A DNA stretch of 64,000 nt, taken from NCBI RefSeq assembly GCF_012933505.1, contig NZ_JABBNB010000015.1:1-64000 (forward strand), read 5' to 3'. This stretch comes from Gordonia asplenii. GTDB taxonomy: Bacteria; Actinomycetota; Actinomycetes; Mycobacteriales; Mycobacteriaceae. A program made the position numbers and the translations under genes. Positions 1 through 64,000 of the stretch are shown in pieces; positions within the stretch are counted from its first letter, which is position 1; every line of letters begins with the position of its first letter. The notes below the pieces were generated by a model. That model was not told the DNA's origin. It was given only the letters and a program-made list of their open reading frames with translations, and did no database searches.

Positions 1-430
1 ATGCGCGTCGCCGAATCCCCGTTCCCCCGTTAGGCTTTCGGGTCACCAGCCCCCTCGTTACACCGAAGCTCGTTCCTCGCTTCGGCACTCGGGGAGCAGA
101 AGATTGCGACGCGACCGACGTCAATTGCACTCCGGGGGCAGGAACGCTCAGCGTCTCCGAAAGCCGGTTCCCCCGGTCTGCTTTTCGGCTCACCAGTCCC
201 CTCGTTACACCGAAGCTCGTGCCTCGCTTCGGCACTCGGGGAGCAGAGAAGGTTGCGGCACGACCGACGTCGACAGCATTCGGGAAACGATGCACGTCGC
301 CGAATCCCCGTTCCCCTGTGGGCTTTTCGGGTCACCAGCCCCCTCGTTACACCGAAGCTCGTTCCTCGCTTCGGCACTCGGGGAGCGGAGGCGTACGACG
401 CGACCGACAACGTGGACGGCACCCGGGGAG
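1..430. repeat. Tandem array of three ~145-bp repeat units at the window edge
   Basis: Three diverged copies begin near 1, 147 and 290. Each contains a GTTCCCC block (21, 167, 310), then a GGTCACCAG stretch, CTCGTTACACCGAAGCTCG and CTTCGGCACTCGGGGAGC. The period is 143-146 bp. Within each unit a shorter motif, CTCGGGGAGCAGAAGGTTGCG-like, recurs and continues to about 485. The array probably extends beyond the left edge. Open frames through it exist on both strands but only follow the repeat, so I call no gene here. Function unknown. Confidence 0.8.
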
Positions 431-478
431 CGGACGGTTGCGGCGCGACCAACAACAACAGCGCTCGGGGAGCAGAAG

Positions 479-536
479 GTTGCGCACCCGCGGAGCGATG
501 GGTTGCGCACCCGCCGAGCGATAGGTTGCGCACCCG
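479..536. repeat. Short 23-bp-period direct repeat
   Basis: Three exact copies of GTTGCGCACCCG lie at 479-490, 502-513 and 525-536, separated by 11-bp CGGAGCGAT-like spacers. They sit between the ~145-bp array and the stop of the FAD monooxygenase gene. Too few and too short for CRISPR. Confidence 0.75.
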
Positions 537-562
537 AAGTCCGGCGTCGCGGCGCCCGATCG

Positions 563-1711
563 TCACGCACTCGGATACGGTGGCAGTTCGATGTCTGTCG
601 CGAACCGATCTGTCAGCTTCATCATCAACAGGAACAATGGCGATGCCTTGAAGGTCCAGTTGCGCAAGGTGATTCGTGCTTTCGATGCCGGCGCCAGGAA
701 CGGCCCGGCGCTTGCCTTGCGGATCACCTTGGAGTACCGGCGCATCAGGTCGTCGTAGCACGCGAACGCCACCCGATGATCACCGTCCGCTCGAGCCAGT
801 TCGCCCGCCAGCACATACGCACCGACTATCGCCAACCCGGTTCCGAAGCCGCCCAGCGTGTTTCCGTAGGCGGAGTCGCCGACCAACGCCACTCGCCCGC
901 GCGTATAGCCGTCCATGGTGACCCGACCGAACGAGTCGAGATAGAACTCGGGCGTCGCAGACATCTGCTCCAACAATTCGGGAACCCGCCATCCGGCCCC
1001 GGCGAAGTTGTGCCGCAACAGCTCTCGCTGCTTCACCTCATCATCACGGTCGTGGCCTCGCTCCGACGAGGCGAACACGTACAACTGCGCGGCCTTCTGA
1101 CCACCGGTCCACACCAGCCGCCCCGGCTCGTTGTAGCCGATGCCGTGCGCGCGCTGGTCGCTGTGCTCACTCGCGCCGACCACCGCGTAGTAGTACCCGA
1201 GGAACTCGACGAACTCCACCTCTGGGCCAAAAGCCAAGCGCCGCACCGCAGAATGAATTCCGTCAGCACCGACGATCAAGTCGAACGACTCCGCAGCCGA
1301 CCGCGCGAACACCACATCCACCCGGTCATCGCGCTGAGCGAGCTCGGTGATTCGGTCATCGAATATATAACGCGTCGTATCTTTGGTCCGCTCATACAGA
1401 ATTGCCGCCAGATCTCCCCGCGCGATCTCGACGTCGCCGCCGATGAACTCGCCCGGAATCACCGCCTTCTTGCGACCTCGAGCGTCGACGATCTCCAGAT
1501 CGGTCTTGCCCGTTTGCCTTGCGTACACCTCGTCGCGAATACCCAACTCGCGTAGCACGCGGTCGTGAACGGCTCCCTTGAAGTCGACGGCCTGACCTCC
1601 GGGTCGCAAACCCGCGGCGAGTTCGACGACCGTGACGTCGTGCCCATAGCGCCCCAGGCTCAGGGCCAACGCCGGACCCGCGATGCTCGCCCCGGAAATC
1701 AGGATCTTCAT
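563..1711 (-). CDS. FAD-dependent aromatic-type monooxygenase
   Basis: A 382-residue class A flavoprotein monooxygenase (p-hydroxybenzoate hydroxylase fold, FAD_binding_3). Visible marks are the N-terminal dinucleotide-binding loop SGASIAGPALA, the central VGADGIHSAVRRL segment and the C-terminal FAD-ribityl motif VALVGDSAYGNTLGGFGTG. Such enzymes use NAD(P)H and O2 to hydroxylate aromatic or polyketide substrates, and TetX/Rox relatives inactivate antibiotics; the substrate here is unknown. I chose the ATG at 1711 because a GGGAGAAG ribosome-binding site precedes it; longer in-frame starts run into the operator and the neighbouring gene. It is divergent from a TetR gene and probably repressed by it. 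Confidence 0.85.
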   Translation of the reverse strand: MKILISGASIAGPALALSLGRYGHDVTVVELAAGLRPGGQAVDFKGAVHDRVLRELGIRDEVYARQTGKTDLEIVDARGRKKAVIPGEFIGGDVEIARGDLAAILYERTKDTTRYIFDDRITELAQRDDRVDVVFARSAAESFDLIVGADGIHSAVRRLAFGPEVEFVEFLGYYYAVVGASEHSDQRAHGIGYNEPGRLVWTGGQKAAQLYVFASSERGHDRDDEVKQRELLRHNFAGAGWRVPELLEQMSATPEFYLDSFGRVTMDGYTRGRVALVGDSAYGNTLGGFGTGLAIVGAYVLAGELARADGDHRVAFACYDDLMRRYSKVIRKASAGPFLAPASKARITLRNWTFKASPLFLLMMKLTDRFATDIELPPYPSA

Positions 1712-1721
1712 TGCTTCTCCC

Positions 1722-1750
1722 CTAAACTGTGTCTGTAGGACACGGTTTAG
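1722..1750. promoter_or_regulatory. Palindromic operator between monooxygenase and tetR
   Basis: Arms CTAAACTGTGTC (1722-1733) and GACACGGTTTAG (1739-1750) match as an inverted repeat at 11 of 12 positions around a 5-bp centre. The site lies between two divergent start codons, 11 bp from the monooxygenase ATG, as expected for a TetR-family operator repressing both directions. Binding by the adjacent regulator is inferred. Confidence 0.75.
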
Positions 1751-1796
1751 AGTAAGTCGAGAACAATGACTGCGCAACCACCCGACGGAGGAGTCG

Positions 1797-2495
1797 ATGC
1801 CCGACCACGCCAGGACGCACGAACTCTTGTGGGGCACTCCTCGGGCGCCGCGACGAGGCCCCCGACCATCGATGACGCTCGACGCGATCGTCGAGACCGG
1901 CATCGACATCGCCGACCGTGAGGGTGTCGCGGGTGTGACCATGCAGAAGGTCGCCGCCGCCCTCGGCGCGACCAAGATGGCGATCTACCGGTACGTCCCC
2001 GGTCGCGACGAGTTGCTCGCGGTCATGCTCGACCGCGCCATCGGTGGCGCGCCGGACCTGAGCACAATCGGCTGGCGCGACGGGCTCGCCGACTTCGCCC
2101 GGAAGATGTACGCGAGGAGCGCTGCTCACCCGTGGATCTTCGACGTCGCCAACGGCGTCCGGGTGTACGGACCCAACGAGTTGTCCTGGCTCGAGGCGGG
2201 ACTCGGCACATTGGCGACGACGACGCTGCCAGGCCCGGCAAGGCTCGACACCATCGTTCTCGTCACGGCGCATGTCCGCATGTTGACCGCACAGCACACG
2301 CAGTCGCAGGCAACCGAGACTGAGATAGCCGCCCTGATGGCCAAAATCCTTACACAGCAACCGGATTCGTTCCGACATGTCGCCAGCGTGTTCAGCGACC
2401 CGGACCGCGCGGGCCGGGACAACGCCTTCGACTTCGGCCTCTCGCGAATCCTCGACGGCGTCGCGGTACTGGTCGAGCAATCCCATGAGTCTTGA
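1797..2495 (+). CDS. TetR-family transcriptional regulator
   Basis: 232 residues. After about 25 residues, the N-terminal DNA-binding domain reads LDAIVETGIDIADREGVAGVTMQKVAAALGATKMAIYRYVPGRDELL, a classic TetR helix-turn-helix. The rest is a TetR_C-type ligand and dimerisation domain. A GACGGAGGAG ribosome-binding site lies about 6 bp before the ATG. It is divergent from the FAD monooxygenase across an 85-bp gap with one clear palindrome, so local control of that enzyme in response to its substrate is the simplest reading. The ligand cannot be told from sequence. Confidence 0.88.
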   Translation: MPDHARTHELLWGTPRAPRRGPRPSMTLDAIVETGIDIADREGVAGVTMQKVAAALGATKMAIYRYVPGRDELLAVMLDRAIGGAPDLSTIGWRDGLADFARKMYARSAAHPWIFDVANGVRVYGPNELSWLEAGLGTLATTTLPGPARLDTIVLVTAHVRMLTAQHTQSQATETEIAALMAKILTQQPDSFRHVASVFSDPDRAGRDNAFDFGLSRILDGVAVLVEQSHES

Positions 2496-2539
2496 CTTTC
2501 CAAGCAGGAAAGTAGAGACTACTTTCCACCAAGGAAAGT
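2495..2539. promoter_or_regulatory. Two identical ACTTTCC-N5-GGAAAGT palindromes
   Basis: Two 19-bp sites, 2495-2513 and 2521-2539, each have ACTTTCC and GGAAAGT arms around 5 bp (aagca and accaa). Centres are 26 bp apart. The first begins on the last base of the tetR stop codon and the second ends 10 bp before the next ATG. The arrangement suggests cooperative binding of a small winged-helix dimer, most simply the product of the gene at 3011, autoregulating its operon. Confidence 0.8.
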
Positions 2540-2549
2540 GAGGGAAACA

Positions 2550-3014
2550 ATGTCCGGTATCGATCATGACCAGGCGCGCAGCGCTCTCGACGCAGCCAGG
2601 CGCGCACAACGCAGTGTCGCCGACGAGGTGGGGCTCCCCCGCGGCTATTGGTGGGGAATGGCTGCCGGTTGGGTAGTGCTCGGCCTCCTCGCCGACTTCA
2701 CCCCGTCGTGGGTCACCACCGTCGCGACCATCGCCTTCTCGTTCGGTCACGCCCTCCTGGCGACCCGACTGCTCGACGGTCGGCACCGGACGTCGGGCAT
2801 TCAGCTCAGCCGGGAAACCGCCAGCCGCAAGATCCCGCTGATCGTGACCGGGATCCTCCTGGTGATGGTTGCCCTGACGATCGCCGCCGGATTCGCGCTC
2901 GGCGCCGACGGCGCCGCTCACTCGGCGTCGTGGGCAGCGGTGATCGTCGGAGCCGTCGTCGGATTCGGTGGGCCCGAGATCTTCTCCGCCGCACGACGTC
3001 TGGCGCACGCGTGA
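2550..3014 (+). CDS. Small integral membrane protein, unknown function
   Basis: 154 residues. A soluble N-terminus (about 35 residues, rich in A, R and D) leads into four hydrophobic segments near residues 38-54, 57-75, 97-118 and 128-145. I recognise no catalytic motif. The ATG at 2550 is preferred to the GTG at 2538 because AAGTGAGGG before it can serve as ribosome-binding site. The stop overlaps the start of the next gene (GTGA, 4 bp), so it is translated together with the winged-helix regulator. Pairs of a small regulator and a membrane protein of this kind are common in actinomycetes, but the role is not established. Confidence 0.75.
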   Translation: MSGIDHDQARSALDAARRAQRSVADEVGLPRGYWWGMAAGWVVLGLLADFTPSWVTTVATIAFSFGHALLATRLLDGRHRTSGIQLSRETASRKIPLIVTGILLVMVALTIAAGFALGADGAAHSASWAAVIVGAVVGFGGPEIFSAARRLAHA

Positions 3015-3313
3015 CACCCGACGGATTCGATGAGTTGATTCATCCGAGCACCAGATTGTCGCTGATGGCGACGCTCTCGGCGGCCGACTGGGCCGAGTTC
3101 GCATTCCTCCGCGAGCGGCTCGGCCTGTCCGATTCGGCTCTGTCCAAACAACTTTCGACCCTAGAGGACGCCGGCTATCTCACCACCGAGCGGCAGGCGA
3201 CGGGGCGACGTCGAACAGTGCGGGCACAGCTCACCGACAAGGGCCGGCAGGCACTCGCCGGACACCTGGCGGCGCTGCAGGAGATCGTGTCGCAGAGCGC
3301 GCCCACCCGATGA
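3011..3313 (+). CDS. Winged-helix transcriptional regulator (MarR/HTH_34-like)
   Basis: About 100 residues, almost entirely one winged-helix domain: PSTRLSLMATL, FAFLRERLGLSDSALSKQLS (recognition helix), TLEDAGYLTTERQ, then the wing GRRRTVRAQLT and a closing helix. It resembles the short transcriptional regulators of the DUF4364/HTH_34 group. The GTG start overlaps the preceding stop by 4 bp and its stop overlaps the next ATG by 4 bp, so it is the middle gene of a coupled three-gene operon. The twin palindromes upstream of the operon are its likely binding sites. Confidence 0.85.
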   Translation: MTPDGFDELIHPSTRLSLMATLSAADWAEFAFLRERLGLSDSALSKQLSTLEDAGYLTTERQATGRRRTVRAQLTDKGRQALAGHLAALQEIVSQSAPTR

Positions 3314-3798
3314 CAAACCTGCCGGATGATCGTTCGACGTATCTGGAGCGATTACATACCGACCTACCCGGCCACATCGTCGACGTGTTCGTGTACACGG
3401 TCGTGCTCAATCTCGCGATTCAGTATGTGCCGCAACTCATCAGCGAGACTTTCACGCTGTCGTTGTTCACCGCGATCCTGCTCAAGTTCGTCCTGGAACT
3501 GATCGTGTCCGCGAAGACCCGCCTGAAGCGGAACTTCCGGGCGGCTTCGTCGCGGGCGGGCCGCGTGGGCGCCGCGGTCACGCTGTGGCTGGTGCTGGTG
3601 GGCAGCAAGTTCTTGGTGATCGAACTGACGCACCTGCTGTTCGGTGACCGCGTGCACCTCGGCGGCTTTTGGTCGGTCAACGGTCTGATCGTGGTGCTGA
3701 TGCTCGCACGCGGCGGGGTGCGCCTACTCATCACACCACCTGAACTCAGCCCCGAACTTCGTTCTCCACAGCCATCCCCAGCTCCGCCCGCTGACTAG
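3310..3798 (+). CDS. Hypothetical membrane protein
   Basis: 162 residues with hydrophobic segments around 20-38, 45-63, 82-103 and 113-131, and a proline-rich soluble C-terminus (PPELSPELRSPQPSPAPP). No family recognised with confidence. The start overlaps the regulator stop as ATGA. The last 53 bp overlap the 3' end of the convergent regulator gene on the minus strand, so the two tails share sequence. Confidence 0.7.
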   Translation: MTNLPDDRSTYLERLHTDLPGHIVDVFVYTVVLNLAIQYVPQLISETFTLSLFTAILLKFVLELIVSAKTRLKRNFRAASSRAGRVGAAVTLWLVLVGSKFLVIELTHLLFGDRVHLGGFWSVNGLIVVLMLARGGVRLLITPPELSPELRSPQPSPAPPAD

Positions 3799-4645
3799 CC
3801 ACCCACGACGCCAACAGTTTCAGTCCGTCCGCGGCGGGTGTACCCGCTGCGGCGGTGTAGATGTTGAGTTGCAGTCCCGGCTCCGACGGAAGTTGCAACG
3901 CCTCGAAGTCCAGATCCAGCTGCCCGACGGCGGGGTGGCGCAACCGCTTTCGACCGCTGCGATGGAAGCGCACATCGTGCGACGCCCAACGCTGACGGAA
4001 AAGCTCACTGCGCGTGGATAATTCACCGACCAGCTCGATGAGGGCCTTGTCGTTGGGATTGCGGCCGGCCTCCATTCGCAGAAACGACGCGGCGTCGGCG
4101 GCGATGTGGTCGTAATCGACGAATAGTTCGCGGGCCCGCTCCGGGTAGAGGTAGATGAACCGTGTCGTATTCGCCGGGCGCCGCGGGTCGTCGAACACCG
4201 GTACATACAGGGCACGCGCGAGATCGTTCATCGCGAGGATGTCGTGGCGGCCGTTGCGTACCCAGGCCGGGGCGTCCGGGATCGCGTCGAGTATCTGCTG
4301 GACCGCGGGGCGCACCGTCTGCGCGGTAGCACGCGTGCGGCGTCGACCATGCTCATTCGACGCTCGCGCCAACGACGACAGATGGTCGCGCTCGGCCTCG
4401 TCCAGCTGCAGCGCCGCGGCGAGCGAGTCCAGCATGCTGTCCGACGCCCCGGACAGACTGCCTCGCTCGAGCCGGATGTAGTAGTCGACCGACATGCCGG
4501 CCAGCATCGCGACTTCCTCGCGGCGCAGTCCCTTGACCCGGCGGTTGCCGCCGTATGCGGGCAATCCCGCTTGATCCGGAGTGATGCGGGCACGCCGTGT
4601 ACTCAGAAACTCGCGGATCTCCGCACGTAGATTCGCTGAACCCAT
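3746..4645 (-). CDS. MmyB-type XRE-family regulator
   Basis: 299 residues. The N-terminal HTH_XRE domain contains REEVAMLAGMSVDYYIRLERG. The C-terminal half (about residues 100-280) is the MmyB-like PAS-type ligand-binding domain, with typical blocks NRHDILAMNDLARALY (here NGRHDILAMN), NTTRFIYLYPERARELFVDY and RWASHDVRFHRSGRKRLRHPAVGQLDLDFE. Such regulators sense fatty-acyl or small redox ligands. The ATG at 4645 begins MGSANLRAEIREFL, matching the family start. It is divergent from the alcohol dehydrogenase operon, which it probably controls. Confidence 0.88.
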   Translation of the reverse strand: MGSANLRAEIREFLSTRRARITPDQAGLPAYGGNRRVKGLRREEVAMLAGMSVDYYIRLERGSLSGASDSMLDSLAAALQLDEAERDHLSSLARASNEHGRRRTRATAQTVRPAVQQILDAIPDAPAWVRNGRHDILAMNDLARALYVPVFDDPRRPANTTRFIYLYPERARELFVDYDHIAADAASFLRMEAGRNPNDKALIELVGELSTRSELFRQRWASHDVRFHRSGRKRLRHPAVGQLDLDFEALQLPSEPGLQLNIYTAAAGTPAADGLKLLASWVASQRAELGMAVENEVRG

Positions 4646-4746
4646 CACTCCACGGTAGGCCCCGCGCACCGACGAAGGGAGGTACCGCCAATACCCCGAA
4701 CGATCGTCACTCCCCAGCTCGACGCCGGAGGAGTGAAGTAGAAGGC

Positions 4747-5796
4747 ATGCGAGCAACCTACATGTACGGTGCGGGCGACGTCCGCGTCATCGAAGCGACC
4801 GATCCGACCATCGAACTTCCCACCGATGCCCTGGTGCGCGTGGTCCGCGCCTGTGTCTGCGGCAGCGACCTTCATCCCTACCATTCGATGCCCCCGACCC
4901 CGGGCGGCTCGACGATGGGTCACGAGTTCATCGGCGTCGTCGAGGAGATCGGCTCCGACGTGTCGACGCTGCAGGTCGGCGACTTCGTGATCGCACCCTT
5001 CGCAGTCTCCTGCGGTGAGTGCGAGTTCTGCCGCGCCGGCCTGCAGACGTCGTGCCGCATCGGCGGATTCTGGAACGACGCGCACCTCGGCTCGGCCGGT
5101 GGACAGGCCGAAGCGGTCCGCGTTCCCTTCGCCGACGGCACTCTCGTGCCCGTCCCGGTCGACGAGTCCGCCGACGACGCCCTGCTGCACTCACTGCTCA
5201 CGCTCTCCGACGTCTACGGCACCGGCTGGCACGCCGCGGTACAGGGCCGCGTCCAGCCGGGCAGCACCGTCACGGTGATCGGCGACGGCGCCGTCGGTCT
5301 GCTCGCGGTGCTGTCGGCGAAACAGCTTGGTGCACAACGGATCGTGCTGATGGGACGCCACCGCGACCGCACCGATCTGGGTCGCGTGTTCGGCGCCACC
5401 GACGTCGTCGAAGAACGCGGTGACGAGGGTATCGCCGAGGTCGTCGAACTGACCGGCGGTCTGGGAAGCGAGATCGTCTTGGAGGCCGTCGGACATCGTC
5501 CCGCCTATGATCAGGCCCTCGGTGTCGTCCGCCCCGGTGGCGTCATCAGCCGCGTCGGGGTACCCCAATACGCCGATGCGCCAGTCGGTTTCGCGACGCT
5601 GTTCGGCCCGAACATCACCCTGACCGGTGGCCCCGCTCCGGTGCGCGCCTACATCGAACGTCTGCTGCCGGCGGTGCTCGACGGATCGGTGAATCCCGGT
5701 CGGGTATTCGATTCTGTTGTCTCCCTGGATGACACGCCGGCCGGCTATGCAGCGATGGATGCGCGCGAGGCACTGAAGGTGGCAGTACGACCGTGA
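4747..5796 (+). CDS. Zinc-dependent alcohol dehydrogenase (MDR family)
   Basis: 349 residues. The GroES-like domain carries the catalytic zinc ligands in VCGSDLHPYH and the GHEFIGVVEEIG segment, plus the structural zinc loop CGECEFCRAGLQTSC. The Rossmann domain follows with VTVIGDGAVGLLAVLSAKQLGA. Oxidises an unidentified alcohol with NAD(P)+. The ATG at 4747 follows a GGAGGAG site. It is the first gene of a coupled operon: its stop overlaps the exporter start by 4 bp. The divergent MmyB-type regulator is the probable controller. Confidence 0.88.
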   Translation: MRATYMYGAGDVRVIEATDPTIELPTDALVRVVRACVCGSDLHPYHSMPPTPGGSTMGHEFIGVVEEIGSDVSTLQVGDFVIAPFAVSCGECEFCRAGLQTSCRIGGFWNDAHLGSAGGQAEAVRVPFADGTLVPVPVDESADDALLHSLLTLSDVYGTGWHAAVQGRVQPGSTVTVIGDGAVGLLAVLSAKQLGAQRIVLMGRHRDRTDLGRVFGATDVVEERGDEGIAEVVELTGGLGSEIVLEAVGHRPAYDQALGVVRPGGVISRVGVPQYADAPVGFATLFGPNITLTGGPAPVRAYIERLLPAVLDGSVNPGRVFDSVVSLDDTPAGYAAMDAREALKVAVRP

Positions 5797-7217
5797 CGAC
5801 CGATCTGCGTGCGCCGACGACGTCGGCCTCACCGGCAAAGGCCGGTGCGATCCTCGCCATCATTCTCGTCGGCTATTTCATGGTGTTGCTGGACAATTCG
5901 GTGATCTTCACCGGTCTGCCGAGTATCCGTGCGGGACTGGGACTTTCGGCGGCGCAGTTGTCGTGGGTACAAGACTCCTACGTGCTGGTGTTCGGCGGTC
6001 TGCTCCTGTTGGCCGCACGGGCCGGCGACATCGTCGGTCGTCGTCGACTGTTCATCGTCGGCTTGGCGATCTTCGGCGCGGCCTCACTGCTGGTCGGCGT
6101 CGCACCGTCGGCCTGGTGGATGATCGCGGCGCGGGCCCTCCAGGGCGTCGGAGCGGCCATCGTCGCGCCGACGTCGCTGGCGTTGATCACCACCTACTTT
6201 CACGGCGAAGCGCGCAGGCGAGCCGTCGCGTGGTACGCCGCGGCCGCCGGCATCGGCGCGAGCGCAGGGCTGTTGATCGGAGGCGCCGTCACCGAATGGC
6301 TGTCGTGGCGCGCGGCGTTTCTGATCAACGTCCCGATCGCCGTGGCGATGATGGTCGCCGCACACCGGATTCTGGCCGAAACCGACCGTCGGACAGGACG
6401 ATTCGACGCGGTCGGCGCAGTGGTGTCGACGCTCGGCGTCGGGTCCCTCGTCTACGGTGTGATCACATCGTCGGAGACCGGCTGGGGTTCGTCGCGAGTA
6501 GTCGGATCGCTGACCGTCGGTGTGCTCCTCCTCGTGCTGTTGGCGATCAACGAGAGTCGTGCCGACCAACCGATCATGCCGCTGCGCCTGTTCGCGAGCC
6601 GAGAGCGCAGCGGAGCGTATGCGGTGCGTTTCCTGTATCTCGGCGCGATGATGGGCTTCTTCTACTTCACGACCCAATTGATGCAGGACGCGTTGGGCTT
6701 CACGCCATTTCAGGCGGGGCTGGGCTTTCTCCCGATGACCGCCGTCAACTTCGCTGTGGCGCTGACCATTCCACGACTGGCCCGCCGCTACTCGACGGGA
6801 ACCTTGCTACTCGCGGGAACTTTCGTCACGCTGGCGGGCATGGCCTGGTTGAGCCGCGCGTCCCTCGACGACTCCTATCTGCTGTCCGTCGCCGCCCCGA
6901 TGGTCTTGATCGGCATCGGCCAGGGGCTCGCTTTCGCACCGATGACCGGTGCGGGCATCGCACGTGTGTCGCCCGACGACGCCGGTGCCGCGTCGGGCGT
7001 GGTGAACACCGCACACCAACTGGGTTCCGCGATGGGACTCGCTGTGCTGGTGGCGATTTCGTCCGGGATCGGCGGACTCTCCACGCCCGACGGTGTCGTC
7101 GCCCAGGTGTCGGCAGCTCTGTCCGGCAGCGCCGTCCTATTGCTCGTCGCGACCGTGATCGTCGCGGTCGTGATCGTTCCCGCACAACGCAACCAACCCG
7201 AAGGAGTAGTGCGATGA
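5793..7217 (+). CDS. MFS drug exporter, EmrB/QacA (DHA2) type
   Basis: 474 residues, membrane protein with many hydrophobic helices. Motif A-like GDIVGRRRLFIVG follows helix 2, the N-terminal motif LLDNSVIFTGLPSIRAGLGLS typical of DHA2 proteins is present, and ALQGVGAAIVAPTSLALI marks motif B/C. It would export lipophilic compounds at the expense of the proton gradient. The GTG start overlaps the dehydrogenase stop (GTGA), and its stop overlaps the next ATG. Operon context suggests redox detoxification plus efflux. Confidence 0.88.
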   Translation: MTTDLRAPTTSASPAKAGAILAIILVGYFMVLLDNSVIFTGLPSIRAGLGLSAAQLSWVQDSYVLVFGGLLLLAARAGDIVGRRRLFIVGLAIFGAASLLVGVAPSAWWMIAARALQGVGAAIVAPTSLALITTYFHGEARRRAVAWYAAAAGIGASAGLLIGGAVTEWLSWRAAFLINVPIAVAMMVAAHRILAETDRRTGRFDAVGAVVSTLGVGSLVYGVITSSETGWGSSRVVGSLTVGVLLLVLLAINESRADQPIMPLRLFASRERSGAYAVRFLYLGAMMGFFYFTTQLMQDALGFTPFQAGLGFLPMTAVNFAVALTIPRLARRYSTGTLLLAGTFVTLAGMAWLSRASLDDSYLLSVAAPMVLIGIGQGLAFAPMTGAGIARVSPDDAGAASGVVNTAHQLGSAMGLAVLVAISSGIGGLSTPDGVVAQVSAALSGSAVLLLVATVIVAVVIVPAQRNQPEGVVR

Positions 7218-8098
7218 CTGTTCCCACCATCACCCTCAACAGCGGAATCACCATGCCCGCCTTGGGCTTCGGTGTCTTTCAGACTCCGCCGCAGGAGACC
7301 ATCGACGCGGTCACCACCGCGCTCGATGTCGGCTACCGCCATATCGACACCGCCGCAGCCTATTTCAACGAGCGCGAGGTAGGCGAGGCGTTACGACGGT
7401 CGTCGTTGGATCGCGACGAGATCTTCGTCGAGACCAAAGTGTGGATCAGCGATTTCGGCTACGACGCCACGCTGCACGCGTTCGACAAAAGTGCGGGAAA
7501 GCTGGGCATCGAGCACATCGATCTGCTGATCCTGCACCAGGCGCTGCCGAGCCGATTCGATCTGACCGTCGGCGCCTACCGCGCGCTGGAAACGCTTCTC
7601 GCCGATGGGCGCGTGCGAGCCATCGGCGTCAGCAACTTCATGCCGGATCACTTGCGAAACCTCCTCGACGCCACGTCGGTCGTGCCCGCAGTGAACCAGA
7701 TAGAGGTGCACCCCTACTTCCGGCAGACCGCGGTGCTCGACGCCGACGCCGCGCACGGCGTCGTGTCGCAGGCATGGTCACCGATCGGCGGAATCACCTT
7801 CTATCGCGACAGTGGGCACTCGTCGACGCTGACCGACCCGGTCATCGGCGCGATCGCCGCCGCACACGGGAAGTCCGCGGCCCAGGTGATGCTCAGGTGG
7901 CACCTGCAACAGGGGCGCCAGGCGATCCCGAAGTCGGTGACGCCCGCTCGCATCGCGCAGAACTTCGACATCTTCGACTTCGAGCTGAGCGAAGGAGAAT
8001 TGGCGCAGATCGATGCGCTCGACACCGGCAGCCGGGGCGGTCCGGAACCTGAGCAGATCACGCTGGAAACCTTCGGTCGGGAAATCCCCGAGGCGTAG
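7214..8098 (+). CDS. Aldo/keto reductase
   Basis: 294 residues, TIM-barrel NADPH-dependent reductase. Family signatures are present: ITMPALGFGVFQ, GYRHIDTAAAYFNEREVGEALRRS (catalytic Asp and Tyr), FVETKVWISDFGYD (catalytic Lys), IDLLILHQALP (catalytic His), and IPKSVTPARIAQNFDIFDFELSEGEL near the C-terminus for NADPH binding. The ATG overlaps the exporter stop (ATGA) and has AAGGAG upstream. Third and last gene of the operon. Confidence 0.92.
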   Translation: MTVPTITLNSGITMPALGFGVFQTPPQETIDAVTTALDVGYRHIDTAAAYFNEREVGEALRRSSLDRDEIFVETKVWISDFGYDATLHAFDKSAGKLGIEHIDLLILHQALPSRFDLTVGAYRALETLLADGRVRAIGVSNFMPDHLRNLLDATSVVPAVNQIEVHPYFRQTAVLDADAAHGVVSQAWSPIGGITFYRDSGHSSTLTDPVIGAIAAAHGKSAAQVMLRWHLQQGRQAIPKSVTPARIAQNFDIFDFELSEGELAQIDALDTGSRGGPEPEQITLETFGREIPEA

Positions 8099-8126
8099 GG
8101 CGGCGTCGAACAGCCCGGCGTCGAAC

Positions 8127-8140
8127 TAGAACGTGTTACA
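8127..8140. promoter_or_regulatory. KstR-type operator motif
   Basis: TAGAACGTGTTACA fits the published mycobacterial KstR consensus TNNAACNNGTTNNA at all eight fixed positions. It lies 43 bp upstream of the proposed GTG start of the SnoaL-like gene, in a promoter-sized gap. KstR represses sterol catabolism genes; no other sterol gene is visible in the window, so the link rests on the motif alone. Confidence 0.5.
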
Positions 8141-8182
8141 GTTCCCGGTGATACCGTGCGTCTGCCCGAGGAGGGTTCCACC

Positions 8183-8680
8183 GTGGGACAGTTCAGTCGA
8201 GCCGAACTCGAGGCCGAGTTCCAGCTTTTCGAAGATCGCGCGAATACCGCTGCGGTGACTCATGATTGGGATCAGTGGGCAGACCAGTTCGCGATCGACG
8301 CCGAGTATGTCGAACATGCGATGGGCAACTTCGGTGGTCGCGAGGAGATCCGACCGTGGATCAAGAAGACGATGAGCCGCTTCCCCGGAAATCACATGAC
8401 GTCGTTTCCGTCGCTGTGGCATGTCATCGACGAGGACACCGCTCGGGTGATCTGTGAGATCGACAATCCGTTGCGCGACCCCGGCGACGGTTCGGTGCAC
8501 TCCGCCACCAACATCACCATCCTGACCTACGGCGGTGACGGCCGATGGGCGAAGGAGGAGGACATCTACAACCCGATGAAGTTCCTGGAATCGGCCAAGG
8601 GCTGGTGTCTGCGGGCGCGCGAACTCGGCACCATCACCGACGAAGCCGCGACGTGGTTCGACCGGATGGGACGCTTCTAG
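8183..8680 (+). CDS. SnoaL/NTF2-like protein
   Basis: About 165 residues, cone-shaped NTF2-like fold inferred from the N-terminal helix FSRAELEAEFQLFEDRANTA, the D-W-D-Q-W segment followed by YVEHAMGNFGGREEIRPWIKKTM, and the alternating strands to WAKEEDIYNPMKFLESAKGW. Such proteins act as hydratases, isomerases or dehydratases of small hydrophobic substrates, often steroids or polyketides. The GTG at 8183 is preferred over the GTG at 8156 because GAGGAGGG sits 7 bp before it. The KstR-like box upstream suggests a role in sterol metabolism. Confidence 0.75.
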   Translation: MGQFSRAELEAEFQLFEDRANTAAVTHDWDQWADQFAIDAEYVEHAMGNFGGREEIRPWIKKTMSRFPGNHMTSFPSLWHVIDEDTARVICEIDNPLRDPGDGSVHSATNITILTYGGDGRWAKEEDIYNPMKFLESAKGWCLRARELGTITDEAATWFDRMGRF

Positions 8681-8684
8681 CCGA

Positions 8685-8777
8685 GATACGCGCGTATCAA
8701 CTCTGCCGGAACCTCTGGTTCCGGATCGTTCGTCGTGCTTACCTGAGATACGAAGGTACAAACAGCGTTAGTTTGTA
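8685..8777. promoter_or_regulatory. lcp promoter region with three palindromes
   Basis: Between the SnoaL-like stop and lcp lie three inverted repeats. GATACGCGCGTATC (8685-8698) is perfect. CCGGAAC/GTTCCGG (8706-8724, 5-bp loop) could be a weak terminator for the upstream gene. TACAAAC/GTTTGTA (8757-8777, 7-bp centre) lies 21 bp before the lcp ATG and is flanked by GAGATAC (8745-8751) and GTATCTC (8775-8781), forming a nested dyad. The last dyad is the best candidate operator for the TetR regulator downstream of lcp. Confidence 0.65.
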
Positions 8778-8798
8778 TCTCCGGAACGAAGGGGACAC

Positions 8799-10031
8799 AT
8801 GATGGATCACAGCGCAGTCAGCAGGCGCGACGCGCTGAAGCTCGGTGGGGGAGTGCTCGGCTCGGTGGGCGCGCTGTCGCTGCTCGCGCCACCGGCCCGC
8901 GCCAAACCGTGGACGTGGTCGCCGGCCGGATCGGTCGCCGGATCCGGATCCGGAAAGGACCCGCGCACCAGGTGGGATCCGGAAGCCGACCCGGTGATCG
9001 CGAATGTCATCGAGCACCACGATGTGCCGAGAATCAATGCGGCACTGAGGAGTTGGGTACGCAACGATCAGCAGCTGCCGGCCGGTCTGCCGAACGAACT
9101 GCGCGATTTCATCGAGTACGCACGCGTGCTGCCGCCGTGGACCGACCAGGGCAAGCTGGCCGCCGGCTTCGAGTACACGAAGAAGCACGGGACGATCATC
9201 TCCGCGCTGTATGCCTTCGCGAGCGGCATGATGTCGACGGTGATCCCGCACGAGGCGCGGGCGGTGTACTACTCGCAGGGCGGCAAGTACTTCAAAGACC
9301 GGATCGCGAAGACCGCCAAGCTCGGATACGACATCGGCACCGTCAACGCCTACGGGCCCGGCGGCGAGATGATCGTGACCTGCGTGAAGACCCGGATGAT
9401 CCACGCGGCCGTGCGTCATCTCCTGCCGCAGGCGCCGTATTGGCCGGCCAACGCCGTCCCGATCAGCCAGGAAGATCTGATGATCACCTGGCACAGCCTG
9501 CCGACGACGATCATGCAGAACATGCTGCGGTGGGGTGTGCCGACGCCGGCCGACGAATCGGTCGGCTACCTGCACACCTGGCAGGTCTGCGGGCACCTGC
9601 TGGGCATCCGCGACGAGTACATTCCGGCGTCGTGGAGACAGGCCGACATTCAAAAGCGCAAGGTCCTCACGCCGGTTCTCGCGCCGACGCGGGAAGGCAA
9701 GGCCTTGGCGCAGGAGTTGTTGAAACTCGGCAACGACCTCGACCTGACCCTGCTGTCGAAGCCGATCCTCGGCGCGTTCACCCGGTTCATTCTCGGTGAC
9801 CGCATCGCCGACTGGATCGACATTCCCCGCGAACCGGTCTGGAGTCCGCTGCTCGAAGTCAGCTGGGGGCCCTACATCGCCGTCCGCGAAGGTGTTCTCG
9901 GCGCGATTCCGCCGACCGACAACGCCTATTGGTTGTTCGACGAATTCCTCCGGCAGTTCGTGCTCTGGTACATGTCGGAACTGCGCATGCCGATCAGCAT
10001 CGAGATTCCGACTATGAACCGGAAATTCTGA
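8799..10031 (+). CDS. lcp: Latex-clearing protein (rubber oxygenase), Tat-exported
   Basis: 410 residues. Lcp is a b-type haem dioxygenase (DUF2236 family) that cleaves cis-1,4-polyisoprene outside the cell into aldehyde/keto oligoisoprenoids. The N-terminus has a Tat signal, SRRDALKLGG, then a hydrophobic stretch ending in APPARA. The active-site residues known from Streptomyces K30 Lcp are all present with a constant offset of four: E152, R168, K171, T172 and the proximal haem ligand H202 (in KTRMIHAAVRHLL). Length fits the family. It is followed by a TetR gene, as lcp genes of Gordonia are often associated with TetR (LcpR) regulators. A dyad just upstream is the probable operator. Confidence 0.93.
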   Translation: MMDHSAVSRRDALKLGGGVLGSVGALSLLAPPARAKPWTWSPAGSVAGSGSGKDPRTRWDPEADPVIANVIEHHDVPRINAALRSWVRNDQQLPAGLPNELRDFIEYARVLPPWTDQGKLAAGFEYTKKHGTIISALYAFASGMMSTVIPHEARAVYYSQGGKYFKDRIAKTAKLGYDIGTVNAYGPGGEMIVTCVKTRMIHAAVRHLLPQAPYWPANAVPISQEDLMITWHSLPTTIMQNMLRWGVPTPADESVGYLHTWQVCGHLLGIRDEYIPASWRQADIQKRKVLTPVLAPTREGKALAQELLKLGNDLDLTLLSKPILGAFTRFILGDRIADWIDIPREPVWSPLLEVSWGPYIAVREGVLGAIPPTDNAYWLFDEFLRQFVLWYMSELRMPISIEIPTMNRKF

Positions 10032-10064
10032 GTACCCACTCACCGTCGATTTCAGGAGAAGACA

Positions 10065-10139
10065 ATGGCGTTCTACTTGATGATTCAGGACTGGCTCAAT
10101 CGGCTCGACGTGGGGTCGTCGGGGTACGGTCCTTGGTGA
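10065..10139 (+). CDS. Possible 24-residue small ORF between lcp and tetR
   Basis: An ATG at 10065 preceded by CAGGAGAAGACA, a strong and well-spaced ribosome-binding site, opens a 24-codon frame ending in TGA at 10137-10139. The peptide begins MAFYLMIQDW and ends SGYGPW, with several aromatic residues. It lies 33 bp after the lcp stop and 60 bp before the regulator start. It could be a leader peptide or a small accessory protein; chance cannot be excluded at this length. The good initiation site is the only support. Confidence 0.35.
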   Translation: MAFYLMIQDWLNRLDVGSSGYGPW

Positions 10140-10199
10140 GGTTCGCGGCGAGTCGCCGCTGGATCACACACAGATGCTGGACCGACGAGGAGGTACCCG

Positions 10200-10868
10200 G
10201 TGGAGTCCACGACGGGCGTCGACGCCCAGGCGCCGGGATCGGCGGCGATGCTCGCCCGTGTACTCACCGACGTGATGAGCGGCTCCGACGCCGACGACCG
10301 GCTGCGTAAGCGCATCGTCGACGCCGCAAGCGAACAGTTCGGGCAGATCGGCGTGCGGCATTCGACGATGGAAGATGTGGCGCGTCGGGCCAATGTCGCG
10401 CGAATAACCATCTATCGTCGCTTTCCCACGAAGGACGCATTGGTGGAGGCGGTGACGGCGCGCGAGTTCCGGAACTATTTCGCGCAGTTTCTCGTCGATA
10501 TCCGGCGAGCCGAGACGGTTGCCGATCGAGTGGTCCTCGGATTCGTGAGTTCCCTTCGGGCGATGCGTAACAATCCGGTACTGGGTGGATTACTGTCCGT
10601 CGATCCTCACTTATTGGCGAGCTCGATGATCGGCGACGGCGGAGAAATGGTGTCGGTGGTCCGGCAATTCGTCGCCGGCCAACTTCGGCGCGAGCAGACC
10701 GCCGGACACGTCGCACCCGACGTCGACGTCGACCTCGTCGCGGAGATGATGGTGCGGGTCTCGGCGTCGTTTCTCGCCATCCCCAGCCGCGTCGTGGATC
10801 TCGACGACGACGAGCAGCTCGCCGATCTGGCTCGCTGGGCTCTGGTACCACTGCTCGCCGGACGCTGA
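10200..10868 (+). CDS. TetR-family regulator, probable lcp repressor
   Basis: 222 residues. The N-terminal TetR domain reads RKRIVDAASEQFGQIGVRHSTMEDVARRANVARITIYRRFPTKDALVEAV (starting near residue 38), followed by an all-helical ligand domain. The GTG start has GAGGAGG about 8 bp upstream. Position directly after lcp, in the same orientation, fits the LcpR type of TetR repressor described in Gordonia polyisoprenivorans, where it controls lcp. Orthology is inferred from context, not demonstrated. Confidence 0.85.
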   Translation: MESTTGVDAQAPGSAAMLARVLTDVMSGSDADDRLRKRIVDAASEQFGQIGVRHSTMEDVARRANVARITIYRRFPTKDALVEAVTAREFRNYFAQFLVDIRRAETVADRVVLGFVSSLRAMRNNPVLGGLLSVDPHLLASSMIGDGGEMVSVVRQFVAGQLRREQTAGHVAPDVDVDLVAEMMVRVSASFLAIPSRVVDLDDDEQLADLARWALVPLLAGR

Positions 10869-10930
10869 CCGCCCGCGATCTGTCGCGAATGTTCAAGCCT
10901 CGCCGCGACGCCCCGCGATAGCGTGGGGGA

Positions 10931-11368
10931 ATGGAAACGATACCCGTAACATACTGCGCCGCTGGAACTTTCAGTGTCGCGGAGATGACTCCGCAAGCAT
11001 ACGAATCATCGGTGACGACCGGCACGCCGACCGGCTTCGCTCTGATGCGCAAGGAATTCGACGGCGCGATCGACGGTTACGCCGAGACCCTCTTCGTCTA
11101 CGCCTACGGTGAGACCGTCGGCGGCACCTACGTGGCGCTCGAATCGTTCGACGGAACTATCGACGGACGCCGCGGCACCTGCAACATCGCACACAGTGCC
11201 ACGACGTCGGGGACCGATCGCAGCCTGGAGATGCTGGTGATCGTCCCGGGCAGCGGCACCGCTGAGTTGCGCGGAATCACCGGTACCGGGACGATCACCA
11301 TCGACGCCGATGGGACGCATCACCTCCGCCTCGACTATTCGGTCGACGAGAGCACGTTGTCCGCGTAG
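10931..11368 (+). CDS. DUF3224 family protein
   Basis: 145 residues of the DUF3224 family, recognised from the succession of short beta strands: MRKEFDGAIDGYAETLFVYAYGE, GGTYVALESFDGTIDGRRGTCNIAHS and GTAELRGITGTGTITIDADGTHHLRLDYS. The family is a small, probably cytosolic beta-barrel resembling allene oxide cyclase; its function is unknown. GGGGGA precedes the ATG. The last 34 bp overlap the 3' end of the convergent glycosyltransferase gene. Confidence 0.8.
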   Translation: METIPVTYCAAGTFSVAEMTPQAYESSVTTGTPTGFALMRKEFDGAIDGYAETLFVYAYGETVGGTYVALESFDGTIDGRRGTCNIAHSATTSGTDRSLEMLVIVPGSGTAELRGITGTGTITIDADGTHHLRLDYSVDESTLSA

Positions 11369-12447
11369 AACGCCAGATGGGCACGGGCGGCAGCCTCCCA
11401 GGTGAGGGATTTCGCCAGCGCCCGCCCGCGTTCGGCGCGGCTCGCGGCACCGCCCAGCGCCTCGCACAGCCCGGCGGCGAGCGCCTCGGGGTCGGCTCCG
11501 TAGGCCACGGCATCGCCGAAAACCTCACGCAGAATGGGCAATTCGCGTGCGACGACCGGTCTGCCCGCCGCCAGGGCTTCCATGGCGGCAAGGCCGAAGC
11601 CCTCCTTGGTCGACGGGAAGGCGAACACGTCACACGCGGCGATCACCGAGGCGACGTCGGCATCGCGCAGCGCACCGAGGACGATCGGCTGCACCTCCAG
11701 TTCGGCGGCGACCCGGTCGAACTCCGCCCGGTAGTCCCGATAGTCGAACAGCGTCTCCCCGCCGCCGAAGACGAGTTTCACGTCTGGATACTGTTGGCGC
11801 GCAACGGCATACGCCCGCACCAGGTCGATGCTGCCTTTGCGCGGTTCGATGCCGCCGACGGCCAGCACGAAGGGACCGAACTCGTCGTGCCAGCGGCGCC
11901 GGGCGGCAACGGCGTTCGCGTCACCCGACGCTGCGTCCGAGAAACGTTGATACTCAACACCATTGGGGATGACCGTGGGAGTCAGTCCCCACCCGGCTTC
12001 CACTTCGCGCGCCACCGCGCGCGACACGCAGATTCGGGCGTACGGGTTGACGATCGCCTTCTCGTGGCATTCCACCAGCACCGGGGTCGTGAATTGATCG
12101 AGGTGGTGGATCGTGCGGATGCAGGTACCGACGGCGTTGGCGCTGATGCAGTCCTGCGCATGCACGATGTCGTAGTCGTCGGCGGTGAACGCGGCGCTCA
12201 TCGCGTCGATCGATCGCACGATGCGATCGGTGACGGTCTCACCGTCGACGTCGGGGAAGGGGATGAGCCGCACCGTGACCGCGTCGTCGACGTCGCGGAA
12301 GAAGCCTGCGTCGCCGCCGCGGGCGAGCGACCAGACGTCGACTCGCACTCCCAGTTCGCTCAGCGCCTCGGCCAGGTTGAGGGTGTGCACCACACCGCCG
12401 CGGGGCTTCGTCGAATAGGTCAGCAGAGCGACTCGCAGGCCGGTCAT
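11335..12447 (-). CDS. MSMEG_0565-family glycosyltransferase (GT4-like)
   Basis: 370 residues, GT-B fold family 4 transferase. The N-terminus LRVALLTYSTKPRGGVVHTLNLAEALSELGVRVDVWSLARGG is typical of the MSMEG_0565 family. The C-terminal donor site includes VGGIEPRKGSIDLVRAYA and FAFPSTKEGFGLAAMEALAAGRPVVAREL (the E-x7-E region). This gene is a usual member of the Nit1C nitrilase cluster. The donor and acceptor are unknown. Its start overlaps the stop of the preceding nitrilase-like gene by 4 bp, and it is the last gene of the minus-strand operon. Confidence 0.85.
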   Translation of the reverse strand: MTGLRVALLTYSTKPRGGVVHTLNLAEALSELGVRVDVWSLARGGDAGFFRDVDDAVTVRLIPFPDVDGETVTDRIVRSIDAMSAAFTADDYDIVHAQDCISANAVGTCIRTIHHLDQFTTPVLVECHEKAIVNPYARICVSRAVAREVEAGWGLTPTVIPNGVEYQRFSDAASGDANAVAARRRWHDEFGPFVLAVGGIEPRKGSIDLVRAYAVARQQYPDVKLVFGGGETLFDYRDYRAEFDRVAAELEVQPIVLGALRDADVASVIAACDVFAFPSTKEGFGLAAMEALAAGRPVVARELPILREVFGDAVAYGADPEALAAGLCEALGGAASRAERGRALAKSLTWEAAARAHLAFYADNVLSSTE

Positions 12448-13295
12448 CGACGCACCTGATCCTGCCCGGCGAGCCGGTACACCTCCGGGCGCAGCTCACC
12501 GAGGTGATTGAGAACCCTTCGGGCGCGGCCGATTTCGGCTTCGACGTCGACTTCGGCCGACGCCAGCCCGCCCTTGGACCGCGTCGTCGCCAGAATGTCG
12601 CCACCGGGCCCGACCACCTTGGCCTGCCCCAGAAAGCGCAGCGAGCCGGTCACGCCGGTCAGATTGGACGACACCAGAAACACCTGGTTCTCCGCGGCCC
12701 GCGCGCAGTCGTAGAGGTCGAACAACCGGGCCTGGCGGTCGGCGGGAAGCCGCGCCGCGCGATCGGTCACACTGGCCGGCCAAGCGGAGAGGGCGGCCAG
12801 GATGGTCGCACCGTCGAGGGCGAGGGTGCGCGCGGACTCGGGGAATGTCTTGTCGTAGTCGATGAGCATGCCGATCCTTCCGACCGGAGTGTCGAAGGCG
12901 GCGAACCGATCACCCGCCCGGTACGCCGCGGATTCGCCCGCGGGTTGATGAACTTTGCGATGGATGCCGAGCACACCGTCCCCGGACAGGCACACCGCGG
13001 TGTTGTAGTGGTCACCGCAGTCCTGTTCGGTGATTCCGATGCAGACGGTCATGTCTCCGGCGGCGTCTGCGATCGCTCTCAGTTCGGGACCGTCGGGGTC
13101 GATGGCGGGTGGCAGATCGTCGGGATCGGGATGCGCGAGGTCGCCGATGTAGCCGCCGAGCGTCGCATCGGGGAAGACGAGCAGATCCATCCCGTCGCGC
13201 GACGCCGAGGAGACGATGCCGACCGCCTTCTCCACGCCCCGTGCGACGTCACGGCCGAAATGTCCCGCGAGCGCACCCATGTAGACCGTTCCCAT
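12444..13295 (-). CDS. Nitrilase-superfamily protein lacking the catalytic cysteine
   Basis: 283 residues, homologous along its length to the Nit6803-type nitrilase encoded at 17548 in the same cluster. The three catalytic positions read D43 (FPDATLGGYI, normally FPE), K114 (IHRKVHQP, conserved) and D146 (GMLIDYDKTFPE, normally CYDK). The nucleophilic Cys and the general-base Glu are both replaced by Asp, read directly from GAC and GAT codons. It is therefore unlikely to hydrolyse nitriles or amides through a thioimidate. A structural, regulatory or ligand-binding role is inferred. It sits between the acetyltransferase/AIR-synthase fusion and the glycosyltransferase, where the M. smegmatis cluster has MSMEG_0566. 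Confidence 0.85.
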   Translation of the reverse strand: MGTVYMGALAGHFGRDVARGVEKAVGIVSSASRDGMDLLVFPDATLGGYIGDLAHPDPDDLPPAIDPDGPELRAIADAAGDMTVCIGITEQDCGDHYNTAVCLSGDGVLGIHRKVHQPAGESAAYRAGDRFAAFDTPVGRIGMLIDYDKTFPESARTLALDGATILAALSAWPASVTDRAARLPADRQARLFDLYDCARAAENQVFLVSSNLTGVTGSLRFLGQAKVVGPGGDILATTRSKGGLASAEVDVEAEIGRARRVLNHLGELRPEVYRLAGQDQVRR

Positions 13296-13353
13296 GTCAT
13301 CGCACCCTACCCATCAGCGGACCCGTCTGTACTGCTCACGCCGCTGGCACTGC

Positions 13354-14802
13354 TCACGCGGTGCCCAGTCCGGTGACCGTGGAGGCGACGGCGGTGGTGA
13401 CCGCCCCGTCCGGCCACCGCAGGCGTACACCGGCGTCGGCCGTCAGTCGCCCGCACGCGGCGGAGGTCGCCGGACTCCGATGCGGTTGCCGTGGTTCCCG
13501 ATCGGCGGTCAGCATCGCGAAACCAGGGAAGCAGGTCAGCCACGCACCCATCGTGACGTCGCGTGGGCGCGGGATGGCGGCGACGTCGAGCTCGGCGCCC
13601 GTTCCCGACGCCTCGGCGAGCATGCCGAGGGTTCCCGCCAGACCGGCCATGCTGACATCCTTGACCGCCCGCGGTCGCAACTGTGCGACGAGTGATCCCA
13701 TGGCCACGAGCTCGTCGCTGGTCCGGGAGCTGGTGCTGTCCCACTGGCGGTCGGTGTAGCCGGGCCGCCACGATCCGCCGAGGTCGGCGGTCAGCGACAC
13801 CACGTCGCCAACCCGCCCACCACCGGCGGGCAGCGGCGCCGGGGTGGTTCCCAGCGCGGTGACCGACAATGCCGACGGCACACCCACCTGCGTATGACCG
13901 CCGAGAACCGGTGTGCGCCAGGCCTGTGCGGCTGCCGCGATACCGTCGATGATTCGACTCAGGTGCGCGGTGGTGGGCGCACCGACGGCATCGAGCAGGC
14001 CCACCGGGCGCGCACCCATCGCGGCGAGATCGTTGAGGTTGACCAGCACCGCGCACCATCCCGCCCACCGCGGATCACGCTCGACCATCGACGGCAGGAT
14101 CGCGTCGCAGGCCGCGACGATCTCACTGCCGGGGACGGGGACACCGTCGTCGCCGCGAAAGCCCGCCGGCCCGAGGCCGCCGGGTTGGCGAGACAACGGT
14201 GCGAGCGCCTGGGCGAGAACCGATTTGGTTGCATCCACCGTCGCTTGGATGCGTCCGATCGGCCACCGCACCTGGCGGTGCGCACGACCGCGGAGGGTTT
14301 CGCCCGGGCCGCAGTCCGCCCAGCCGAGGGAGCGAAAGAGCCCCGCGTACCGATCTTGCACGCAGGCGTCGAATCGGAGCGCACCCGCCGACTCGACGAA
14401 GGCGCACGCCGCGTTGATGAGCGCGGCGCCGACTCCCGATGTCGCGGCGCGCGGCGTCACCACCAGCCGACTGCCCGACCACCACCCGATGTCGAGTGGC
14501 GTGCACGGGGCCACCCGGACCCCGCCGATGGCGGTGCCGTCGCCGGTCACCGCCACGAGCACCACGGTGCGTGGGTCGGCGTCGACGTCGTCGAGGTCGG
14601 TGTGGTCGAAGAGTTGTTGCCGCTCGACGAACTCGGTGTGCCGCAGCCGTCGGTACGCGCAGGTCAGCTGATCATCGGCGGTGACGATCAAGTATTCGCG
14701 CGGCGGGGCCGCCGGTGTCCCGGCGAGGATGGACAACTCCGGCGCACCGCTGCGACTCCGGGCGACTTTCGGTGCGGGCGACCAGGTTTGGGTGTCGAGC
14801 AT
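13354..14802 (-). CDS. GNAT acetyltransferase fused to AIR-synthase-like domain (sll0786/sll0787 type)
   Basis: 482 residues with two parts. Residues about 15-175 are a GNAT-like domain of the MSMEG_0567/Sll0786 nitrogen-starvation family (CAYRRLRHTEFVERQQLF, VAVTGDGTAIGGVRVAPC, GVGAALINAACAFVESAGALRFDACVQ). From about 200 to the end is a PurM/AIR-synthase-like domain of the Sll0787 family (GDDGVPVP, WAGWCAVLVNLNDLAAMGARPVGLLDAVGAP, GGHTQVGVPSALSVTALG, KDVSMAGLAGTLGMLAEASGTGAELDVAAIPRP). In cyanobacteria these are separate neighbouring genes. The ATG at 14802 lies 1 bp after the radical SAM stop. Substrates unknown. Confidence 0.85.
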   Translation of the reverse strand: MLDTQTWSPAPKVARSRSGAPELSILAGTPAAPPREYLIVTADDQLTCAYRRLRHTEFVERQQLFDHTDLDDVDADPRTVVLVAVTGDGTAIGGVRVAPCTPLDIGWWSGSRLVVTPRAATSGVGAALINAACAFVESAGALRFDACVQDRYAGLFRSLGWADCGPGETLRGRAHRQVRWPIGRIQATVDATKSVLAQALAPLSRQPGGLGPAGFRGDDGVPVPGSEIVAACDAILPSMVERDPRWAGWCAVLVNLNDLAAMGARPVGLLDAVGAPTTAHLSRIIDGIAAAAQAWRTPVLGGHTQVGVPSALSVTALGTTPAPLPAGGGRVGDVVSLTADLGGSWRPGYTDRQWDSTSSRTSDELVAMGSLVAQLRPRAVKDVSMAGLAGTLGMLAEASGTGAELDVAAIPRPRDVTMGAWLTCFPGFAMLTADREPRQPHRSPATSAACGRLTADAGVRLRWPDGAVTTAVASTVTGLGTA

Positions 14803-14803
14803 G

Positions 14804-15859
14804 TCATCCTCCGACGTTCTGCAGGATGCTGCACGCACCGCACGCGGCGCATCCTGCTCGTTGATCGTCACCCGCCATGCCGATCAGCCGGAGGTGGTGG
14901 GCCACCTCCCGACTGATCTTCTCCACGACGGCGCGCTCCGGGCCGACGGCATGATCGACGTCGACGGCCAGGGTGCCCTGTTGCGGTCGGAACGGCACGA
15001 TGAAGGGGTACACCCCGGTGTCGGCGAGTTCTTTTGCCGCGGTGATCATTTCGTCGGCGTCTTCACCGAGACCCACCAGCAGGTAGGTGGAGACCTGATT
15101 GCGGCCGAAGACTCGGACGGCTTCGGCCCAGGCCGCTCGGTAGTCGCTCAGCGGCACCGACGATTTGCCCGGCATCCAGCGGCGCCGCACGTGGTCGTCG
15201 AGCGACTCGACGTGGATGCCGATGGCGTCGGCACCCGCGGTGCGCAGGTCGGTGATCACCGCGAGATCGGCCGGCGGCTCGCACTGCACCTGGATCGGCA
15301 AATCCGGCACGGCCGCCTTCACCGCGCGGACACATCGGGCGAGATGCTTTGCGCCCCGGTCTTTACCGGCGGACGTGCCGGTGGTCATCACCATCTGCGT
15401 GACGCCGTCGAGGGCGACGGCGGCCCGCGCGACCTCGGCGAGCTGCTCGGGCCGCTTGACCGCGACGGTGGTGTCGGCTCGCAGCGATTCCTCGATCGAG
15501 CAGAAGCGGCACCGTTGGTCCTCGCGGTAGCGAATGCAGGTCTGAACAACGGTGGTGGCCAACACATTCCGACCGTGAAGGCGAGCGATCTTCTCGTACG
15601 GCACACCGTCGGCGGTTGTCAGGTCGTAGAACTGCGGCCGCGCGATCGGCTGCACGTCGACGCCGAGGTCCGCACCGTCGCGAAGTACTCGATCACCGTC
15701 GAAGACGAAGGGGCTCTGCGGGTTTCGGGGAATCGCCGCATTGAGTCCATCGATGACGAGGTGGCCGTCGTCACTGGGACCTGCTCCGCCGGTCCGGCTG
15801 ACCGGAGGCGTGCCGCGGATACCGAGCAGGGCGAGGTCGACACGGGTGGAGGCGGTCAT
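14804..15859 (-). CDS. MSMEG_0568-family radical SAM protein
   Basis: 351 residues. The cluster-binding loop is TCIRYREDQRCRFCSIE, spacing C-x8-C-x2-C instead of the common C-x3-C-x2-C; this matches the biotin-synthase-like, nitrile-cluster family MSMEG_0568/Sll0785 rather than being a defect. A second cysteine group, GCAACGACSIL, closes the protein and could hold an auxiliary cluster. The TIM-barrel core includes GVTQMVMTTGTSAGKDRG and DAIGIHVESLDD. Reaction unknown. It is 26 bp downstream of the oxidoreductase gene and 1 bp upstream of the next gene in the operon. Confidence 0.87.
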   Translation of the reverse strand: MTASTRVDLALLGIRGTPPVSRTGGAGPSDDGHLVIDGLNAAIPRNPQSPFVFDGDRVLRDGADLGVDVQPIARPQFYDLTTADGVPYEKIARLHGRNVLATTVVQTCIRYREDQRCRFCSIEESLRADTTVAVKRPEQLAEVARAAVALDGVTQMVMTTGTSAGKDRGAKHLARCVRAVKAAVPDLPIQVQCEPPADLAVITDLRTAGADAIGIHVESLDDHVRRRWMPGKSSVPLSDYRAAWAEAVRVFGRNQVSTYLLVGLGEDADEMITAAKELADTGVYPFIVPFRPQQGTLAVDVDHAVGPERAVVEKISREVAHHLRLIGMAGDDQRAGCAACGACSILQNVGG

Positions 15860-15885
15860 CGTTCTTCTCCGTTCGGGGGTCTTCG

Positions 15886-17187
15886 CTACTCGCCCGAGGC
15901 GAGCCGTAGGCGGGTGTCACCGAGCGCGGCGACGACGGTGTCGGCGATGTGCCGGGCGTCGTGGTCGATCCCGAGGAATCGGCCCGAACCCCAGGTGTGC
16001 ATCCACGGGAGTCCGATGAAGCTGAGTCCGGGAACCTCTGTGACACCACGGGTTTGGATGGGGCGGCCCCCGCCGTCGAACGCGCTGACCTCGAGCCATC
16101 GATAGTCGGGGCGATAGCCGATGGCCCAGATGATGGTGGTGATCCCGGCGTCGAGCAGATCGAGCGTCGTCGGGTCGGCGGGCGGTTGCCACACGGGCTC
16201 GTAGCGCGACGCCGGAGGCGCGGCGACGTCGTTGGCGTCGATGTAGCGGTCGATGTCGGCGCATATCGAGTTGTACACGGCATCGGCGGCGTCGAGTGAT
16301 TCGGTGAGCGTGGGGGCGAAGGTGAGGACGGCGTCCTTGCCCGACGTCAGATGTCCGTAGAGTTTCATTCCCTGCGCGGCGAAGGTACGCAGATCGACGT
16401 CACGTCCCCCGTCGCGGCCGGTGACGTAGTGATTCGTCTTCTCTTGGGCTGCCCGGCCGCCCGGATACTGTTGTGCCGGTGTGTCATACACGCCCATGTC
16501 GGCCAGCCAGGTCATGCAGTCGCGGCCGCGGTAGAAGCGTGCGACCCGCGGTGCGTTGCCGATCGCGAGGTGCACCTCGCGCCCGGCCAGGTGCAGATCC
16601 TCGGCGATCTGGGTACCGGATTGGCCGGAGCCGACGACGAGTACGGCACCGTCGTCGAGCTGCTCGGGGTTGAAGTACTCCTCCGAATGAATCTGTGCGA
16701 CAGCGCTATCCAGCGCCGGAGCGTATGGCGGCAGTACCGGCAGCGGGTATCCGCCGGTGGCGATGATCGCCTGGTCGCAGGTGATCTCCTCACTGCCGCC
16801 CGCGGATTCGAGCGTGAGGAGGAATCCCGTCGCGGTGCGCTTGAGGCGAGTGACGGTGGTGCGGGTGCGAATCGGGACGTCGAATGTCGCCAGCCAGCCG
16901 TCGAGCCATTCGACGACTTCGTCGCGGGTCATGAAGCCGTCCGGATCGTCGCCGGTGTAGCTGTAGCCGGGCAGGCGGCAATGCCAGTTGGGTGTGACGA
17001 GGGTGAAGTTGTCCCAACGTTTGTCGGCCCAGGCGTGGGTCGGGGTGTGCGATTCGACGACGAGGTGATCGATGCCGGCGCGGCCGAGATACCAGCTGAC
17101 CGAGAGACCGGCCTGACCGGCGCCGACGATGACGACCGGGACGTGTGCGGTGGAGGTGGATCGGGGGATGGTGTCGGTGGTGCTCAT
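15886..17187 (-). CDS. MSMEG_0569-family flavin-dependent oxidoreductase
   Basis: 433 residues, related to flavin-containing monooxygenases. The FAD-binding motif VVIVGAGQAGLSVSWYLGRAGIDHLVVE lies at residues 17-44, and a second nucleotide-binding site is AVLVVGSGQSGTQIAEDLHLAGREVHLAIG (near 180-210). The motif IIWAIGYRPDYRWLEV precedes the final FAD contact. Uses NAD(P)H and presumably O2. A member of the conserved Nit1C set. The ATG at 17187 has CTGGAG 6 bp upstream. A 68-bp gap separates it from the gene before it. Confidence 0.87.
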   Translation of the reverse strand: MSTTDTIPRSTSTAHVPVVIVGAGQAGLSVSWYLGRAGIDHLVVESHTPTHAWADKRWDNFTLVTPNWHCRLPGYSYTGDDPDGFMTRDEVVEWLDGWLATFDVPIRTRTTVTRLKRTATGFLLTLESAGGSEEITCDQAIIATGGYPLPVLPPYAPALDSAVAQIHSEEYFNPEQLDDGAVLVVGSGQSGTQIAEDLHLAGREVHLAIGNAPRVARFYRGRDCMTWLADMGVYDTPAQQYPGGRAAQEKTNHYVTGRDGGRDVDLRTFAAQGMKLYGHLTSGKDAVLTFAPTLTESLDAADAVYNSICADIDRYIDANDVAAPPASRYEPVWQPPADPTTLDLLDAGITTIIWAIGYRPDYRWLEVSAFDGGGRPIQTRGVTEVPGLSFIGLPWMHTWGSGRFLGIDHDARHIADTVVAALGDTRLRLASGE

Positions 17188-17255
17188 GGTGGCTCCAGGA
17201 GGAATTGCATCGGAGGAACTTCTAGGGAATTGCCCGGGGGACAGGGTGATTGAGG

Positions 17256-17555
17256 TCAGCGCGCGGAGGACAGCGGCGGCCGCAGGTCGAGAACCTCGAC
17301 CGTCGACGTCGGACCGTAGGTACGCGCGGCGTCGACGATGTCGTCGGCGGCCGCCGCTGCCGAGGTGCAGGCGAAGCCGAACTTCTCACGTACTCGCTCG
17401 GTTGCCTGCGCCAGGGCTTTCGTCGAGCGCGCGGTGAAGTCTTCGACGGTGTAGCTCGCGCCCGCCGTCAGGAAGTCGTGCATCACCAGACTCGGCGAAT
17501 AGTACTGCCGCACTTGGCCGTCGGGCCAGCGCACGCTGAACGTCATCTCAGGCAT
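17256..17555 (-). CDS. MSMEG_0570-family nitrogen starvation response protein
   Basis: 99 residues, small protein of the MSMEG_0570 family. The start, MPEMTFSVRWPDGQVRQYYSPSLVMHDFLTAGASYTVEDF, is characteristic; the central helix SRSTKALAQATERVREKFGFACTSA follows (here ARSTKALAQATERVREKFG). No catalytic motif is obvious. It is a marker of the Nit1C cluster and is induced with it under nitrogen starvation in cyanobacteria. Its ATG overlaps the end of the nitrilase gene by 8 bp, implying translational coupling. Confidence 0.87.
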   Translation of the reverse strand: MPEMTFSVRWPDGQVRQYYSPSLVMHDFLTAGASYTVEDFTARSTKALAQATERVREKFGFACTSAAAAADDIVDAARTYGPTSTVEVLDLRPPLSSAR

Positions 17556-18447
17556 GAGCGAGGTCCCGCCACGGTGCCGTTCCGGTGGCGTCGAGCTCGG
17601 TCAGTTCGGCATAGACGTCGGGCCGCCGGTCGCGCAAGTGGAACATGCCCGCCCGCATCGCGGTGAAGGTGCCCGCGATGTCGACGTCGGCGACGGCGAG
17701 GCCGCTGCCCAACAGGGTGGTGTCCAAGACGTTGCCGCCCGGATCGACGATTTTCGCGTTGCCGACGTAGCGTAGCGAGCCGAAGGTTCCGGATTGATTC
17801 GACGCGATCCAGAACACCTGATTGTCCAGTGCGCGAGCGGTGTCGAAGAGGTTGAATCGGTACGTCCAGCGGTCGTCCTGGAGGTTCTCGGCGGTCGCCG
17901 TGCGGGCCGCCGGCCACGCCGACATGCTGGCGATGATCTCCGCTCCCCGCAGCGCCATCACGCGTGCCGCCTCGGGGAATGCTTTGTCGTAGCAGATCTG
18001 CAGCCCGACGCGGCCTACCGGAGTGTCGAAGACACCGTAGTCGGAGCCGGAGGCGTACGACATGTTCTCCCCGAGGGGCTGATGCACCTTGCGGTAGCTG
18101 CCGTAGATCTGCTCGCCGTCGATGACGGCCGCCGCGTTGTAGCGGGTCTCGCCGTCGTCGGCGAGTTCGCAGAAGCCGATCGCGATCACCAGGTCGCCGA
18201 TGATCGACTGAACTCGTGCGATCTCTGGGCCGTCGAGCGTAATCGCCGGTGGCAGTGAGCGTTTGGTGTTCTTGACGGTGTCACCATGATTTCCCAGCGA
18301 CGACAGGTAGCCGCCGATCGCGGCTTCGGGGAAGACCAGGAAGTCGACGCCGGCGGCCCGCGCCCGCGCGACGTAGTCGGTGATCACCGCGTAGTTCTGT
18401 TCGAGGTCGCGGGTAAAGTTGGCCGCGACCGATCCGAGCGTAGTCAT
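17548..18447 (-). CDS. Nit6803-family nitrilase (Nit1C)
   Basis: 299 residues, carbon-nitrogen hydrolase with an intact catalytic triad: E41 in FPEAAIGGYL, K119 in SYRKVHQPLGEN and C151 in GLQICYDKAFPEAARVM. Enzymes of the Nit6803 type hydrolyse aromatic and aliphatic nitriles to carboxylic acids and ammonia; the physiological nitrile made or used by the cluster is unknown. It is the second gene of the operon, 37 bp after the MSMEG_0572-type gene. Compare the Cys-less homologue at 12444. Confidence 0.92.
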   Translation of the reverse strand: MTTLGSVAANFTRDLEQNYAVITDYVARARAAGVDFLVFPEAAIGGYLSSLGNHGDTVKNTKRSLPPAITLDGPEIARVQSIIGDLVIAIGFCELADDGETRYNAAAVIDGEQIYGSYRKVHQPLGENMSYASGSDYGVFDTPVGRVGLQICYDKAFPEAARVMALRGAEIIASMSAWPAARTATAENLQDDRWTYRFNLFDTARALDNQVFWIASNQSGTFGSLRYVGNAKIVDPGGNVLDTTLLGSGLAVADVDIAGTFTAMRAGMFHLRDRRPDVYAELTELDATGTAPWRDLAHA

Positions 18448-18484
18448 GCGTTCCTCGATGTGATCTGTTGTCCCACAGTTCGAT

Positions 18485-19012
18485 TCAGACCATGTAGGTG
18501 GAGTTGATGATGGCGCCCTTGCGGGCGAAGTGGATCAGCGCGTCCTGAACGTCGAGCGGGTGTGCCGGGATGACGCCCTCGATCAGATCTTCTTCCCGGC
18601 CGCCGTGCAGGGCCAGCCCGAAGCGGCAGCAGAAGACGGTTCCGCCTTCGGCGATGAACGTCGCCAGCGAGTCGTTGATGTTCTGCTCGCCCGGGAAGCC
18701 GGAGTCACCTGTGGTCGGAAAGCCCCGCGTCGCAAGGCAATTGATGGCGCCGGGTCCATAGAAGTAGATCGCTGACTCGAATCCTTTGCGCAAGGCGCGA
18801 GTGGCCTGCAGGACTGCGACGAACGACACCGAGGACTCGTGGGCGATCCCGTGGACGAGGGTGAAGTAGCTTTCGCCGTCCTCGGCCTGGTAGTCGGGGA
18901 AGATCTTGGTTCCGCCGTAGATGTTGGAACCCTTCGGCAGCGACGGGTGGGGGATCTCGGCGACCGATTTGGCGATGTTGGCTGTGATGGTTTCGTCGAA
19001 TACAGCGGACAT
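18485..19012 (-). CDS. MSMEG_0572/Sll0783-family nitrogen starvation response protein
   Basis: 175 residues of the Sll0783 family. Recognised from PHPSLPKGSNIYGGTKIFPDYQAEDGESYFTLVHGIAHESSVSFVAVLQATRALRKGFESAIYFYGPG and the DsrE-like core that follows (NDSLATFIAEGGTVFCCRFGLALHG). In Synechocystis the protein is strongly induced by nitrogen starvation and linked to polyhydroxybutyrate accumulation. It is the first gene of the Nit1C operon. GAGGATACCC lies just before the ATG. The 336-bp gap to sigM should contain the cluster promoter. Confidence 0.9.
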   Translation of the reverse strand: MSAVFDETITANIAKSVAEIPHPSLPKGSNIYGGTKIFPDYQAEDGESYFTLVHGIAHESSVSFVAVLQATRALRKGFESAIYFYGPGAINCLATRGFPTTGDSGFPGEQNINDSLATFIAEGGTVFCCRFGLALHGGREEDLIEGVIPAHPLDVQDALIHFARKGAIINSTYMV

Positions 19013-19348
19013 GGGTATCCTCGTGTTCAGCAGTGCCCGTGGCGGCGGGCGATGTGTGGGGGAGTGGGCGGCGTTGCCCGGATGTGAAAGGTGACAGGGA
19101 GACCGAGTAGGTATCCGGCTCTTGTTCGATCACCTGGTACCCAGTTCACCGCCGACTGATTTCCGAGTGGTTACCGACGGAATAACTGATCGACGAATTC
19201 GTGTAACAAAGGGCCCGACGCCGCTTTCGCGGTTTCCATCCCCATCACGTTGTGCACAGTCCGGCCACGTCAATGCACATATCCACAGATTTCGCCAGAT
19301 TTGTCAGTTGCACCCGAAAAATGCAGAACATCCCATTACTGTCGTCGC
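19013..19348. promoter_or_regulatory. Divergent promoter region between Nit1C operon and sigM
   Basis: No gene found in these 336 bp. A GTTAC (19170-19174) and GTAAC (19203-19207) pair forms an inverted repeat. GGAAT-N16-CGTG (19179-19203) on the plus strand resembles an ECF sigma-factor promoter and could be a sigM autoregulatory site, 146 bp upstream of its ATG. These assignments are tentative. Confidence 0.4.
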
Positions 19349-19912
19349 ATGACTCGGGGGGACAACGATCATCGCAGTGACGAGCAGCTGCTCGACGCGC
19401 ACATCGCCGGGGAGCCCGATGCCTTCGCAACGCTCATCGAGCGCCACCAGACGAGGCTGATGGCCATCGCCTATCGCACCACCAACTGTCCCGAAGACGC
19501 CCACGACGCGTATCAAGAAGCACTGCTGAACGCGCATTGCATGGCAACTCACTATCGGGCCGAGGCCAAGGTGATTTCCTGGCTGCACCGCATCGTGGTC
19601 AACGCGTGCCTTGACCGGATCCGGCGCAACAAAAATCAACACACTATTCCGATACCGTCCTTCGATATCTTGCCGCTCGCCGATCCGCGCGACCGCACCA
19701 CCGACGTCGACCTGGCCATCTCCGTCGGCCAGGCCCTCGATTCGCTTCCCGCCGATCAGCGCGCGGCGGTCATCGCCGTCGACGTCGAGGGACTCTCCGT
19801 CCTCGATGCCGCCACTCGCCTCGGCGTGCCGACCGGAACCATCAAGAGTCGTTGCGCACGAGGGAGACTCAAACTCGCGACACTGCTCGGGCATCTGCAA
19901 GAGTCGGTGTGA
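19349..19912 (+). CDS. sigM: ECF RNA polymerase sigma factor SigM
   Basis: 187 residues. Region 2 is DEQLLDAHIAGEPDAFATLIERHQTRLMAIAYRTTNCPEDAHDAYQEALLNAHCMATHYRAEAKVISWLHRIVVNACLDRIRR; region 4 is ALDSLPADQRAAVIAVDVEGLSVLDAATRLGVPTGTIKSRCARGRLKLATLL. It directs RNA polymerase to GGAAC-type promoters. Assignment to SigM rests on position: sigM-anti-sigma-trxB-trxA-cwlM is the mycobacterial order. The ATG at 19349 is chosen over an upstream in-frame ATG because the extra 33 residues have no sigma similarity and no ribosome-binding site. Confidence 0.88.
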   Translation: MTRGDNDHRSDEQLLDAHIAGEPDAFATLIERHQTRLMAIAYRTTNCPEDAHDAYQEALLNAHCMATHYRAEAKVISWLHRIVVNACLDRIRRNKNQHTIPIPSFDILPLADPRDRTTDVDLAISVGQALDSLPADQRAAVIAVDVEGLSVLDAATRLGVPTGTIKSRCARGRLKLATLLGHLQESV

Positions 19913-20005
19913 CGCTAGAATCCGTTACACCACAACGACTTACCGAGTATCGGCCCGTTTGCGGTGGTTGAGCCGCGCTGATGTCGCCGTCCTGGTCTGC
20001 ACCGA

Positions 20006-20075
20006 CTCACCGAAATCCGTTGTGTCACCGTGGTTTCGACACGGGCTTGCGCTAACGCTGCGGACCGGCTCAACC
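20006..20075. repeat. 70-bp interspersed repeat inside the sigM-rsmA gap
   Basis: This 70-bp stretch, beginning CTCACCGAAATCCGTTG, matches 50361-50430 at 67 of 70 positions with no gap. It contains the GTTTCGACACGGG...GGCTCAACC core shared with other repeats of the window (27.8-28.5 kb and 50.2-50.4 kb). It accounts for much of the unusually long 332-bp space between sigM and its anti-sigma gene; nothing else is recognised in that gap. Confidence 0.85.
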
Positions 20076-20244
20076 GGCGGACGGGGTCGGCTGTCGCTGG
20101 ACCCAGGCTCAACCAGCCGTGACCGCTGAGACTCGCTCGGAGAGCGGAAATTGGTCGATGAAATGTGGAACCAAACGGGCTCCGGCTGCGTCGTAGAGTG
20201 AGAGCATCGAATGCTCGCACACCGCGTCGACGAAAGCATGGGAT

Positions 20245-20946
20245 ATGACTCCATTCGAGCCCGGCACCCCGTCCGCCGGGGCAACGGGTCTACCTGAACC
20301 GCCGTACTCGCCGGAACTGCTCGCCGACCTGCATGCCGATGCGCTGGAGCCCGACGTCGCAGCACACGTGCGCGCACGCATCGTCGACGACCCGGCGGCC
20401 CAGGAGACCCTTGCATCACTCGATCGCACCCGCGCGATCCTGCGACGTCTGCCCGTCGTCGAGCGCGAGCTTCCGCCCGCGGTACGTGCCGCCACCGACC
20501 GCACGCTGGCCACCATCGCCGCAGACCAGCGTCGTCGATCAGCTCGTCAACGTCGGGTCCGAGCCGTCGCCGTCGCGGCGTCGCTGCTCATCGTCGCCGC
20601 GATTGCGCCCACCGCATGGCGAGTCACTCGCTCCGACGATCCCGCAACACCCGTCGCCCGTCCGTCGAGCGTCAGTCCGAGCGAAGCCGCAACGGCGTTG
20701 TCGTTCGTCGGGCGCAGTACGACGGCTCCGCTGACCATGACCGCCCTGCGTCGATGCACGGCGGCCAACGGAGTGCCCGCTTCGACGCCGGTCGTCGGCT
20801 CCGGGGAAGCCCGCATCCGCGAGCAACCATCGATCGTCATCCTGCTCGCGACGCGTCACGCGGGCCGGTTCGACGTCCTCATCGTCGCACTGGACTGCGA
20901 TACCGGAAATCCGGCCACGATCGCGCGATCGACCATCGGAGCGTGA
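20245..20946 (+). CDS. rsmA: Anti-sigma-M factor
   Basis: 233 residues. A cytosolic N-terminal helical region (YSPELLADLHADALEPDVAAHVRARIVDDPAAQETLASLDRT) resembles anti-sigma domains. One membrane helix follows near residues 111-127 (AVAVAASLLIVAAIAPTAW), then an extracytoplasmic C-terminal domain of about 100 residues with C172 and C218 able to form a disulfide. Position after sigM and before trxB fits RsmA (Rv3912). It should bind SigM at the membrane until a signal releases it. The ribosome-binding site is weak. Confidence 0.78.
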   Translation: MTPFEPGTPSAGATGLPEPPYSPELLADLHADALEPDVAAHVRARIVDDPAAQETLASLDRTRAILRRLPVVERELPPAVRAATDRTLATIAADQRRRSARQRRVRAVAVAASLLIVAAIAPTAWRVTRSDDPATPVARPSSVSPSEAATALSFVGRSTTAPLTMTALRRCTAANGVPASTPVVGSGEARIREQPSIVILLATRHAGRFDVLIVALDCDTGNPATIARSTIGA

Positions 20947-20958
20947 GGCGACTCACGC
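20941..20958. terminator. Hairpin overlapping the rsmA stop codon
   Basis: GCGTGAG and CTCACGC form a perfect 7-bp stem with a GCGA loop, starting within the last codons of rsmA. No T tract follows, so it may be a weak or factor-dependent terminator separating rsmA from the trxBA promoter 6 bp further on. Confidence 0.4.
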
Positions 20959-20963
20959 ACCCG

Positions 20964-20989
20964 GGAACAACTGTCTCTACCCTTGTGTT
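20964..20989 (+). promoter_or_regulatory. ECF-type (SigH/SigR-like) promoter for trxB-trxA
   Basis: GGAAC (20964-20968), an 18-bp spacer, then GTT (20987-20989). This equals the thiol-stress promoter consensus of actinobacterial SigR/SigH (GGAAY-N18-GTT) that drives thioredoxin genes. It is 71 bp before the trxB start. Because SigM also favours GGAAC at -35, control by SigM is possible too. Confidence 0.65.
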
Positions 20990-21059
20990 GAACAAGCGGA
21001 ACGAGCTCGGCGCCTGAATCAAGACTTCTGCCGAGCCCAGGTGAAACCCGGAGGACGAA

Positions 21060-22037
21060 TTGACCGACAACGACCAGATCCACGACATCATCATCATCGG
21101 ATCCGGACCCGCCGGTTACACCGCGGCCGTCTACGCCGCCCGCGCCGAACTGTCGCCGATCGTGTTCGAAGGCACCCAGTTCGGCGGCGCGCTGATGACG
21201 ACCACCGAGGTGGAGAACTTTCCCGGCTTCCAGTCCGGCATCCAAGGGCCCGCACTGATGGACGAGATGCGCGAGCAGGCGTTGCGCTTCGGCGCCGACC
21301 TGCGCATGGAGGACGTCGACGCGGTACGCCTGGCAGGCGACGTCAAAGAGGTCGAGGTCGACGGTGAGATCTACCGTGCTCGTGCCGTGATCCTCGCGAT
21401 GGGCGCCGCCGCCCGCTACCTGGACGTTCCCGGCGAACAGGAATTGCTCGGCCGTGGCGTGTCTGCCTGTGCCACCTGTGACGGGTTCTTCTTCAAAGAT
21501 CAGGACATCGCCGTCATCGGTGGCGGCGACTCGGCTATGGAAGAAGCGACCTTCCTCACCAAGTTCGCCCGCAAGGTTTACCTGGTGCATCGCCGCGACG
21601 AGTTCCGTTCCTCGCGCATCATGCTCGACCGCGCCCGCGACAACGAGAAGATCGAATTCATCACCAACGCCGCAGTCGAATCGGTGCACGGTGAGACCGG
21701 CGTGACCAGCCTGACGCTCCGCAAGACCGACAACGGCACCGCCGGAGACGAGACCGCAACCCTCGACGTCACCGGCATGTTCGTCGCCATCGGCCACGAT
21801 CCGCGTAGCGAACTGGTCCGCGGCCAGGTAGAACTCGACGACGACGGCTACGTCAAGGTCTCCGGTCGCACCACCTACACCTCGCTGCCTGGCGTTTTCG
21901 CCGCCGGCGATCTCGTCGACCACACCTACCGACAAGCGATCACGGCCGCGGGCAGTGGTTGTTCGGCCGCCATCGATGCCGAACGCTGGCTCGCCGACCA
22001 GAAGCACGCCGCACCGGTCGCCGCAGCCACCGTCTGA
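21060..22037 (+). CDS. trxB: Thioredoxin reductase
   Basis: 325 residues, low-Mr NADPH-dependent thioredoxin reductase. FAD site [20 protein letters not shown] (residues 10-29), redox-active CATC at C137/C140, NADPH site [17 protein letters not shown], and the C-terminal FAD contact [24 protein letters not shown]. Starts at TTG 21060 behind GGAGGACGAAT; no better start is available. It reduces the thioredoxin encoded 29 bp downstream. Driven by the ECF-type promoter just upstream. Confidence 0.95.
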
Positions 22038-22066
22038 TCATTCACCCCCTCATTAAGGAGACAGCC

Positions 22067-22402
22067 ATGGGAAACAACACCATCGCAACCACCGACGCCA
22101 CCTTCTCCGCCGACGTCATCGAATCCGGCAAGCCCGTCCTCGTCGACTTCTGGGCTACCTGGTGCGGCCCGTGCAAGATGGTCGCCCCCGTCCTCGACGA
22201 AATCGCCCGCGACTACGGCGACAAACTCACCGTCGCCAAGCTCGACGTCGACCAGAACCCGGTGACCGCCCGCGACTTCCAGGTGATGTCGATCCCGACG
22301 ATGATTCTCTTCGAAAACGGCAAGGCGACCAAGACCATCGTCGGCGCAAAAGGCAAGGCAGCGCTGCTGCGCGAGCTGAGCGGCGTCGTCGAAGCCAAGT
22401 AG
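22067..22402 (+). CDS. trxA: Thioredoxin
   Basis: 111 residues, cytosolic thioredoxin with the active site WCGPC (C33, C36) in VLVDFWATWCGPCKMVAPVLDEIA and the cis-proline loop MSIPTMILFENG. It is the trxC/trxA gene that follows trxB in the mycobacterial origin region. AAGGAG precedes the ATG. Transfers electrons from TrxB to ribonucleotide reductase, peroxiredoxins and other disulfides. Confidence 0.96.
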   Translation: MGNNTIATTDATFSADVIESGKPVLVDFWATWCGPCKMVAPVLDEIARDYGDKLTVAKLDVDQNPVTARDFQVMSIPTMILFENGKATKTIVGAKGKAALLRELSGVVEAK

Positions 22403-22409
22403 TGCGACA

Positions 22410-22425
22410 CGCCTGAGTTCAGGCG
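22410..22425 (+). terminator. Probable terminator of trxB-trxA
   Basis: CGCCTG and CAGGCG pair perfectly around AGTT, 7 bp after the trxA stop. TTCTGTG follows, a poor T tract, as common in actinomycetes. Confidence 0.5.
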
Positions 22426-22573
22426 TTCTGTGGGGGTCGGACGCCCCCGACGAGATCATGCGATAACTCACGATCATTTGTCTGGCGGCGTCTACCCCTG
22501 CAACAATCTTTCTGCACGGTAAGCTCGTCTTGCCGTCGTCCGTACCAAGCCAGAGTCACCGAGGAGTACATGG

Positions 22574-23743
22574 ATGCCGTCGTTCAGGTTGGGTGACCAC
22601 GGCTCAGCAGTCGCTGAAGTCCGATCCATCCTGATCAGCCATGGGCTGTTGGCCGGGTCCGCGGCCACCGACGTCACTTTCTCCAGCAACGGCTGGACCA
22701 GCCCCGACGCCGTGTTCGACGCCGCAACCGACCACGCGGTGCGAGCGTTCCAGCAGCAGCGCGGTCTACTCGTCGACGGTGTCGTCGGGCAGGCCACCTA
22801 CCGGGTGCTGCGCGAATCGTCGTACCACCTCGGAACGCGCGTACTGCTGTACCGCCTGTCTGCTCCGATGGTCGGCGACGACGTCGCCACACTCCAATCC
22901 AGGCTGCAGAACCTCGGGTATTACACGTCGGTCATCGACGGCATCTTCGGTGAAACGACGCACAATTCGGTTTGCCTGTACCAGAGTGAGTACGGGCTGT
23001 CGTCGGACGGCATCTGTGGTCCGGCAACGCTGCGCTCCCTCGAGCGCCTCGGCACCCGCATCACCGGTGGCTCGCCGCACGCCATCCGCGAGGAAGAGCA
23101 TGTGCGCGCCTCCGGCCCACGATTGAGTGGCAAACGCATCCTCATCGACCCGGGATCCGGAAACGGTCAGCCGTCCACCGAACTGGCCGACTTCGAAGCC
23201 CAAGTGCTGTGGGATCTCGCATCGCGCCTGGAGGGCCGCATGTCGGCTGCAGGCATGGAGACCTTCATCTCGCACGACGGCCGCGGTCGACCCACCGACC
23301 AGGAACGCGCCCGCGTCGCCAACGCCGTCGACGCCGACATCGTGCTGGCCCTGCGGTGCGCCTCGAGCGCGAGCTACTCCGCCAACGGCGTCGCGACGTT
23401 CTACTTCGGTAATTCACACGGGTCGTCGTCGATGATCGGACGCAACCTGTCGAGCTTCATTCAGCGTGAGGTCGTGGCACGTACCGGCCTGGCCGACTGC
23501 CGAACCCACGAGCGCACCTGGGACATCCTCCGACTCACTCGGATGCCCGTGTCGCTGATCGACGTCGGGTACCTCACCAATTCGAACGATGCCGCGATGC
23601 TGGCCGACGCGGCGACGCGTGACGTGATCGCCGAAGCGATTCTGGTCGCGGTGAAGCGGCTCTACCTCCTCGGCAACGACGACCGGCCCACTGGCACATT
23701 CACTTTCGCCGATCTGCTCGCGGCGGAGAACATCGCCAACTGA
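22574..23743 (+). CDS. cwlM: CwlM-type peptidoglycan-synthesis regulator (amidase-like)
   Basis: 389 residues. Two peptidoglycan-binding domains (about residues 5-80 and 95-160, each with a DGVVGQATYRVLRE or DGIFGETTHNSV type repeat) precede an Amidase_3-like domain (185-380). In that domain the zinc-binding His of the PGHGG motif is S195 (LIDPGSGNGQ), and the SxHxN position is C262 (LALRCASS). The missing ligands fit CwlM being a regulator of MurA rather than a hydrolase, as shown in mycobacteria. No signal peptide, so cytosolic. GAGGAG lies 7 bp before the ATG at 22574. Confidence 0.85.
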   Translation: MPSFRLGDHGSAVAEVRSILISHGLLAGSAATDVTFSSNGWTSPDAVFDAATDHAVRAFQQQRGLLVDGVVGQATYRVLRESSYHLGTRVLLYRLSAPMVGDDVATLQSRLQNLGYYTSVIDGIFGETTHNSVCLYQSEYGLSSDGICGPATLRSLERLGTRITGGSPHAIREEEHVRASGPRLSGKRILIDPGSGNGQPSTELADFEAQVLWDLASRLEGRMSAAGMETFISHDGRGRPTDQERARVANAVDADIVLALRCASSASYSANGVATFYFGNSHGSSSMIGRNLSSFIQREVVARTGLADCRTHERTWDILRLTRMPVSLIDVGYLTNSNDAAMLADAATRDVIAEAILVAVKRLYLLGNDDRPTGTFTFADLLAAENIAN

Positions 23744-23772
23744 GCAGTCCGACGCGCCTTGCCGGGAAGATG

Positions 23773-24483
23773 TCATCCCACCGGCAGGGCGTCGATCTTT
23801 TCCTGACGTGAGGTCAGTTCCAGCGCCGCTTCGACGACCAGCTTCTCCAGCGCGCCTTCGACGGCTGACTTCCAGCCGAGGCCCTCATCGAGCTCTAGAC
23901 GGAAACGTGGGAATCGTGGGTGAGGCGCCACGAGGTCGAAACCGGAGTCTTTCAAGAAGTCGGCGTCCATCATGCAGTTGGTGCAGAGGTCGGTGACCAG
24001 CTCCGCGATTCCGTCGTCGGCGCCGATGATGCCGAATGCTTCGATCGCGCGAACACCGCGCTGCATGAGATCGGACACCACGGCGTCGAGCAGTATCGGT
24101 GCGGCTTCAGCGAAACCCGCTTCGGCGGTGATCGACGTGAGCAATACCGCGTCGGGGCTGACCGGGGAAGTGGGGAAGTGGCTCGCGCGCGGCACTCGAG
24201 CCGGCGGGGCGTAGAACGCGGTGCCGACGACGGTCTGCAGCGTCGACTCGACGGCGAGCTGCGCACACGTTCCCCATTCGAGGAGAAGGCCCGATACCCA
24301 CGCTTCCTTGTCGAATTCACTTTCAAAGATCGCGGTCGTCGTCGATGCCGCATCGGCGAACATCGGGGTGGCCAAGCTCTGCTCGACGGTGGCTGGATCC
24401 ACTTCCCAGTAGACACATCGTCGAGTGTGTGACGGCAGATTCTCGAATCCGGGGAGATCGAGGCGGACAATGGTCAGTCCCAT
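23773..24483 (-). CDS. Rv3916c-like conserved protein, possible GNAT fold
   Basis: 236 residues, found at the place of Rv3916c between cwlM and parB. The core IFESEFDKEAWVSGLLLEWGTCAQLAV...AVLLTSITAEAGFAEAAPILLDAVVSDLMQRGVRAIEAFGI resembles a degenerate acetyltransferase fold, and the C-terminus FPRFRLELDEGLGWKSAVEGALEKLV is typical of the family. A cysteine pair lies in DLCTNCMMD. Function unknown. It is convergent with cwlM (29 bp between stops). Confidence 0.75.
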   Translation of the reverse strand: MGLTIVRLDLPGFENLPSHTRRCVYWEVDPATVEQSLATPMFADAASTTTAIFESEFDKEAWVSGLLLEWGTCAQLAVESTLQTVVGTAFYAPPARVPRASHFPTSPVSPDAVLLTSITAEAGFAEAAPILLDAVVSDLMQRGVRAIEAFGIIGADDGIAELVTDLCTNCMMDADFLKDSGFDLVAPHPRFPRFRLELDEGLGWKSAVEGALEKLVVEAALELTSRQEKIDALPVG

Positions 24484-24534
24484 AGTCAGTTCACCGAGTC
24501 CTAGCCACGCGGATATGGAAATCGTTGTCCCGCA

Positions 24535-24552
24535 ATATCTTTCGCAAGATAT
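24535..24552. repeat. AT-rich inverted repeat between parB and the Rv3916c-like gene
   Basis: ATATCTT and AAGATAT pair around TCGC in an AT-rich island, unusual for this GC-rich region. It may be a terminator for parAB or part of the promoter of the downstream minus-strand gene. Nothing else is seen in the 138-bp gap 24484-24621. Confidence 0.4.
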
Positions 24553-24621
24553 CCAACTTTCTCCGCTTCAATCGTCACGGTGACGTAATTATCCGGTACT
24601 CGGGCCTAGGGAAAATCGCGG

Positions 24622-25674
24622 CTATCCGCGCCCCTGTTCGGAGATCATCTCGACAATCCGCTCGAGGTCGTCCACCGAGCCGAACTCGACCACGATCTTG
24701 CCTTTGCGCTTGCCGAGACTGACCGTCACGCGAGTGTCGAGCTTGTCGGACAGCCGCTCGGCCACGTCCTGCAAGCCCGGCATCTGCATCGGCTTACGTC
24801 GTCCCGGCGTCGGGGACGTCGGAGCGTCCTCGCGATTGGCTAGCGTGACGGCTTCTTCAGTCGCACGAACCGACAGACCCTCGGCGACGACTCGAGCGGC
24901 CAACGCTTCCTGCGCATCGCTACCGGTCTCGAGGGCGAGAAGTGCACGCGCGTGCCCGGCGGACAGCACCCCCGCCGCGACCCGGCGTTGAACCGGGATC
25001 GGCAGCTTCAGCAGGCGGATCATGTTGGTGATCAGCGGCCTCGAGCGGCCGAGCTTGGCCGCGAGTTCTTCGTGTGTCACGTTGAACTCCTCGAGCAGCT
25101 GCTGGTACGCGGCAGCTTCTTCGAGCGGGTTGAGCTGCGCCCGGTGAATGTTCTCCAGCAGCGCGTCACGCAGCATCGCGCTGTCGCTGGTCTCGCGCAC
25201 GATCGCCGGAACAGCCTCGAGGCCGGCTTCCTGGCTGGCTCGCCAACGACGTTCACCCATGACGATCTGATAGCTGATGCCGTTCGCTGTCGGCTTCGCC
25301 AACGGGCGGACGACGATCGGCTGCATCAATCCGAACTCGCGGATCGAATGCACCAGCTCGGCCATCGCCTCTTCGTCGAATACGGAGCGGGGCTGATGCG
25401 GGTTCGGCTGGATCTGATTGGGTGCGATCTCGCGATAGACGGCGATGTCGCCGGACACCGACGAGCTATCTCTGTCGAGGTCGGGCACGGCGGTCGGTCG
25501 GGGAGTGGCGACGTGCGTCGAGCCGCCGCCACCTATCAGTACATCCGCCGCGGCGCTCCCGAGCTTCGGGGCGTTGATTCCCGGTGCGGCGGCCGTTTCC
25601 TCCGGGGGAGTGGTCGGAATCAGTGCCGCGAGCCCGCGGCCCAGACCGCCTCGACGCTGTGCTTCCCGACTCAT
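24622..25674 (-). CDS. parB: Chromosome partitioning protein ParB
   Basis: 350 residues. The N-terminal region contains [42 protein letters not shown] and the CTPase/ParB box [24 protein letters not shown]. The helix-turn-helix that reads parS is [28 protein letters not shown], and the C-terminal dimerisation domain ends the protein. A poorly conserved linker near residues 30-75 follows the start. It binds the four parS sites in this window and spreads as a CTP-dependent clamp. Its start overlaps the parA stop by 4 bp. Confidence 0.96.
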
Positions 25675-26627
25675 TGGACACCCTCCGCGGCGACGGCTTT
25701 GAAGGCGAACTCACGCGCGGCGTCGAGGTAGCTCATCGCTCCACGTGAACCCGGGTCGTATTCGATGATGGTCATGCCGTATCCGGGCGCCTCGGAGACC
25801 TTCACACTGCGCGGGATGATCGTGCCGAGCACCTTGTTCCCGAAGTGATTGCGCACCTCTTCGGCGACCTGATCGGCGAGTTTGGTGCGGCCGTCATACA
25901 TCGTCAGCAAAACCGTCGAGACATGCAATTGCGGATTGAGGTGCGCCTGCACCAGCTCGATGTTGCGCAGCAACTGACCGACACCCTCGAGGGCGTAGTA
26001 CTCACATTGAATCGGGATGAGGACCTCACGCGCCGCAACCATTGCGTTGACCGTCAGCAAACCGAGCGACGGCGGGCAATCGATGAGGACATAGTCGATG
26101 CCGAACTCGGCCAGCGTCTCATGTGCAATCGCATTGCGTAGGCGATTCTCGCGCGCCACCAGCGACACCAGCTCGATCTCGGCGCCTGCGAGATCCAGCG
26201 TGGCCGGAACACAGTAGAGGTTCTCGTTGCTGGGCGACTTCTGGATCGCCTCCCGCAGACTGACTTCCCCGAGGAGGAGTTCGTAGACCGAGGCGATGTC
26301 GGGTCGGCGATGGTCGATCCCGAGCGCTGTGCTCGCGTTGCCCTGCGGGTCGAGGTCGATGACGAGTACACCAAGCCCGTGCAGCGACAGACCCGCTGCC
26401 ATGTTGACCGCAGTCGTGGTCTTTCCGACGCCGCCCTTCTGATTGGCGACCGTGATGACTCGCAACTCTGGCGGGCGGGGGAGGTTACCGCTTGCGCCCG
26501 GCGTCAGAACCTGGCTAGCGCGGGCCGCGGCAGCGGCGATCGGCGTGTCATTGAAGTCCGGCTGCTGCGGTTGCCTCGCGGCGTCGGCCGTTGTTTCACG
26601 TGAAACAGTCGGTCTTTTGTGGGCCAC
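25671..26627 (-). CDS. parA: Chromosome partitioning ATPase ParA
   Basis: 318 residues, deviant Walker-A ATPase: [25 protein letters not shown], then [19 protein letters not shown] and [17 protein letters not shown]. Moves ParB-parS complexes during segregation. I chose the GTG at 26627 ([18 protein letters not shown]) because GAGGAG is 7 bp upstream. Longer frames to 26738 lack such a site. The first residues VSRET are encoded by a parS site, so the gene start doubles as a ParB-binding site. Cotranscribed with parB and downstream of rsmG. Confidence 0.95.
26592..26607. promoter_or_regulatory. parS site inside parA
   Basis: TGTTTCACGTGAAACA, a perfect 16-bp parS palindrome. It lies within codons of the parA N-terminus. 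ParB bound here would sit directly on the start of its own operon, which allows autoregulation. Confidence 0.95.
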
Positions 26628-26740
26628 GCTGGAGCTCCTCGGGTCTTCACTCAGTGAATGTGAATCGACACTATCGGTGCCCACTGACACTCGTTGGTCG
26701 CGATCTCTATTGTGCGCTTTCCGGCGCCTCCAAGCCAACT

Positions 26741-27478
26741 TCAGCCCCTCTCGGATCCGCGATGTCGACGTGGCTTCGAGTTCTTCGCACCACGCCCCTT
26801 GGCCGCGATCGTCTTCTCACCGATGATCACGATCGTGGGCGTCGACAGTACCTCGGTCCCGCATTCGCGCACCGTCAGTCTCTCGAGACCGACCCGACGT
26901 GCCGCGGCGGCGTGGGTGGCGATCTCTTCCGCGGCTGACGAGCCTTTGAGTGCAACCAATCGTCCGCCGCTACGGATCAGGGGAGCGGACCACCGCGCCA
27001 AACGGTCGAGCGGCGCGACTGCTCGCGATGTCACGACGTCGGCACCACCGGCGCACTCGATGACCGACGGCTCCTCTGCTCGACCACGGACAACGGTGAC
27101 GTCGAGGCCGAGGTCGTCGACGACCTCTTGTAGGAACGTCGCGCGCCGCAGAAGTGGTTCGACCAAGGTGATTCGGACGTCCGGGCGTGCGATCGCGAGC
27201 GGTATCCCGGGTAGACCCGCGCCACTCCCGATATCGACGACGCGCTCCCCGGCGTCGAGGCATTCACCGACCACCCCGCAGTTCATGATGTGACGTTCCC
27301 ACAGGCGCGGAGTCTCGCGTGGTCCGACCAACCCGCGTACCACTGCGGGCCCCGCCAACCAGTCCCAATACTTTTCGGCCGTGGGTACCGCTGCACCGAA
27401 GATCTGCTCCGCGAGCTCGGGCGCATTGCGGGCCACCGTCGGGTCCAGTTCTATCGGCTCGTCAGTGTCGTGAGCCAT
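26741..27478 (-). CDS. rsmG: 16S rRNA (guanine-N7) methyltransferase RsmG
   Basis: 245 residues, also called GidB. SAM-binding motif VVDIGSGAGLPGIPLAIARPDVRITLVEPLLRRATFLQEVV, then VVTSRAVAPLDRLARWSAPLIRSGGRLVALKG. It methylates G527 (E. coli numbering) of 16S rRNA. The ATG at 27478 (MAHDTDEPIEL) has AAGGGA 9 bp upstream; an in-frame ATG at 27577 would translate two parS sites and is rejected. The 113-bp gap to parA makes cotranscription possible. Confidence 0.93.
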   Translation of the reverse strand: MAHDTDEPIELDPTVARNAPELAEQIFGAAVPTAEKYWDWLAGPAVVRGLVGPRETPRLWERHIMNCGVVGECLDAGERVVDIGSGAGLPGIPLAIARPDVRITLVEPLLRRATFLQEVVDDLGLDVTVVRGRAEEPSVIECAGGADVVTSRAVAPLDRLARWSAPLIRSGGRLVALKGSSAAEEIATHAAAARRVGLERLTVRECGTEVLSTPTIVIIGEKTIAAKGRGAKNSKPRRHRGSERG

Positions 27479-27503
27479 TGATCGATCCCTTCGTCGAAGA
27501 CGA

Positions 27504-27519
27504 TGTTTCACGTGAAACG
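27504..27519. promoter_or_regulatory. parS site upstream of rsmG
   Basis: TGTTTCACGTGAAACG, 15 of 16 positions of the parS consensus. It lies 26 bp upstream of the rsmG start. Confidence 0.93.
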
Positions 27520-27538
27520 GCGTCAAGTCTGCCGTCAC

Positions 27539-27554
27539 CGTTTCACGTGAAACA
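27539..27554. promoter_or_regulatory. parS site upstream of rsmG (second copy)
   Basis: CGTTTCACGTGAAACA, 15 of 16 positions of the consensus, 35 bp from the previous site centre to centre. Confidence 0.93.
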
Positions 27555-27699
27555 TCCGGTCGAGGGGCGAATGACACAGATGTGATTTGACCCCGAAACC
27601 AAGAAATCCCGGCACAGCACCGGGACGCTACTTCCTGGATATGACTCTAGTGCGTCACCGTCGACGTCGGCGCGAGAGACCGGACTGAGGTCAAAGCTC

Positions 27700-28570
27700 A
27701 CCGCGGGGGAGGGGAGGGGTTCATGAGTTGCGCACGCCGTCGTCGGCGTATGTGGGTCTTCATCGGGGCGAGGATGTCGCCGGGTTTCGACTCGCTGCGC
27801 TCGCTCAACCAGCGAGAGGATGCCTCGGTCGTCTGTGTGCCGCAATCCTCTCTGTGCCGGCGAACCGCGGCTCCTCCACCGCCGGTTGAGCGAGCGCAGC
27901 GAGTCGAAACCACACCGGCCTACAGGCTTCACATGGCCTTCGCAGCCGACCCTCCGCCGCGGATCAACCACGCGAACCGCAGCACTCCTCCGCCGATTAA
28001 GCGAGCACAGCGAGTCGAAACCACACCGCCTACGGGCATCACATGGTCTTCCCAGCCGTCCGTCCTTGTGCGTCTCGATGCAAACAGGACCGCCGAAGCG
28101 CGCTGAGTCACCGTGATTTCGACTCGCTGCGCTCGCTCAATCGGCGGGTTGTTTACGACTCGATCCTCAGCCAGCGCTCGGTCCGGGAACGCTCCCGCTG
28201 ACGCCGCGGCCACGTAGCTGGCGCAGACCGTCCGACAAGACCCCATATTGGATCACCCCTACGAACAGTTTGCCCCGCTGCCTCGGACGCTCAACGTCTC
28301 CAGCGTCGCAACGACCGGCACACAGTGATCGCCGGCGGTGTGGCTCGTCGTCGTGGTTTCGACACGGGCCTACGCTTGCGCTTCGGCCCGGCTCAACCAC
28401 CGGCGTGGGCCTCGGCTTGCGCTTCGGCCCGGCTCAACCACCGGGGTGAGCCTCGGCTTGCGCTTCGAATCAAAACACCGTCGATTGAGCGAGCGCAGCG
28501 AGTCGAAATCATGGCGACGCGAGGACCTCGATGAGTTCGACTCGGCCTCGCTTCGCTCAGCCGGCAGGAC
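27700..28570. repeat. Cluster of interspersed repeats in the rsmG-jag gap
   Basis: The gap 27479-29142 holds no convincing gene. Within it the element GAGCGAGCGCAGCGAGTCGA and its reverse recur at about 27784-27810, 27883-27911, 27992-28023, 28113-28147 and 28483-28512, in both orientations. A related type (GTTTCGACACGGG...CGGCCCGGCTCAACCACCGG) occurs at 28350-28444 with a tandem duplication. Open frames here only follow the repeats. The elements resemble REP-type non-coding repeats dispersed in Gordonia genomes. Confidence 0.8.
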
Positions 28571-28615
28571 AGCGCAGCGAACGCCAGCTCAACCAACGGA
28601 GAACTTCATCGACGA

Positions 28616-28631
28616 TGTTTCACGTGAAACC
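28616..28631. promoter_or_regulatory. Fourth parS site
   Basis: TGTTTCACGTGAAACC, 15 of 16 positions of the consensus, about 1.06 kb from the rsmG-proximal pair and within the repeat-rich gap. Confidence 0.92.
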
Positions 28632-29083
28632 CCCGCTAACACCAATGCGCGCAGTTGAGCACTGACGGTGTTGCCGCTCACCCCTACGAGACGAAGCGAG
28701 CATGGAGCCGACCCCCTTGGCCGGTCGAATAGCAGACGTGCGAGCGCAGCGAGCCCCGCCTGCATATCTCGAGACCCAGCGACACGAACTCCGATCACCA
28801 CCGGAAAAGCGCAGCAGCAACAGAGCAGAACTCACATGACGGAGAACTACGACCGCAAGTGGTGGGGTGCGTCGAATACCGCGTCTCACCCGATCTCGAT
28901 ACGCCGACGAGCTCGTTCACTTCGACTCGTTCCTCGCTCAGTCCGGCGCCTCACCCGACGCCCACTCGATCAACCAGAGACAGCACCCCCACCACCGCAA
29001 CAGCGCCTACTCGATCAACCAAAGGCAACACTCCGACCAACCGCAGCAGCGGCCTCAGCTGAACAGCATTGCCAACTAACGCA

Positions 29084-29116
29084 GAAGTGGCCCCGACCTT
29101 CGGCCGGGACCACTTC
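29084..29116 (-). terminator. Terminator downstream of jag
   Basis: GAAGTGG (29084-29090) pairs with CCACTTC (29110-29116), and inner CCCG/CGGG pairs extend the stem with one or two mismatches. It lies 26 bp beyond the jag stop on the minus strand and would end the rpmH-rnpA-yidD-yidC-jag transcript. Confidence 0.7.
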
Positions 29117-29142
29117 ATGTCATCGCCGCGAAGCGGAGACGC

Positions 29143-29751
29143 CTAGCTCGTCTTGATCACCACGACGTGCCGCTTGGGCTCGACGCCCTCACTCTCACTG
29201 ACGACGCCGTCGACGGCCGCCACAGCGTCGTGCACGATCTTGCGCTCGAACGGGGTCATCGGGTCGAGCGCCTCACGACCGCCCTTCTCCGCAACACGAT
29301 TGGCGACCTCGGTACCGAGCCGCGCCAGCCGGTCGCGTCGATCGGCGCGCCAGCGGGCGATGTCGAGCATCAGCCGACTGCGATCGCCGGTCGCCTGCTG
29401 TACCGCGAGGCGAGTCAGCTCCTGCAGGGCGTCGAGCACCTCGCCCTTGCGCCCGACGAGCTTCGACAGATCGTCGCCGCCGTCGATGCTCACCACCGCA
29501 CGATCGCCGTCGACGTCGAGGTCGATGTCGCCGTCGAAGTCGAGCACGTCGAGCAATTGCTCGAGGTAGTCGCCGGCGATCTCACCTTCTTCTACCAAGC
29601 GATCTTCGTCGTCCGGTGCCTCGGCCGGGGCAGCGGTCTCGGTGGGGGAGGGGACACCCTCGGACTCCACACCCTGCTCGGCGACCGTCTCTACCGCTTC
29701 CTCTGCGGCTTCGGGCTGTGCGGCGTCGTGAGCCGCAGCTTCCGTAGTCAT
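29143..29751 (-). CDS. jag: Jag/KhpB RNA-binding protein
   Basis: 202 residues. An acidic, alanine-rich N-terminus of about 55 residues precedes a KH-like domain (GDYLEQLLDVLDFDGDIDLDVDGDRAVVSIDGGDDLSKLVGRKGEVLDALQELTRLAVQQ) and an R3H domain (DIARWRADRRDRLARLGTEVANRVAEKGGREALDPMTPFERKIVHDAVAAVDGVVSESEG). Binds RNA with KhpA-type partners. The ATG at 29751 is preferred to the GTG at 29760 because AGGTGA fits as its ribosome-binding site. It is 92 bp downstream of yidC. Confidence 0.9.
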   Translation of the reverse strand: MTTEAAAHDAAQPEAAEEAVETVAEQGVESEGVPSPTETAAPAEAPDDEDRLVEEGEIAGDYLEQLLDVLDFDGDIDLDVDGDRAVVSIDGGDDLSKLVGRKGEVLDALQELTRLAVQQATGDRSRLMLDIARWRADRRDRLARLGTEVANRVAEKGGREALDPMTPFERKIVHDAVAAVDGVVSESEGVEPKRHVVVIKTS

Positions 29752-29843
29752 CTCATTCACCTAACTGTCATCCGTCACCCAGCGCCGAGGAACGCTCAGT
29801 CGCGTCGGATCCGGCTTTCTACAACGTCTGCGGGGGGCGACGG

Positions 29844-30953
29844 CTAATGCCGTCCACCCTTGCGCTGGCCCTTGCGGCGATTCTTGTTTCCGCCGCCCGG
29901 TTGCGGCTTTCTCGACTGAGCCGCTGACTCACCGGAGGCGGTGAGCTTGTCAGACGCACCGTCGGAGTCTTTGACGAGGCTCGACGTCGACGGCGGTTCC
30001 GCACTCTCAGCAGCCGACTCGCGCTTCGTTCGATCCGGACGAGCACCCGGCTTGGGCGCATTGGCCTTCAGCTTCTCCTGTTTGGCTTCACGGGCAGCAC
30101 TCTCTTCGCGCTCGATGCGACCGAACACGATGTGTTGCTGGCCGTAGGTCCAGACGTTGTTGGACACCCAGTAGAGCAGGATGGCGACCGGGAAGAACGG
30201 ACCGGTGACCAGAATGCCGAGCGGGAACACGTACTGCGACAGCATCGTCATGAAGCGTGTCTGCGGGTTCTCCAGGGCCTCGGCGGTCATCCGCTTGGCC
30301 GACGCGCGAGCGTTCATGTAGGTCGCGAAAGAGGCGATGATCATGATCGGGATGACGACCATCGCGATGTTGGCGCGGGTGAAGTCGATCGCGTCGGTCG
30401 GGTGGGCCATGAAGGCTTTCCACTCATTGACCGGTTCGGTGATGAACGACGACAGCGGCACACCGAAGAAACGAGCGTCGAGGAAGTTCTGCACCTGGTC
30501 GACGCTGAAGAAGTAGTTCGGATGCAACCGGGTCTGTTCCGGCGTCATGCCCAGCTGACCCACGCCGGTCGCGGTGCGGTTGAACGATCGCAACACGTGG
30601 AACAACCCGATGAAGACCGGGACCTGCAACAGCATCGGCAGACAGCCGAGGAGGGGATTGAAGCCGTGCTCGCGCTGCAGCTTCTGCATCTCCTCGGTCA
30701 TCTTGACCTTGTCTTTGGCGTACTTCTTGCGAACCGCCTGCATCTGCGGCTGAATCTCTTGCATCTTCTTCGTCGTCTGAATCTGTTTGACGAAGGGCTT
30801 GTAGAGAATCGCACGCAGGGTGAACACGAGGAACACCACCGACAGGCCCCACGCGAGGCCATCCCAGCCGGGACTGCTGGGGAGCACGGCGTCGAACAGC
30901 CAATGCCACACCCACATGATTCCCGACACCGGGTAGTAGATGAAGTTGAGCAC
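29844..30953 (-). CDS. yidC: Membrane protein insertase YidC
   Basis: 369 residues, YidC/Oxa1 family. The first hydrophobic segment IMWVWHWLFDAVL is followed by LSVVFLVFTLRAILYKPFVKQIQTTKKMQEIQPQMQAVRKKYAKDKVKMTEEMQKLQREHGFNPLLGCLPMLLQVPVFIGLF. The conserved hydrophilic-groove Arg is in FTLRAILYKP. Two further membrane segments follow and the tail is lysine/arginine-rich (KNRRKGQRKGGRH). It inserts and folds membrane proteins. Starts at GTG 30953, 3 bp after the yidD stop. Confidence 0.95.
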   Translation of the reverse strand: MLNFIYYPVSGIMWVWHWLFDAVLPSSPGWDGLAWGLSVVFLVFTLRAILYKPFVKQIQTTKKMQEIQPQMQAVRKKYAKDKVKMTEEMQKLQREHGFNPLLGCLPMLLQVPVFIGLFHVLRSFNRTATGVGQLGMTPEQTRLHPNYFFSVDQVQNFLDARFFGVPLSSFITEPVNEWKAFMAHPTDAIDFTRANIAMVVIPIMIIASFATYMNARASAKRMTAEALENPQTRFMTMLSQYVFPLGILVTGPFFPVAILLYWVSNNVWTYGQQHIVFGRIEREESAAREAKQEKLKANAPKPGARPDRTKRESAAESAEPPSTSSLVKDSDGASDKLTASGESAAQSRKPQPGGGNKNRRKGQRKGGRH

Positions 30954-30956
30954 TTC

Positions 30957-31238
30957 TTAGGAACCCCTCACTGCTTCGCTGACTCGGGCCTGTGGCACCG
31001 GGTCATATCCAGGCTTGTGCCACGGCCCGCATTTCGCGAGTCGTACCAACGACAGCCAACTGCCATATAGAAATCCGTGGGTGTCCAACGCCTCGACGGC
31101 GTAGGCACTGCATGTCGGCTCGAACCGACACGTTGGGAGCCGCATCGGGGAGATCCACGTGCGGTACAGCTCGATGATGAAGATCAGCGTTCGACGCGGC
31201 GACCGATACACCGCAGACCACCAGGAGCGCTCGGTCAT
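30957..31238 (-). CDS. yidD: Membrane protein insertion efficiency factor YidD
   Basis: 93 residues. The family motif LIELYRTWISPMRLPTCRFEPTCSAYAVEALDTHG (here IIELYRTWISP) contains the conserved cysteines, and KCGPWHKPGYDPVP closes the domain. Acts at the membrane with YidC. The ATG overlaps the rnpA stop by 4 bp. Confidence 0.94.
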   Translation of the reverse strand: MTERSWWSAVYRSPRRTLIFIIELYRTWISPMRLPTCRFEPTCSAYAVEALDTHGFLYGSWLSLVRLAKCGPWHKPGYDPVPQARVSEAVRGS

Positions 31239-31702
31239 GGCCGCACCGCACCCGACGTCAGCGAATCAGACACCGGCGAATCGGCGCCGACGACGCCGGC
31301 TTTGGCGAACGCACGAACGAGCTGCTCACCGAGTTCGACGCTGCTGCGTTCGACGACGCTGGGCCGGGCCCGGATCACGACGTACGTCTCGCCGAGGTCG
31401 ACGGTGTCGGCAAGATACGCAAAAGCCGCCCGCAACCGGCGTGCCACACTGTGGCGCACGACCGAGTTGCCGACGGCTTTGCTGACTATCAATCCGAACC
31501 AGGGACCACCGGTGAGCGCGACGTCCTTGCGCACGCCGGTCTCGTCGGGCCAGTCGGAACCGACCTCGAGGAAGTGGATCGTCAGATCGCGACTACCCAC
31601 TCGTGCGCCGGATTTGATCGTGCGGCCGAACTCGCCGGACCGAAGTTTCCCGGCTCGAGCACTGCTGCGTCCCAATCGGCGCGAAGACTGCTGTGCATTC
31701 AT
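31235..31702 (-). CDS. rnpA: Ribonuclease P protein component
   Basis: 155 residues, longer than the usual ~120. The RNA-binding core is present: LRSGEFGRTIKSGARVGSRDLTIHFL, the family motif IVSKAVGNSVVRHSVARRLRAAF and TYVVIRARPSVVERSSVELGEQLVRAF. With RnpB RNA it matures tRNA 5' ends. The first 15 or so residues and the C-terminal tail exceed the family norm, so a later start is possible, but the ATG at 31702 is the first good one. 114 bp downstream of rpmH. Confidence 0.92.
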   Translation of the reverse strand: MNAQQSSRRLGRSSARAGKLRSGEFGRTIKSGARVGSRDLTIHFLEVGSDWPDETGVRKDVALTGGPWFGLIVSKAVGNSVVRHSVARRLRAAFAYLADTVDLGETYVVIRARPSVVERSSVELGEQLVRAFAKAGVVGADSPVSDSLTSGAVRP

Positions 31703-31816
31703 CCACGCCTCGCCTCACGCGACCCGATCCGGTGGATGTCTCATCCACCGATTCGCCTGCGCCGACGCTGCGGTCGGTTCAGCCGAAGTCCAGGTCAGCT
31801 ACCTGCCCGATGAGAC

Positions 31817-31960
31817 TCAGGCGGTCAGCTTGGCGCGGCCCTTGCTACGACGACCGTTGACGATCGCGCGGCCGGCGCGGGTGCGCATACGCAGGCGGAA
31901 TCCGTGCACGCGGGCACGACGGCGGTTGTTCGGCTGGAAGGTACGCTTGCCCTTGGCCAT
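31817..31960 (-). CDS. rpmH: 50S ribosomal protein L34
   Basis: 47 residues: [20 protein letters not shown], then [27 protein letters not shown], a typical actinobacterial L34. GAGGAGTACCCC precedes the ATG at 31960. Divergent from dnaA across a 587-bp region. First gene of the rpmH-rnpA-yidD-yidC-jag cluster. Confidence 0.97.
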
Positions 31961-32359
31961 GGGGTACTCCTCGGTTCAGGCCATCGATGCCGGTCACACA
32001 CTAAGTGCACCCGTCAGCGACAGCATTTGCAGTCTTGGCGGTCCGGGGGATGGTGCCGAGCGATCTCGGTTCGACCGAACTGCAAAATTCCGCGCAGGCC
32101 AGTCCGCAAATCCACACCCTGGTAGACCGCTCGAGACTACTGACCGCGCGGTGACAAATCAAACCGCGCCGATGTACACCACGTCACCGCGACACGCCCG
32201 GCGTCATAGCGAATTTCAGATTGTTCTTCCGCGAAGAACGTTTGCTCTGTTAAGTTTCTCAACACGGCCGCAACGACGCCGCCGGCGATCTTCGCCGTCG
32301 CCGACCCGACGCGTCGATCCGCTCGCAGGCTGTCGCGAATCCGAGGAACGCTCCACCAG

Positions 32360-32482
32360 TTGTTCACACCTGTGGATAAATTGTGTGGACAACTTGGCAC
32401 TGGGGCCCCGTAGGTGGCAACCTCACTGCAGACCAAGTCGTCGATCTGCGCCATTCACAGGGTTATGAAGGACATATCCACA
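32360..32482. promoter_or_regulatory. DnaA-box cluster upstream of dnaA
   Basis: Within the 587-bp rpmH-dnaA gap: TTGTTCACA at 32360-32368, TGTGGATAA (reverse of TTATCCACA) at 32371-32379, TGTGGACAA (reverse of the mycobacterial box TTGTCCACA) at 32384-32392, and ATATCCACA at 32474-32482. The tight trio at 32360-32392 probably autoregulates dnaA or belongs to a bipartite origin. The rest of the gap (31961-32359) shows no gene. Confidence 0.8.
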
Positions 32483-32547
32483 GCCCCGACCGGCACCCGC
32501 GGACCGACGCTCCCGAACTACCGCACGTGCAGGAGGGCCAGTCCGAG

Positions 32548-34050
32548 ATGACATCGGAACGTGACTCATTCGGCGAGGTGTGGACGGCTGTCGTCGCCGA
32601 ACTCAATGCCAATTCCGACGCCATCGACCACCATCCACTCTCGCGTCAACAAAAGGCGTGGCTGTCTCTGGTAGAACCCTTGACTCTCGTCGAAGGCTTC
32701 GCGCTGTTGACGGTTCCCAACCCGCTCGTCCAAGAGCAGATCGAGCGGACGCTGCGCGAACCGATCCGGTCCGCATTGTCGCGCCACCTGGGACAACCCG
32801 TCGAACTCGGCGTCCGGATCGCCCCGCCGACCAAAGAGCCGGCGCCGGTCGAGGCCCCGCCCGAATACGACGCACCGCCGCCGCACGCGATCAGCGAGGG
32901 TCATCCCGGCCGCCGACGATTCTCCGGCCGCGACGAGCCGGAGAGCAGTTCGCGCGGCGACTGGTCGAGTTTCTTCAACAACGACGTACCCGACGCAGGC
33001 GCCACCGGTCCGACGGCGCGCAGTCTGCACCCGCGCTACACCTTCGACACCTTCGTCATCGGGGCGTCGAACCGCTTTGCGCACGCCTCGGCGGTCGCGG
33101 TCGCCGAGGCGCCCGCCCGCGCCTACAACCCTCTGTTCATCTGGGGGGAGTCGGGACTGGGTAAGACACATCTGCTGCACGCGGCCGGTCACTATGCGCA
33201 ACGTCTCTTTCCCGGCATGCGGGTGAAGTACGTCTCCACCGAGGAGTTCACCAACGACTTCATCAACTCGCTGCGCGACGACCGCCGCGTAGCCTTCAAG
33301 CGTCGTTACCGCGACGACATCGACATCCTGCTCGTCGACGACATTCAGTTCTTGATGGGCCGCGAAGGTATTCAGGAGGAGTTCTTCCATACCTTCAACA
33401 CCCTCCACAACTCCGGCAAGCAGATCGTCATCTCCTCCGACCGGCCGCCCCGCCAGCTCGCGACTCTCGAAGATCGCCTGCGCACCCGCTTCGAGTGGGG
33501 ACTGATCACCGACGTTCAGCCGCCCGACCTGGAGACCCGAGTCGCGATCCTGCGTAAGAAGGCGCAGATGGACGAGATCACCGTCCCCGACGACGTGCTC
33601 GAATTGATCGCGTCGAAGATCGAGCGCAACATCCGTGAGCTCGAGGGTGCGCTGATCCGCGTCACGGCATTCGCATCGCTCAATCACACCGAGCTCGACA
33701 AGGCGCTCGCCGAAGTCGTCCTGCAGTCGCTGCTGCCGGAGACGAATGCCATCGAAGTGAGCGCGGCGCGCATCCTTTCAACCACCGCCGATTACTTCGA
33801 ACTGTCGGTCGACGAGTTGCGTGGCCCCAGCCGCACCCGGGCGATCGCTCAGGCCCGGCAGATCGCGATGTACCTGTGCCGTGAACTCACTGACCTGTCG
33901 TTGCCGCGGATCGGTGAGACCTTCGACCGTGACCACACCACCGTCATCCACGCGGACAAGAAGATCCGTGGCGCGATGGCCGAACGTCGCGATATCTACA
34001 ACCACGTCCAGGAACTGACCGCCCGCATCCGTCAGGGCGCTCAGGGCTGA
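32548..34050 (+). CDS. dnaA: Chromosomal replication initiator DnaA
   Basis: 500 residues. Domain I (about 1-85) contains [19 protein letters not shown] and [18 protein letters not shown] variable linker to about 165 is followed by the AAA+ domain III with Walker [19 protein letters not shown], Walker [29 protein letters not shown], and box [26 protein letters not shown]. The DNA-binding domain IV ends with the signature [22 protein letters not shown]. Start ATG 32548 ([12 protein letters not shown]) after AGGAGGG; longer frames are rejected because they run through the DnaA boxes. Confidence 0.97.
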
Positions 34051-34058
34051 CCCGCCAC

Positions 34059-34081
34059 ACCCTCGAGTGACACCCGAGGGT
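34059..34081 (+). terminator. Hairpin after dnaA
   Basis: ACCCTCG (34059-34065) and CGAGGGT (34075-34081) pair perfectly with a 9-bp loop, 8 bp after the dnaA stop. No T tract. Confidence 0.5.
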
Positions 34082-34099
34082 TCCGGCGAGCGGTCGTCG

Positions 34100-34365
34100 T
34101 GCTCGAGCGCACGTGGCGAATCGCTGTGTACAAGCTCCGGATAACCGAACCGAATCTGTGGATAACTCGGGGACGGCCGGAGAACACTGAATCGACTGTG
34201 CACAGCCGTCCACAGCTCGACCAGAATTCGTCCACCACCGGCCAACACCCCGAAAACCGTTCCGAACTGGGAAAAAGCCGGTTCTCCACAGGCTCCACAG
34301 GCCCTATGACTACTACTGAGTTCTATCTAGGAAATCTCTTTAAAAGTAGATCTGTGCACAACGTC
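34100..34365. other. oriC: Origin of replication oriC (dnaA-dnaN intergenic region)
   Basis: The 444-bp gap between dnaA and dnaN is dense in DnaA-box-like 9-mers: TGTGTACAA (34125), perfect TGTGGATAA (34157), CCGTCCACA (34206), TTCTCCACA (34282), GGCTCCACA (34291, partial) and TGTGCACAA (34353). After the 34282 box come a short GC stretch and CTACTACTGAG (34310-34320). Read on the lower strand, this gives GAT/GAC triplets like the DnaA-trio of Bacillus subtilis. An AT-rich stretch (34321-34352, GAAATCTCTTTAAAAG) follows as the probable unwinding element. Confidence 0.88.
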
Positions 34366-34494
34366 GCCTCGCGTGCGCTCGTCACGAGCGCACAGCTCGA
34401 CGAAACCAGCCCAAGCCACCCCCGCCTCGGCGTCGCGTTCTACAGTGGAAGCCCAACCCGAAGAAACGACTCCAGGCGAAGGTGACTCCCAGGC

Positions 34495-35664
34495 ATGAAA
34501 TTCCGTGTTGCTCGCGATGACTTTGCAGACGCAGTTGCCTGGGTTGCCCGCAGCCTGCCGTCGCGCCCACCGGTTCCCGTCCTCGGCTGTGTGCTGATCA
34601 CCAGCACCGACACCGGTCTGACCGTCTCCGGCTTCGACTACGAGGTCTCGGCTCAGGAGAGCCTTCCCGCTGAAATCGCCGAACCCGGAACCGTCCTGGT
34701 CTCCGGGCGTCTCCTCGCGGACATCACCAAGGCATTGCCGAACAAACCGGTCGACGTGGTACTCGACGGCTCTCGAGTCGCCATCACCTGTGGCAGCGCC
34801 CGTTTCTCGTTGCCGACGATGCCGGTGGAGGACTACCCGCAGCTGCCCGACGTCCCGAGCGTCACCGGCACTGTGCCCTCGAGCGTGTTCGCCGAGGCGA
34901 TTTCGCAGGTCGCGGTCGCGGCGGGTCGGGACGACACACTTCCTATGCTTACCGGCGTACGCGTGGAGATCGACGGCGACAAGGTCGTTCTCGCCGCCAC
35001 CGACCGATTCCGCCTCGCCGTCCGTGAGCTCGAGTGGCAACCGACCGATGCCGGCGCCACCGGCGCCGTGCTCGTCCCGGCCAAGACACTTTCTGAGTCG
35101 GCCAAGACCGCGGGTTCGGAGACCGGGTCCGACGTCTCGTTGGCATTCGGCACCGGCTCAGCTATCGGCGGCGAGGGCATTCTGGGCATTCTGGGCTCGA
35201 GCAAGCGCACCACCACTCGACTGCTCGACGCCGAGTTCCCCAAGTTCCGTCAGCTGCTGCCGGCGAGTCACACGGCGGTCGCCAGCATCGAGAGCGGTCC
35301 GCTCCTCGAGGCCATCAAGCGTGTCGCCCTCGTCGCCGAACGCGGCGCTCAGGTGCGGATGGAGTTCAGCGAGGGATCGGTTCTGCTGACCGCGGGCGGC
35401 GACGACGCGGGCAAGGCCGAAGAAGAACTGCCGGTGAACTTCTACGGCGAACCGCTGACCATCGCGTTCAACCCGGCGTATCTGCAGGACGGCCTCAACG
35501 CCATCGGAGCCAACGCCGTCGACTTCGGCTTCACGACGCCGAGCCGCCCAGCCGTGCTGCGTCCGGCTACCGGCGATGAACCCGTCGCCGACGAATCCGG
35601 CGCATACGTCGCACCTGATTCGGCGTTCAGCTATCTGCTGATGCCGGTTCGACTCCCCGGCTGA
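34495..35664 (+). CDS. dnaN: DNA polymerase III beta sliding clamp
   Basis: 389 residues, three clamp domains. N-terminal [35 protein letters not shown], then [57 protein letters not shown] in domain 2, and the C-terminus [10 protein letters not shown], the usual ending. Tethers the replicase and other enzymes to DNA. Starts at ATG 34495 directly after oriC. Confidence 0.97.
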
Positions 35665-35674
35665 CCGGCCCCAG

Positions 35675-36859
35675 GTGTTCGTCCGCGAGCTGACCCTCCG
35701 CGATTTCCGGTCCTGGCCACAGGTGTCACTGTCGTTGCGGCCCGAAGCCACGATCTTCGTGGGCCGCAACGGATTCGGGAAGACCAACCTCGTCGAATCA
35801 CTGTTCTATCTGACGAATCTGCGGTCACATCGGGTCAGCTCCGACGCCGTGCTCGTACGGACCGGCGCGGCGGATGCACAACTCACGGCCACCGTCGAGC
35901 ATGCCGGTCGTGAGCTCACTGTCGACCTGACCGTGCGTAGCGAAGGCTCCAACAAGGCCGCCATCAACGGCCGTCCGGTACGACGAACCCGCGAGGTCGT
36001 CGGAATCCTGCGATCGGTGCTATTCGCACCCGAGGATCTGGCGCTCGTCCGCGGCGAACCCGCCGATCGGCGTCGATTCCTCGACGAGATCGTCGCGAAC
36101 AGGGGCCCGGGGGCCATCGCCGACAAAGCCGACTACGACCGCGTGTTGCGTCAACGATCCGCATTACTCAAATCCGCAGCCGCCGCCATGCGGCGAGGTG
36201 GCAGCGAGGCCGCGTCGATCATCTCCACTCTCGATGTCTGGGATGCACAACTCGCGGGCTTCGGCGCCCGGGTGACCGCCGCGCGCATCGACGACGTCGC
36301 AAAGCTGAATCCGCTTTTCACCCAGGCGTATTCGGCGATCGCACCGCATTCGCGCCCGGCGTCGCTGACCTACCGGTGTTCGCTGGGACCGGAGGTGATC
36401 AACCCCGACGGCAGCGCCGTCGACACCGCGGCCATCGAAGCGCTGATGATCGAGAAGCTCGCCGCCGTCCGTGGCAAGGAGATCGATCGGGGCCAGTCGC
36501 TGCTCGGCCCGCATCGCGACGACCTTGACATCGTGCTCGGCTCCGACGTAGCGAAAGGCTTTGCCTCCCATGGAGAATCGTGGTCGCTGGCGTTGTCGTT
36601 GCGGCTGGGGACAGTCGAGCTGCTGCGGACCGAGGGCATCGAGCCGGTGATCATGCTCGACGACGTGTTCGCCGAGCTCGACGCCGCGCGACGTACCCAC
36701 CTCGCGACCTTCGTCGAATCCGCCGAGCAGCTGCTGATCACCGCCGCCGTCGCCGAGGATCTGCCGGACGGGATCGGCGGGCGCATCATCGGCGTCGATA
36801 TCGAGGACAATGAGGGTGAACGTCGTTCCCAGATCCGCGAGGTGAGCCATGAGCGGTGA
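35675..36859 (+). CDS. recF: DNA replication and repair protein RecF
   Basis: 394 residues, SMC-like ATPase. Walker A FVGRNGFGKTNLVESLFYL, the RecF motif LLGPHRDDLDIVLG, signature region SHGESWSLALSLRLGTVELL and Walker B EPVIMLDDVFAELDAARR. It loads RecA at gaps. GTG start (VFVRELTLRDFRSW) 10 bp after dnaN, as in relatives. The 3' end overlaps the DUF721 gene by 11 bp. Confidence 0.96.
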   Translation: MFVRELTLRDFRSWPQVSLSLRPEATIFVGRNGFGKTNLVESLFYLTNLRSHRVSSDAVLVRTGAADAQLTATVEHAGRELTVDLTVRSEGSNKAAINGRPVRRTREVVGILRSVLFAPEDLALVRGEPADRRRFLDEIVANRGPGAIADKADYDRVLRQRSALLKSAAAAMRRGGSEAASIISTLDVWDAQLAGFGARVTAARIDDVAKLNPLFTQAYSAIAPHSRPASLTYRCSLGPEVINPDGSAVDTAAIEALMIEKLAAVRGKEIDRGQSLLGPHRDDLDIVLGSDVAKGFASHGESWSLALSLRLGTVELLRTEGIEPVIMLDDVFAELDAARRTHLATFVESAEQLLITAAVAEDLPDGIGGRIIGVDIEDNEGERRSQIREVSHER

Positions 36860-37400
36860 TGCACAGTCGTCGGCATCGGCGTCGGACGGGCTAGAGGGCC
36901 TGTCCGGCTACGAACTGGCGCGCAAAGCGCTCGAGCAGGCCCGTGCGCAGGGGAAGGTCGTCGGGAAGGGCAAGGCGTCGCCGGTCCGACGCGGCGCGGC
37001 CGGCGGTCGGACCCGCAAGCGGTGGTCGGGACCCGGACCCGACGGTCGGGATCCGCAATTGTTGGGCGTGTTGACCGGCCGGCTGGCCAACGACCGCGGC
37101 TGGAAACCGAGGATCGGGGAGGGAACGGTCTTCGCGCGATGGCCCGACATCGTCGGTGAGGAGATCTCCGCCCACGCCACCCCGACGTCGTTGCTCAACG
37201 GAATCATGCAGGTCCAGGCCGAATCGACGGCATGGGCCACCCAGTTGCGCTACGTGCAGGCGCAGATTCTGGCGAAGATCGCGGCTGCCGTCGGCGACGG
37301 AGTGGTGACGTCGCTGCGGATCACCGGGCCCAAGCCGCCGTCCTGGCGCAAGGGCGAGCGCCACATTTCCGGCCGCGGTCCACGCGACACCTACGGGTAG
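36849..37400 (+). CDS. DUF721 (DciA-like) family protein
   Basis: 183 residues. The N-terminal 80 residues are basic and disordered; the DUF721 domain covers about residues 85-165 (WKPRIGEGTVFARWPDIVGEEISAHATPTSLLNGIMQVQAESTAWATQLRYVQAQILAKIAAAVGDGVVTSLRITGPKPPSW). It is the Rv0004 homologue between recF and gyrB. The domain is related to DciA, which helps replicative helicase loading, so a role in initiation is likely. The ATG lies inside the end of recF. Confidence 0.92.
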   Translation: MSGDAQSSASASDGLEGLSGYELARKALEQARAQGKVVGKGKASPVRRGAAGGRTRKRWSGPGPDGRDPQLLGVLTGRLANDRGWKPRIGEGTVFARWPDIVGEEISAHATPTSLLNGIMQVQAESTAWATQLRYVQAQILAKIAAAVGDGVVTSLRITGPKPPSWRKGERHISGRGPRDTYG

Positions 37401-37508
37401 TCGCTGACAGCCTGCTGAGCAAGATTTTCGTTCCACACCCACAATCGGACCGCGATCACGTCTCGTTCGTCGTTCTGTGCGCAAATCAGCGTGGCGCAGC
37501 GCTACCTC

Positions 37509-39741
<2,233 letters not shown>

Positions 39742-39843
39742 ACGATCCGCCCCCGACGACGCGCGCCGAATCGACATCGCGGTGAAAACTGTTGGGGCAC
39801 AACATTGTTACGGCATCACTGACTTCGAAGGTGCGAAACTTCA

Positions 39844-42360
<2,517 letters not shown>

Positions 42361-42435
42361 CGTCGGTACCGTGAGATCAACGTCCGCGCACCGCGCCGGA
42401 CCCACCGCCCGCATCGTCGATTCAAGGAAATGTCA

Positions 42436-43230
42436 TTGAGCACAGCGAATGAGCCAGATGAACACAAGGTCGACGGTGCGGGATCGTCGTCCGGCGGCCA
42501 GGCGGCCCGGGCCACGGTAGTGCCGCCGTGGCAGCGCGGCCAGGCGGCCACGGCAACCGAGTCGTCGGAGACCGAGTCGGGCGAGCGCGGCGGCCCGCCA
42601 CCGCGCGGCGTCGTGAGCGGGACGCCCAGGGGCGAGGCGAGCGCGTCCGACGATGCCGATGCGCCGACGCCGACGACCCCGCCGGCGTCGGGGGAGCGTA
42701 AGCCGGACACATTCGTCGAGTCGCCGACGCGCCACATCGACCGGTCCAATGTGGCGACGCAGAATCTGCCGGATCTCGATGCGATCCACCATGCGGAAAG
42801 CGCCAAGGCGGCCAAAGCGGTGCCGACGTCGACGCGTTCGATTCCCGCGCAGGTGGGTCCGGGGCGCGCGCTGCGGGCGTCGGTGCAGATCCGTCGGATC
42901 GATCCGTGGGCGATGTTCAAGATCTCCGCGGTGCTGTCGATCGTCGGATTCTTCGTGTGGCTGATCTCGGTGGCGGTGCTGTATCTGATCCTCGACGGCA
43001 TGGGTGTCTGGGATCAGGTCAACAGCTCGTTCGGCACGTTGACGACGGCTGACGGATCGTCGGGCGGTGGTGACATCTTCGGAGCGGGCACCATCTTCGG
43101 CTGGGCCGTCGGGCTTGGGGCGATCAATGCGATTTTGCTCACAGCGTTGGCCACCATCGGAGCGTTCATCTATAACTTGTGCGCCGATCTGATCGGTGGC
43201 GCGGAGGTCACTCTCGCCGACCTCGATTGA
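42436..43230 (+). CDS. DUF3566 transmembrane protein (Rv0007-like)
   Basis: 264 residues from the TTG at 42436, favoured because AAGGAA is 6 bp upstream; an ATG 6 bp earlier abuts that site. The first ~155 residues are disordered, rich in Ser, Thr, Pro, Ala and Asp. The DUF3566 domain follows: RASVQIRRIDPWAMFKISAVLSIVGFFVWLISVAVLYLILDGMGVWDQVNSSF, then a second membrane segment and FIYNLCADLIGGAEVTLADLD. Two membrane helices. Conserved after gyrA in Mycobacteriales; role unknown, suspected in cell-envelope growth. Confidence 0.88.
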   Translation: MSTANEPDEHKVDGAGSSSGGQAARATVVPPWQRGQAATATESSETESGERGGPPPRGVVSGTPRGEASASDDADAPTPTTPPASGERKPDTFVESPTRHIDRSNVATQNLPDLDAIHHAESAKAAKAVPTSTRSIPAQVGPGRALRASVQIRRIDPWAMFKISAVLSIVGFFVWLISVAVLYLILDGMGVWDQVNSSFGTLTTADGSSGGGDIFGAGTIFGWAVGLGAINAILLTALATIGAFIYNLCADLIGGAEVTLADLD

Positions 43231-43253
43231 TTCAAACCGGGTGTGACCTGCGC

Positions 43254-43285
43254 GGATGCCACCGTTTTGATTATTGGTGGCATCC
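43254..43285 (+). terminator. Terminator after the DUF3566 gene
   Basis: GGATGCCACC (43254-43263) and GGTGGCATCC (43276-43285) form a perfect 10-bp stem with a 12-bp AT-rich loop, 23 bp after the stop. It separates gyrBA-DUF3566 from the tRNA genes. Confidence 0.65.
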
Positions 43286-43311
43286 TGCGGTAATCTCACT
43301 TCTCGGTTCAA

Positions 43312-43385
43312 GGGCCTATAGCTCAGGCGGTTAGAGCGCTTCGCTGATAACGAAGAGGTCGGAGGTTCAAGTCCTCCTAGGCCCA
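43312..43385 (+). tRNA. ileT: tRNA-Ile (anticodon GAT)
   Basis: 74-nt cloverleaf. Acceptor GGGCCTA pairs with TAGGCCC, the D arm is GCTCAGGCGGTTAGAGC, the anticodon loop CTGATAA holds GAT, and the T arm GGAGGTTCAAGTCCTCC is canonical. CCA is not encoded. Position after gyrA matches mycobacterial ileT. Confidence 0.97.
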
Positions 43386-43443
43386 CCGCGAACGTCGAAG
43401 AGATTCGGCCGACGCAACCCGATGAAGTCCGGGAGACCGGAAC

Positions 43444-43516
43444 GGGGCCTTAGCTCAGTTGGTAGAGCGCTGCCTTTGCAAGGCAGATGTCAGGAGTTCG
43501 AATCTCCTAGGCTCCA
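43444..43516 (+). tRNA. alaT: tRNA-Ala (anticodon TGC)
   Basis: 73-nt cloverleaf. Acceptor GGGGCCT pairs with AGGCTCC (one G:U), the anticodon loop TTTGCAA holds TGC, and the T arm CAGGAGTTCGAATCTCCTA is canonical. 58 bp after tRNA-Ile. CCA not encoded. Confidence 0.97.
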
Positions 43517-43530
43517 CAGCAAAGACACCT

Positions 43531-43560
43531 GAAAGCGACCGTCGATCGACGGTCGCTTTC
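43531..43560 (+). terminator. Terminator after tRNA-Ala, perfect 30-bp palindrome
   Basis: The arm GAAAGCGACCGTCGA (43531-43545) is followed at once by its exact reverse complement (43546-43560), ending in CTTTCGTCG. It lies 14 bp after tRNA-Ala and, being symmetric, could stop transcripts from both sides, including the convergent carotenoid oxygenase gene. Confidence 0.8.
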
Positions 43561-43590
43561 GTCGTCCGCGGCGCCGATCGCCTTGCGACG

Positions 43591-44994
43591 CTAGTCAGCC
43601 AGCCACGCCCCGTGCAGCCCGGCAGGAACCCGCTGTGGCATCGCGATCTCCGCTATCGGTCCATGATCCAGATCGTCGGCCGCGAGTATGACGAACCCCG
43701 ACGTTCCGTCTCGCGGATCGTTGGTGAAAGCCCCCCAGTACTCGTTCTTGGTTCCCGGCAGGAAGATCGGTTCGCCGTAGACCAGACCAGGCTCAGCGAC
43801 CAGCTGATCGGCCCCAGTATTCATGTCGAAGAACCGCAACGCATTCATCGGGCCTGGACCGTCGTCGACCTTTCCGACGGTCGAGATCCACCGATGTTCG
43901 CTGGTGCTCAGCCGGTCGTCGATGCGGGGAAACTCGATGTCGTGTGACGCTCGGGCGTCGCGGGTGATGTCGCGTGTCGCGGGGTCTATGGTCGCCCGAA
44001 CGAGTCTCGACGTCGCCGGTTGCCCAACATCGGCGAAGCCGCCGGGGTAGGTCCACTCGACGTAGTCGACGACGACGGTGCCGTCGGTGCCGTCGAAGGC
44101 GTTCGCGAAATGCCACACCCAGAACGCGTCGGTGTCGAGCCAGGTGATCGGCGACCCGTCGCGAGGTATCAATGCGATGCGAGTCCCGGCGTCGGGGCGC
44201 CAGTCGAGCACCGAACCACCGGTCATCGCAGCGGCGATGTCGAAGACCAGGGGGCACAAGAACAAGACGACGTAAGTGGGCGTGAGCGCCATGTCGTGGA
44301 TCATCAGCGACTGCGTAGCGCCGGCCACTGGCGTCGGAGGACGGCTGCACGTGCCGTCCGGCGCGACTACCGCCCACGTCAGATACGGCGCCTCGAGGAG
44401 ATAGTTGAACAACACCAGCTCGCCCGTCGTCGGATCGAGTTTGGGATGCGCGGTGCTGCCTACTGCCATCGCGCCGTCGCAGGTCTCCCGTCCCAGCGTC
44501 GCGAGGTCGGCGGGATTCAGCCCATACGGCGGAGCCGATTCCGCCATCGCGAGTAGCCGCCCGCCGTGGCGCACGATATTGATGTCGGGAAGGTCACGTG
44601 TGGTGCCCGCGAGTGCGGGCCCCACCTCGTCGGCGTCCGGTGTCCACAAATCGGTCACGCCCGGCCAGATGGCATGGCCGACCTTTTCCTCTTCGACGAC
44701 CATCGGTGTTCGAACGAAACGATTGACGTAGTCTGCCCGCCCCTCCCGAAAGGTCAGCCGATGGACCATGCCGTCGCCGTCGAGCGGGTACACGTAGCGC
44801 CCCAACGGGTCGAATCGGGGGTTGGGTCCGTTACGCAGATAGGCGCCGTGCAAATCGGCGGGTATCTGCCCGGTGACCGCCAGGTCGTCGACCGAGATCT
44901 CCGTACGCTGTGGCGCGAAGACCCCGGTCAAATGACTGTGGTGGGCGACGTCGACGGGTGTGGGGCGGGCGAACGGATCAGCAGTTGTGGGCAT
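43591..44994 (-). CDS. Carotenoid cleavage oxygenase (RPE65 family)
   Basis: 467 residues, seven-bladed propeller non-haem iron dioxygenase. The N-terminal family block is IPADLHGAYLRNGPNPRFDPLGRYVYPLDGDGMVHRLTF. The four iron-binding His are seen in GSTAHPKLD, LMIHDMALT, VWHFANAFD and the C-terminal LHGAWLAD. Cleaves a double bond of carotenoids or of phenylpropenoid compounds such as stilbenes. I chose ATG 44994 with GGGAG about 8 bp upstream over the GTG at 45036, which has no ribosome-binding site. No carotenoid biosynthesis genes are nearby. Confidence 0.9.
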   Translation of the reverse strand: MPTTADPFARPTPVDVAHHSHLTGVFAPQRTEISVDDLAVTGQIPADLHGAYLRNGPNPRFDPLGRYVYPLDGDGMVHRLTFREGRADYVNRFVRTPMVVEEEKVGHAIWPGVTDLWTPDADEVGPALAGTTRDLPDINIVRHGGRLLAMAESAPPYGLNPADLATLGRETCDGAMAVGSTAHPKLDPTTGELVLFNYLLEAPYLTWAVVAPDGTCSRPPTPVAGATQSLMIHDMALTPTYVVLFLCPLVFDIAAAMTGGSVLDWRPDAGTRIALIPRDGSPITWLDTDAFWVWHFANAFDGTDGTVVVDYVEWTYPGGFADVGQPATSRLVRATIDPATRDITRDARASHDIEFPRIDDRLSTSEHRWISTVGKVDDGPGPMNALRFFDMNTGADQLVAEPGLVYGEPIFLPGTKNEYWGAFTNDPRDGTSGFVILAADDLDHGPIAEIAMPQRVPAGLHGAWLAD

Positions 44995-45114
44995 CTTGAA
45001 GACTCCCGACTCGAAGGTTCCGGTGTTTACCGTCACAACGCGACGTCCCTAATGCTACAAGTTTTCGTTGTGTGTCGGTGATTCTCTGATCCACGCCGGT
45101 CGTCTGAGAAACGG

Positions 45115-45777
45115 GTGCTGCAATTGTCCAGCAAGACGGGTGAAGTCATCACCGAGTCCTTCGACTACGACGGTGGCCGCTGTGTCAGCGTCTACGTTCC
45201 GCGGCGCGCGGTGGAGGCAATCGTGTTCGCTGGGGACGGCCAGTTGATCGCGTCGTGGGGCGCGGAGGTGGAGCGCGCCGGTGCTCCGGCGACGATGGTC
45301 GTCGGCGTGCACCGACCGGCGGACGAGACGGAGCGTCTGCGCGAATACTCGCTCGGCTTCGATCCAGAGCGATTCACGGCGCACGAACGGTTCTTCACCG
45401 ACCAGGTTCCAATTTGGATTGCCGCGGCGTTCGGAGTGTCGATGCCGGTGAAGCGCACCGCTGTAATGGGGGTCTCGGCGAGTGGCGAACTGGCGGTCGC
45501 CCTGGGCCTGCGGCATCCCGAGTTGTACGGGGCGATCCTGTGTGCCTCTCCGGGAGCCGGCTATCGCCCGCCCGCCGAGTTGTCCCCTCCGATTCCACAC
45601 GCCTACTTCGTGGCAGGCGACCAAGAGCCGTTCTTCCGCGACAACGCCGCCCGCTGGGTCCACGCGTTGCGAGCGGCCGGCACGGAGGTCGTCGCAACCG
45701 AACGACGCGGGACGCACGGCGGCCCGTTCTGGCGCGAAGAGTTCCCGTTGATGGCCAAGTGGGCCTTCGGGACGTAG
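45115..45777 (+). CDS. Alpha/beta-hydrolase, esterase-like
   Basis: 220 residues, resembling the putative-esterase (Esterase D/antigen 85-like) group. Nucleophile elbow GVSASGELAVALGLRHPELYGAILCASPGAGY; acid residue probably in FVAGDQEPFF; catalytic His in RGTHGGPFWREEFP. No signal peptide. Start at GTG 45115 is uncertain; TTG 45124 is an alternative. Divergent from the carotenoid oxygenase, from which it is separated by 120 bp containing a CACAACG/CGTTGTG dyad. Confidence 0.75.
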   Translation: MLQLSSKTGEVITESFDYDGGRCVSVYVPRRAVEAIVFAGDGQLIASWGAEVERAGAPATMVVGVHRPADETERLREYSLGFDPERFTAHERFFTDQVPIWIAAAFGVSMPVKRTAVMGVSASGELAVALGLRHPELYGAILCASPGAGYRPPAELSPPIPHAYFVAGDQEPFFRDNAARWVHALRAAGTEVVATERRGTHGGPFWREEFPLMAKWAFGT

Positions 45778-45861
45778 CGCCGCCACGCGACTGGTCGTGA
45801 AACCGGATGCCGTGGCCGCCCGAGGAAGCAACCACGGTCGTATCCGGGTCGGAGATGCGGA

Positions 45862-46716
45862 TCAGTCTCGCGACCTGCGCGCCTCACCGTCGACGATGGT
45901 GTTCGTGAGGATCCCGAGACGGTCGACTTCGACCTCGACGACGTCGCCGGGCTGCAGGAGCCAGGCGGGGGTTCGGGCGTAGCCCACGCCCGACGGTGTG
46001 CCGGTCGCCAGTAGGTCGCCGGGCCGAACGGTGAACGTGCGCGAGATATGCGCGAGTGTGTCGCCGACGGTGTAGACCATCTCGTCGGTGTGAGCGTCCT
46101 GCACGGTCTCGCCGTTGACGCGTGTGCTGATGTGCAGTCCATCGCGCAGGTCACCCACCTCGGCGGCGGGCACGAGCGGACCGACTGGGCCGGATCGGTC
46201 GGCGTTCTTACCCAGAATCCACTGCGAGGTGAGCTTCTGTGCGCGTCGGGCGGTGAGGTCGTTGAAGGTGGAATACCCGACGACGGAGGCGAGCGCCTCG
46301 TCGGGAGTCGCGTCGATGAGTTCGGCACCCACCCAGGCCATCACTTCACCTTCCCAGTCGAGGCCGTCCTCGTCGGCAGGCACGGGAACGTCATCGCCGT
46401 CGACGGTCAGCGACGTCGACCAGCGGGCGAAGAGGGTTGGGTATTCGGGCAGGGGTTCGGACCGATAGCTGCCCTCGGCCACGTGTTTGAGGTAGTTCAG
46501 TCCGATGCAGATGACTCGGGCGTCCGGGAGCACGGGCGGGACCAGCGTCACGTCGTCGCGCCGGAGGACTTCACCCCCGCCGCGCGCGATGTGTTCGCCG
46601 GCGGCCGACCAGAAGTCCGACAGTTCCGCGAGGACGGAGAGGGTCTGCCCGTCGTCGGCGAGGTCCGCGACCTCGACGAGGTCTGAACCGGTGCGGGTGA
46701 TTCCTACGAGTCGCAT
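45862..46716 (-). CDS. Fumarylacetoacetate hydrolase (FAH) family protein
   Basis: 284 residues. N-terminal MRLVGITRTGSDLVEVADL cap, then the FAH core: VICIGLNYLKHVAE, PTLFARWSTSLTVDGDDVPVP, the metal-binding E-x-E in LDWEGEVMAWVG, and TGTPSGVGYARTPAWLLQPGDVVEVEVDRLGILTNTIV. Hydrolyses or decarboxylates acyl-pyruvate-like products of aromatic ring cleavage, with Mg2+ or Mn2+. Divergent from a GntR regulator with an operator between them. Confidence 0.9.
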   Translation of the reverse strand: MRLVGITRTGSDLVEVADLADDGQTLSVLAELSDFWSAAGEHIARGGGEVLRRDDVTLVPPVLPDARVICIGLNYLKHVAEGSYRSEPLPEYPTLFARWSTSLTVDGDDVPVPADEDGLDWEGEVMAWVGAELIDATPDEALASVVGYSTFNDLTARRAQKLTSQWILGKNADRSGPVGPLVPAAEVGDLRDGLHISTRVNGETVQDAHTDEMVYTVGDTLAHISRTFTVRPGDLLATGTPSGVGYARTPAWLLQPGDVVEVEVDRLGILTNTIVDGEARRSRD

Positions 46717-46759
46717 GTGTGCTCCTGAGATTGATCAAAATAAAACTTACAAACCCTTC

Positions 46760-46777
46760 TAAACCTTCGCAGGTTTA
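46760..46777. promoter_or_regulatory. Operator between FAH and gntR genes
   Basis: TAAACCT (46760-46766) and AGGTTTA (46771-46777) are perfect arms around TCGC, 8 bp before the gntR ATG and 44 bp from the FAH start. Likely binding site of the GntR regulator, controlling both genes. Confidence 0.65.
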
Positions 46778-46784
46778 TGGTTCT

Positions 46785-47534
46785 ATGGAGACTATGCCTG
46801 AAGAGACACCACGTAAGCAAGGGTCACGCGCCCCGCAATCCAAGGTGTTCGTCGCCCGTGCGGGGGCCTTCGCTCAACGCACCCGCGCCGAGGAGTTGGC
46901 TGCGGCGCTCGATGACCGCATCCGTTCCGAGCGTCTGGCGGTCGGAGAGCTGGTCGGCACGCTGGACTCGTTGCGGGCCGAGACCGGCTTCGCGTACTCC
47001 ACCGTCAGTGAAGCGGTGCGGCTCCTACGCGATCGCGGAATTCTCGAGATCCGCCCCGGTCGAAACGGCGGATTGTTCGTCGCCGAGTCGGGCCCGGTGG
47101 TCCGGATGCGACACACGCTGCTCAACGTGTCGGAAGCGCCGGAAACGGTTGCCGACGCGATTGAACTGCGTGATCACCTCGAGGCGTTGATCGACGTCAG
47201 CGCCGCACGACACTGCACCGACAGCGATGCCGCGGAACTCACCGGGCTACTGGAAACCATGCGCGCGGCGTCGACCTGGGATGACTTCCTGCACGCCAAT
47301 TGGGCGCTGCACGAGCGGATCGCGGCGATCTGCCCCAACGAAATGGCTCGCGCCGTCTACGTCGGAACGCTCGGGCACCTGGGGAGCACCTCTGCGCGAA
47401 TCGATGACAGCGACGCCGACGAATACCGCCGTCGGAGAACACAGATTCACGTCGATCTCGTCGACGCCATAACTCGTGGTGACGAGCAGGCCGTGCGCGA
47501 GGCCGTCGCCCGCCATAACAACACCACCGTGTGA
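46785..47534 (+). CDS. GntR-family regulator (FadR/FCD type)
   Basis: 249 residues from ATG 46785. Winged-helix domain RAEELAAALDDRIRSERLAVGELVGTLDSLRAETGFAYSTVSEAVRLLRDRGILEIRPGRNGGLFVAE, then an FCD ligand domain (AIELRDHLEALIDVSAARHCTDSDAAELTGLLETM...FLHANWALHERIAAICPNEMARAVYVGTL). FCD domains bind carboxylic acids, often with a metal. First gene before DUF3500 and divergent from FAH, so it probably controls the catabolic genes around it. Confidence 0.87.
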   Translation: METMPEETPRKQGSRAPQSKVFVARAGAFAQRTRAEELAAALDDRIRSERLAVGELVGTLDSLRAETGFAYSTVSEAVRLLRDRGILEIRPGRNGGLFVAESGPVVRMRHTLLNVSEAPETVADAIELRDHLEALIDVSAARHCTDSDAAELTGLLETMRAASTWDDFLHANWALHERIAAICPNEMARAVYVGTLGHLGSTSARIDDSDADEYRRRRTQIHVDLVDAITRGDEQAVREAVARHNNTTV

Positions 47535-47545
47535 AAGGAACACTC

Positions 47546-48790
47546 ATGACCGCAGAATTTCGGCGATATCTGTTCGCCGACGATCATCCCCGGCTCGCCG
47601 ACGTGCGAGGAATGGACGCCTACACCTACCGGACGGCCGCTCGCGAAGAGGGAACGTTCACCGGCGACCTGGTGGTGGGCTGGACCCCGCTGTACCTCAA
47701 CGAGTTCCGGGGCGTCACCGAAGACGGAACGCTACGTGACGGTGTCCACCCGTTCGAACCGGCCCGGCCGGGCGAAGAAGCGCCGGTCGCCGCGATGGTG
47801 TCGGCCGCCGAGGATCTGCTCGCCGCGCTCGACCCCGATGCACGTGCCGCTGTCTCCTTTGCCGTCGACGCGCCCGAATGGCAGACCTGGGCCAACCCCG
47901 AGTTCATGCAGTTCGACACCGGACTGCGCCTGGAGTTTCAATCCGCCGACGTCCAGCGCAAAGCATTGGCGCTGATGGCGGCGTCGTTGAGCCCGGAAGG
48001 CTACGACCTGGCCCACAACATGATGCTGATCAACGGGTTCCTGGGGGAGGTCGTCGGACTGCAGAGCATTCTCAATGAGTTCAGCTACAACATCGCCATC
48101 TATGGCACCCCGGATCTGACCGCTCCATGGGGCTGGCAGATCTTCGGACATCACATGGCGGTCAACTGCCTGGTGATCGAGGGCCGCATGGTGATCAGCC
48201 CGGCATTCCTCGGCGCGGAACCGAACGAAATAGACGAGGGCGACCACGCCGGCGTCGAATCATTCACGCCCCGTATCGATCTCGGTATTCGACTCATGGG
48301 TGCGCTGACCGCCGAACAACGGACTGCGGCAACGACGTACGAGCAGATGGTCGACCCCGCGATGCCGCCGGGACGGGTCCACCCGGGCGATGAGCGACAC
48401 CTGGCCGGTGCGTTCCAAGACAATCGGCAGATACCCTTCGAAGGGGTCCGGGTCAGCGACCTGTCAGATGACGCCCAACAGCTGGTGCTGGCAATCGTCG
48501 AAGAATTCGTCGGGTTGCTGCCCGAGGGTCCACGCGCGGCGCGGATGCGCGAGGTCCGCGAAAATCTCACCGAGACATGGTTCTCCTGGATAGGGGGGCA
48601 CGCACCGGGCGATGTGTTCTACTACCGCATCCAATCGCCGGTCATCATCGCCGAACTCGATCATCACTGCGGCGTCTTCCTGGACTACGACACACCCAAA
48701 CCGTTCCACATCCATACCGTTCTGCGTACGCCCCACGGCAACGACTACGGGCGGTCTTACCTGCGACAATGGCAGCAGGCGCACTCGTGA
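47546..48790 (+). CDS. DUF3500 family protein
   Basis: 414 residues from ATG 47546, with AAAGGAA upstream. DUF3500 has no known function. The most conserved part is the C-terminus, SPVIIAELDHHCGVFLDYD, then PFHIHTVLRTPHGNDYGRSYLRQW, with histidines arranged like a metal site; a second His pair lies in WQIFGHHMAVNCLVI. No signal peptide. Its position between a GntR and a SnoaL-like gene, in a cluster with FAH and ring hydroxylase genes, hints at an enzymatic step in catabolism. Coupled to the next gene by a 4-bp overlap. Confidence 0.85.
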   Translation: MTAEFRRYLFADDHPRLADVRGMDAYTYRTAAREEGTFTGDLVVGWTPLYLNEFRGVTEDGTLRDGVHPFEPARPGEEAPVAAMVSAAEDLLAALDPDARAAVSFAVDAPEWQTWANPEFMQFDTGLRLEFQSADVQRKALALMAASLSPEGYDLAHNMMLINGFLGEVVGLQSILNEFSYNIAIYGTPDLTAPWGWQIFGHHMAVNCLVIEGRMVISPAFLGAEPNEIDEGDHAGVESFTPRIDLGIRLMGALTAEQRTAATTYEQMVDPAMPPGRVHPGDERHLAGAFQDNRQIPFEGVRVSDLSDDAQQLVLAIVEEFVGLLPEGPRAARMREVRENLTETWFSWIGGHAPGDVFYYRIQSPVIIAELDHHCGVFLDYDTPKPFHIHTVLRTPHGNDYGRSYLRQWQQAHS

Positions 48791-49194
48791 GCACCGATGC
48801 GGACAGCTTGGCAGGCGCCGTCGCACGACATCACATCGCCAACCTGCTCTACACCTACATCGACATCGCCGACCGCAAGGACGTAGCCGCCGCAGTGGAT
48901 CTGCTGGGCGCTGCCCGGGTGCGGTTTCCACACGCCGGCTACCACTCAGCCGACGCCGCACCGTCGTTCTTCACCGGCCTGTGGGCCGCGCCGACGGCAC
49001 ATCGACACGACGTCACCAACCTTCAGGTGCATCGGGACCGGGGTGACCTTTGGCGTGCCGACGCCCACTACACACGCTGGATCATCGCCCCCGACCCGGT
49101 CCTGCACACGCTCGGCCGCTACACACTGACGGTCGACAGCGAGACCTGGTCGATCACCGAGCTGATCGTGGACCGGACGTGGACGAGAGGGTGA
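48787..49194 (+). CDS. SnoaL-like (NTF2 fold) protein
   Basis: 135 residues, GTG start overlapping the DUF3500 stop (GTGA). Features of SnoaL_4-type proteins: RHHIANLLYTYIDIADRKDVAAAVDLLGAARVRFP near the N-terminus and the C-terminal strands DLWRADAHYTRWIIA and SETWSITELIVDRTWTRG. Probable small-molecule isomerase, hydratase or accessory unit. Four bp separate it from the IclR gene. Confidence 0.82.
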   Translation: MSTDADSLAGAVARHHIANLLYTYIDIADRKDVAAAVDLLGAARVRFPHAGYHSADAAPSFFTGLWAAPTAHRHDVTNLQVHRDRGDLWRADAHYTRWIIAPDPVLHTLGRYTLTVDSETWSITELIVDRTWTRG

Positions 49195-49198
49195 CGCG

Positions 49199-49936
49199 AT
49201 GGCCGACATCGGTCGAGCAACGCTGATCCTCGACGCGATCGCCGAGGGACGAGAACCGCTCACCTTGACCGAGCTGGCCACCCGCACCGGACTGCCGAGA
49301 TCGACGGTGCACCGCATCGTCCAAGCGCTCGAGCAGGAGTTGTTCGTCGTGCGGGTTCCGGAACGGCGCGGCTACACACTCGGACCCGGCTTGCTCAAGT
49401 TCGGTATGAATGCGCACCTGCGGCTACTCGGCAGCAACCGCAACCAGATGGCCGTTCTGGCACGCGCGGTGAACGAAAACGTCGAACTGGCCGTTTTCAG
49501 CGGCCGAGAGGTCGTCGTCGTCGACCAACTCGCTTCGCCGGACCGGCTCCGCGGGGTCACCAAGGTGGGAAAGTCGTTCTCGTTGCACGCCAGCTCCATC
49601 GGCATGGCGTTGCTGGCGCATCTGCCCGACGAGCAGGTAGCCGAACTCCTGCAGACTCCGCTGACCCGGTTCACCGCGAACACCGTCACCGACCTGACAC
49701 AGGTCCGGCACCGGCTCGACGAGATCCGCCGGTCGCACATCGCCATCGACGTCGAAGAGCACGACCTCGGAATCTGTGCGGTCGCCACCGGCTTCGTCGG
49801 TCCCACCGGTGCCCTGCAGGTTGTGTGCGTGGTGATGCCCACCGGTCGCTTTGCGGATAAACGTGCGCAAGCGATCGAAGGCCTGCAACGAATCAACCCC
49901 GCAATCGTCCCGTCCGCGGTATCGCTGCGCCGCTGA
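49199..49936 (+). CDS. IclR-family transcriptional regulator
   Basis: 245 residues. N-terminal winged helix RATLILDAIAEGREPLTLTELATRTGLPRSTVHRIVQALEQELFV, and C-terminal IclR ligand domain with VNENVELAVFSGREVVVVDQL, SLHASSIGMALLAHLPDEQV and IAIDVEEHDLGICAVATGFVGPTGA. IclR proteins commonly control aromatic catabolism. It could bind the twin 17-bp palindromes upstream of the transporter and hydroxylase genes. Confidence 0.88.
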   Translation: MADIGRATLILDAIAEGREPLTLTELATRTGLPRSTVHRIVQALEQELFVVRVPERRGYTLGPGLLKFGMNAHLRLLGSNRNQMAVLARAVNENVELAVFSGREVVVVDQLASPDRLRGVTKVGKSFSLHASSIGMALLAHLPDEQVAELLQTPLTRFTANTVTDLTQVRHRLDEIRRSHIAIDVEEHDLGICAVATGFVGPTGALQVVCVVMPTGRFADKRAQAIEGLQRINPAIVPSAVSLRR

Positions 49937-50496
49937 TACAACGTGGATCCGTTCGCTGGTTCGGCGGGGAGAAAATCGTCCGAATAGTCGGTCGCCGAGG
50001 GCATTTTGCCCTTGCTCACCAGCAGTTTTCCTGTTTTTCCGGCCCGTGTGGCATGTGTATGTCTCGCGCCGGGACGGTCGCAAGGGTGTGTGTGTGTGCG
50101 GCTGCGGTCCTGCGTTGACGCAGCGGTTGTCGAGCTCCCGCGGCGGCAATCGGTTCCCGCGGACGTAACCCCCTCTGCGCATTGCGTTCCTCTGCCGTTT
50201 GAGCGAGCGGAGCGAGTCGAAACCCCATCGGCCGGGCAAGTGACGCAACCCGCAGCGTCACCGTGGTTTCGACTCGGCTTCGCCTCGCTCAACCAGCAGG
50301 ACGCGGCGAAGCAGGGTGAGCGCAGGATATCAATAACATTAGGCGCGACGCGCCGCTAGCCTCACCGAAATCCGTTGTGTCACCGTGGTTTCGACACGGG
50401 CCTGCGCTAACGCTCCGGCCCGGCTCAACCAGCAGACTGCGGCCCGGCTCAACCAGCGGAAGGGGCATACGGTCGGTGAATCCAGAAACAAAAAAT
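49937..50496. repeat. Repeat-bearing intergenic region
   Basis: No gene recognised. It holds a GAGCGAGCGGAGCGAGTCGA copy (about 50200-50222), a reverse partner GTTTCGACTCGGCTTCGCCTCG (about 50264-50285), and 50361-50430, which matches 20006-20075 at 67 of 70 positions, followed by a partial tandem of the CGGCCCGGCTCAACCAGC end (50431-50458). Confidence 0.8.
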
Positions 50497-50529
50497 CGGC
50501 GGTTCGGTGCATCATGCACCGAACCGCCG
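50497..50529 (-). terminator. Strong intrinsic terminator of the MFS gene
   Basis: CGGCGGTTCGGTGC (50497-50510) and its exact complement (50516-50529) form a perfect 14-bp stem around ATCAT. On the minus strand it is followed by ATTTTTTGTTT, a true T tract, 16 bp past the transporter stop. Confidence 0.93.
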
Positions 50530-50544
50530 GTTCTGTTCGATCGG

Positions 50545-51837
50545 TTACGCGAGCACCGCGTCGGCCGACGGTGCGGGCATCACCGACAGCTGGTCGGAGA
50601 GCGTTGTGTTGCGGGTATGGGCCGCGCGGTCGGCGAAGTACAGGCTGATCACCGCGATCAGGCAAATGGCTGCAGCAGCCGCGAACGTCGAGAACAGGCC
50701 GCTCGCTCCACCCGCGGCGATCGCGCTGCCACCCAGCACAGGGCCGAGGAACGCGCCGATGAACGACGTCCCGTTGGACCAGCCCAGCGCGGTAGCACGC
50801 ACCGGCAGCGGAAAGATGTCGGCGGTGGTGGTGTGCACCAGGTTCATCGTCGAGTGCCCGCCGATGCCCATCAGCGCCACGCAGACGACGGTGGTCTCGA
50901 TCGACAGCGGGACCACCACCATGCCGATCAGGCCCACCAGTGTGCAGGAGCTGGTCACGATCGCGATCAGCGCCGAACCACGCCGGTCAGCCGCCCAGGC
51001 GGTGACGAACGATCCCAGGACGGCTGCGCCGGTGAGGGTGAAAGTGACTATCAATGCCGTGTTGAGGGAGTAGCCGAGATCGACCATGGCCTTGGTACCC
51101 CACACATTGAGGCCCTGCCAGGCGACCATGTTCGCAATCGCACATCCGGCGATGACGAGTGTCGCGATCATGCCGCGGCCGGAGAACATGACGCTGAGTT
51201 TCTGACGTGCCGACCACAGACGGCCGGCGAGCTCCTGCGGGGTATCGGTGGGCAGGGTCATCCGGGCGACCGCGATCATGATGATCACCGCGGTCGCCGC
51301 ACCGACGAAGAACATCGGCCGCCAGCCGAACGCGGGCAGCACCGGAATGGCCAGCAGAGCTGCCACCACACCGCCGAGCGGAATGCCTGCCATCGTGATC
51401 GTGACGACCAGTGACGCGTGCTTCGACGCCGAGCTGTTGCGTGCGGCGGTCATCGCCGTGGTCAGTGATCCACCGACGCCGAATCCGGTGATGAAACGCG
51501 CCAGCGCCAGCATCGGCACGCTGATCGCGGATCCGGTCAAGATCCCGCCGAGCGCGAACAACCCGATTGCGCAGAGCAAAACTCGCTTGCGGCCCATCCG
51601 GTCGGCCAGCCACGGCACGCTCACCGACCCGAGGATCGCCCCGATGTAGACCAGCCCGCCGATCAGTCCGGTCTGCTGATCGGTCAGGCCCAGCCTGGCG
51701 TCATCCAGCAGCAGCGGAACCACCGATCCGTACACGATGAGGTTGAACCCCTCGATGACGGTGATGAACATGCACAGGGCGATGACCCCGGGATGCGACC
51801 GAGTCTCGGCGGCCTGTGGCGAAGTGGTCAATTGCAT
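50545..51837 (-). CDS. MFS transporter, aromatic acid:H+ symporter type
   Basis: 430 residues, twelve predicted helices. Family marks: ALCMFITVIEGFNLIVYGSVVPLL (the AAHS D/E-G-F motif), LADRMGRKRVLLCAIGLFALGG after helix 2, and RFITGFGVGGSLTTAMTAARNSS. Imports aromatic acids with protons in relatives such as PcaK and MhpT. The ATG at 51837 (MQLTTSPQAAETRSHPG) has CTGGAGA 6 bp upstream; longer frames extend into the operator region. Divergent from the hydroxylase gene. Confidence 0.88.
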   Translation of the reverse strand: MQLTTSPQAAETRSHPGVIALCMFITVIEGFNLIVYGSVVPLLLDDARLGLTDQQTGLIGGLVYIGAILGSVSVPWLADRMGRKRVLLCAIGLFALGGILTGSAISVPMLALARFITGFGVGGSLTTAMTAARNSSASKHASLVVTITMAGIPLGGVVAALLAIPVLPAFGWRPMFFVGAATAVIIMIAVARMTLPTDTPQELAGRLWSARQKLSVMFSGRGMIATLVIAGCAIANMVAWQGLNVWGTKAMVDLGYSLNTALIVTFTLTGAAVLGSFVTAWAADRRGSALIAIVTSSCTLVGLIGMVVVPLSIETTVVCVALMGIGGHSTMNLVHTTTADIFPLPVRATALGWSNGTSFIGAFLGPVLGGSAIAAGGASGLFSTFAAAAAICLIAVISLYFADRAAHTRNTTLSDQLSVMPAPSADAVLA

Positions 51838-51931
51838 GGGATGTCTCCAGGTATATCGGGCGGGGTGCCGGCTCGATGTGAAGTGGCAAGCGTCATCTTG
51901 AAGTGCCCGATGTGGTGCGGATAACCCCATC

Positions 51932-51948
51932 GTCCCGGAAACCGGGAC
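51932..51948. promoter_or_regulatory. 17-bp palindromic operator, copy 1
   Basis: GTCCCGGAAACCGGGAC, perfect 7-bp arms around AAA, in the 289-bp divergent region between the transporter and hydroxylase genes. Confidence 0.8.
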
Positions 51949-52015
51949 ACCTCTGTGACCGACACCACGTTCCGGGCGGGCCGAATTGCCAAGGGCCCCA
52001 ACGTCGAGAGTTTCT

Positions 52016-52032
52016 GTCCCGGAAATCGGGAC
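52016..52032. promoter_or_regulatory. 17-bp palindromic operator, copy 2
   Basis: GTCCCGGAAATCGGGAC differs from copy 1 at one base; starts are 84 bp apart (eight helical turns). One copy lies towards each divergent gene. Likely target of the IclR regulator encoded at 49199. Confidence 0.8.
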
Positions 52033-52126
52033 GCCGACAGTGACTCGGGCCACACGAGGACGCATGGTCGTTTCCAAGCGCTTGCACGACGTTGATCGAG
52101 ACGACCTCAGCTAGAACGGACCCGCT

Positions 52127-53725
52127 ATGAACACCAGCCACGCACCCTCACGTCGAATGACCACCGAGGTACTGATCGTCGGCTTCGGACCGGTGGGCAA
52201 GCTGCTCGCCATCAAACTCGGCCGGCAAGGGCACACGGTGATCGTGATCGACCGCAACGCGGCCGCCTACCCCCTCCCACGGGCGGTCACGCACTGTTCG
52301 GACTTCGCCCGCATCCTGCAGTCGGTCGGGCTGGCCCCCGACACCATCGGGCACATCACCGAGCCCTACGACGACATGTACTCCTGGCGCAACGGCGACG
52401 GCCAGACGTTGGTGGAGGTCGACTGGAGCGGACGCGGCGAATCCGGCTGGTACAACACCTATTTCTTCAACCAGCCTGCCCTCGAGGATGCCCTCGACGC
52501 GATCGTCGCCGACCTCGACAACGTCCGGGTGATGCGTGGGTGGGAGGCGATCTCGCTGACTCAACGAACCCAGGACGCGACGGTGGGTGTGCGCACCGCG
52601 ACCGGGGAACAGGTGTCGGTCACCGCCGACTGGGTCGTCGGCGCCGACGGCGCCAACAGCAAGATCCGCAGCCTGGCCGGGATCGACTGGCACGACGACG
52701 GCTACTTTTTCGACTGGCTCGTCGTCGACGTCAAACCCCGCGCCGGAATGGAGTTTCCGCACATCGCCGTCCAGAACTGCGATACGCGACGTCCCTCGAC
52801 GATGGTGCCCGGCGGCCCCGGTCGTCGACGCTGGGAATTCATGCGCCTGCCACACGAGTCCAAGGAGGAGCTCAACCGGGCCGACAAGGCGTGGGAACTG
52901 CTTGCGCCCTATGGCCTCTCGGCTGCGAATGCGCAACTCGAACGGCATTCGGTGTACACGTTCCAGTCGTGCTGGGCCACCGAGTGGCGGCGCCGGCGGG
53001 TCGTGATCGCCGGAGACGCCGCACATCTGATGCCACCTTTCGCCGGCCAGGGTCTCGGGGCCGGGGTTCGCGACGTGATGAATCTGTCCTGGAAGCTCGA
53101 CGCCGTTCTGCGTGGGCAGGCCGATGACACTCTGATCGACACCTACGGTGCCGAACGCGTCCATCACGCGGTGGCTTTCGTGAAGTTCTCGACTTCGCTG
53201 GGTCAGGTCATCTGCATCACCGATCCCGCGGAAGCCGCCGAACGCGACACTCGGATGATCGCCCAGTGGGCGGCCGGGATGAAGCCGCCCGCGCCGCCGC
53301 GCCCGGGTCTCGGTGCCGGTGTGCACGTCGGCTCCGCCGGTGGTGCGCTCGCCCGCCAAGGACGGGTACGCGTCGACGGCGGCCACGACGTCGTGCTCTT
53401 CGACGACGCCTTCGGCGGACCGGGCGCCGTCATCACGCGCACCTCCACCACCCTCGCGACCGTCTCCGTCGACGCGCGAGAAGCACTGTCGGACCTCGGA
53501 ATCACACTGGTCGCGCTGTCCGGTCCCAGCGGCGTCGACTCGATCGTCGACGACGTCGACGGCACTTATCATCGATGGCTCGACGAGCTGGGTGCGGATA
53601 CCATCGTCATCCGCCCCGACTTTCATCTCTACGGGTCCAGTGCGGCCGCCGGGACCGCGGACCTGATCGACGGGTTCTTGTCCCGGGTCGGCAGCCGATC
53701 CGCCAGCGCGGCCCACGCCGGTTAG
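52127..53725 (+). CDS. FAD-dependent aromatic hydroxylase, MhpA-like
   Basis: 532 residues, class A flavin monooxygenase. FAD site VLIVGFGPVGKLLAIKLGRQGHTVIVIDRN, DG motif VVGADGANSKIRSLAG, and GD motif RVVIAGDAAHLMPPFAGQGLGAGVRDVMNLSWKLDAVL, which is the signature of 3-(3-hydroxyphenyl)propionate hydroxylases. A thioredoxin-like C-terminal domain of about 150 residues completes the MhpA/PheA type. Uses NADH and O2 to add an OH to a phenolic ring. A second in-frame ATG (52157) is possible. 25 bp upstream of the PhlG-type gene. Confidence 0.88.
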   Translation: MNTSHAPSRRMTTEVLIVGFGPVGKLLAIKLGRQGHTVIVIDRNAAAYPLPRAVTHCSDFARILQSVGLAPDTIGHITEPYDDMYSWRNGDGQTLVEVDWSGRGESGWYNTYFFNQPALEDALDAIVADLDNVRVMRGWEAISLTQRTQDATVGVRTATGEQVSVTADWVVGADGANSKIRSLAGIDWHDDGYFFDWLVVDVKPRAGMEFPHIAVQNCDTRRPSTMVPGGPGRRRWEFMRLPHESKEELNRADKAWELLAPYGLSAANAQLERHSVYTFQSCWATEWRRRRVVIAGDAAHLMPPFAGQGLGAGVRDVMNLSWKLDAVLRGQADDTLIDTYGAERVHHAVAFVKFSTSLGQVICITDPAEAAERDTRMIAQWAAGMKPPAPPRPGLGAGVHVGSAGGALARQGRVRVDGGHDVVLFDDAFGGPGAVITRTSTTLATVSVDAREALSDLGITLVALSGPSGVDSIVDDVDGTYHRWLDELGADTIVIRPDFHLYGSSAAAGTADLIDGFLSRVGSRSASAAHAG

Positions 53726-53750
53726 CCACCCGGCAGACAAGGAGAGAATC

Positions 53751-54440
53751 ATGATCTTCACCGACGTAGATCAATTGCTCGATCCCACCCCGTTGCCCCT
53801 GGAAACCGGGTACGAACGTCTCGCGGACGGGTCGTTGCACGTCGCGGTCCGCACCGACATGCACGGGTGCGTCGGCGCGATGCTCGAATGGTGGTTCCGC
53901 TGGCGGTGCGACACACAGAAATACATCTGGTGGCATCCCATCGACCACATCTCCAGCAACTGGACGGGCAATCTCGCACCCGACACTCACATCGGCAGCG
54001 AACACATCGTCGTGGAGAGACTCACCGAGATCGACACCGCCGACCTGATCGTCCAGTTCCGCGATCCCGAAGAATTCCTCACACCGCACCTGTACCGCAA
54101 AGCCCGGGAGAACGCCGACGTCAGTTGCGCCGTCACCGGCCGAATCGCAACCAGTCACACTCCACCGCGCACCGACGACGGGCAGGTGCTCGGCGGGCGG
54201 CTCATGCACATCGGGCGTGACACCCCGTGGGGTCTCGCCCTGCGGAGCCACTTCTTTGTGGGCACCGACCTGCCGGCCGCAGGGCTGACGCCCGCCGAGG
54301 TGGAGCAGCAGGTACCGACTGCGTTGGCCGTCGGATTGCTGCAGCACGCCTACAACGAGTTCACGTTTCTGTCCCGGATACTCCCCGGTCTGTACGTCGC
54401 CGAAAACCGCGACGACATTGCGCCCGTCGCCCCGTGGTGA
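53751..54440 (+). CDS. PhlG-type (DAPG hydrolase family) C-C hydrolase
   Basis: 229 residues, related to the diacetylphloroglucinol hydrolase PhlG. Family blocks are MLEWWFRWRCDTQKYIWWHPIDHISSNW, HIGSEHIVVERLTEIDTADL and the C-terminal HAYNEFTFLSRILPGLY, where H-x3-E corresponds to the zinc-binding H270/E274 pair of PhlG. PhlG cleaves an acyl group from an acylphloroglucinol. It follows the hydroxylase closely with GGAGAG before the ATG, so both probably act on the same acylated phenol. Confidence 0.85.
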   Translation: MIFTDVDQLLDPTPLPLETGYERLADGSLHVAVRTDMHGCVGAMLEWWFRWRCDTQKYIWWHPIDHISSNWTGNLAPDTHIGSEHIVVERLTEIDTADLIVQFRDPEEFLTPHLYRKARENADVSCAVTGRIATSHTPPRTDDGQVLGGRLMHIGRDTPWGLALRSHFFVGTDLPAAGLTPAEVEQQVPTALAVGLLQHAYNEFTFLSRILPGLYVAENRDDIAPVAPW

Positions 54441-54535
54441 CCACCACGTCGCTCGCACGTCTGGCAGAAATCGGCAGATAGTCGGGGTGATGAGGCGATG
54501 TGCCCTTGTCGGACCCATGTGGTTGATTAGACAGC

Positions 54536-55828
54536 GTGAACGTCCGGTGGGGAAACGATCAGGTGCTGACCCTGGCGCCCGACGCTGCCTCCGTCACGGC
54601 GGGACGCAAGATCGCCTCCGCGGGGTGGTCGGACGAGGGAGCCACCGAGTCGGCGGTGTGGGGACTGTGCAAGGGCAGCGGCAAGAACCCCTATCAAACG
54701 ATCGTCGACGTCACCGGTCCCGCGTACAAATGCTCCTGCCCATCGCGCAAGTTCCCCTGCAAACACGCGCTCGGCCTGTTGCTGCGGTGGAGTGCTGGAA
54801 CGGTGCCCGACGCCGAACGGCCGGCACCGTTCGCGGCGACGTGGCTCGACGCCCGCGCGGCGAAAGCGACGGCCACCACCGATACCGCGAAGAAGCCCCG
54901 CGACCCGGAGCAGGCCGCGAAGACCGCCGCGGCCCGCCGCGCCCGTGTCGACACCGGCGTCGCCGAGTTGCTGATGTGGGCCGACGATCAGATCGCGTCG
55001 GGCCTGGCCGGCGCCGACGTCAACCCGTACGCGCGCTTCGATCCGATGGCCGCGCGACTCGTCGACGCCCAGGCGTCGGGGTTGGCCCGCCGCATACGAC
55101 GCCTCCCCGAGGTGATCACCGGAGCCCACTGGCCCGCCGACCTGCTCACCGAACTCGGGTCGGTCTGGGCGCTCGCTCGCGCGCATCAACGCCTCGACGA
55201 GCTCGAGCCCGCACTGGCTGACTCCGTCCGCAGGCATGTGGGCTATTCCGTCCCGAAGGACGTCGTGCTCGCGACCCCCGGCGTCGAAGACACCTGGGTG
55301 GTACTGGGAACGCTGGATACCGAGGAAGATCGACTGCTCACCCGGCGTACGTGGCTGTACGGTCGGCATTCGCAGCGATACGCCCTGCTCCTCGACTTCG
55401 CCCCACCCGGTGCGTCCTTGCCGGGCAGGCCGCCGGTGGGGGTGGCCGTGACCGCGACGCTGCACTACTACCCCGGGGCCGTCGCACAACGAGCAGTACC
55501 GGCCGGCGAGCTGACCGCGGTCGACGCCGTACCCGCCGCGCCGCTCGGACTATCCGCGCGCGCGGCCCGCAACGTCCTCGCGCAGGGCGTGGCAGCCGAT
55601 CCGTGGCTCGCCCTCGTGCCGGTCGCCGTCGACGGTCGGCTGGGGACCGCGGGCCAAGCGCATGTCGTGATCGACGACGCCGGGGACGCACTCCCTCTGC
55701 GGGTAGGTGACTGGGCGAGTGCCGTCGCGATCAGCGCAGGTGCCCCGGTGGTCGTGTTCGGCGAGCTCAGCAGCACCGGACTCAAGGCAATGTCGATGAC
55801 GGTCGACGGACGGGTGTGGCCACTATGA
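54536..55828 (+). CDS. SWIM zinc-finger protein
   Basis: 430 residues. The SWIM finger lies at C66-x-C68-x6-C75-x-H77 (YKCSCPSRKFPCKHALGLLL). The rest is an alpha/beta region of unknown fold, with an Ala/Lys-rich linker around 100-135. SWIM domains bind DNA or proteins. It resembles YehQ of E. coli, whose gene is linked to MoxR- and VWA-type genes. GTG start at 54536. First gene of a five-gene cassette; its stop overlaps the next ATG by 4 bp. Confidence 0.85.
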   Translation: MNVRWGNDQVLTLAPDAASVTAGRKIASAGWSDEGATESAVWGLCKGSGKNPYQTIVDVTGPAYKCSCPSRKFPCKHALGLLLRWSAGTVPDAERPAPFAATWLDARAAKATATTDTAKKPRDPEQAAKTAAARRARVDTGVAELLMWADDQIASGLAGADVNPYARFDPMAARLVDAQASGLARRIRRLPEVITGAHWPADLLTELGSVWALARAHQRLDELEPALADSVRRHVGYSVPKDVVLATPGVEDTWVVLGTLDTEEDRLLTRRTWLYGRHSQRYALLLDFAPPGASLPGRPPVGVAVTATLHYYPGAVAQRAVPAGELTAVDAVPAAPLGLSARAARNVLAQGVAADPWLALVPVAVDGRLGTAGQAHVVIDDAGDALPLRVGDWASAVAISAGAPVVVFGELSSTGLKAMSMTVDGRVWPL

Positions 55829-57357
55829 CCACGCCGCAATCGCAAGGCGCACAACACCAGTGGGACTCGGTGGTCTCGGCGGCGCTCGTCGGTGTCAGCG
55901 GACGCACGGTGAATGCCGTCGGTGCTGACCCGGCCATCGTCGAATATCTCAGCGGCACAACAGATTCTGCTCAGCTGGTGTTGGAGACCGCCGCACTGGC
56001 GTCGACGGCGGCACGGGCCACCGTCGACGTGATCGGCGAGGCCGAACCAATCGAGAGCGCGCCGCCAGACGACCGACCGCCGATGACTCCGACCGCTGCC
56101 GAGATCGCGATTCGCATGATGGACATGGGCGGCGAGATGAACGAATGCGCACGGGAGCTGCTGCTGCGCTCCGGCCGCGCACCCACGCCGACGCTGCTGC
56201 CGGTTCTGTTGCGGCAGACGAGATCTGCGACCCTTCGAGGTGACTCGACGCAGCTCGCCGACATCGTCGGGCCGCGAGGCCGGTGGCTCAGTGGGCGAGT
56301 TCCCGAGCTCCAGGCGATGCTGCCGAGCGCCGAATCACTCGAAAACCGTGATGCCGCAATTCTTTCCGACGACGCGACGTGGAGACTCGGAACGCTCGAC
56401 GATCGGGTGAGATACCTCGAAGCCCTGCGACGAGCCGACCCGCGGCGCGGCGTCGAACTGCTGTCGGCCGGGTGGAGAGGGGAGTCGGGTGAGGACCGGG
56501 AACGACTGATCCTCGCACTCGCGATCGGCGAGGCACCCGACGACGAGCCGTTTCTCGAAGGCGCGCTCGACGACCGCCGGGGTGCCGTACGACGCCACGC
56601 GGCACGACTGCTGACCGGGCGGCCCGACTCGGCGTTGGTGGCTCGGCTCGACGCCGTGCTGTTCGGCATCGTCACCGTGGCTCGCCACGGTCCGCTCGAG
56701 TTCGAAATCGACCGGACCGCACGTATTCCCGAATCTCTGGCGCGCGACGGGATAGTCGCCGGGCGGGCCCGCGGTGCCATTCGCTTCGACGATGCGCTGA
56801 ACCAGCTCATCGGAGCAGTTCCGTTGTCGCACTGGGAGTCTCGCTTCGGCGGTACTCCCGCGGAGATCTTCGCGGCCGTCCCCGACGATCCCGCTGTCTA
56901 TCGGGACGCGATGGTCGCAGCCGTTGCCGTCCAGCGCAACCGGGAGTGGGCCCGCGCCATCGCGCCGTCGCTCTCGTCGACGGAGCACACCGGGCTGATC
57001 CGCGAGCTGATCTCCGATGAGCAGCTGCTTGCGGCCGCAGCTGACGAGCTCGACCGCATCGACGCCGCCGGGAACCTGTCCATGCTCGCGGCGGTGCCCC
57101 GACCGTGGCCCACCGAACTGTCGCTGCGGGCGTGCGGCCTGCTCCGGGCGGGAGGCAGCGCCGCGCGATCACGCACCCTGCTCGGCTTCATGCGGACCGC
57201 GCTCCCGGTCGACGACGCCACCGCCGACTCTCCCGGTCGGTGGATCGTCGAACTCAACCGGATCCGCGAGCAGGCCCACGCGCAACTGCAAGCACCCATC
57301 GCCACCACCGTCGAAGCCCTCCAACTCCGAATAGCACTCACAAGGGAGCTCTCGTGA
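55825..57357 (+). CDS. DUF5691 family protein
   Basis: 510 residues, ATG overlapping the SWIM stop. Largely alpha-helical, with a HEAT-like repeat region (AAEIAIRMMDMGGEMNECARELLLRSG; DRRGAVRRHAARLLTGRPDSALVARL). N-terminal block WDSVVSAALVGVSGRTVNAVG is typical of DUF5691 proteins of SWIM/MoxR loci. No catalytic motif is seen; a scaffold or adaptor role is plausible. The stop overlaps the next gene start by 4 bp. Confidence 0.8.
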   Translation: MTTPQSQGAQHQWDSVVSAALVGVSGRTVNAVGADPAIVEYLSGTTDSAQLVLETAALASTAARATVDVIGEAEPIESAPPDDRPPMTPTAAEIAIRMMDMGGEMNECARELLLRSGRAPTPTLLPVLLRQTRSATLRGDSTQLADIVGPRGRWLSGRVPELQAMLPSAESLENRDAAILSDDATWRLGTLDDRVRYLEALRRADPRRGVELLSAGWRGESGEDRERLILALAIGEAPDDEPFLEGALDDRRGAVRRHAARLLTGRPDSALVARLDAVLFGIVTVARHGPLEFEIDRTARIPESLARDGIVAGRARGAIRFDDALNQLIGAVPLSHWESRFGGTPAEIFAAVPDDPAVYRDAMVAAVAVQRNREWARAIAPSLSSTEHTGLIRELISDEQLLAAAADELDRIDAAGNLSMLAAVPRPWPTELSLRACGLLRAGGSAARSRTLLGFMRTALPVDDATADSPGRWIVELNRIREQAHAQLQAPIATTVEALQLRIALTRELS

Positions 57358-58439
57358 CCGACAATCTCCTTCGCCCGCACGCCGAGCAGACTTTCGCGGC
57401 CGAACTCGCGGCCCTGGCCCGCGCGGACACCGCCGCCCGGCCGGCGAATTGGAACCTCTCGCCGACCGCGGTGGTCGACTACCTGATCGGCACCACCCTC
57501 GACGACGCCACCGTCATCACGCCGAAGTACATCGGTCCGCGCCGGATCATCGAGGTGGCGGTCGCAACGCTGGCCACCGACCGTGCACTGCTCCTCCTCG
57601 GTGTGCCCGGAACCGCGAAAACCTGGGTGTCCGAACATCTTTCGGCCGCCATCTCGGGACGGTCGACGCTGCTCGTGCAAGGTACGGCCGGTACGCCCGA
57701 GGAGGCGATCCGGTACGGCTGGAACTATGCCCGCCTCATCGCCGAAGGGCCCAGCGAGGCCGCGCTGGTCTCCTCGCCGATCATGACCGCGATGCGTGAG
57801 GGCAAGATCGCCCGGCTCGAGGAGCTGACCCGCATTCCGTCCGACGTCCAGGACGCCCTCATCACCGTGCTGTCCGAGAAGACCCTGCCGATTCCCGAAT
57901 TGGGCACCGAAATCCAGGCGACCCGCGGATTCAATCTCATCGCGACCGCCAACGACCGGGACCGCGGCGTCAACGATCTCTCGTCGGCGTTGCGCAGGCG
58001 TTTCAACACGGTGGTGCTTCCGCTCCCGGCGTCGGCCGACGAAGAGGTGGCGATCGTGACCCAGCGGGTCGCCGACCTCGGCGCGGCACTCGAACTTCCC
58101 GAACTGCCGTCGCCCGCCGACGAGATCCGGCGGGTGGTCACCGTGTTCCGCGAGCTGCGCTCCGGTCTCACCGAGGACGGCCGCACCAAGGTGAAACAGC
58201 CCAGTGGCACACTGTCGACCGCTGAGGCGATTTCCGTTGTGACGCAGGGGATTGCGATGTCCGCGCATTTCGGTGACGGCGTGCTGCGGCCCGCCGACGT
58301 CGCCGCGGGTATCCATGGTGCGGTGATCAAGGACCCGTCGTCGGACGCGGTCATCTGGACCGAGTATCTGGAGTCGGTGGTCCGCGACCGCGACGACTGG
58401 GCCGACTTCTATCGAGCCGCCCGCGGCGCGCTGAGCTGA
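57354..58439 (+). CDS. MoxR-type AAA+ ATPase
   Basis: 361 residues. Walker A GVPGTAKTW (83-91), Walker B IARLEEL (near 152-158, E-E), sensor 1 LIATANDRDRGVNDLSSALRRRFN, arginine finger RRRF. MoxR ATPases (RavA, NorQ, CbbQ and YehL types) pair with VWA proteins to remodel or activate metal enzymes. GTG start overlaps the DUF5691 stop. Downstream, within 253 bp of the shared cassette logic, lie DUF5682 and the VWA partner. Confidence 0.92.
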   Translation: MTDNLLRPHAEQTFAAELAALARADTAARPANWNLSPTAVVDYLIGTTLDDATVITPKYIGPRRIIEVAVATLATDRALLLLGVPGTAKTWVSEHLSAAISGRSTLLVQGTAGTPEEAIRYGWNYARLIAEGPSEAALVSSPIMTAMREGKIARLEELTRIPSDVQDALITVLSEKTLPIPELGTEIQATRGFNLIATANDRDRGVNDLSSALRRRFNTVVLPLPASADEEVAIVTQRVADLGAALELPELPSPADEIRRVVTVFRELRSGLTEDGRTKVKQPSGTLSTAEAISVVTQGIAMSAHFGDGVLRPADVAAGIHGAVIKDPSSDAVIWTEYLESVVRDRDDWADFYRAARGALS

Positions 58440-58443
58440 GCTC

Positions 58444-60702
58444 GTGGTGTCCGGCTCCGACGTCGTGACGACGCACATCCTCGGGATCCGCCACCACGGT
58501 CCCGGGTCGGCGCGCGCCGTTCGTGCCGAACTCGACCGACTCGCCCCCGACGCCGTGCTCATCGAGGGGCCGGCCGACGCGTCGGCGCACATTCCGATGA
58601 GCGTCGCCGACGGGATGGCGCCGCCGGTCGCACTGCTCGGCTACGTCGCGGCCGATCCCCGCCGCGCGGCGTTCTGGCCGTTCGGAGTCTTCTCCCCGGA
58701 ATGGCAGGCCATGACGTGGGCGGTGAAACATGGTGTGCACGTGGAATTCTGCGATCTCCCGACCACGATGAGCCTCGCACCGGAACCGGCCGAGGAAACC
58801 GTCGGCGCCGACGATGACGCACCTGACACCGATCCCAGCGGCCCGGGCGACTATCTCCGCCGCGACCCCATCGCCTTGCTGGCCCGCGCCGCCGACTACG
58901 ACGATCCCGAACGCTGGTGGGACGACGTCGTCGAAACACGTTCCGGCGGTGGGGGATTCGATGCGATCACGGAGGCCATGACGATGCTGCGCGAGCGGGT
59001 CGGCGACACCATCGGTGACGCCGCCCGAGACGAGCGGCGAGAAGCCTATATGCGCCAGTGTCTGCGTAAGGCGATGAAACGGGAAGGCGTACAACGTATT
59101 GCGGTCGTGTGCGGAGCCTGGCACGCGCCGGCACTCGTCGGCAGACTGGGGCCGGCGGCCGCCGATGCGCGGCTGCTGACCGGAACGCCGAAGGTCAAGA
59201 CCAGCGTCGCATGGGTCCCCTGGACGCATTCGCGTCTGGCCGTGTCATCCGGTTATGGTGCGGGCGTCGTCTCCCCGGGCTGGTATCACCATCTCTTCGT
59301 CACCACCGACGACGTCGTGATCCGGTGGCTCACCGATGTAGCAAATCTATTGCGCGCCAACGATATCTCGGTATCGTCGGCGCACATCATCGAAACGGCA
59401 CGCCTCGCGTCGACACTCGCGGTGCTGCGCCGCCGTCCGTTGGCCGGACTCGAGGAGATCCGTGAGGCAACGCTCGCGGTGCTGTGCGACGGCCGCCCGG
59501 AGCTGCTCGCACTCGTCGAACGCGACGCGGTGGTGGGGGAGAAGCTCGGCAGCGTCCCCGACGACGCGCCGATCGTGCCGCTGCAAGCGGACCTCACCGC
59601 CACCGCGCGCAGTGTGCGACTGAAGTTCGACCCGGCGTCGAAGGAATTGGTACTCGACCTGCGCCGCCCCGCCGACATCGGCAAGTCGCACCTCCTGCAT
59701 CGGCTCCGCGTACTGGGAATCGACTGGGGCACAACGCAAGCGGTCCGCGGGACCGGAACGTTCAAAGAAGGCTGGGTGATTTCCTGGCAGCCCGACTTCG
59801 CCGTCGACGTCGTCCTCGCATCGGTGTGGGGCACCACCGTAGAACAGGCCACCGTGGCCAAGCTCGTCGACGCGGCGGCCACGGCGTCGACGCTGGCCGA
59901 CATCACCACCGCTCTGGAGAGGGCGCTGCTGGCGGCCGCGTCGGGAGCGGTGAACGACATCATCTCCGCCCTGCACGACCGAGCAGCGCTCGACCGTGAC
60001 GTCGCACATCTCATGGAAGCCTTGCCCGCGCTCGGTCGGGCCCGGCGCTACGGCGATGTCCGTGGCACCGACACCGCCGCCCTGGCCACCGTCGCGAGTG
60101 GCCTGCTGGTACGTGTCTGCGTCGGATTGCCTTCTGCGGTAACGAGTCTCGACGAGACCGCGGCGAGTGAGCTGAAACTCCTCGTCGACGGCGTGCAGGA
60201 CACGGTCGGGTTGCTCGACGCCGAAGATCGCGATCGCTGGTACGCGGCGCTGTCGTCGGTGTCGCGGCGCAGCGACGTGAACGGCATCCTCCTCGGCCGG
60301 ATCGTGCGACTGCTGCTCGATGCCGGCGTGATCACCAGCGACGACGCGGCGCTGCGTCTGACGCGGGCACTGTCCGCAGGGGCGACACCCATGGAGAAGG
60401 CCCGCTGGGTCGAGGGCTTTCTCGGCGACAGCGGGATTCTCCTCGTCCACGACCGGGCGCTGCTGGGCGTCGTCGACGAGTGGCTGAGCGGATTGCGGGA
60501 ACAAGACTTCACCGACGTTCTGCCGTTGCTGCGCAGAACATTCGGCTTGTTCGACGCCGGGGTGCGGCGCAACATCGCCGATCGACTGCGCTCCGGTGCC
60601 GAAGGCCGCGCACCGCAGCGAACATCGATGTTCGACGCCGAGCTGGTCGCCCCGGCGTTGGCCACGATGGCCCGGATCCTGGAGTTGCCCCATGTCGGAT
60701 GA
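58444..60702 (+). CDS. DUF5682 family protein with a TraB/ChaN-like N-terminus
   Basis: 752 residues. The N-terminal third begins HILGIRHHGPGSARAVRAELDRLAPDAVLIEGP and later has RIAVVCGAWHAPALVG. These give two G-x2-H motifs (GIRH 14-17, GAWH 224-227) and a conserved Glu (E41), the layout of the TraB/PrgY, ChaN and EreA superfamily, which includes metalloproteases and esterases. The remaining ~500 residues are mostly helical without known motifs. The family accompanies MoxR and VWA genes and is similar in size to E. coli YehM. GTG start 4 bp after the ATPase stop; the end overlaps the VWA gene by 11 bp. Confidence 0.85.
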   Translation: MVSGSDVVTTHILGIRHHGPGSARAVRAELDRLAPDAVLIEGPADASAHIPMSVADGMAPPVALLGYVAADPRRAAFWPFGVFSPEWQAMTWAVKHGVHVEFCDLPTTMSLAPEPAEETVGADDDAPDTDPSGPGDYLRRDPIALLARAADYDDPERWWDDVVETRSGGGGFDAITEAMTMLRERVGDTIGDAARDERREAYMRQCLRKAMKREGVQRIAVVCGAWHAPALVGRLGPAAADARLLTGTPKVKTSVAWVPWTHSRLAVSSGYGAGVVSPGWYHHLFVTTDDVVIRWLTDVANLLRANDISVSSAHIIETARLASTLAVLRRRPLAGLEEIREATLAVLCDGRPELLALVERDAVVGEKLGSVPDDAPIVPLQADLTATARSVRLKFDPASKELVLDLRRPADIGKSHLLHRLRVLGIDWGTTQAVRGTGTFKEGWVISWQPDFAVDVVLASVWGTTVEQATVAKLVDAAATASTLADITTALERALLAAASGAVNDIISALHDRAALDRDVAHLMEALPALGRARRYGDVRGTDTAALATVASGLLVRVCVGLPSAVTSLDETAASELKLLVDGVQDTVGLLDAEDRDRWYAALSSVSRRSDVNGILLGRIVRLLLDAGVITSDDAALRLTRALSAGATPMEKARWVEGFLGDSGILLVHDRALLGVVDEWLSGLREQDFTDVLPLLRRTFGLFDAGVRRNIADRLRSGAEGRAPQRTSMFDAELVAPALATMARILELPHVG

Positions 60703-61879
60703 CATCGAACGCAATCGACGTTGGCGGCTGGTCCTGGGTGACGCGGCCGACGACCGGCTCGGTGCGGTGTCGGTCGGTGGCGCGGGCCTGAGCGGCGCCG
60801 ATCTCGGCATGGACGGTGCGCTGAGCAAGTTGTACAACGCCGAGAATCGAGATCGTCGGGGCGGACTCGGATCGTCGGCACCGTCGGTCGCCCGATGGCT
60901 CGGCGACATCCGCAAGTACTTCCCGTCGACCGTCGTGCAGGTGATGCAGCACGACGCCGTCGAGCGCCTCAACCTGCACAGTCTGCTCGCCGAACCGGAG
61001 CTCATCGACTCGGTAGAACCGAACATCGACATGGTCACGACGCTGATCGCGCTCGGGAAGGCGATTCCGGAGACGTCGAAGTCGTCGGCCCGGATTCTGG
61101 TGCGGCGAGTCGTCGACGAGGTGGAAAAGCGAATCGCGCAGCGCACCCGCGCCGCGGTGACCGGAGCCTTGAACAGAGCTACCCGGGTACACCGCCCGCG
61201 GCCGGGCGACATCGACTGGAACGCGACCATCGGCCACAATCTTGCGAACTACCTGCCGGAACAGAAGACGATCGTCCCGCAACGGCTCGTCGGATACGGC
61301 CGGCGAAAGTCCGCGGTGGGCAAGCACGTGGTGCTCGCGATCGATCAATCAGGATCGATGGCCGAGTCGATCGTGTACTCGTCGATCTTCGGTGCGGTGC
61401 TCGCGTCGATGCGCTCGATTCGGACGTCGCTGGTGGTCTTCGATACCGACGTGGTGGACCTCTCCGACCAACTCGACGATCCGGTGGACGTGCTGTTCGG
61501 AACCACCCTCGGCGGCGGCACCGATATCAATCGGGCCATTGCCTATTGCCAGGGATTGATAACTCGTCCGAACGACTCGATTTTCGTTCTGATATCCGAT
61601 CTTTACGAAGGCGGAGTTCGCGAGGAAATGCTCAAGCGTGTCGTTGCGATGGCGGCCGCCGGAATACAGGTGCTGGTTTTGCTGGCGCTGTCCGACGAAG
61701 GTGCCCCGGCGTTCGATCGCGAGATCGCAACCGCGTTGTCGGGCATGGGAATTCCGGCATTCGCGTGCACCCCCGATGCGTTTCCAGAGTTGCTGGCGGT
61801 GGCCATCGAGCGCGGTGACATCGTCGGCTGGGCCGATCGGAATGAGTTGGCGAAGCGCGGAATGGCCGACGAGAGTTAG
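60692..61879 (+). CDS. VWA domain protein, MoxR partner
   Basis: 395 residues. N-terminal ~200 residues are helical (WRLVLGDAADDRLG, then MDGALSKLYN). The von Willebrand A domain begins at KHVVLAIDQSGSM, with MIDAS residues D218-x-S-x-S222, Thr in GTTLGGGTDI and Asp in FVLISDLYEGG. Resembles CoxE-like and YehP proteins. VWA proteins of this type dock MoxR rings to their targets. Start ATG 60692 inside the end of DUF5682 with GGAG upstream. Last gene of the cassette. Confidence 0.9.
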   Translation: MSDDIERNRRWRLVLGDAADDRLGAVSVGGAGLSGADLGMDGALSKLYNAENRDRRGGLGSSAPSVARWLGDIRKYFPSTVVQVMQHDAVERLNLHSLLAEPELIDSVEPNIDMVTTLIALGKAIPETSKSSARILVRRVVDEVEKRIAQRTRAAVTGALNRATRVHRPRPGDIDWNATIGHNLANYLPEQKTIVPQRLVGYGRRKSAVGKHVVLAIDQSGSMAESIVYSSIFGAVLASMRSIRTSLVVFDTDVVDLSDQLDDPVDVLFGTTLGGGTDINRAIAYCQGLITRPNDSIFVLISDLYEGGVREEMLKRVVAMAAAGIQVLVLLALSDEGAPAFDREIATALSGMGIPAFACTPDAFPELLAVAIERGDIVGWADRNELAKRGMADES

Positions 61880-61997
61880 ACGGTAGTTAGCCTGCATAAA
61901 TGCTGTGCGATGACAACCCTGAGAACTTCCCCCAAATCAACCCGGACTTTGATGGCGGATATCCGGGTGCGGCGTGTGATCAGATAGTCTTGGGCAC

Positions 61998-63830
61998 ATG
62001 TTTGTCGCTCGGCGCCACAACGATGGCCGCCGCCGGTCAGTCGTGGCCGCCGAATGGTTGAGTGTCGCAATAGTAGCGACGGTGTCTGCTGCGCTGTGCC
62101 TGATCGCGGCACCGGTCGCTTCCGCGGCGCCGGTGAGCGCGACCAAGGAAATAGCGGTGGGTAATGCCCTGTGGCATTCCGAGCGCATTCCCAGTACCGG
62201 CGGGGTGACCCTCTACGCCGATGTCCTGCGTCCGCGGAATCTCCCGGCGGGCGCCCGGACGCCCGTCATCATGGCGATCGGACCCTACTTCAATCACTAC
62301 GCGGCCAAGGGGCAGCAACCCGTCCTGCGTGACAGCATCGGGCAGGGGCTGGTTCCCGCCGGCCGATACGACGACCTGATCGACGGAGCCAGACTTCTCG
62401 AACGCGGCTACACCATGGTGATGGTCGACCTGCGCGGATTCGGCGGCAGTTCCGGATGCCCCGATGCGAGCGGTCCCGGCGAACAGTCGGATGTGGCCGC
62501 GGCGGTGCGCTGGGCGGCCTCGCAGTCGTGGTCGACGGGCAAAGTCGGGCTGTACGGCAAGTCCTACGACGCGGTCACCGCGCTCATCGGTGCGGGTCAG
62601 CAGGTACGCGGATTGTCGGCGGTCGTCGCCCAGGAGCCGGTCTACGACTGGTATCGCTACCTCTACGGAAACGGCGTGCCGCGGGTCAATCGGCTCGGTA
62701 CCCCGCTGTCGTTCATCTACCAGTCGTCGAACCCGGGATTCAAGCCGACGCCCGGCATGGATCCGGCTGCTTATGCCGACCGCACCTTCGCCAACGTCGT
62801 CAATCCGCTCTGCCAGGGATACAGCGTGCTCTCCCAGCTCAACGGGCAGAAATCCGATGCCTTCTGGCGTGCGCGCAACCTGATTCCCCGGCTGCAGGGC
62901 TCGCGGGTTCCGCTATTTCTCAGCCAGGGCTTCATCGATCAGAACACCTCGGCTGACGGACTTCAGCAAGTGCTGTCGGGAATGCGTGGTCCGGTCCACG
63001 CGTGGCTCGGCATGTGGGACCACGTGCGCGGCAACGACACCGACATGACGGCTCCGCTCAACTCCAACACACCCAAGCGCCTGTCCACGGGACGCGCCGG
63101 CTACCTGGACGAGGTCGGGCGGTTCTTCGACCAGTACCTCATGGGCAAGCCGCCCGCGGTCAAGGATCCGGCGATCGTGATCCAGGACAACACCGGCCGC
63201 TGGCGCGCACAGCCGGTCTGGCCGCAAGACATCGCCACCAGGCGCGTCGCCTTGCGCAGCGGGGCGTACACGTTCGACGGTCGGCAGACCGCGACGAAGA
63301 TCTTCTATCAGGGTCAGTACTACGGAACGCAGATCGACTCGGTGGCGCCCGGCGGAACCAATTTCCAGGTCGCCAAGACCACGGATTCCGCGTCCAACGC
63401 CGTCTGGACGGTGCTGCCCGTCGAGAAGTCGGCGGTGCGGATCTCGGGAACGGTCGAGGTATCGCTGACATCGCGTGACCCCGATTCGACGCCGGTCGCG
63501 GTCGATGTCTACGACGTCGACGAGACGGGCATGGGAACCCTGATCACCCAGAACGCCGCACGACTGACCGCGGGTGTGACCACACTCGAACTGTTCAGCA
63601 CCGACTGGCTGGTCGCGCAGGGGCATCGGATCGCCGTGCGGGTCACCGATTCCAACAACGGCCGTTGGGCGTATGACCATCCCACCGGCCGGCGGGTCGT
63701 CGTCGACGGCGGCACCGTCGTGTTGCCGATGGCGGCGGCCGACGCCGGGACGCCCACGTCCGGCGGTTCCAACTCGAATCTCGAGGGATATCTCGGGTCG
63801 TACCGATATCCGGTGCCCAAGCAGTCCTGA
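61998..63830 (+). CDS. Secreted CocE/NonD-family hydrolase
   Basis: 610 residues. A basic N-terminus, a hydrophobic segment and a signal-peptidase site after PVASAAP mark it as exported. The alpha/beta-hydrolase domain has the nucleophile in VGLYGKSYDAVTALIG, the acid probably in SQGFIDQNTSADG and the His in GMWDHVRGND. A C-terminal jelly-roll domain (about 440-600) completes the X-Pro dipeptidyl-peptidase S15/CocE layout. Acts on esters or amides outside the membrane; substrate unknown. 118 bp after the VWA gene, probably a separate unit. Confidence 0.87.
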   Translation: MFVARRHNDGRRRSVVAAEWLSVAIVATVSAALCLIAAPVASAAPVSATKEIAVGNALWHSERIPSTGGVTLYADVLRPRNLPAGARTPVIMAIGPYFNHYAAKGQQPVLRDSIGQGLVPAGRYDDLIDGARLLERGYTMVMVDLRGFGGSSGCPDASGPGEQSDVAAAVRWAASQSWSTGKVGLYGKSYDAVTALIGAGQQVRGLSAVVAQEPVYDWYRYLYGNGVPRVNRLGTPLSFIYQSSNPGFKPTPGMDPAAYADRTFANVVNPLCQGYSVLSQLNGQKSDAFWRARNLIPRLQGSRVPLFLSQGFIDQNTSADGLQQVLSGMRGPVHAWLGMWDHVRGNDTDMTAPLNSNTPKRLSTGRAGYLDEVGRFFDQYLMGKPPAVKDPAIVIQDNTGRWRAQPVWPQDIATRRVALRSGAYTFDGRQTATKIFYQGQYYGTQIDSVAPGGTNFQVAKTTDSASNAVWTVLPVEKSAVRISGTVEVSLTSRDPDSTPVAVDVYDVDETGMGTLITQNAARLTAGVTTLELFSTDWLVAQGHRIAVRVTDSNNGRWAYDHPTGRRVVVDGGTVVLPMAAADAGTPTSGGSNSNLEGYLGSYRYPVPKQS

Positions 63831-63858
63831 CCCGGGGCGCCGGACCAGGTGCGGTTGG

Positions 63859-64000
63859 TCAGGCGATCATCAGGTAGACGATGATGCCGGTGATGGTGGC
63901 CGCGGCGTACAGGTAGCCGATCCACAGCGCGGCGCTCGCGTAGGCACCGCCCAGCTCCCCGGTGCGCGCGATCTTCGATCGCGCGATGTGCGCACAGATG
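63859..64000 (-). CDS. C-terminal part of a DUF4190-like membrane protein (partial)
   Basis: The last 47 codons of a minus-strand gene that continues past the window edge. The readable end is AHIARSKIARTGELGGAYASAALWIGYLYAAATITGIIVYLMIA, one membrane helix preceded by the short conserved LGHIARSRIRRTGE-like loop of small DUF4190 membrane proteins. Function unknown. Confidence 0.6.
   Translation of the reverse strand, partial: ICAHIARSKIARTGELGGAYASAALWIGYLYAAATITGIIVYLMIA

Follow-up and report, generated by a model that had tools for sequence, protein, structure and literature searches.

What joint task do five closely packed genes perform at positions 54536-61879, on the + strand, of the 64,000-nucleotide stretch of Gordonia asplenii DNA that we analysed (the window)? 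Pfam hmmscan of the five proteins at 0.01 gave the family assignments, in the order SWIM, DUF5691, MoxR, DUF5682 and VWA:

54536..55828, + strand, GTG start: SWIM zinc-finger protein, YehQ homologue (Pfam PF04434, 2e-6; profile match to YehQ)
55825..57357, + strand, ATG start: DUF5691 protein (Pfam PF18944, 6.3e-81)
57354..58439, + strand, GTG start: MoxR-type AAA+ ATPase, YehL-like (AAA_5 PF07728, 6.1e-40)
58444..60702, + strand, GTG start: DUF5682 protein, YehM homologue (PF18934, 2e-265)
60692..61879, + strand, ATG start: VWA (CoxE-like) protein, YehP homologue (VWA_CoxE PF05762, 2.2e-49)

Gene layout and conservation of order

Re-reading of the coordinates bore out the layout given in the initial annotation, with all five genes on one strand, three overlaps (4, 4 and 11 bp) and one 4-bp gap. 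The SWIM and DUF5691 genes overlap by 4 bp at ATGA and the DUF5691 and MoxR genes by 4 bp at GTGA, with AAGGGAG just 5' of the MoxR GTG; the 4-bp gap separates MoxR from DUF5682, and the 11-bp overlap joins DUF5682 to VWA. A mechanical list of open reading frames (ORFs) has longer starts in three of the five genes (55816, 57105 and 60596), and the overlaps and the coupling depend on choosing internal starts, which are putative and not proven.

Gene order was surveyed in the 80 best DUF5682 loci of a genome collection, which are nearest relatives rather than a random sample. All five genes stand in this order on one strand in 53 of the 80, and in a further 17 all five are present but the SWIM-DUF5691 pair is encoded on the other strand. 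The remaining ten comprise three with SWIM and without DUF5691 in the stretch examined, two with DUF5682 and VWA only, two without SWIM, two with DUF5682 alone and one without VWA; a contig or locus edge lies near the cassette in nine of these ten, the exception being L102. Three partial DUF5691 matches below the cut-off (G049, G153 and G187), in genomes without DUF5682, were left uncounted. The order is thus kept in other genomes, as the initial reading of the genes as one system presupposed, and this conservation, together with nested co-occurrence, rules out a chance neighbourhood. We predict with high confidence that the five proteins form one functional complex.

Relation to the E. coli yehLMPQ products

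The window MoxR protein is 39.8% identical to YehL over 362 columns (BLAST, 5.5e-74) and was placed in a single tree together with YehL and related proteins. RavA and ViaA are not close by BLAST (0.019 over 55 columns and 0.82 over 23 columns). The MoxR P-loop reads GVPGTAKT, and a search of the protein for the canonical G-x4-G-K-[TS] pattern found none. Among solved structures the MoxR protein matches NorQ (2.8e-9) and, better, midasin (1e-20); on the bpMoxR model it scores 30.2 bits against a cut-off of 27, and AAA_5 scores 136.9. The VWA protein is 32.9% identical to YehP over 368 columns (4.95e-65) and has at residue 218 a DQSGS motif, which we take to be a MIDAS-type metal-site motif. YehM is a full-length DUF5682 protein (PF18934, 2.4e-98), to which the window protein is 27.7% identical over 754 columns.

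Pfam SWIM was found in both the window SWIM protein and YehQ. Single-sequence BLAST gave no match between the two; outside the zinc finger, profile-profile comparison gave 88% (P 3.2e-6, 138 columns), and a shallower profile comparison only 5.4%. In an alignment of eight homologues the finger is C66-x-C68-x6-C75-x-H77, and SWIM fingers often bind nucleic acid. A C-terminal beta region is predicted from a modelled fused homologue with 45% identity in its SWIM part. DUF5691 is predicted to be an alpha-helical solenoid from fold comparison and the model of a fused homologue (DUF5691 part 31% identical), and SWIM and DUF5691 are fused in 16 of 98 loci. With a profile-profile score of 0.1%, DUF5691 has no counterpart in YehQ, and the E. 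coli locus contains none, so its description as an added part, helical by model, stands.

As initially proposed, MoxR, DUF5682, VWA and SWIM are homologues of YehL, YehM, YehP and YehQ, and profile comparison supports this for DUF5682 and SWIM also. The uncharacterised E. coli yehL-yehM-yehP-yehQ operon shares all four families and the MoxR-DUF5682-VWA order, but has yehQ at its 3' end and no DUF5691. In the window, SWIM lies at the 5' end and is followed by DUF5691, which makes this cassette a variant and not the E. coli type itself. NorQ-NorD, RavA-ViaA and other MoxR-VWA pairs also join an ATPase to a VWA partner, and a limited literature search found no description of constant DUF5682, SWIM or DUF5691 partners for them.

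A predicted TraB/TIKI-like domain in DUF5682

The structure model of the DUF5682 protein (pLDDT 85) divides into an N-terminal TraB/TIKI-like domain (about residues 9-235), a middle region and C-terminal helical repeats (about residues 419-750). In a fold comparison of the model, the N-terminal domain matches the TIKI fold; the whole model gave no Foldseek match in the PDB at E 0.001. The domain also matched a six-sequence TraB/PrgY-like profile set at 90.1% (P 1.6e-6), with six controls at or below 0.3%. Pfam's own TraB model (PF01963) did not match at 0.01, where hmmscan lists DUF5682 only, so the domain is superfamily-level kin and not a PF01963 member. Profile matches were too weak to make either erythromycin esterase (1.0%) or YbaP/GumN-type TraB proteins the closest relative; the latter set gave 6.4%, against 3.4% for an unrelated DUF5691 control, and the stretch aligned is the Arg-to-His motif. 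Because of that control and the failure of a known-kin control, TraB against EreA (0.1%), these comparisons had little power, and superfamily membership rests on one six-sequence TraB subset and on the fold. From profile and model together, the N-terminal domain is very probably TraB/TIKI-like. Its proposed active site has two halves:

58492..58566, + strand: first half, residues 17-41 (H17, H18 ... E41; these three do not vary among 123 sequences)
59038..59124, + strand: second half, residues 199-227 (R199, E200, M203 ... G224-A-W-H227), proposed from invariance

H17, H18, E41, R199, E200, M203, G224 and H227 are invariant in every one of the 123 DUF5682 sequences, a set whose input included YehM. 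Fold and His-Glu and Arg-His spacing are as in TraB/PrgY and TIKI hydrolases, from which DUF5682 differs in its length of about 750 residues, its C-terminal helical repeats and its tie to a MoxR-VWA pair. The TIKI motif as described in the consulted part of PMC6254334 includes a 2His/2Glu set; its second acidic residue has no obvious equivalent in DUF5682, where no Glu stands beside H17, and the invariant E86 and D104 are candidates for it. A tight form of the active-site pattern occurred in 26 of 144 DUF5682 ORFs, 4 of 31 TraB ORFs and 0 of 3591 background ORFs. The loose form occurred in 196 of 3593 background ORFs and is therefore not evidence. The predicted hydrolase is somewhat more likely than not to be catalytically active. 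The initial suggestion that DUF5682 is the effector fits insofar as the domain is hydrolase-like, and nothing points to a toxic effector role.

A Streptomyces counterpart and DNA topology

A close relative of the cassette seems already to have been found in a DNA-supercoiling gene screen. In Streptomyces coelicolor, depletion of TopA elicits a response of SCO4803-4805, and transcription of topA and gyrB is increased, indirectly, by SCO4804 (PMC8120823). By synteny, length and mass, SCO4803, SCO4804 and SCO4805 are most likely the MoxR, DUF5682 and VWA proteins of the five-gene type, although streptomycete loci, unlike the window, encode SWIM-DUF5691 on the other strand. In the same study the DNA binding of 6His-SCO4804 was purely non-specific, direct SCO4804-TopA binding was excluded by a pull-down, and reporter-plasmid supercoiling was unchanged; the topology link is thus indirect. 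The insertion used was polar on sco4805. In the consulted part of that report SCO4804 is considered a potential regulator that binds DNA, and no family is named.

Distribution and chromosomal setting

The cassette had been taken for an actinobacterial form of the yeh system. The relation to that system holds and the restriction to actinobacteria does not, since cyanobacteria, a planctomycete and proteobacteria share this gene order; outside Actinomycetota, the 80 loci include two Leptolyngbya, one Isosphaeraceae MAG and Thiofilum with the five-gene order. Eleven loci fetched from Thiofilum's phylum comprised four of the five-gene type, five of complete yehLMPQ type, one that ends at a contig end (L183) and one in which only MoxR and DUF5682 were found (L181). 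The Gordonia asplenii genome itself has an additional yehLMPQ-type locus.

In the MoxR tree, which carries a long-branch warning, a single branch separates the five-gene type from the rest (support 77/100; recovered in 76% of bootstrap trees). The DUF5682 tree needs four changes of the five-gene label (A). Three loci labelled 'other' lie inside its five-gene group: one sits on a contig of 4.4 kb, and the other two are cyanobacterial DUF5682 genes for which no partner was found. For this reason we do not claim a perfect clade.

DUF5691 exceeds the cut-off in 17 of 59 genomes of the window's own genus, within which the cassette is accessory; in one genus, 98 of the 101 genomes have DUF5691. The locus is probably core in Streptomyces. 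A common chromosomal place before or beside sucC is shared by 20 of 76 named loci, and the two flanking window genes scanned with Pfam look metabolic. A role in core physiology rather than defence is likely.

Proposed mechanism

The best explanation overall, to which we give about even weight, is a remodelling machine powered by ATP, an enlarged, five-subunit relative of YehL-YehM-YehP-YehQ, acting with a putative DUF5682 hydrolase. A MoxR hexamer would pull on the VWA protein, which would be docked on DUF5682; some relatives have these two fused. The pulling would open, load or activate the putative hydrolase; that the ATPase gates the predicted DUF5682 activity is plausible, if a little short of even. 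SWIM-DUF5691 would recognise the target, which may lie at or close to nucleic acid, and the machine would serve a housekeeping response to stress or DNA topology, not defence against phages. A fuller version is speculative and, taken whole, unlikely: an ATP-gated regulatory hydrolase of a novel type, whose MoxR-VWA ring switches a TIKI/TraB-type protease or esterase (DUF5682) on a target chosen by a SWIM-solenoid receptor, and which in streptomycetes would belong to the core genome and control topoisomerase expression in response to supercoiling.

Alternative functions

The cassette might instead encode a metal-insertion or maturation chaperone like NorQ-NorD, with MoxR-VWA loading a metal or cofactor into a client; that client would be DUF5682's own TraB-like site, a neighbouring protein (for instance a cobalamin enzyme) or an enzyme encoded elsewhere. 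We hold this possible but not likely. NorQ is among the structural matches of MoxR, although that match is far weaker than the one to YehL. NorQD is described as driving metal insertion by twisting of a VWA linker (PMC13036017), and Tiki as metal-dependent, but VvRRSP, also a TIKI enzyme, as metal-independent (PMC6254334). Of 76 loci, 19 have a cobalamin-binding mutase-like ORF (the name is our reading) upstream, within 4 kb of the cassette, but these are streptomycete and Catenulispora loci only, and none of the ten best-conserved flanking ORF clusters listed for the 76 loci spans the other lineages. No metalloenzyme is constant beside the cassette among these loci. The metal-enzyme maturation role offered in the initial annotation is unsupported but possible.

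It is more doubtful that the machine is a non-enzymatic nucleoid or transcription complex, which would remodel a DNA-bound regulator with DUF5682 as a dead TIKI-fold scaffold. The nucleic-acid binding common among SWIM fingers would suit such a complex, as would the non-specific DNA binding of 6His-SCO4804 and its indirect effect on topA and gyrB transcription; PMT is described as a TIKI fold that lacks the catalytic set (PMC6254334). A dead scaffold would, however, be expected to lose some of H17, E41, R199 and H227, and their invariance in 123/123 sequences disfavours this reading.

A conflict or anti-phage system with DUF5682 as effector, comparable to the ternary MoxR-VWA-VMAP systems described by Kaur et al. 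2020, is quite improbable. Such ternary systems exist (PMC7159879; PMC10907252) and, as described there, share with the cassette a MoxR and VWA switch joined to a third protein; the patchiness in the window's genus and the bpMoxR score above cut-off also agree with this reading. Against it, the five proteins have no VMAP or effector-associated (EAD) family among their Pfam matches at 0.01, and PADLOC yields a single match among them, to MoxR, by a low-scoring AAA model (14.5 bits). The set of five subunits recurs in fixed composition across phyla, both flanking window genes that were scanned look metabolic, and the main text of PMC7159879 contains no word starting with SWIM, yeh or DUF56. The defence role raised at first fits badly with the near-universal presence of DUF5691 in one genus and the shared sucC-side setting.

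Implications

Under the preferred reading, a remodelling machine of the yeh kind acting with a hydrolase, E. coli YehM and two Pfam families whose function is unknown gain a likely identity, in which a TraB/TIKI-like domain works with a MoxR-VWA ATPase. A limited literature search found no earlier description of this pairing. Synteny also ties the family to a published, unexplained topA-regulation phenotype in Streptomyces. Together with the named putative catalytic residues, that link makes the function of this probably core Streptomyces locus directly testable.

Organization and conservation of the cassette

54536-61879, + strand: SWIM, DUF5691, MoxR, DUF5682 and VWA genes, in that order
43.3 kb: tRNA-Ile and tRNA-Ala

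The initial annotation placed five genes at these positions, with overlaps of 4, 4 and 11 bp and one 4-bp gap; all of this was confirmed, and its family names agree with Pfam. A Pfam scan of flanking genes found the cassette preceded by a gene for an FAD-dependent monooxygenase and followed by one for an S15 peptidase-like protein. The same genome carries DUF5682 again on another contig (C54, about 91803-94088, L032), in a locus of the E. coli yehLMPQ type (MoxR-DUF5682-VWA-YehQ-like).

DUF5682 scored above the cut-off in 21 of 296 actinomycetotal genomes. DUF5691 did so in 18 of these 296, every one of them also positive for DUF5682. The three genomes with DUF5682 but without DUF5691 carry a DUF5682-VWA fusion (G204), a yehLMPQ-type locus (G124) and a locus on a 4.4-kb contig (G259). 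The named collection yielded at least 592 pattern matches, of which 586 were confirmed. Gene order proved to be conserved: among the best 80 of at least 586 confirmed loci, 53 have the order found in the window and 17 a divergent version of the five-gene set.

Relationship to the E. coli Yeh proteins

The cassette had been proposed to be an actinobacterial form of the yeh system. Kinship with yeh was upheld. YehM is itself a DUF5682 protein, and identities are 40% for MoxR-YehL, 28% for DUF5682-YehM and 33% for VWA-YehP. Profile comparison of SWIM with YehQ gave 5.4% when built from 8 and 4 sequences and 88% (P 3.2e-6) from 86 and 10, over 138 columns that do not include the finger; four other profiles in the deeper comparison reached at most 0.6%. 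Profile comparison found no counterpart of DUF5691 in YehQ (0.1%), consistent with its description as an addition relative to yeh. Restriction to actinobacteria did not hold, as the five-gene type also occurs in Leptolyngbya (L088, L096), an Isosphaeraceae MAG (L108) and Thiofilum (L124). In the phylum of Thiofilum, DUF5682 was found in 11 of 249 genomes, and 4 of the 11 loci fetched are of the five-gene type.

A MoxR tree separated the yeh types from the five-gene type (77/100) and placed Williamsia muralis (81% identity) next to the window. Among solved structures, MoxR best matched midasin (1e-20), followed by NorQ (2.8e-9).

YehL is a named MoxR subfamily (PMC3893208, available in part). 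A literature search, with subscription journals and preprints mostly outside its scope, found no paper with DUF5682, DUF5691, PF18944, PF18934 or SCO4801, and none combining MoxR, VWA, SWIM and AAA. Among the matches listed, only one genome announcement named at least two of yehM, yehP and yehQ. The accessible main text of a ternary-system paper (PMC7159879) mentions neither SWIM, yeh nor DUF56; the portions available of PMC10910872, PMC10907252 and PMC12329661 have background value only.

Fusions and a proposed mechanism

SWIM and DUF5691 form a single ORF at 16 of 98 loci examined, and DUF5682 and VWA do so at six distinct loci. These fusions therefore define the modules MoxR, DUF5682-VWA and SWIM-DUF5691; they read as revealing working partners, which together would make up the unit.

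Several loci are arranged differently. Where DUF5682 and VWA are fused (L035, L043, L024, L026, L027, L028), an adjoining MoxR gene makes a third arrangement. In a fourth (L044, L045, L046), a divergent DUF5682-like ORF of more than 1000 aa lies close to MoxR and VWA genes. In family f29 (L038, L039, L049), ORFs of about 310-350 aa match only the N-terminal part of DUF5691, over about 145-210 profile positions. MoxR, VWA, SWIM and DUF5691 were not found in the stretches around two cyanobacterial DUF5682 genes (L102, L115), the L115 stretch ending near the gene.

Families, invariant residues, fusions and co-occurrence are observed, and the fold is assigned by modeling. In structural comparison, the N-domain of DUF5682 comes closest to chain E of PDB 7w5z, which belongs to Tetrahymena complex IV. 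In the related NorQ-NorD pair, according to the accessible part of PMC13036017, a VWA-domain finger inserts in the pore and the NorD linker is remodeled by NorQ activity, in agreement with a twisting model. In the cassette, the putative active site of DUF5682 would be the part that is switched or fed, and SWIM-DUF5691 would read the target. The gating step is tentative, and we rate it somewhat below an even chance.

A probable link to SCO4804 of Streptomyces coelicolor

Streptomycete loci run MoxR, DUF5682, VWA, sucC, several with a longer gap containing a secreted-looking ORF. This order fits SCO4803, SCO4804, SCO4805, SCO4806, described as secreted (PMC8120823), and SCO4808, a succinyl-CoA synthase subunit (PMC8981147; both sources accessible in part). 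SCO4804 is reported to have 815 aa and 86.04 kDa, or 105.6 Da per residue (PMC8120823, same portion), which fits DUF5682: 760-827 aa at 18 loci whose start codons were assigned mechanically, and 792-961 aa with 104.3-107.3 Da per residue for 11 proteins, one of 815 aa and 86.15 kDa. The remaining four cassette proteins are much shorter where measured. Synteny, length and mass, rather than SCO4804's own sequence, thus strongly suggest that SCO4804 is DUF5682. The gaps of 103 and 171 bp given in the available text of PMC8120823 were matched by no single locus compared.

In that text, where SCO4804 is labeled hypothetical, insertion of a transposon into sco4804 reduces both TopA and the activity of the topA promoter, overexpression transiently raises topA and gyrB transcripts, and TopA depletion induces sco4804 and adjacent genes eightfold. 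The protein is described as binding DNA non-specifically and acting indirectly; supercoiling of a reporter plasmid was unaltered.

Core or accessory function

We surveyed the flanks of 76 named loci using the ten best-conserved ORF clusters, with ORFs named by our own reading. sucC lies downstream at 20 of the 76, an M23 peptidase-like ORF upstream at 18, and a cobalamin-binding mutase-like ORF within 4 kb upstream at 19 (within L079-L129). No signs of a genomic island were found among the scanned flanking genes and tRNAs of the window. DUF5691 was scored as present in 98 of 101 genomes of genus g7, probably Streptomyces according to the MoxR tree, and lies above the cut-off in 17 of 59 genomes of the window's genus. 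The cassette occurs almost universally in one genus and patchily in another, a distribution more readily explained by a physiological role combined with loss or transfer than by a mobile system for defence.
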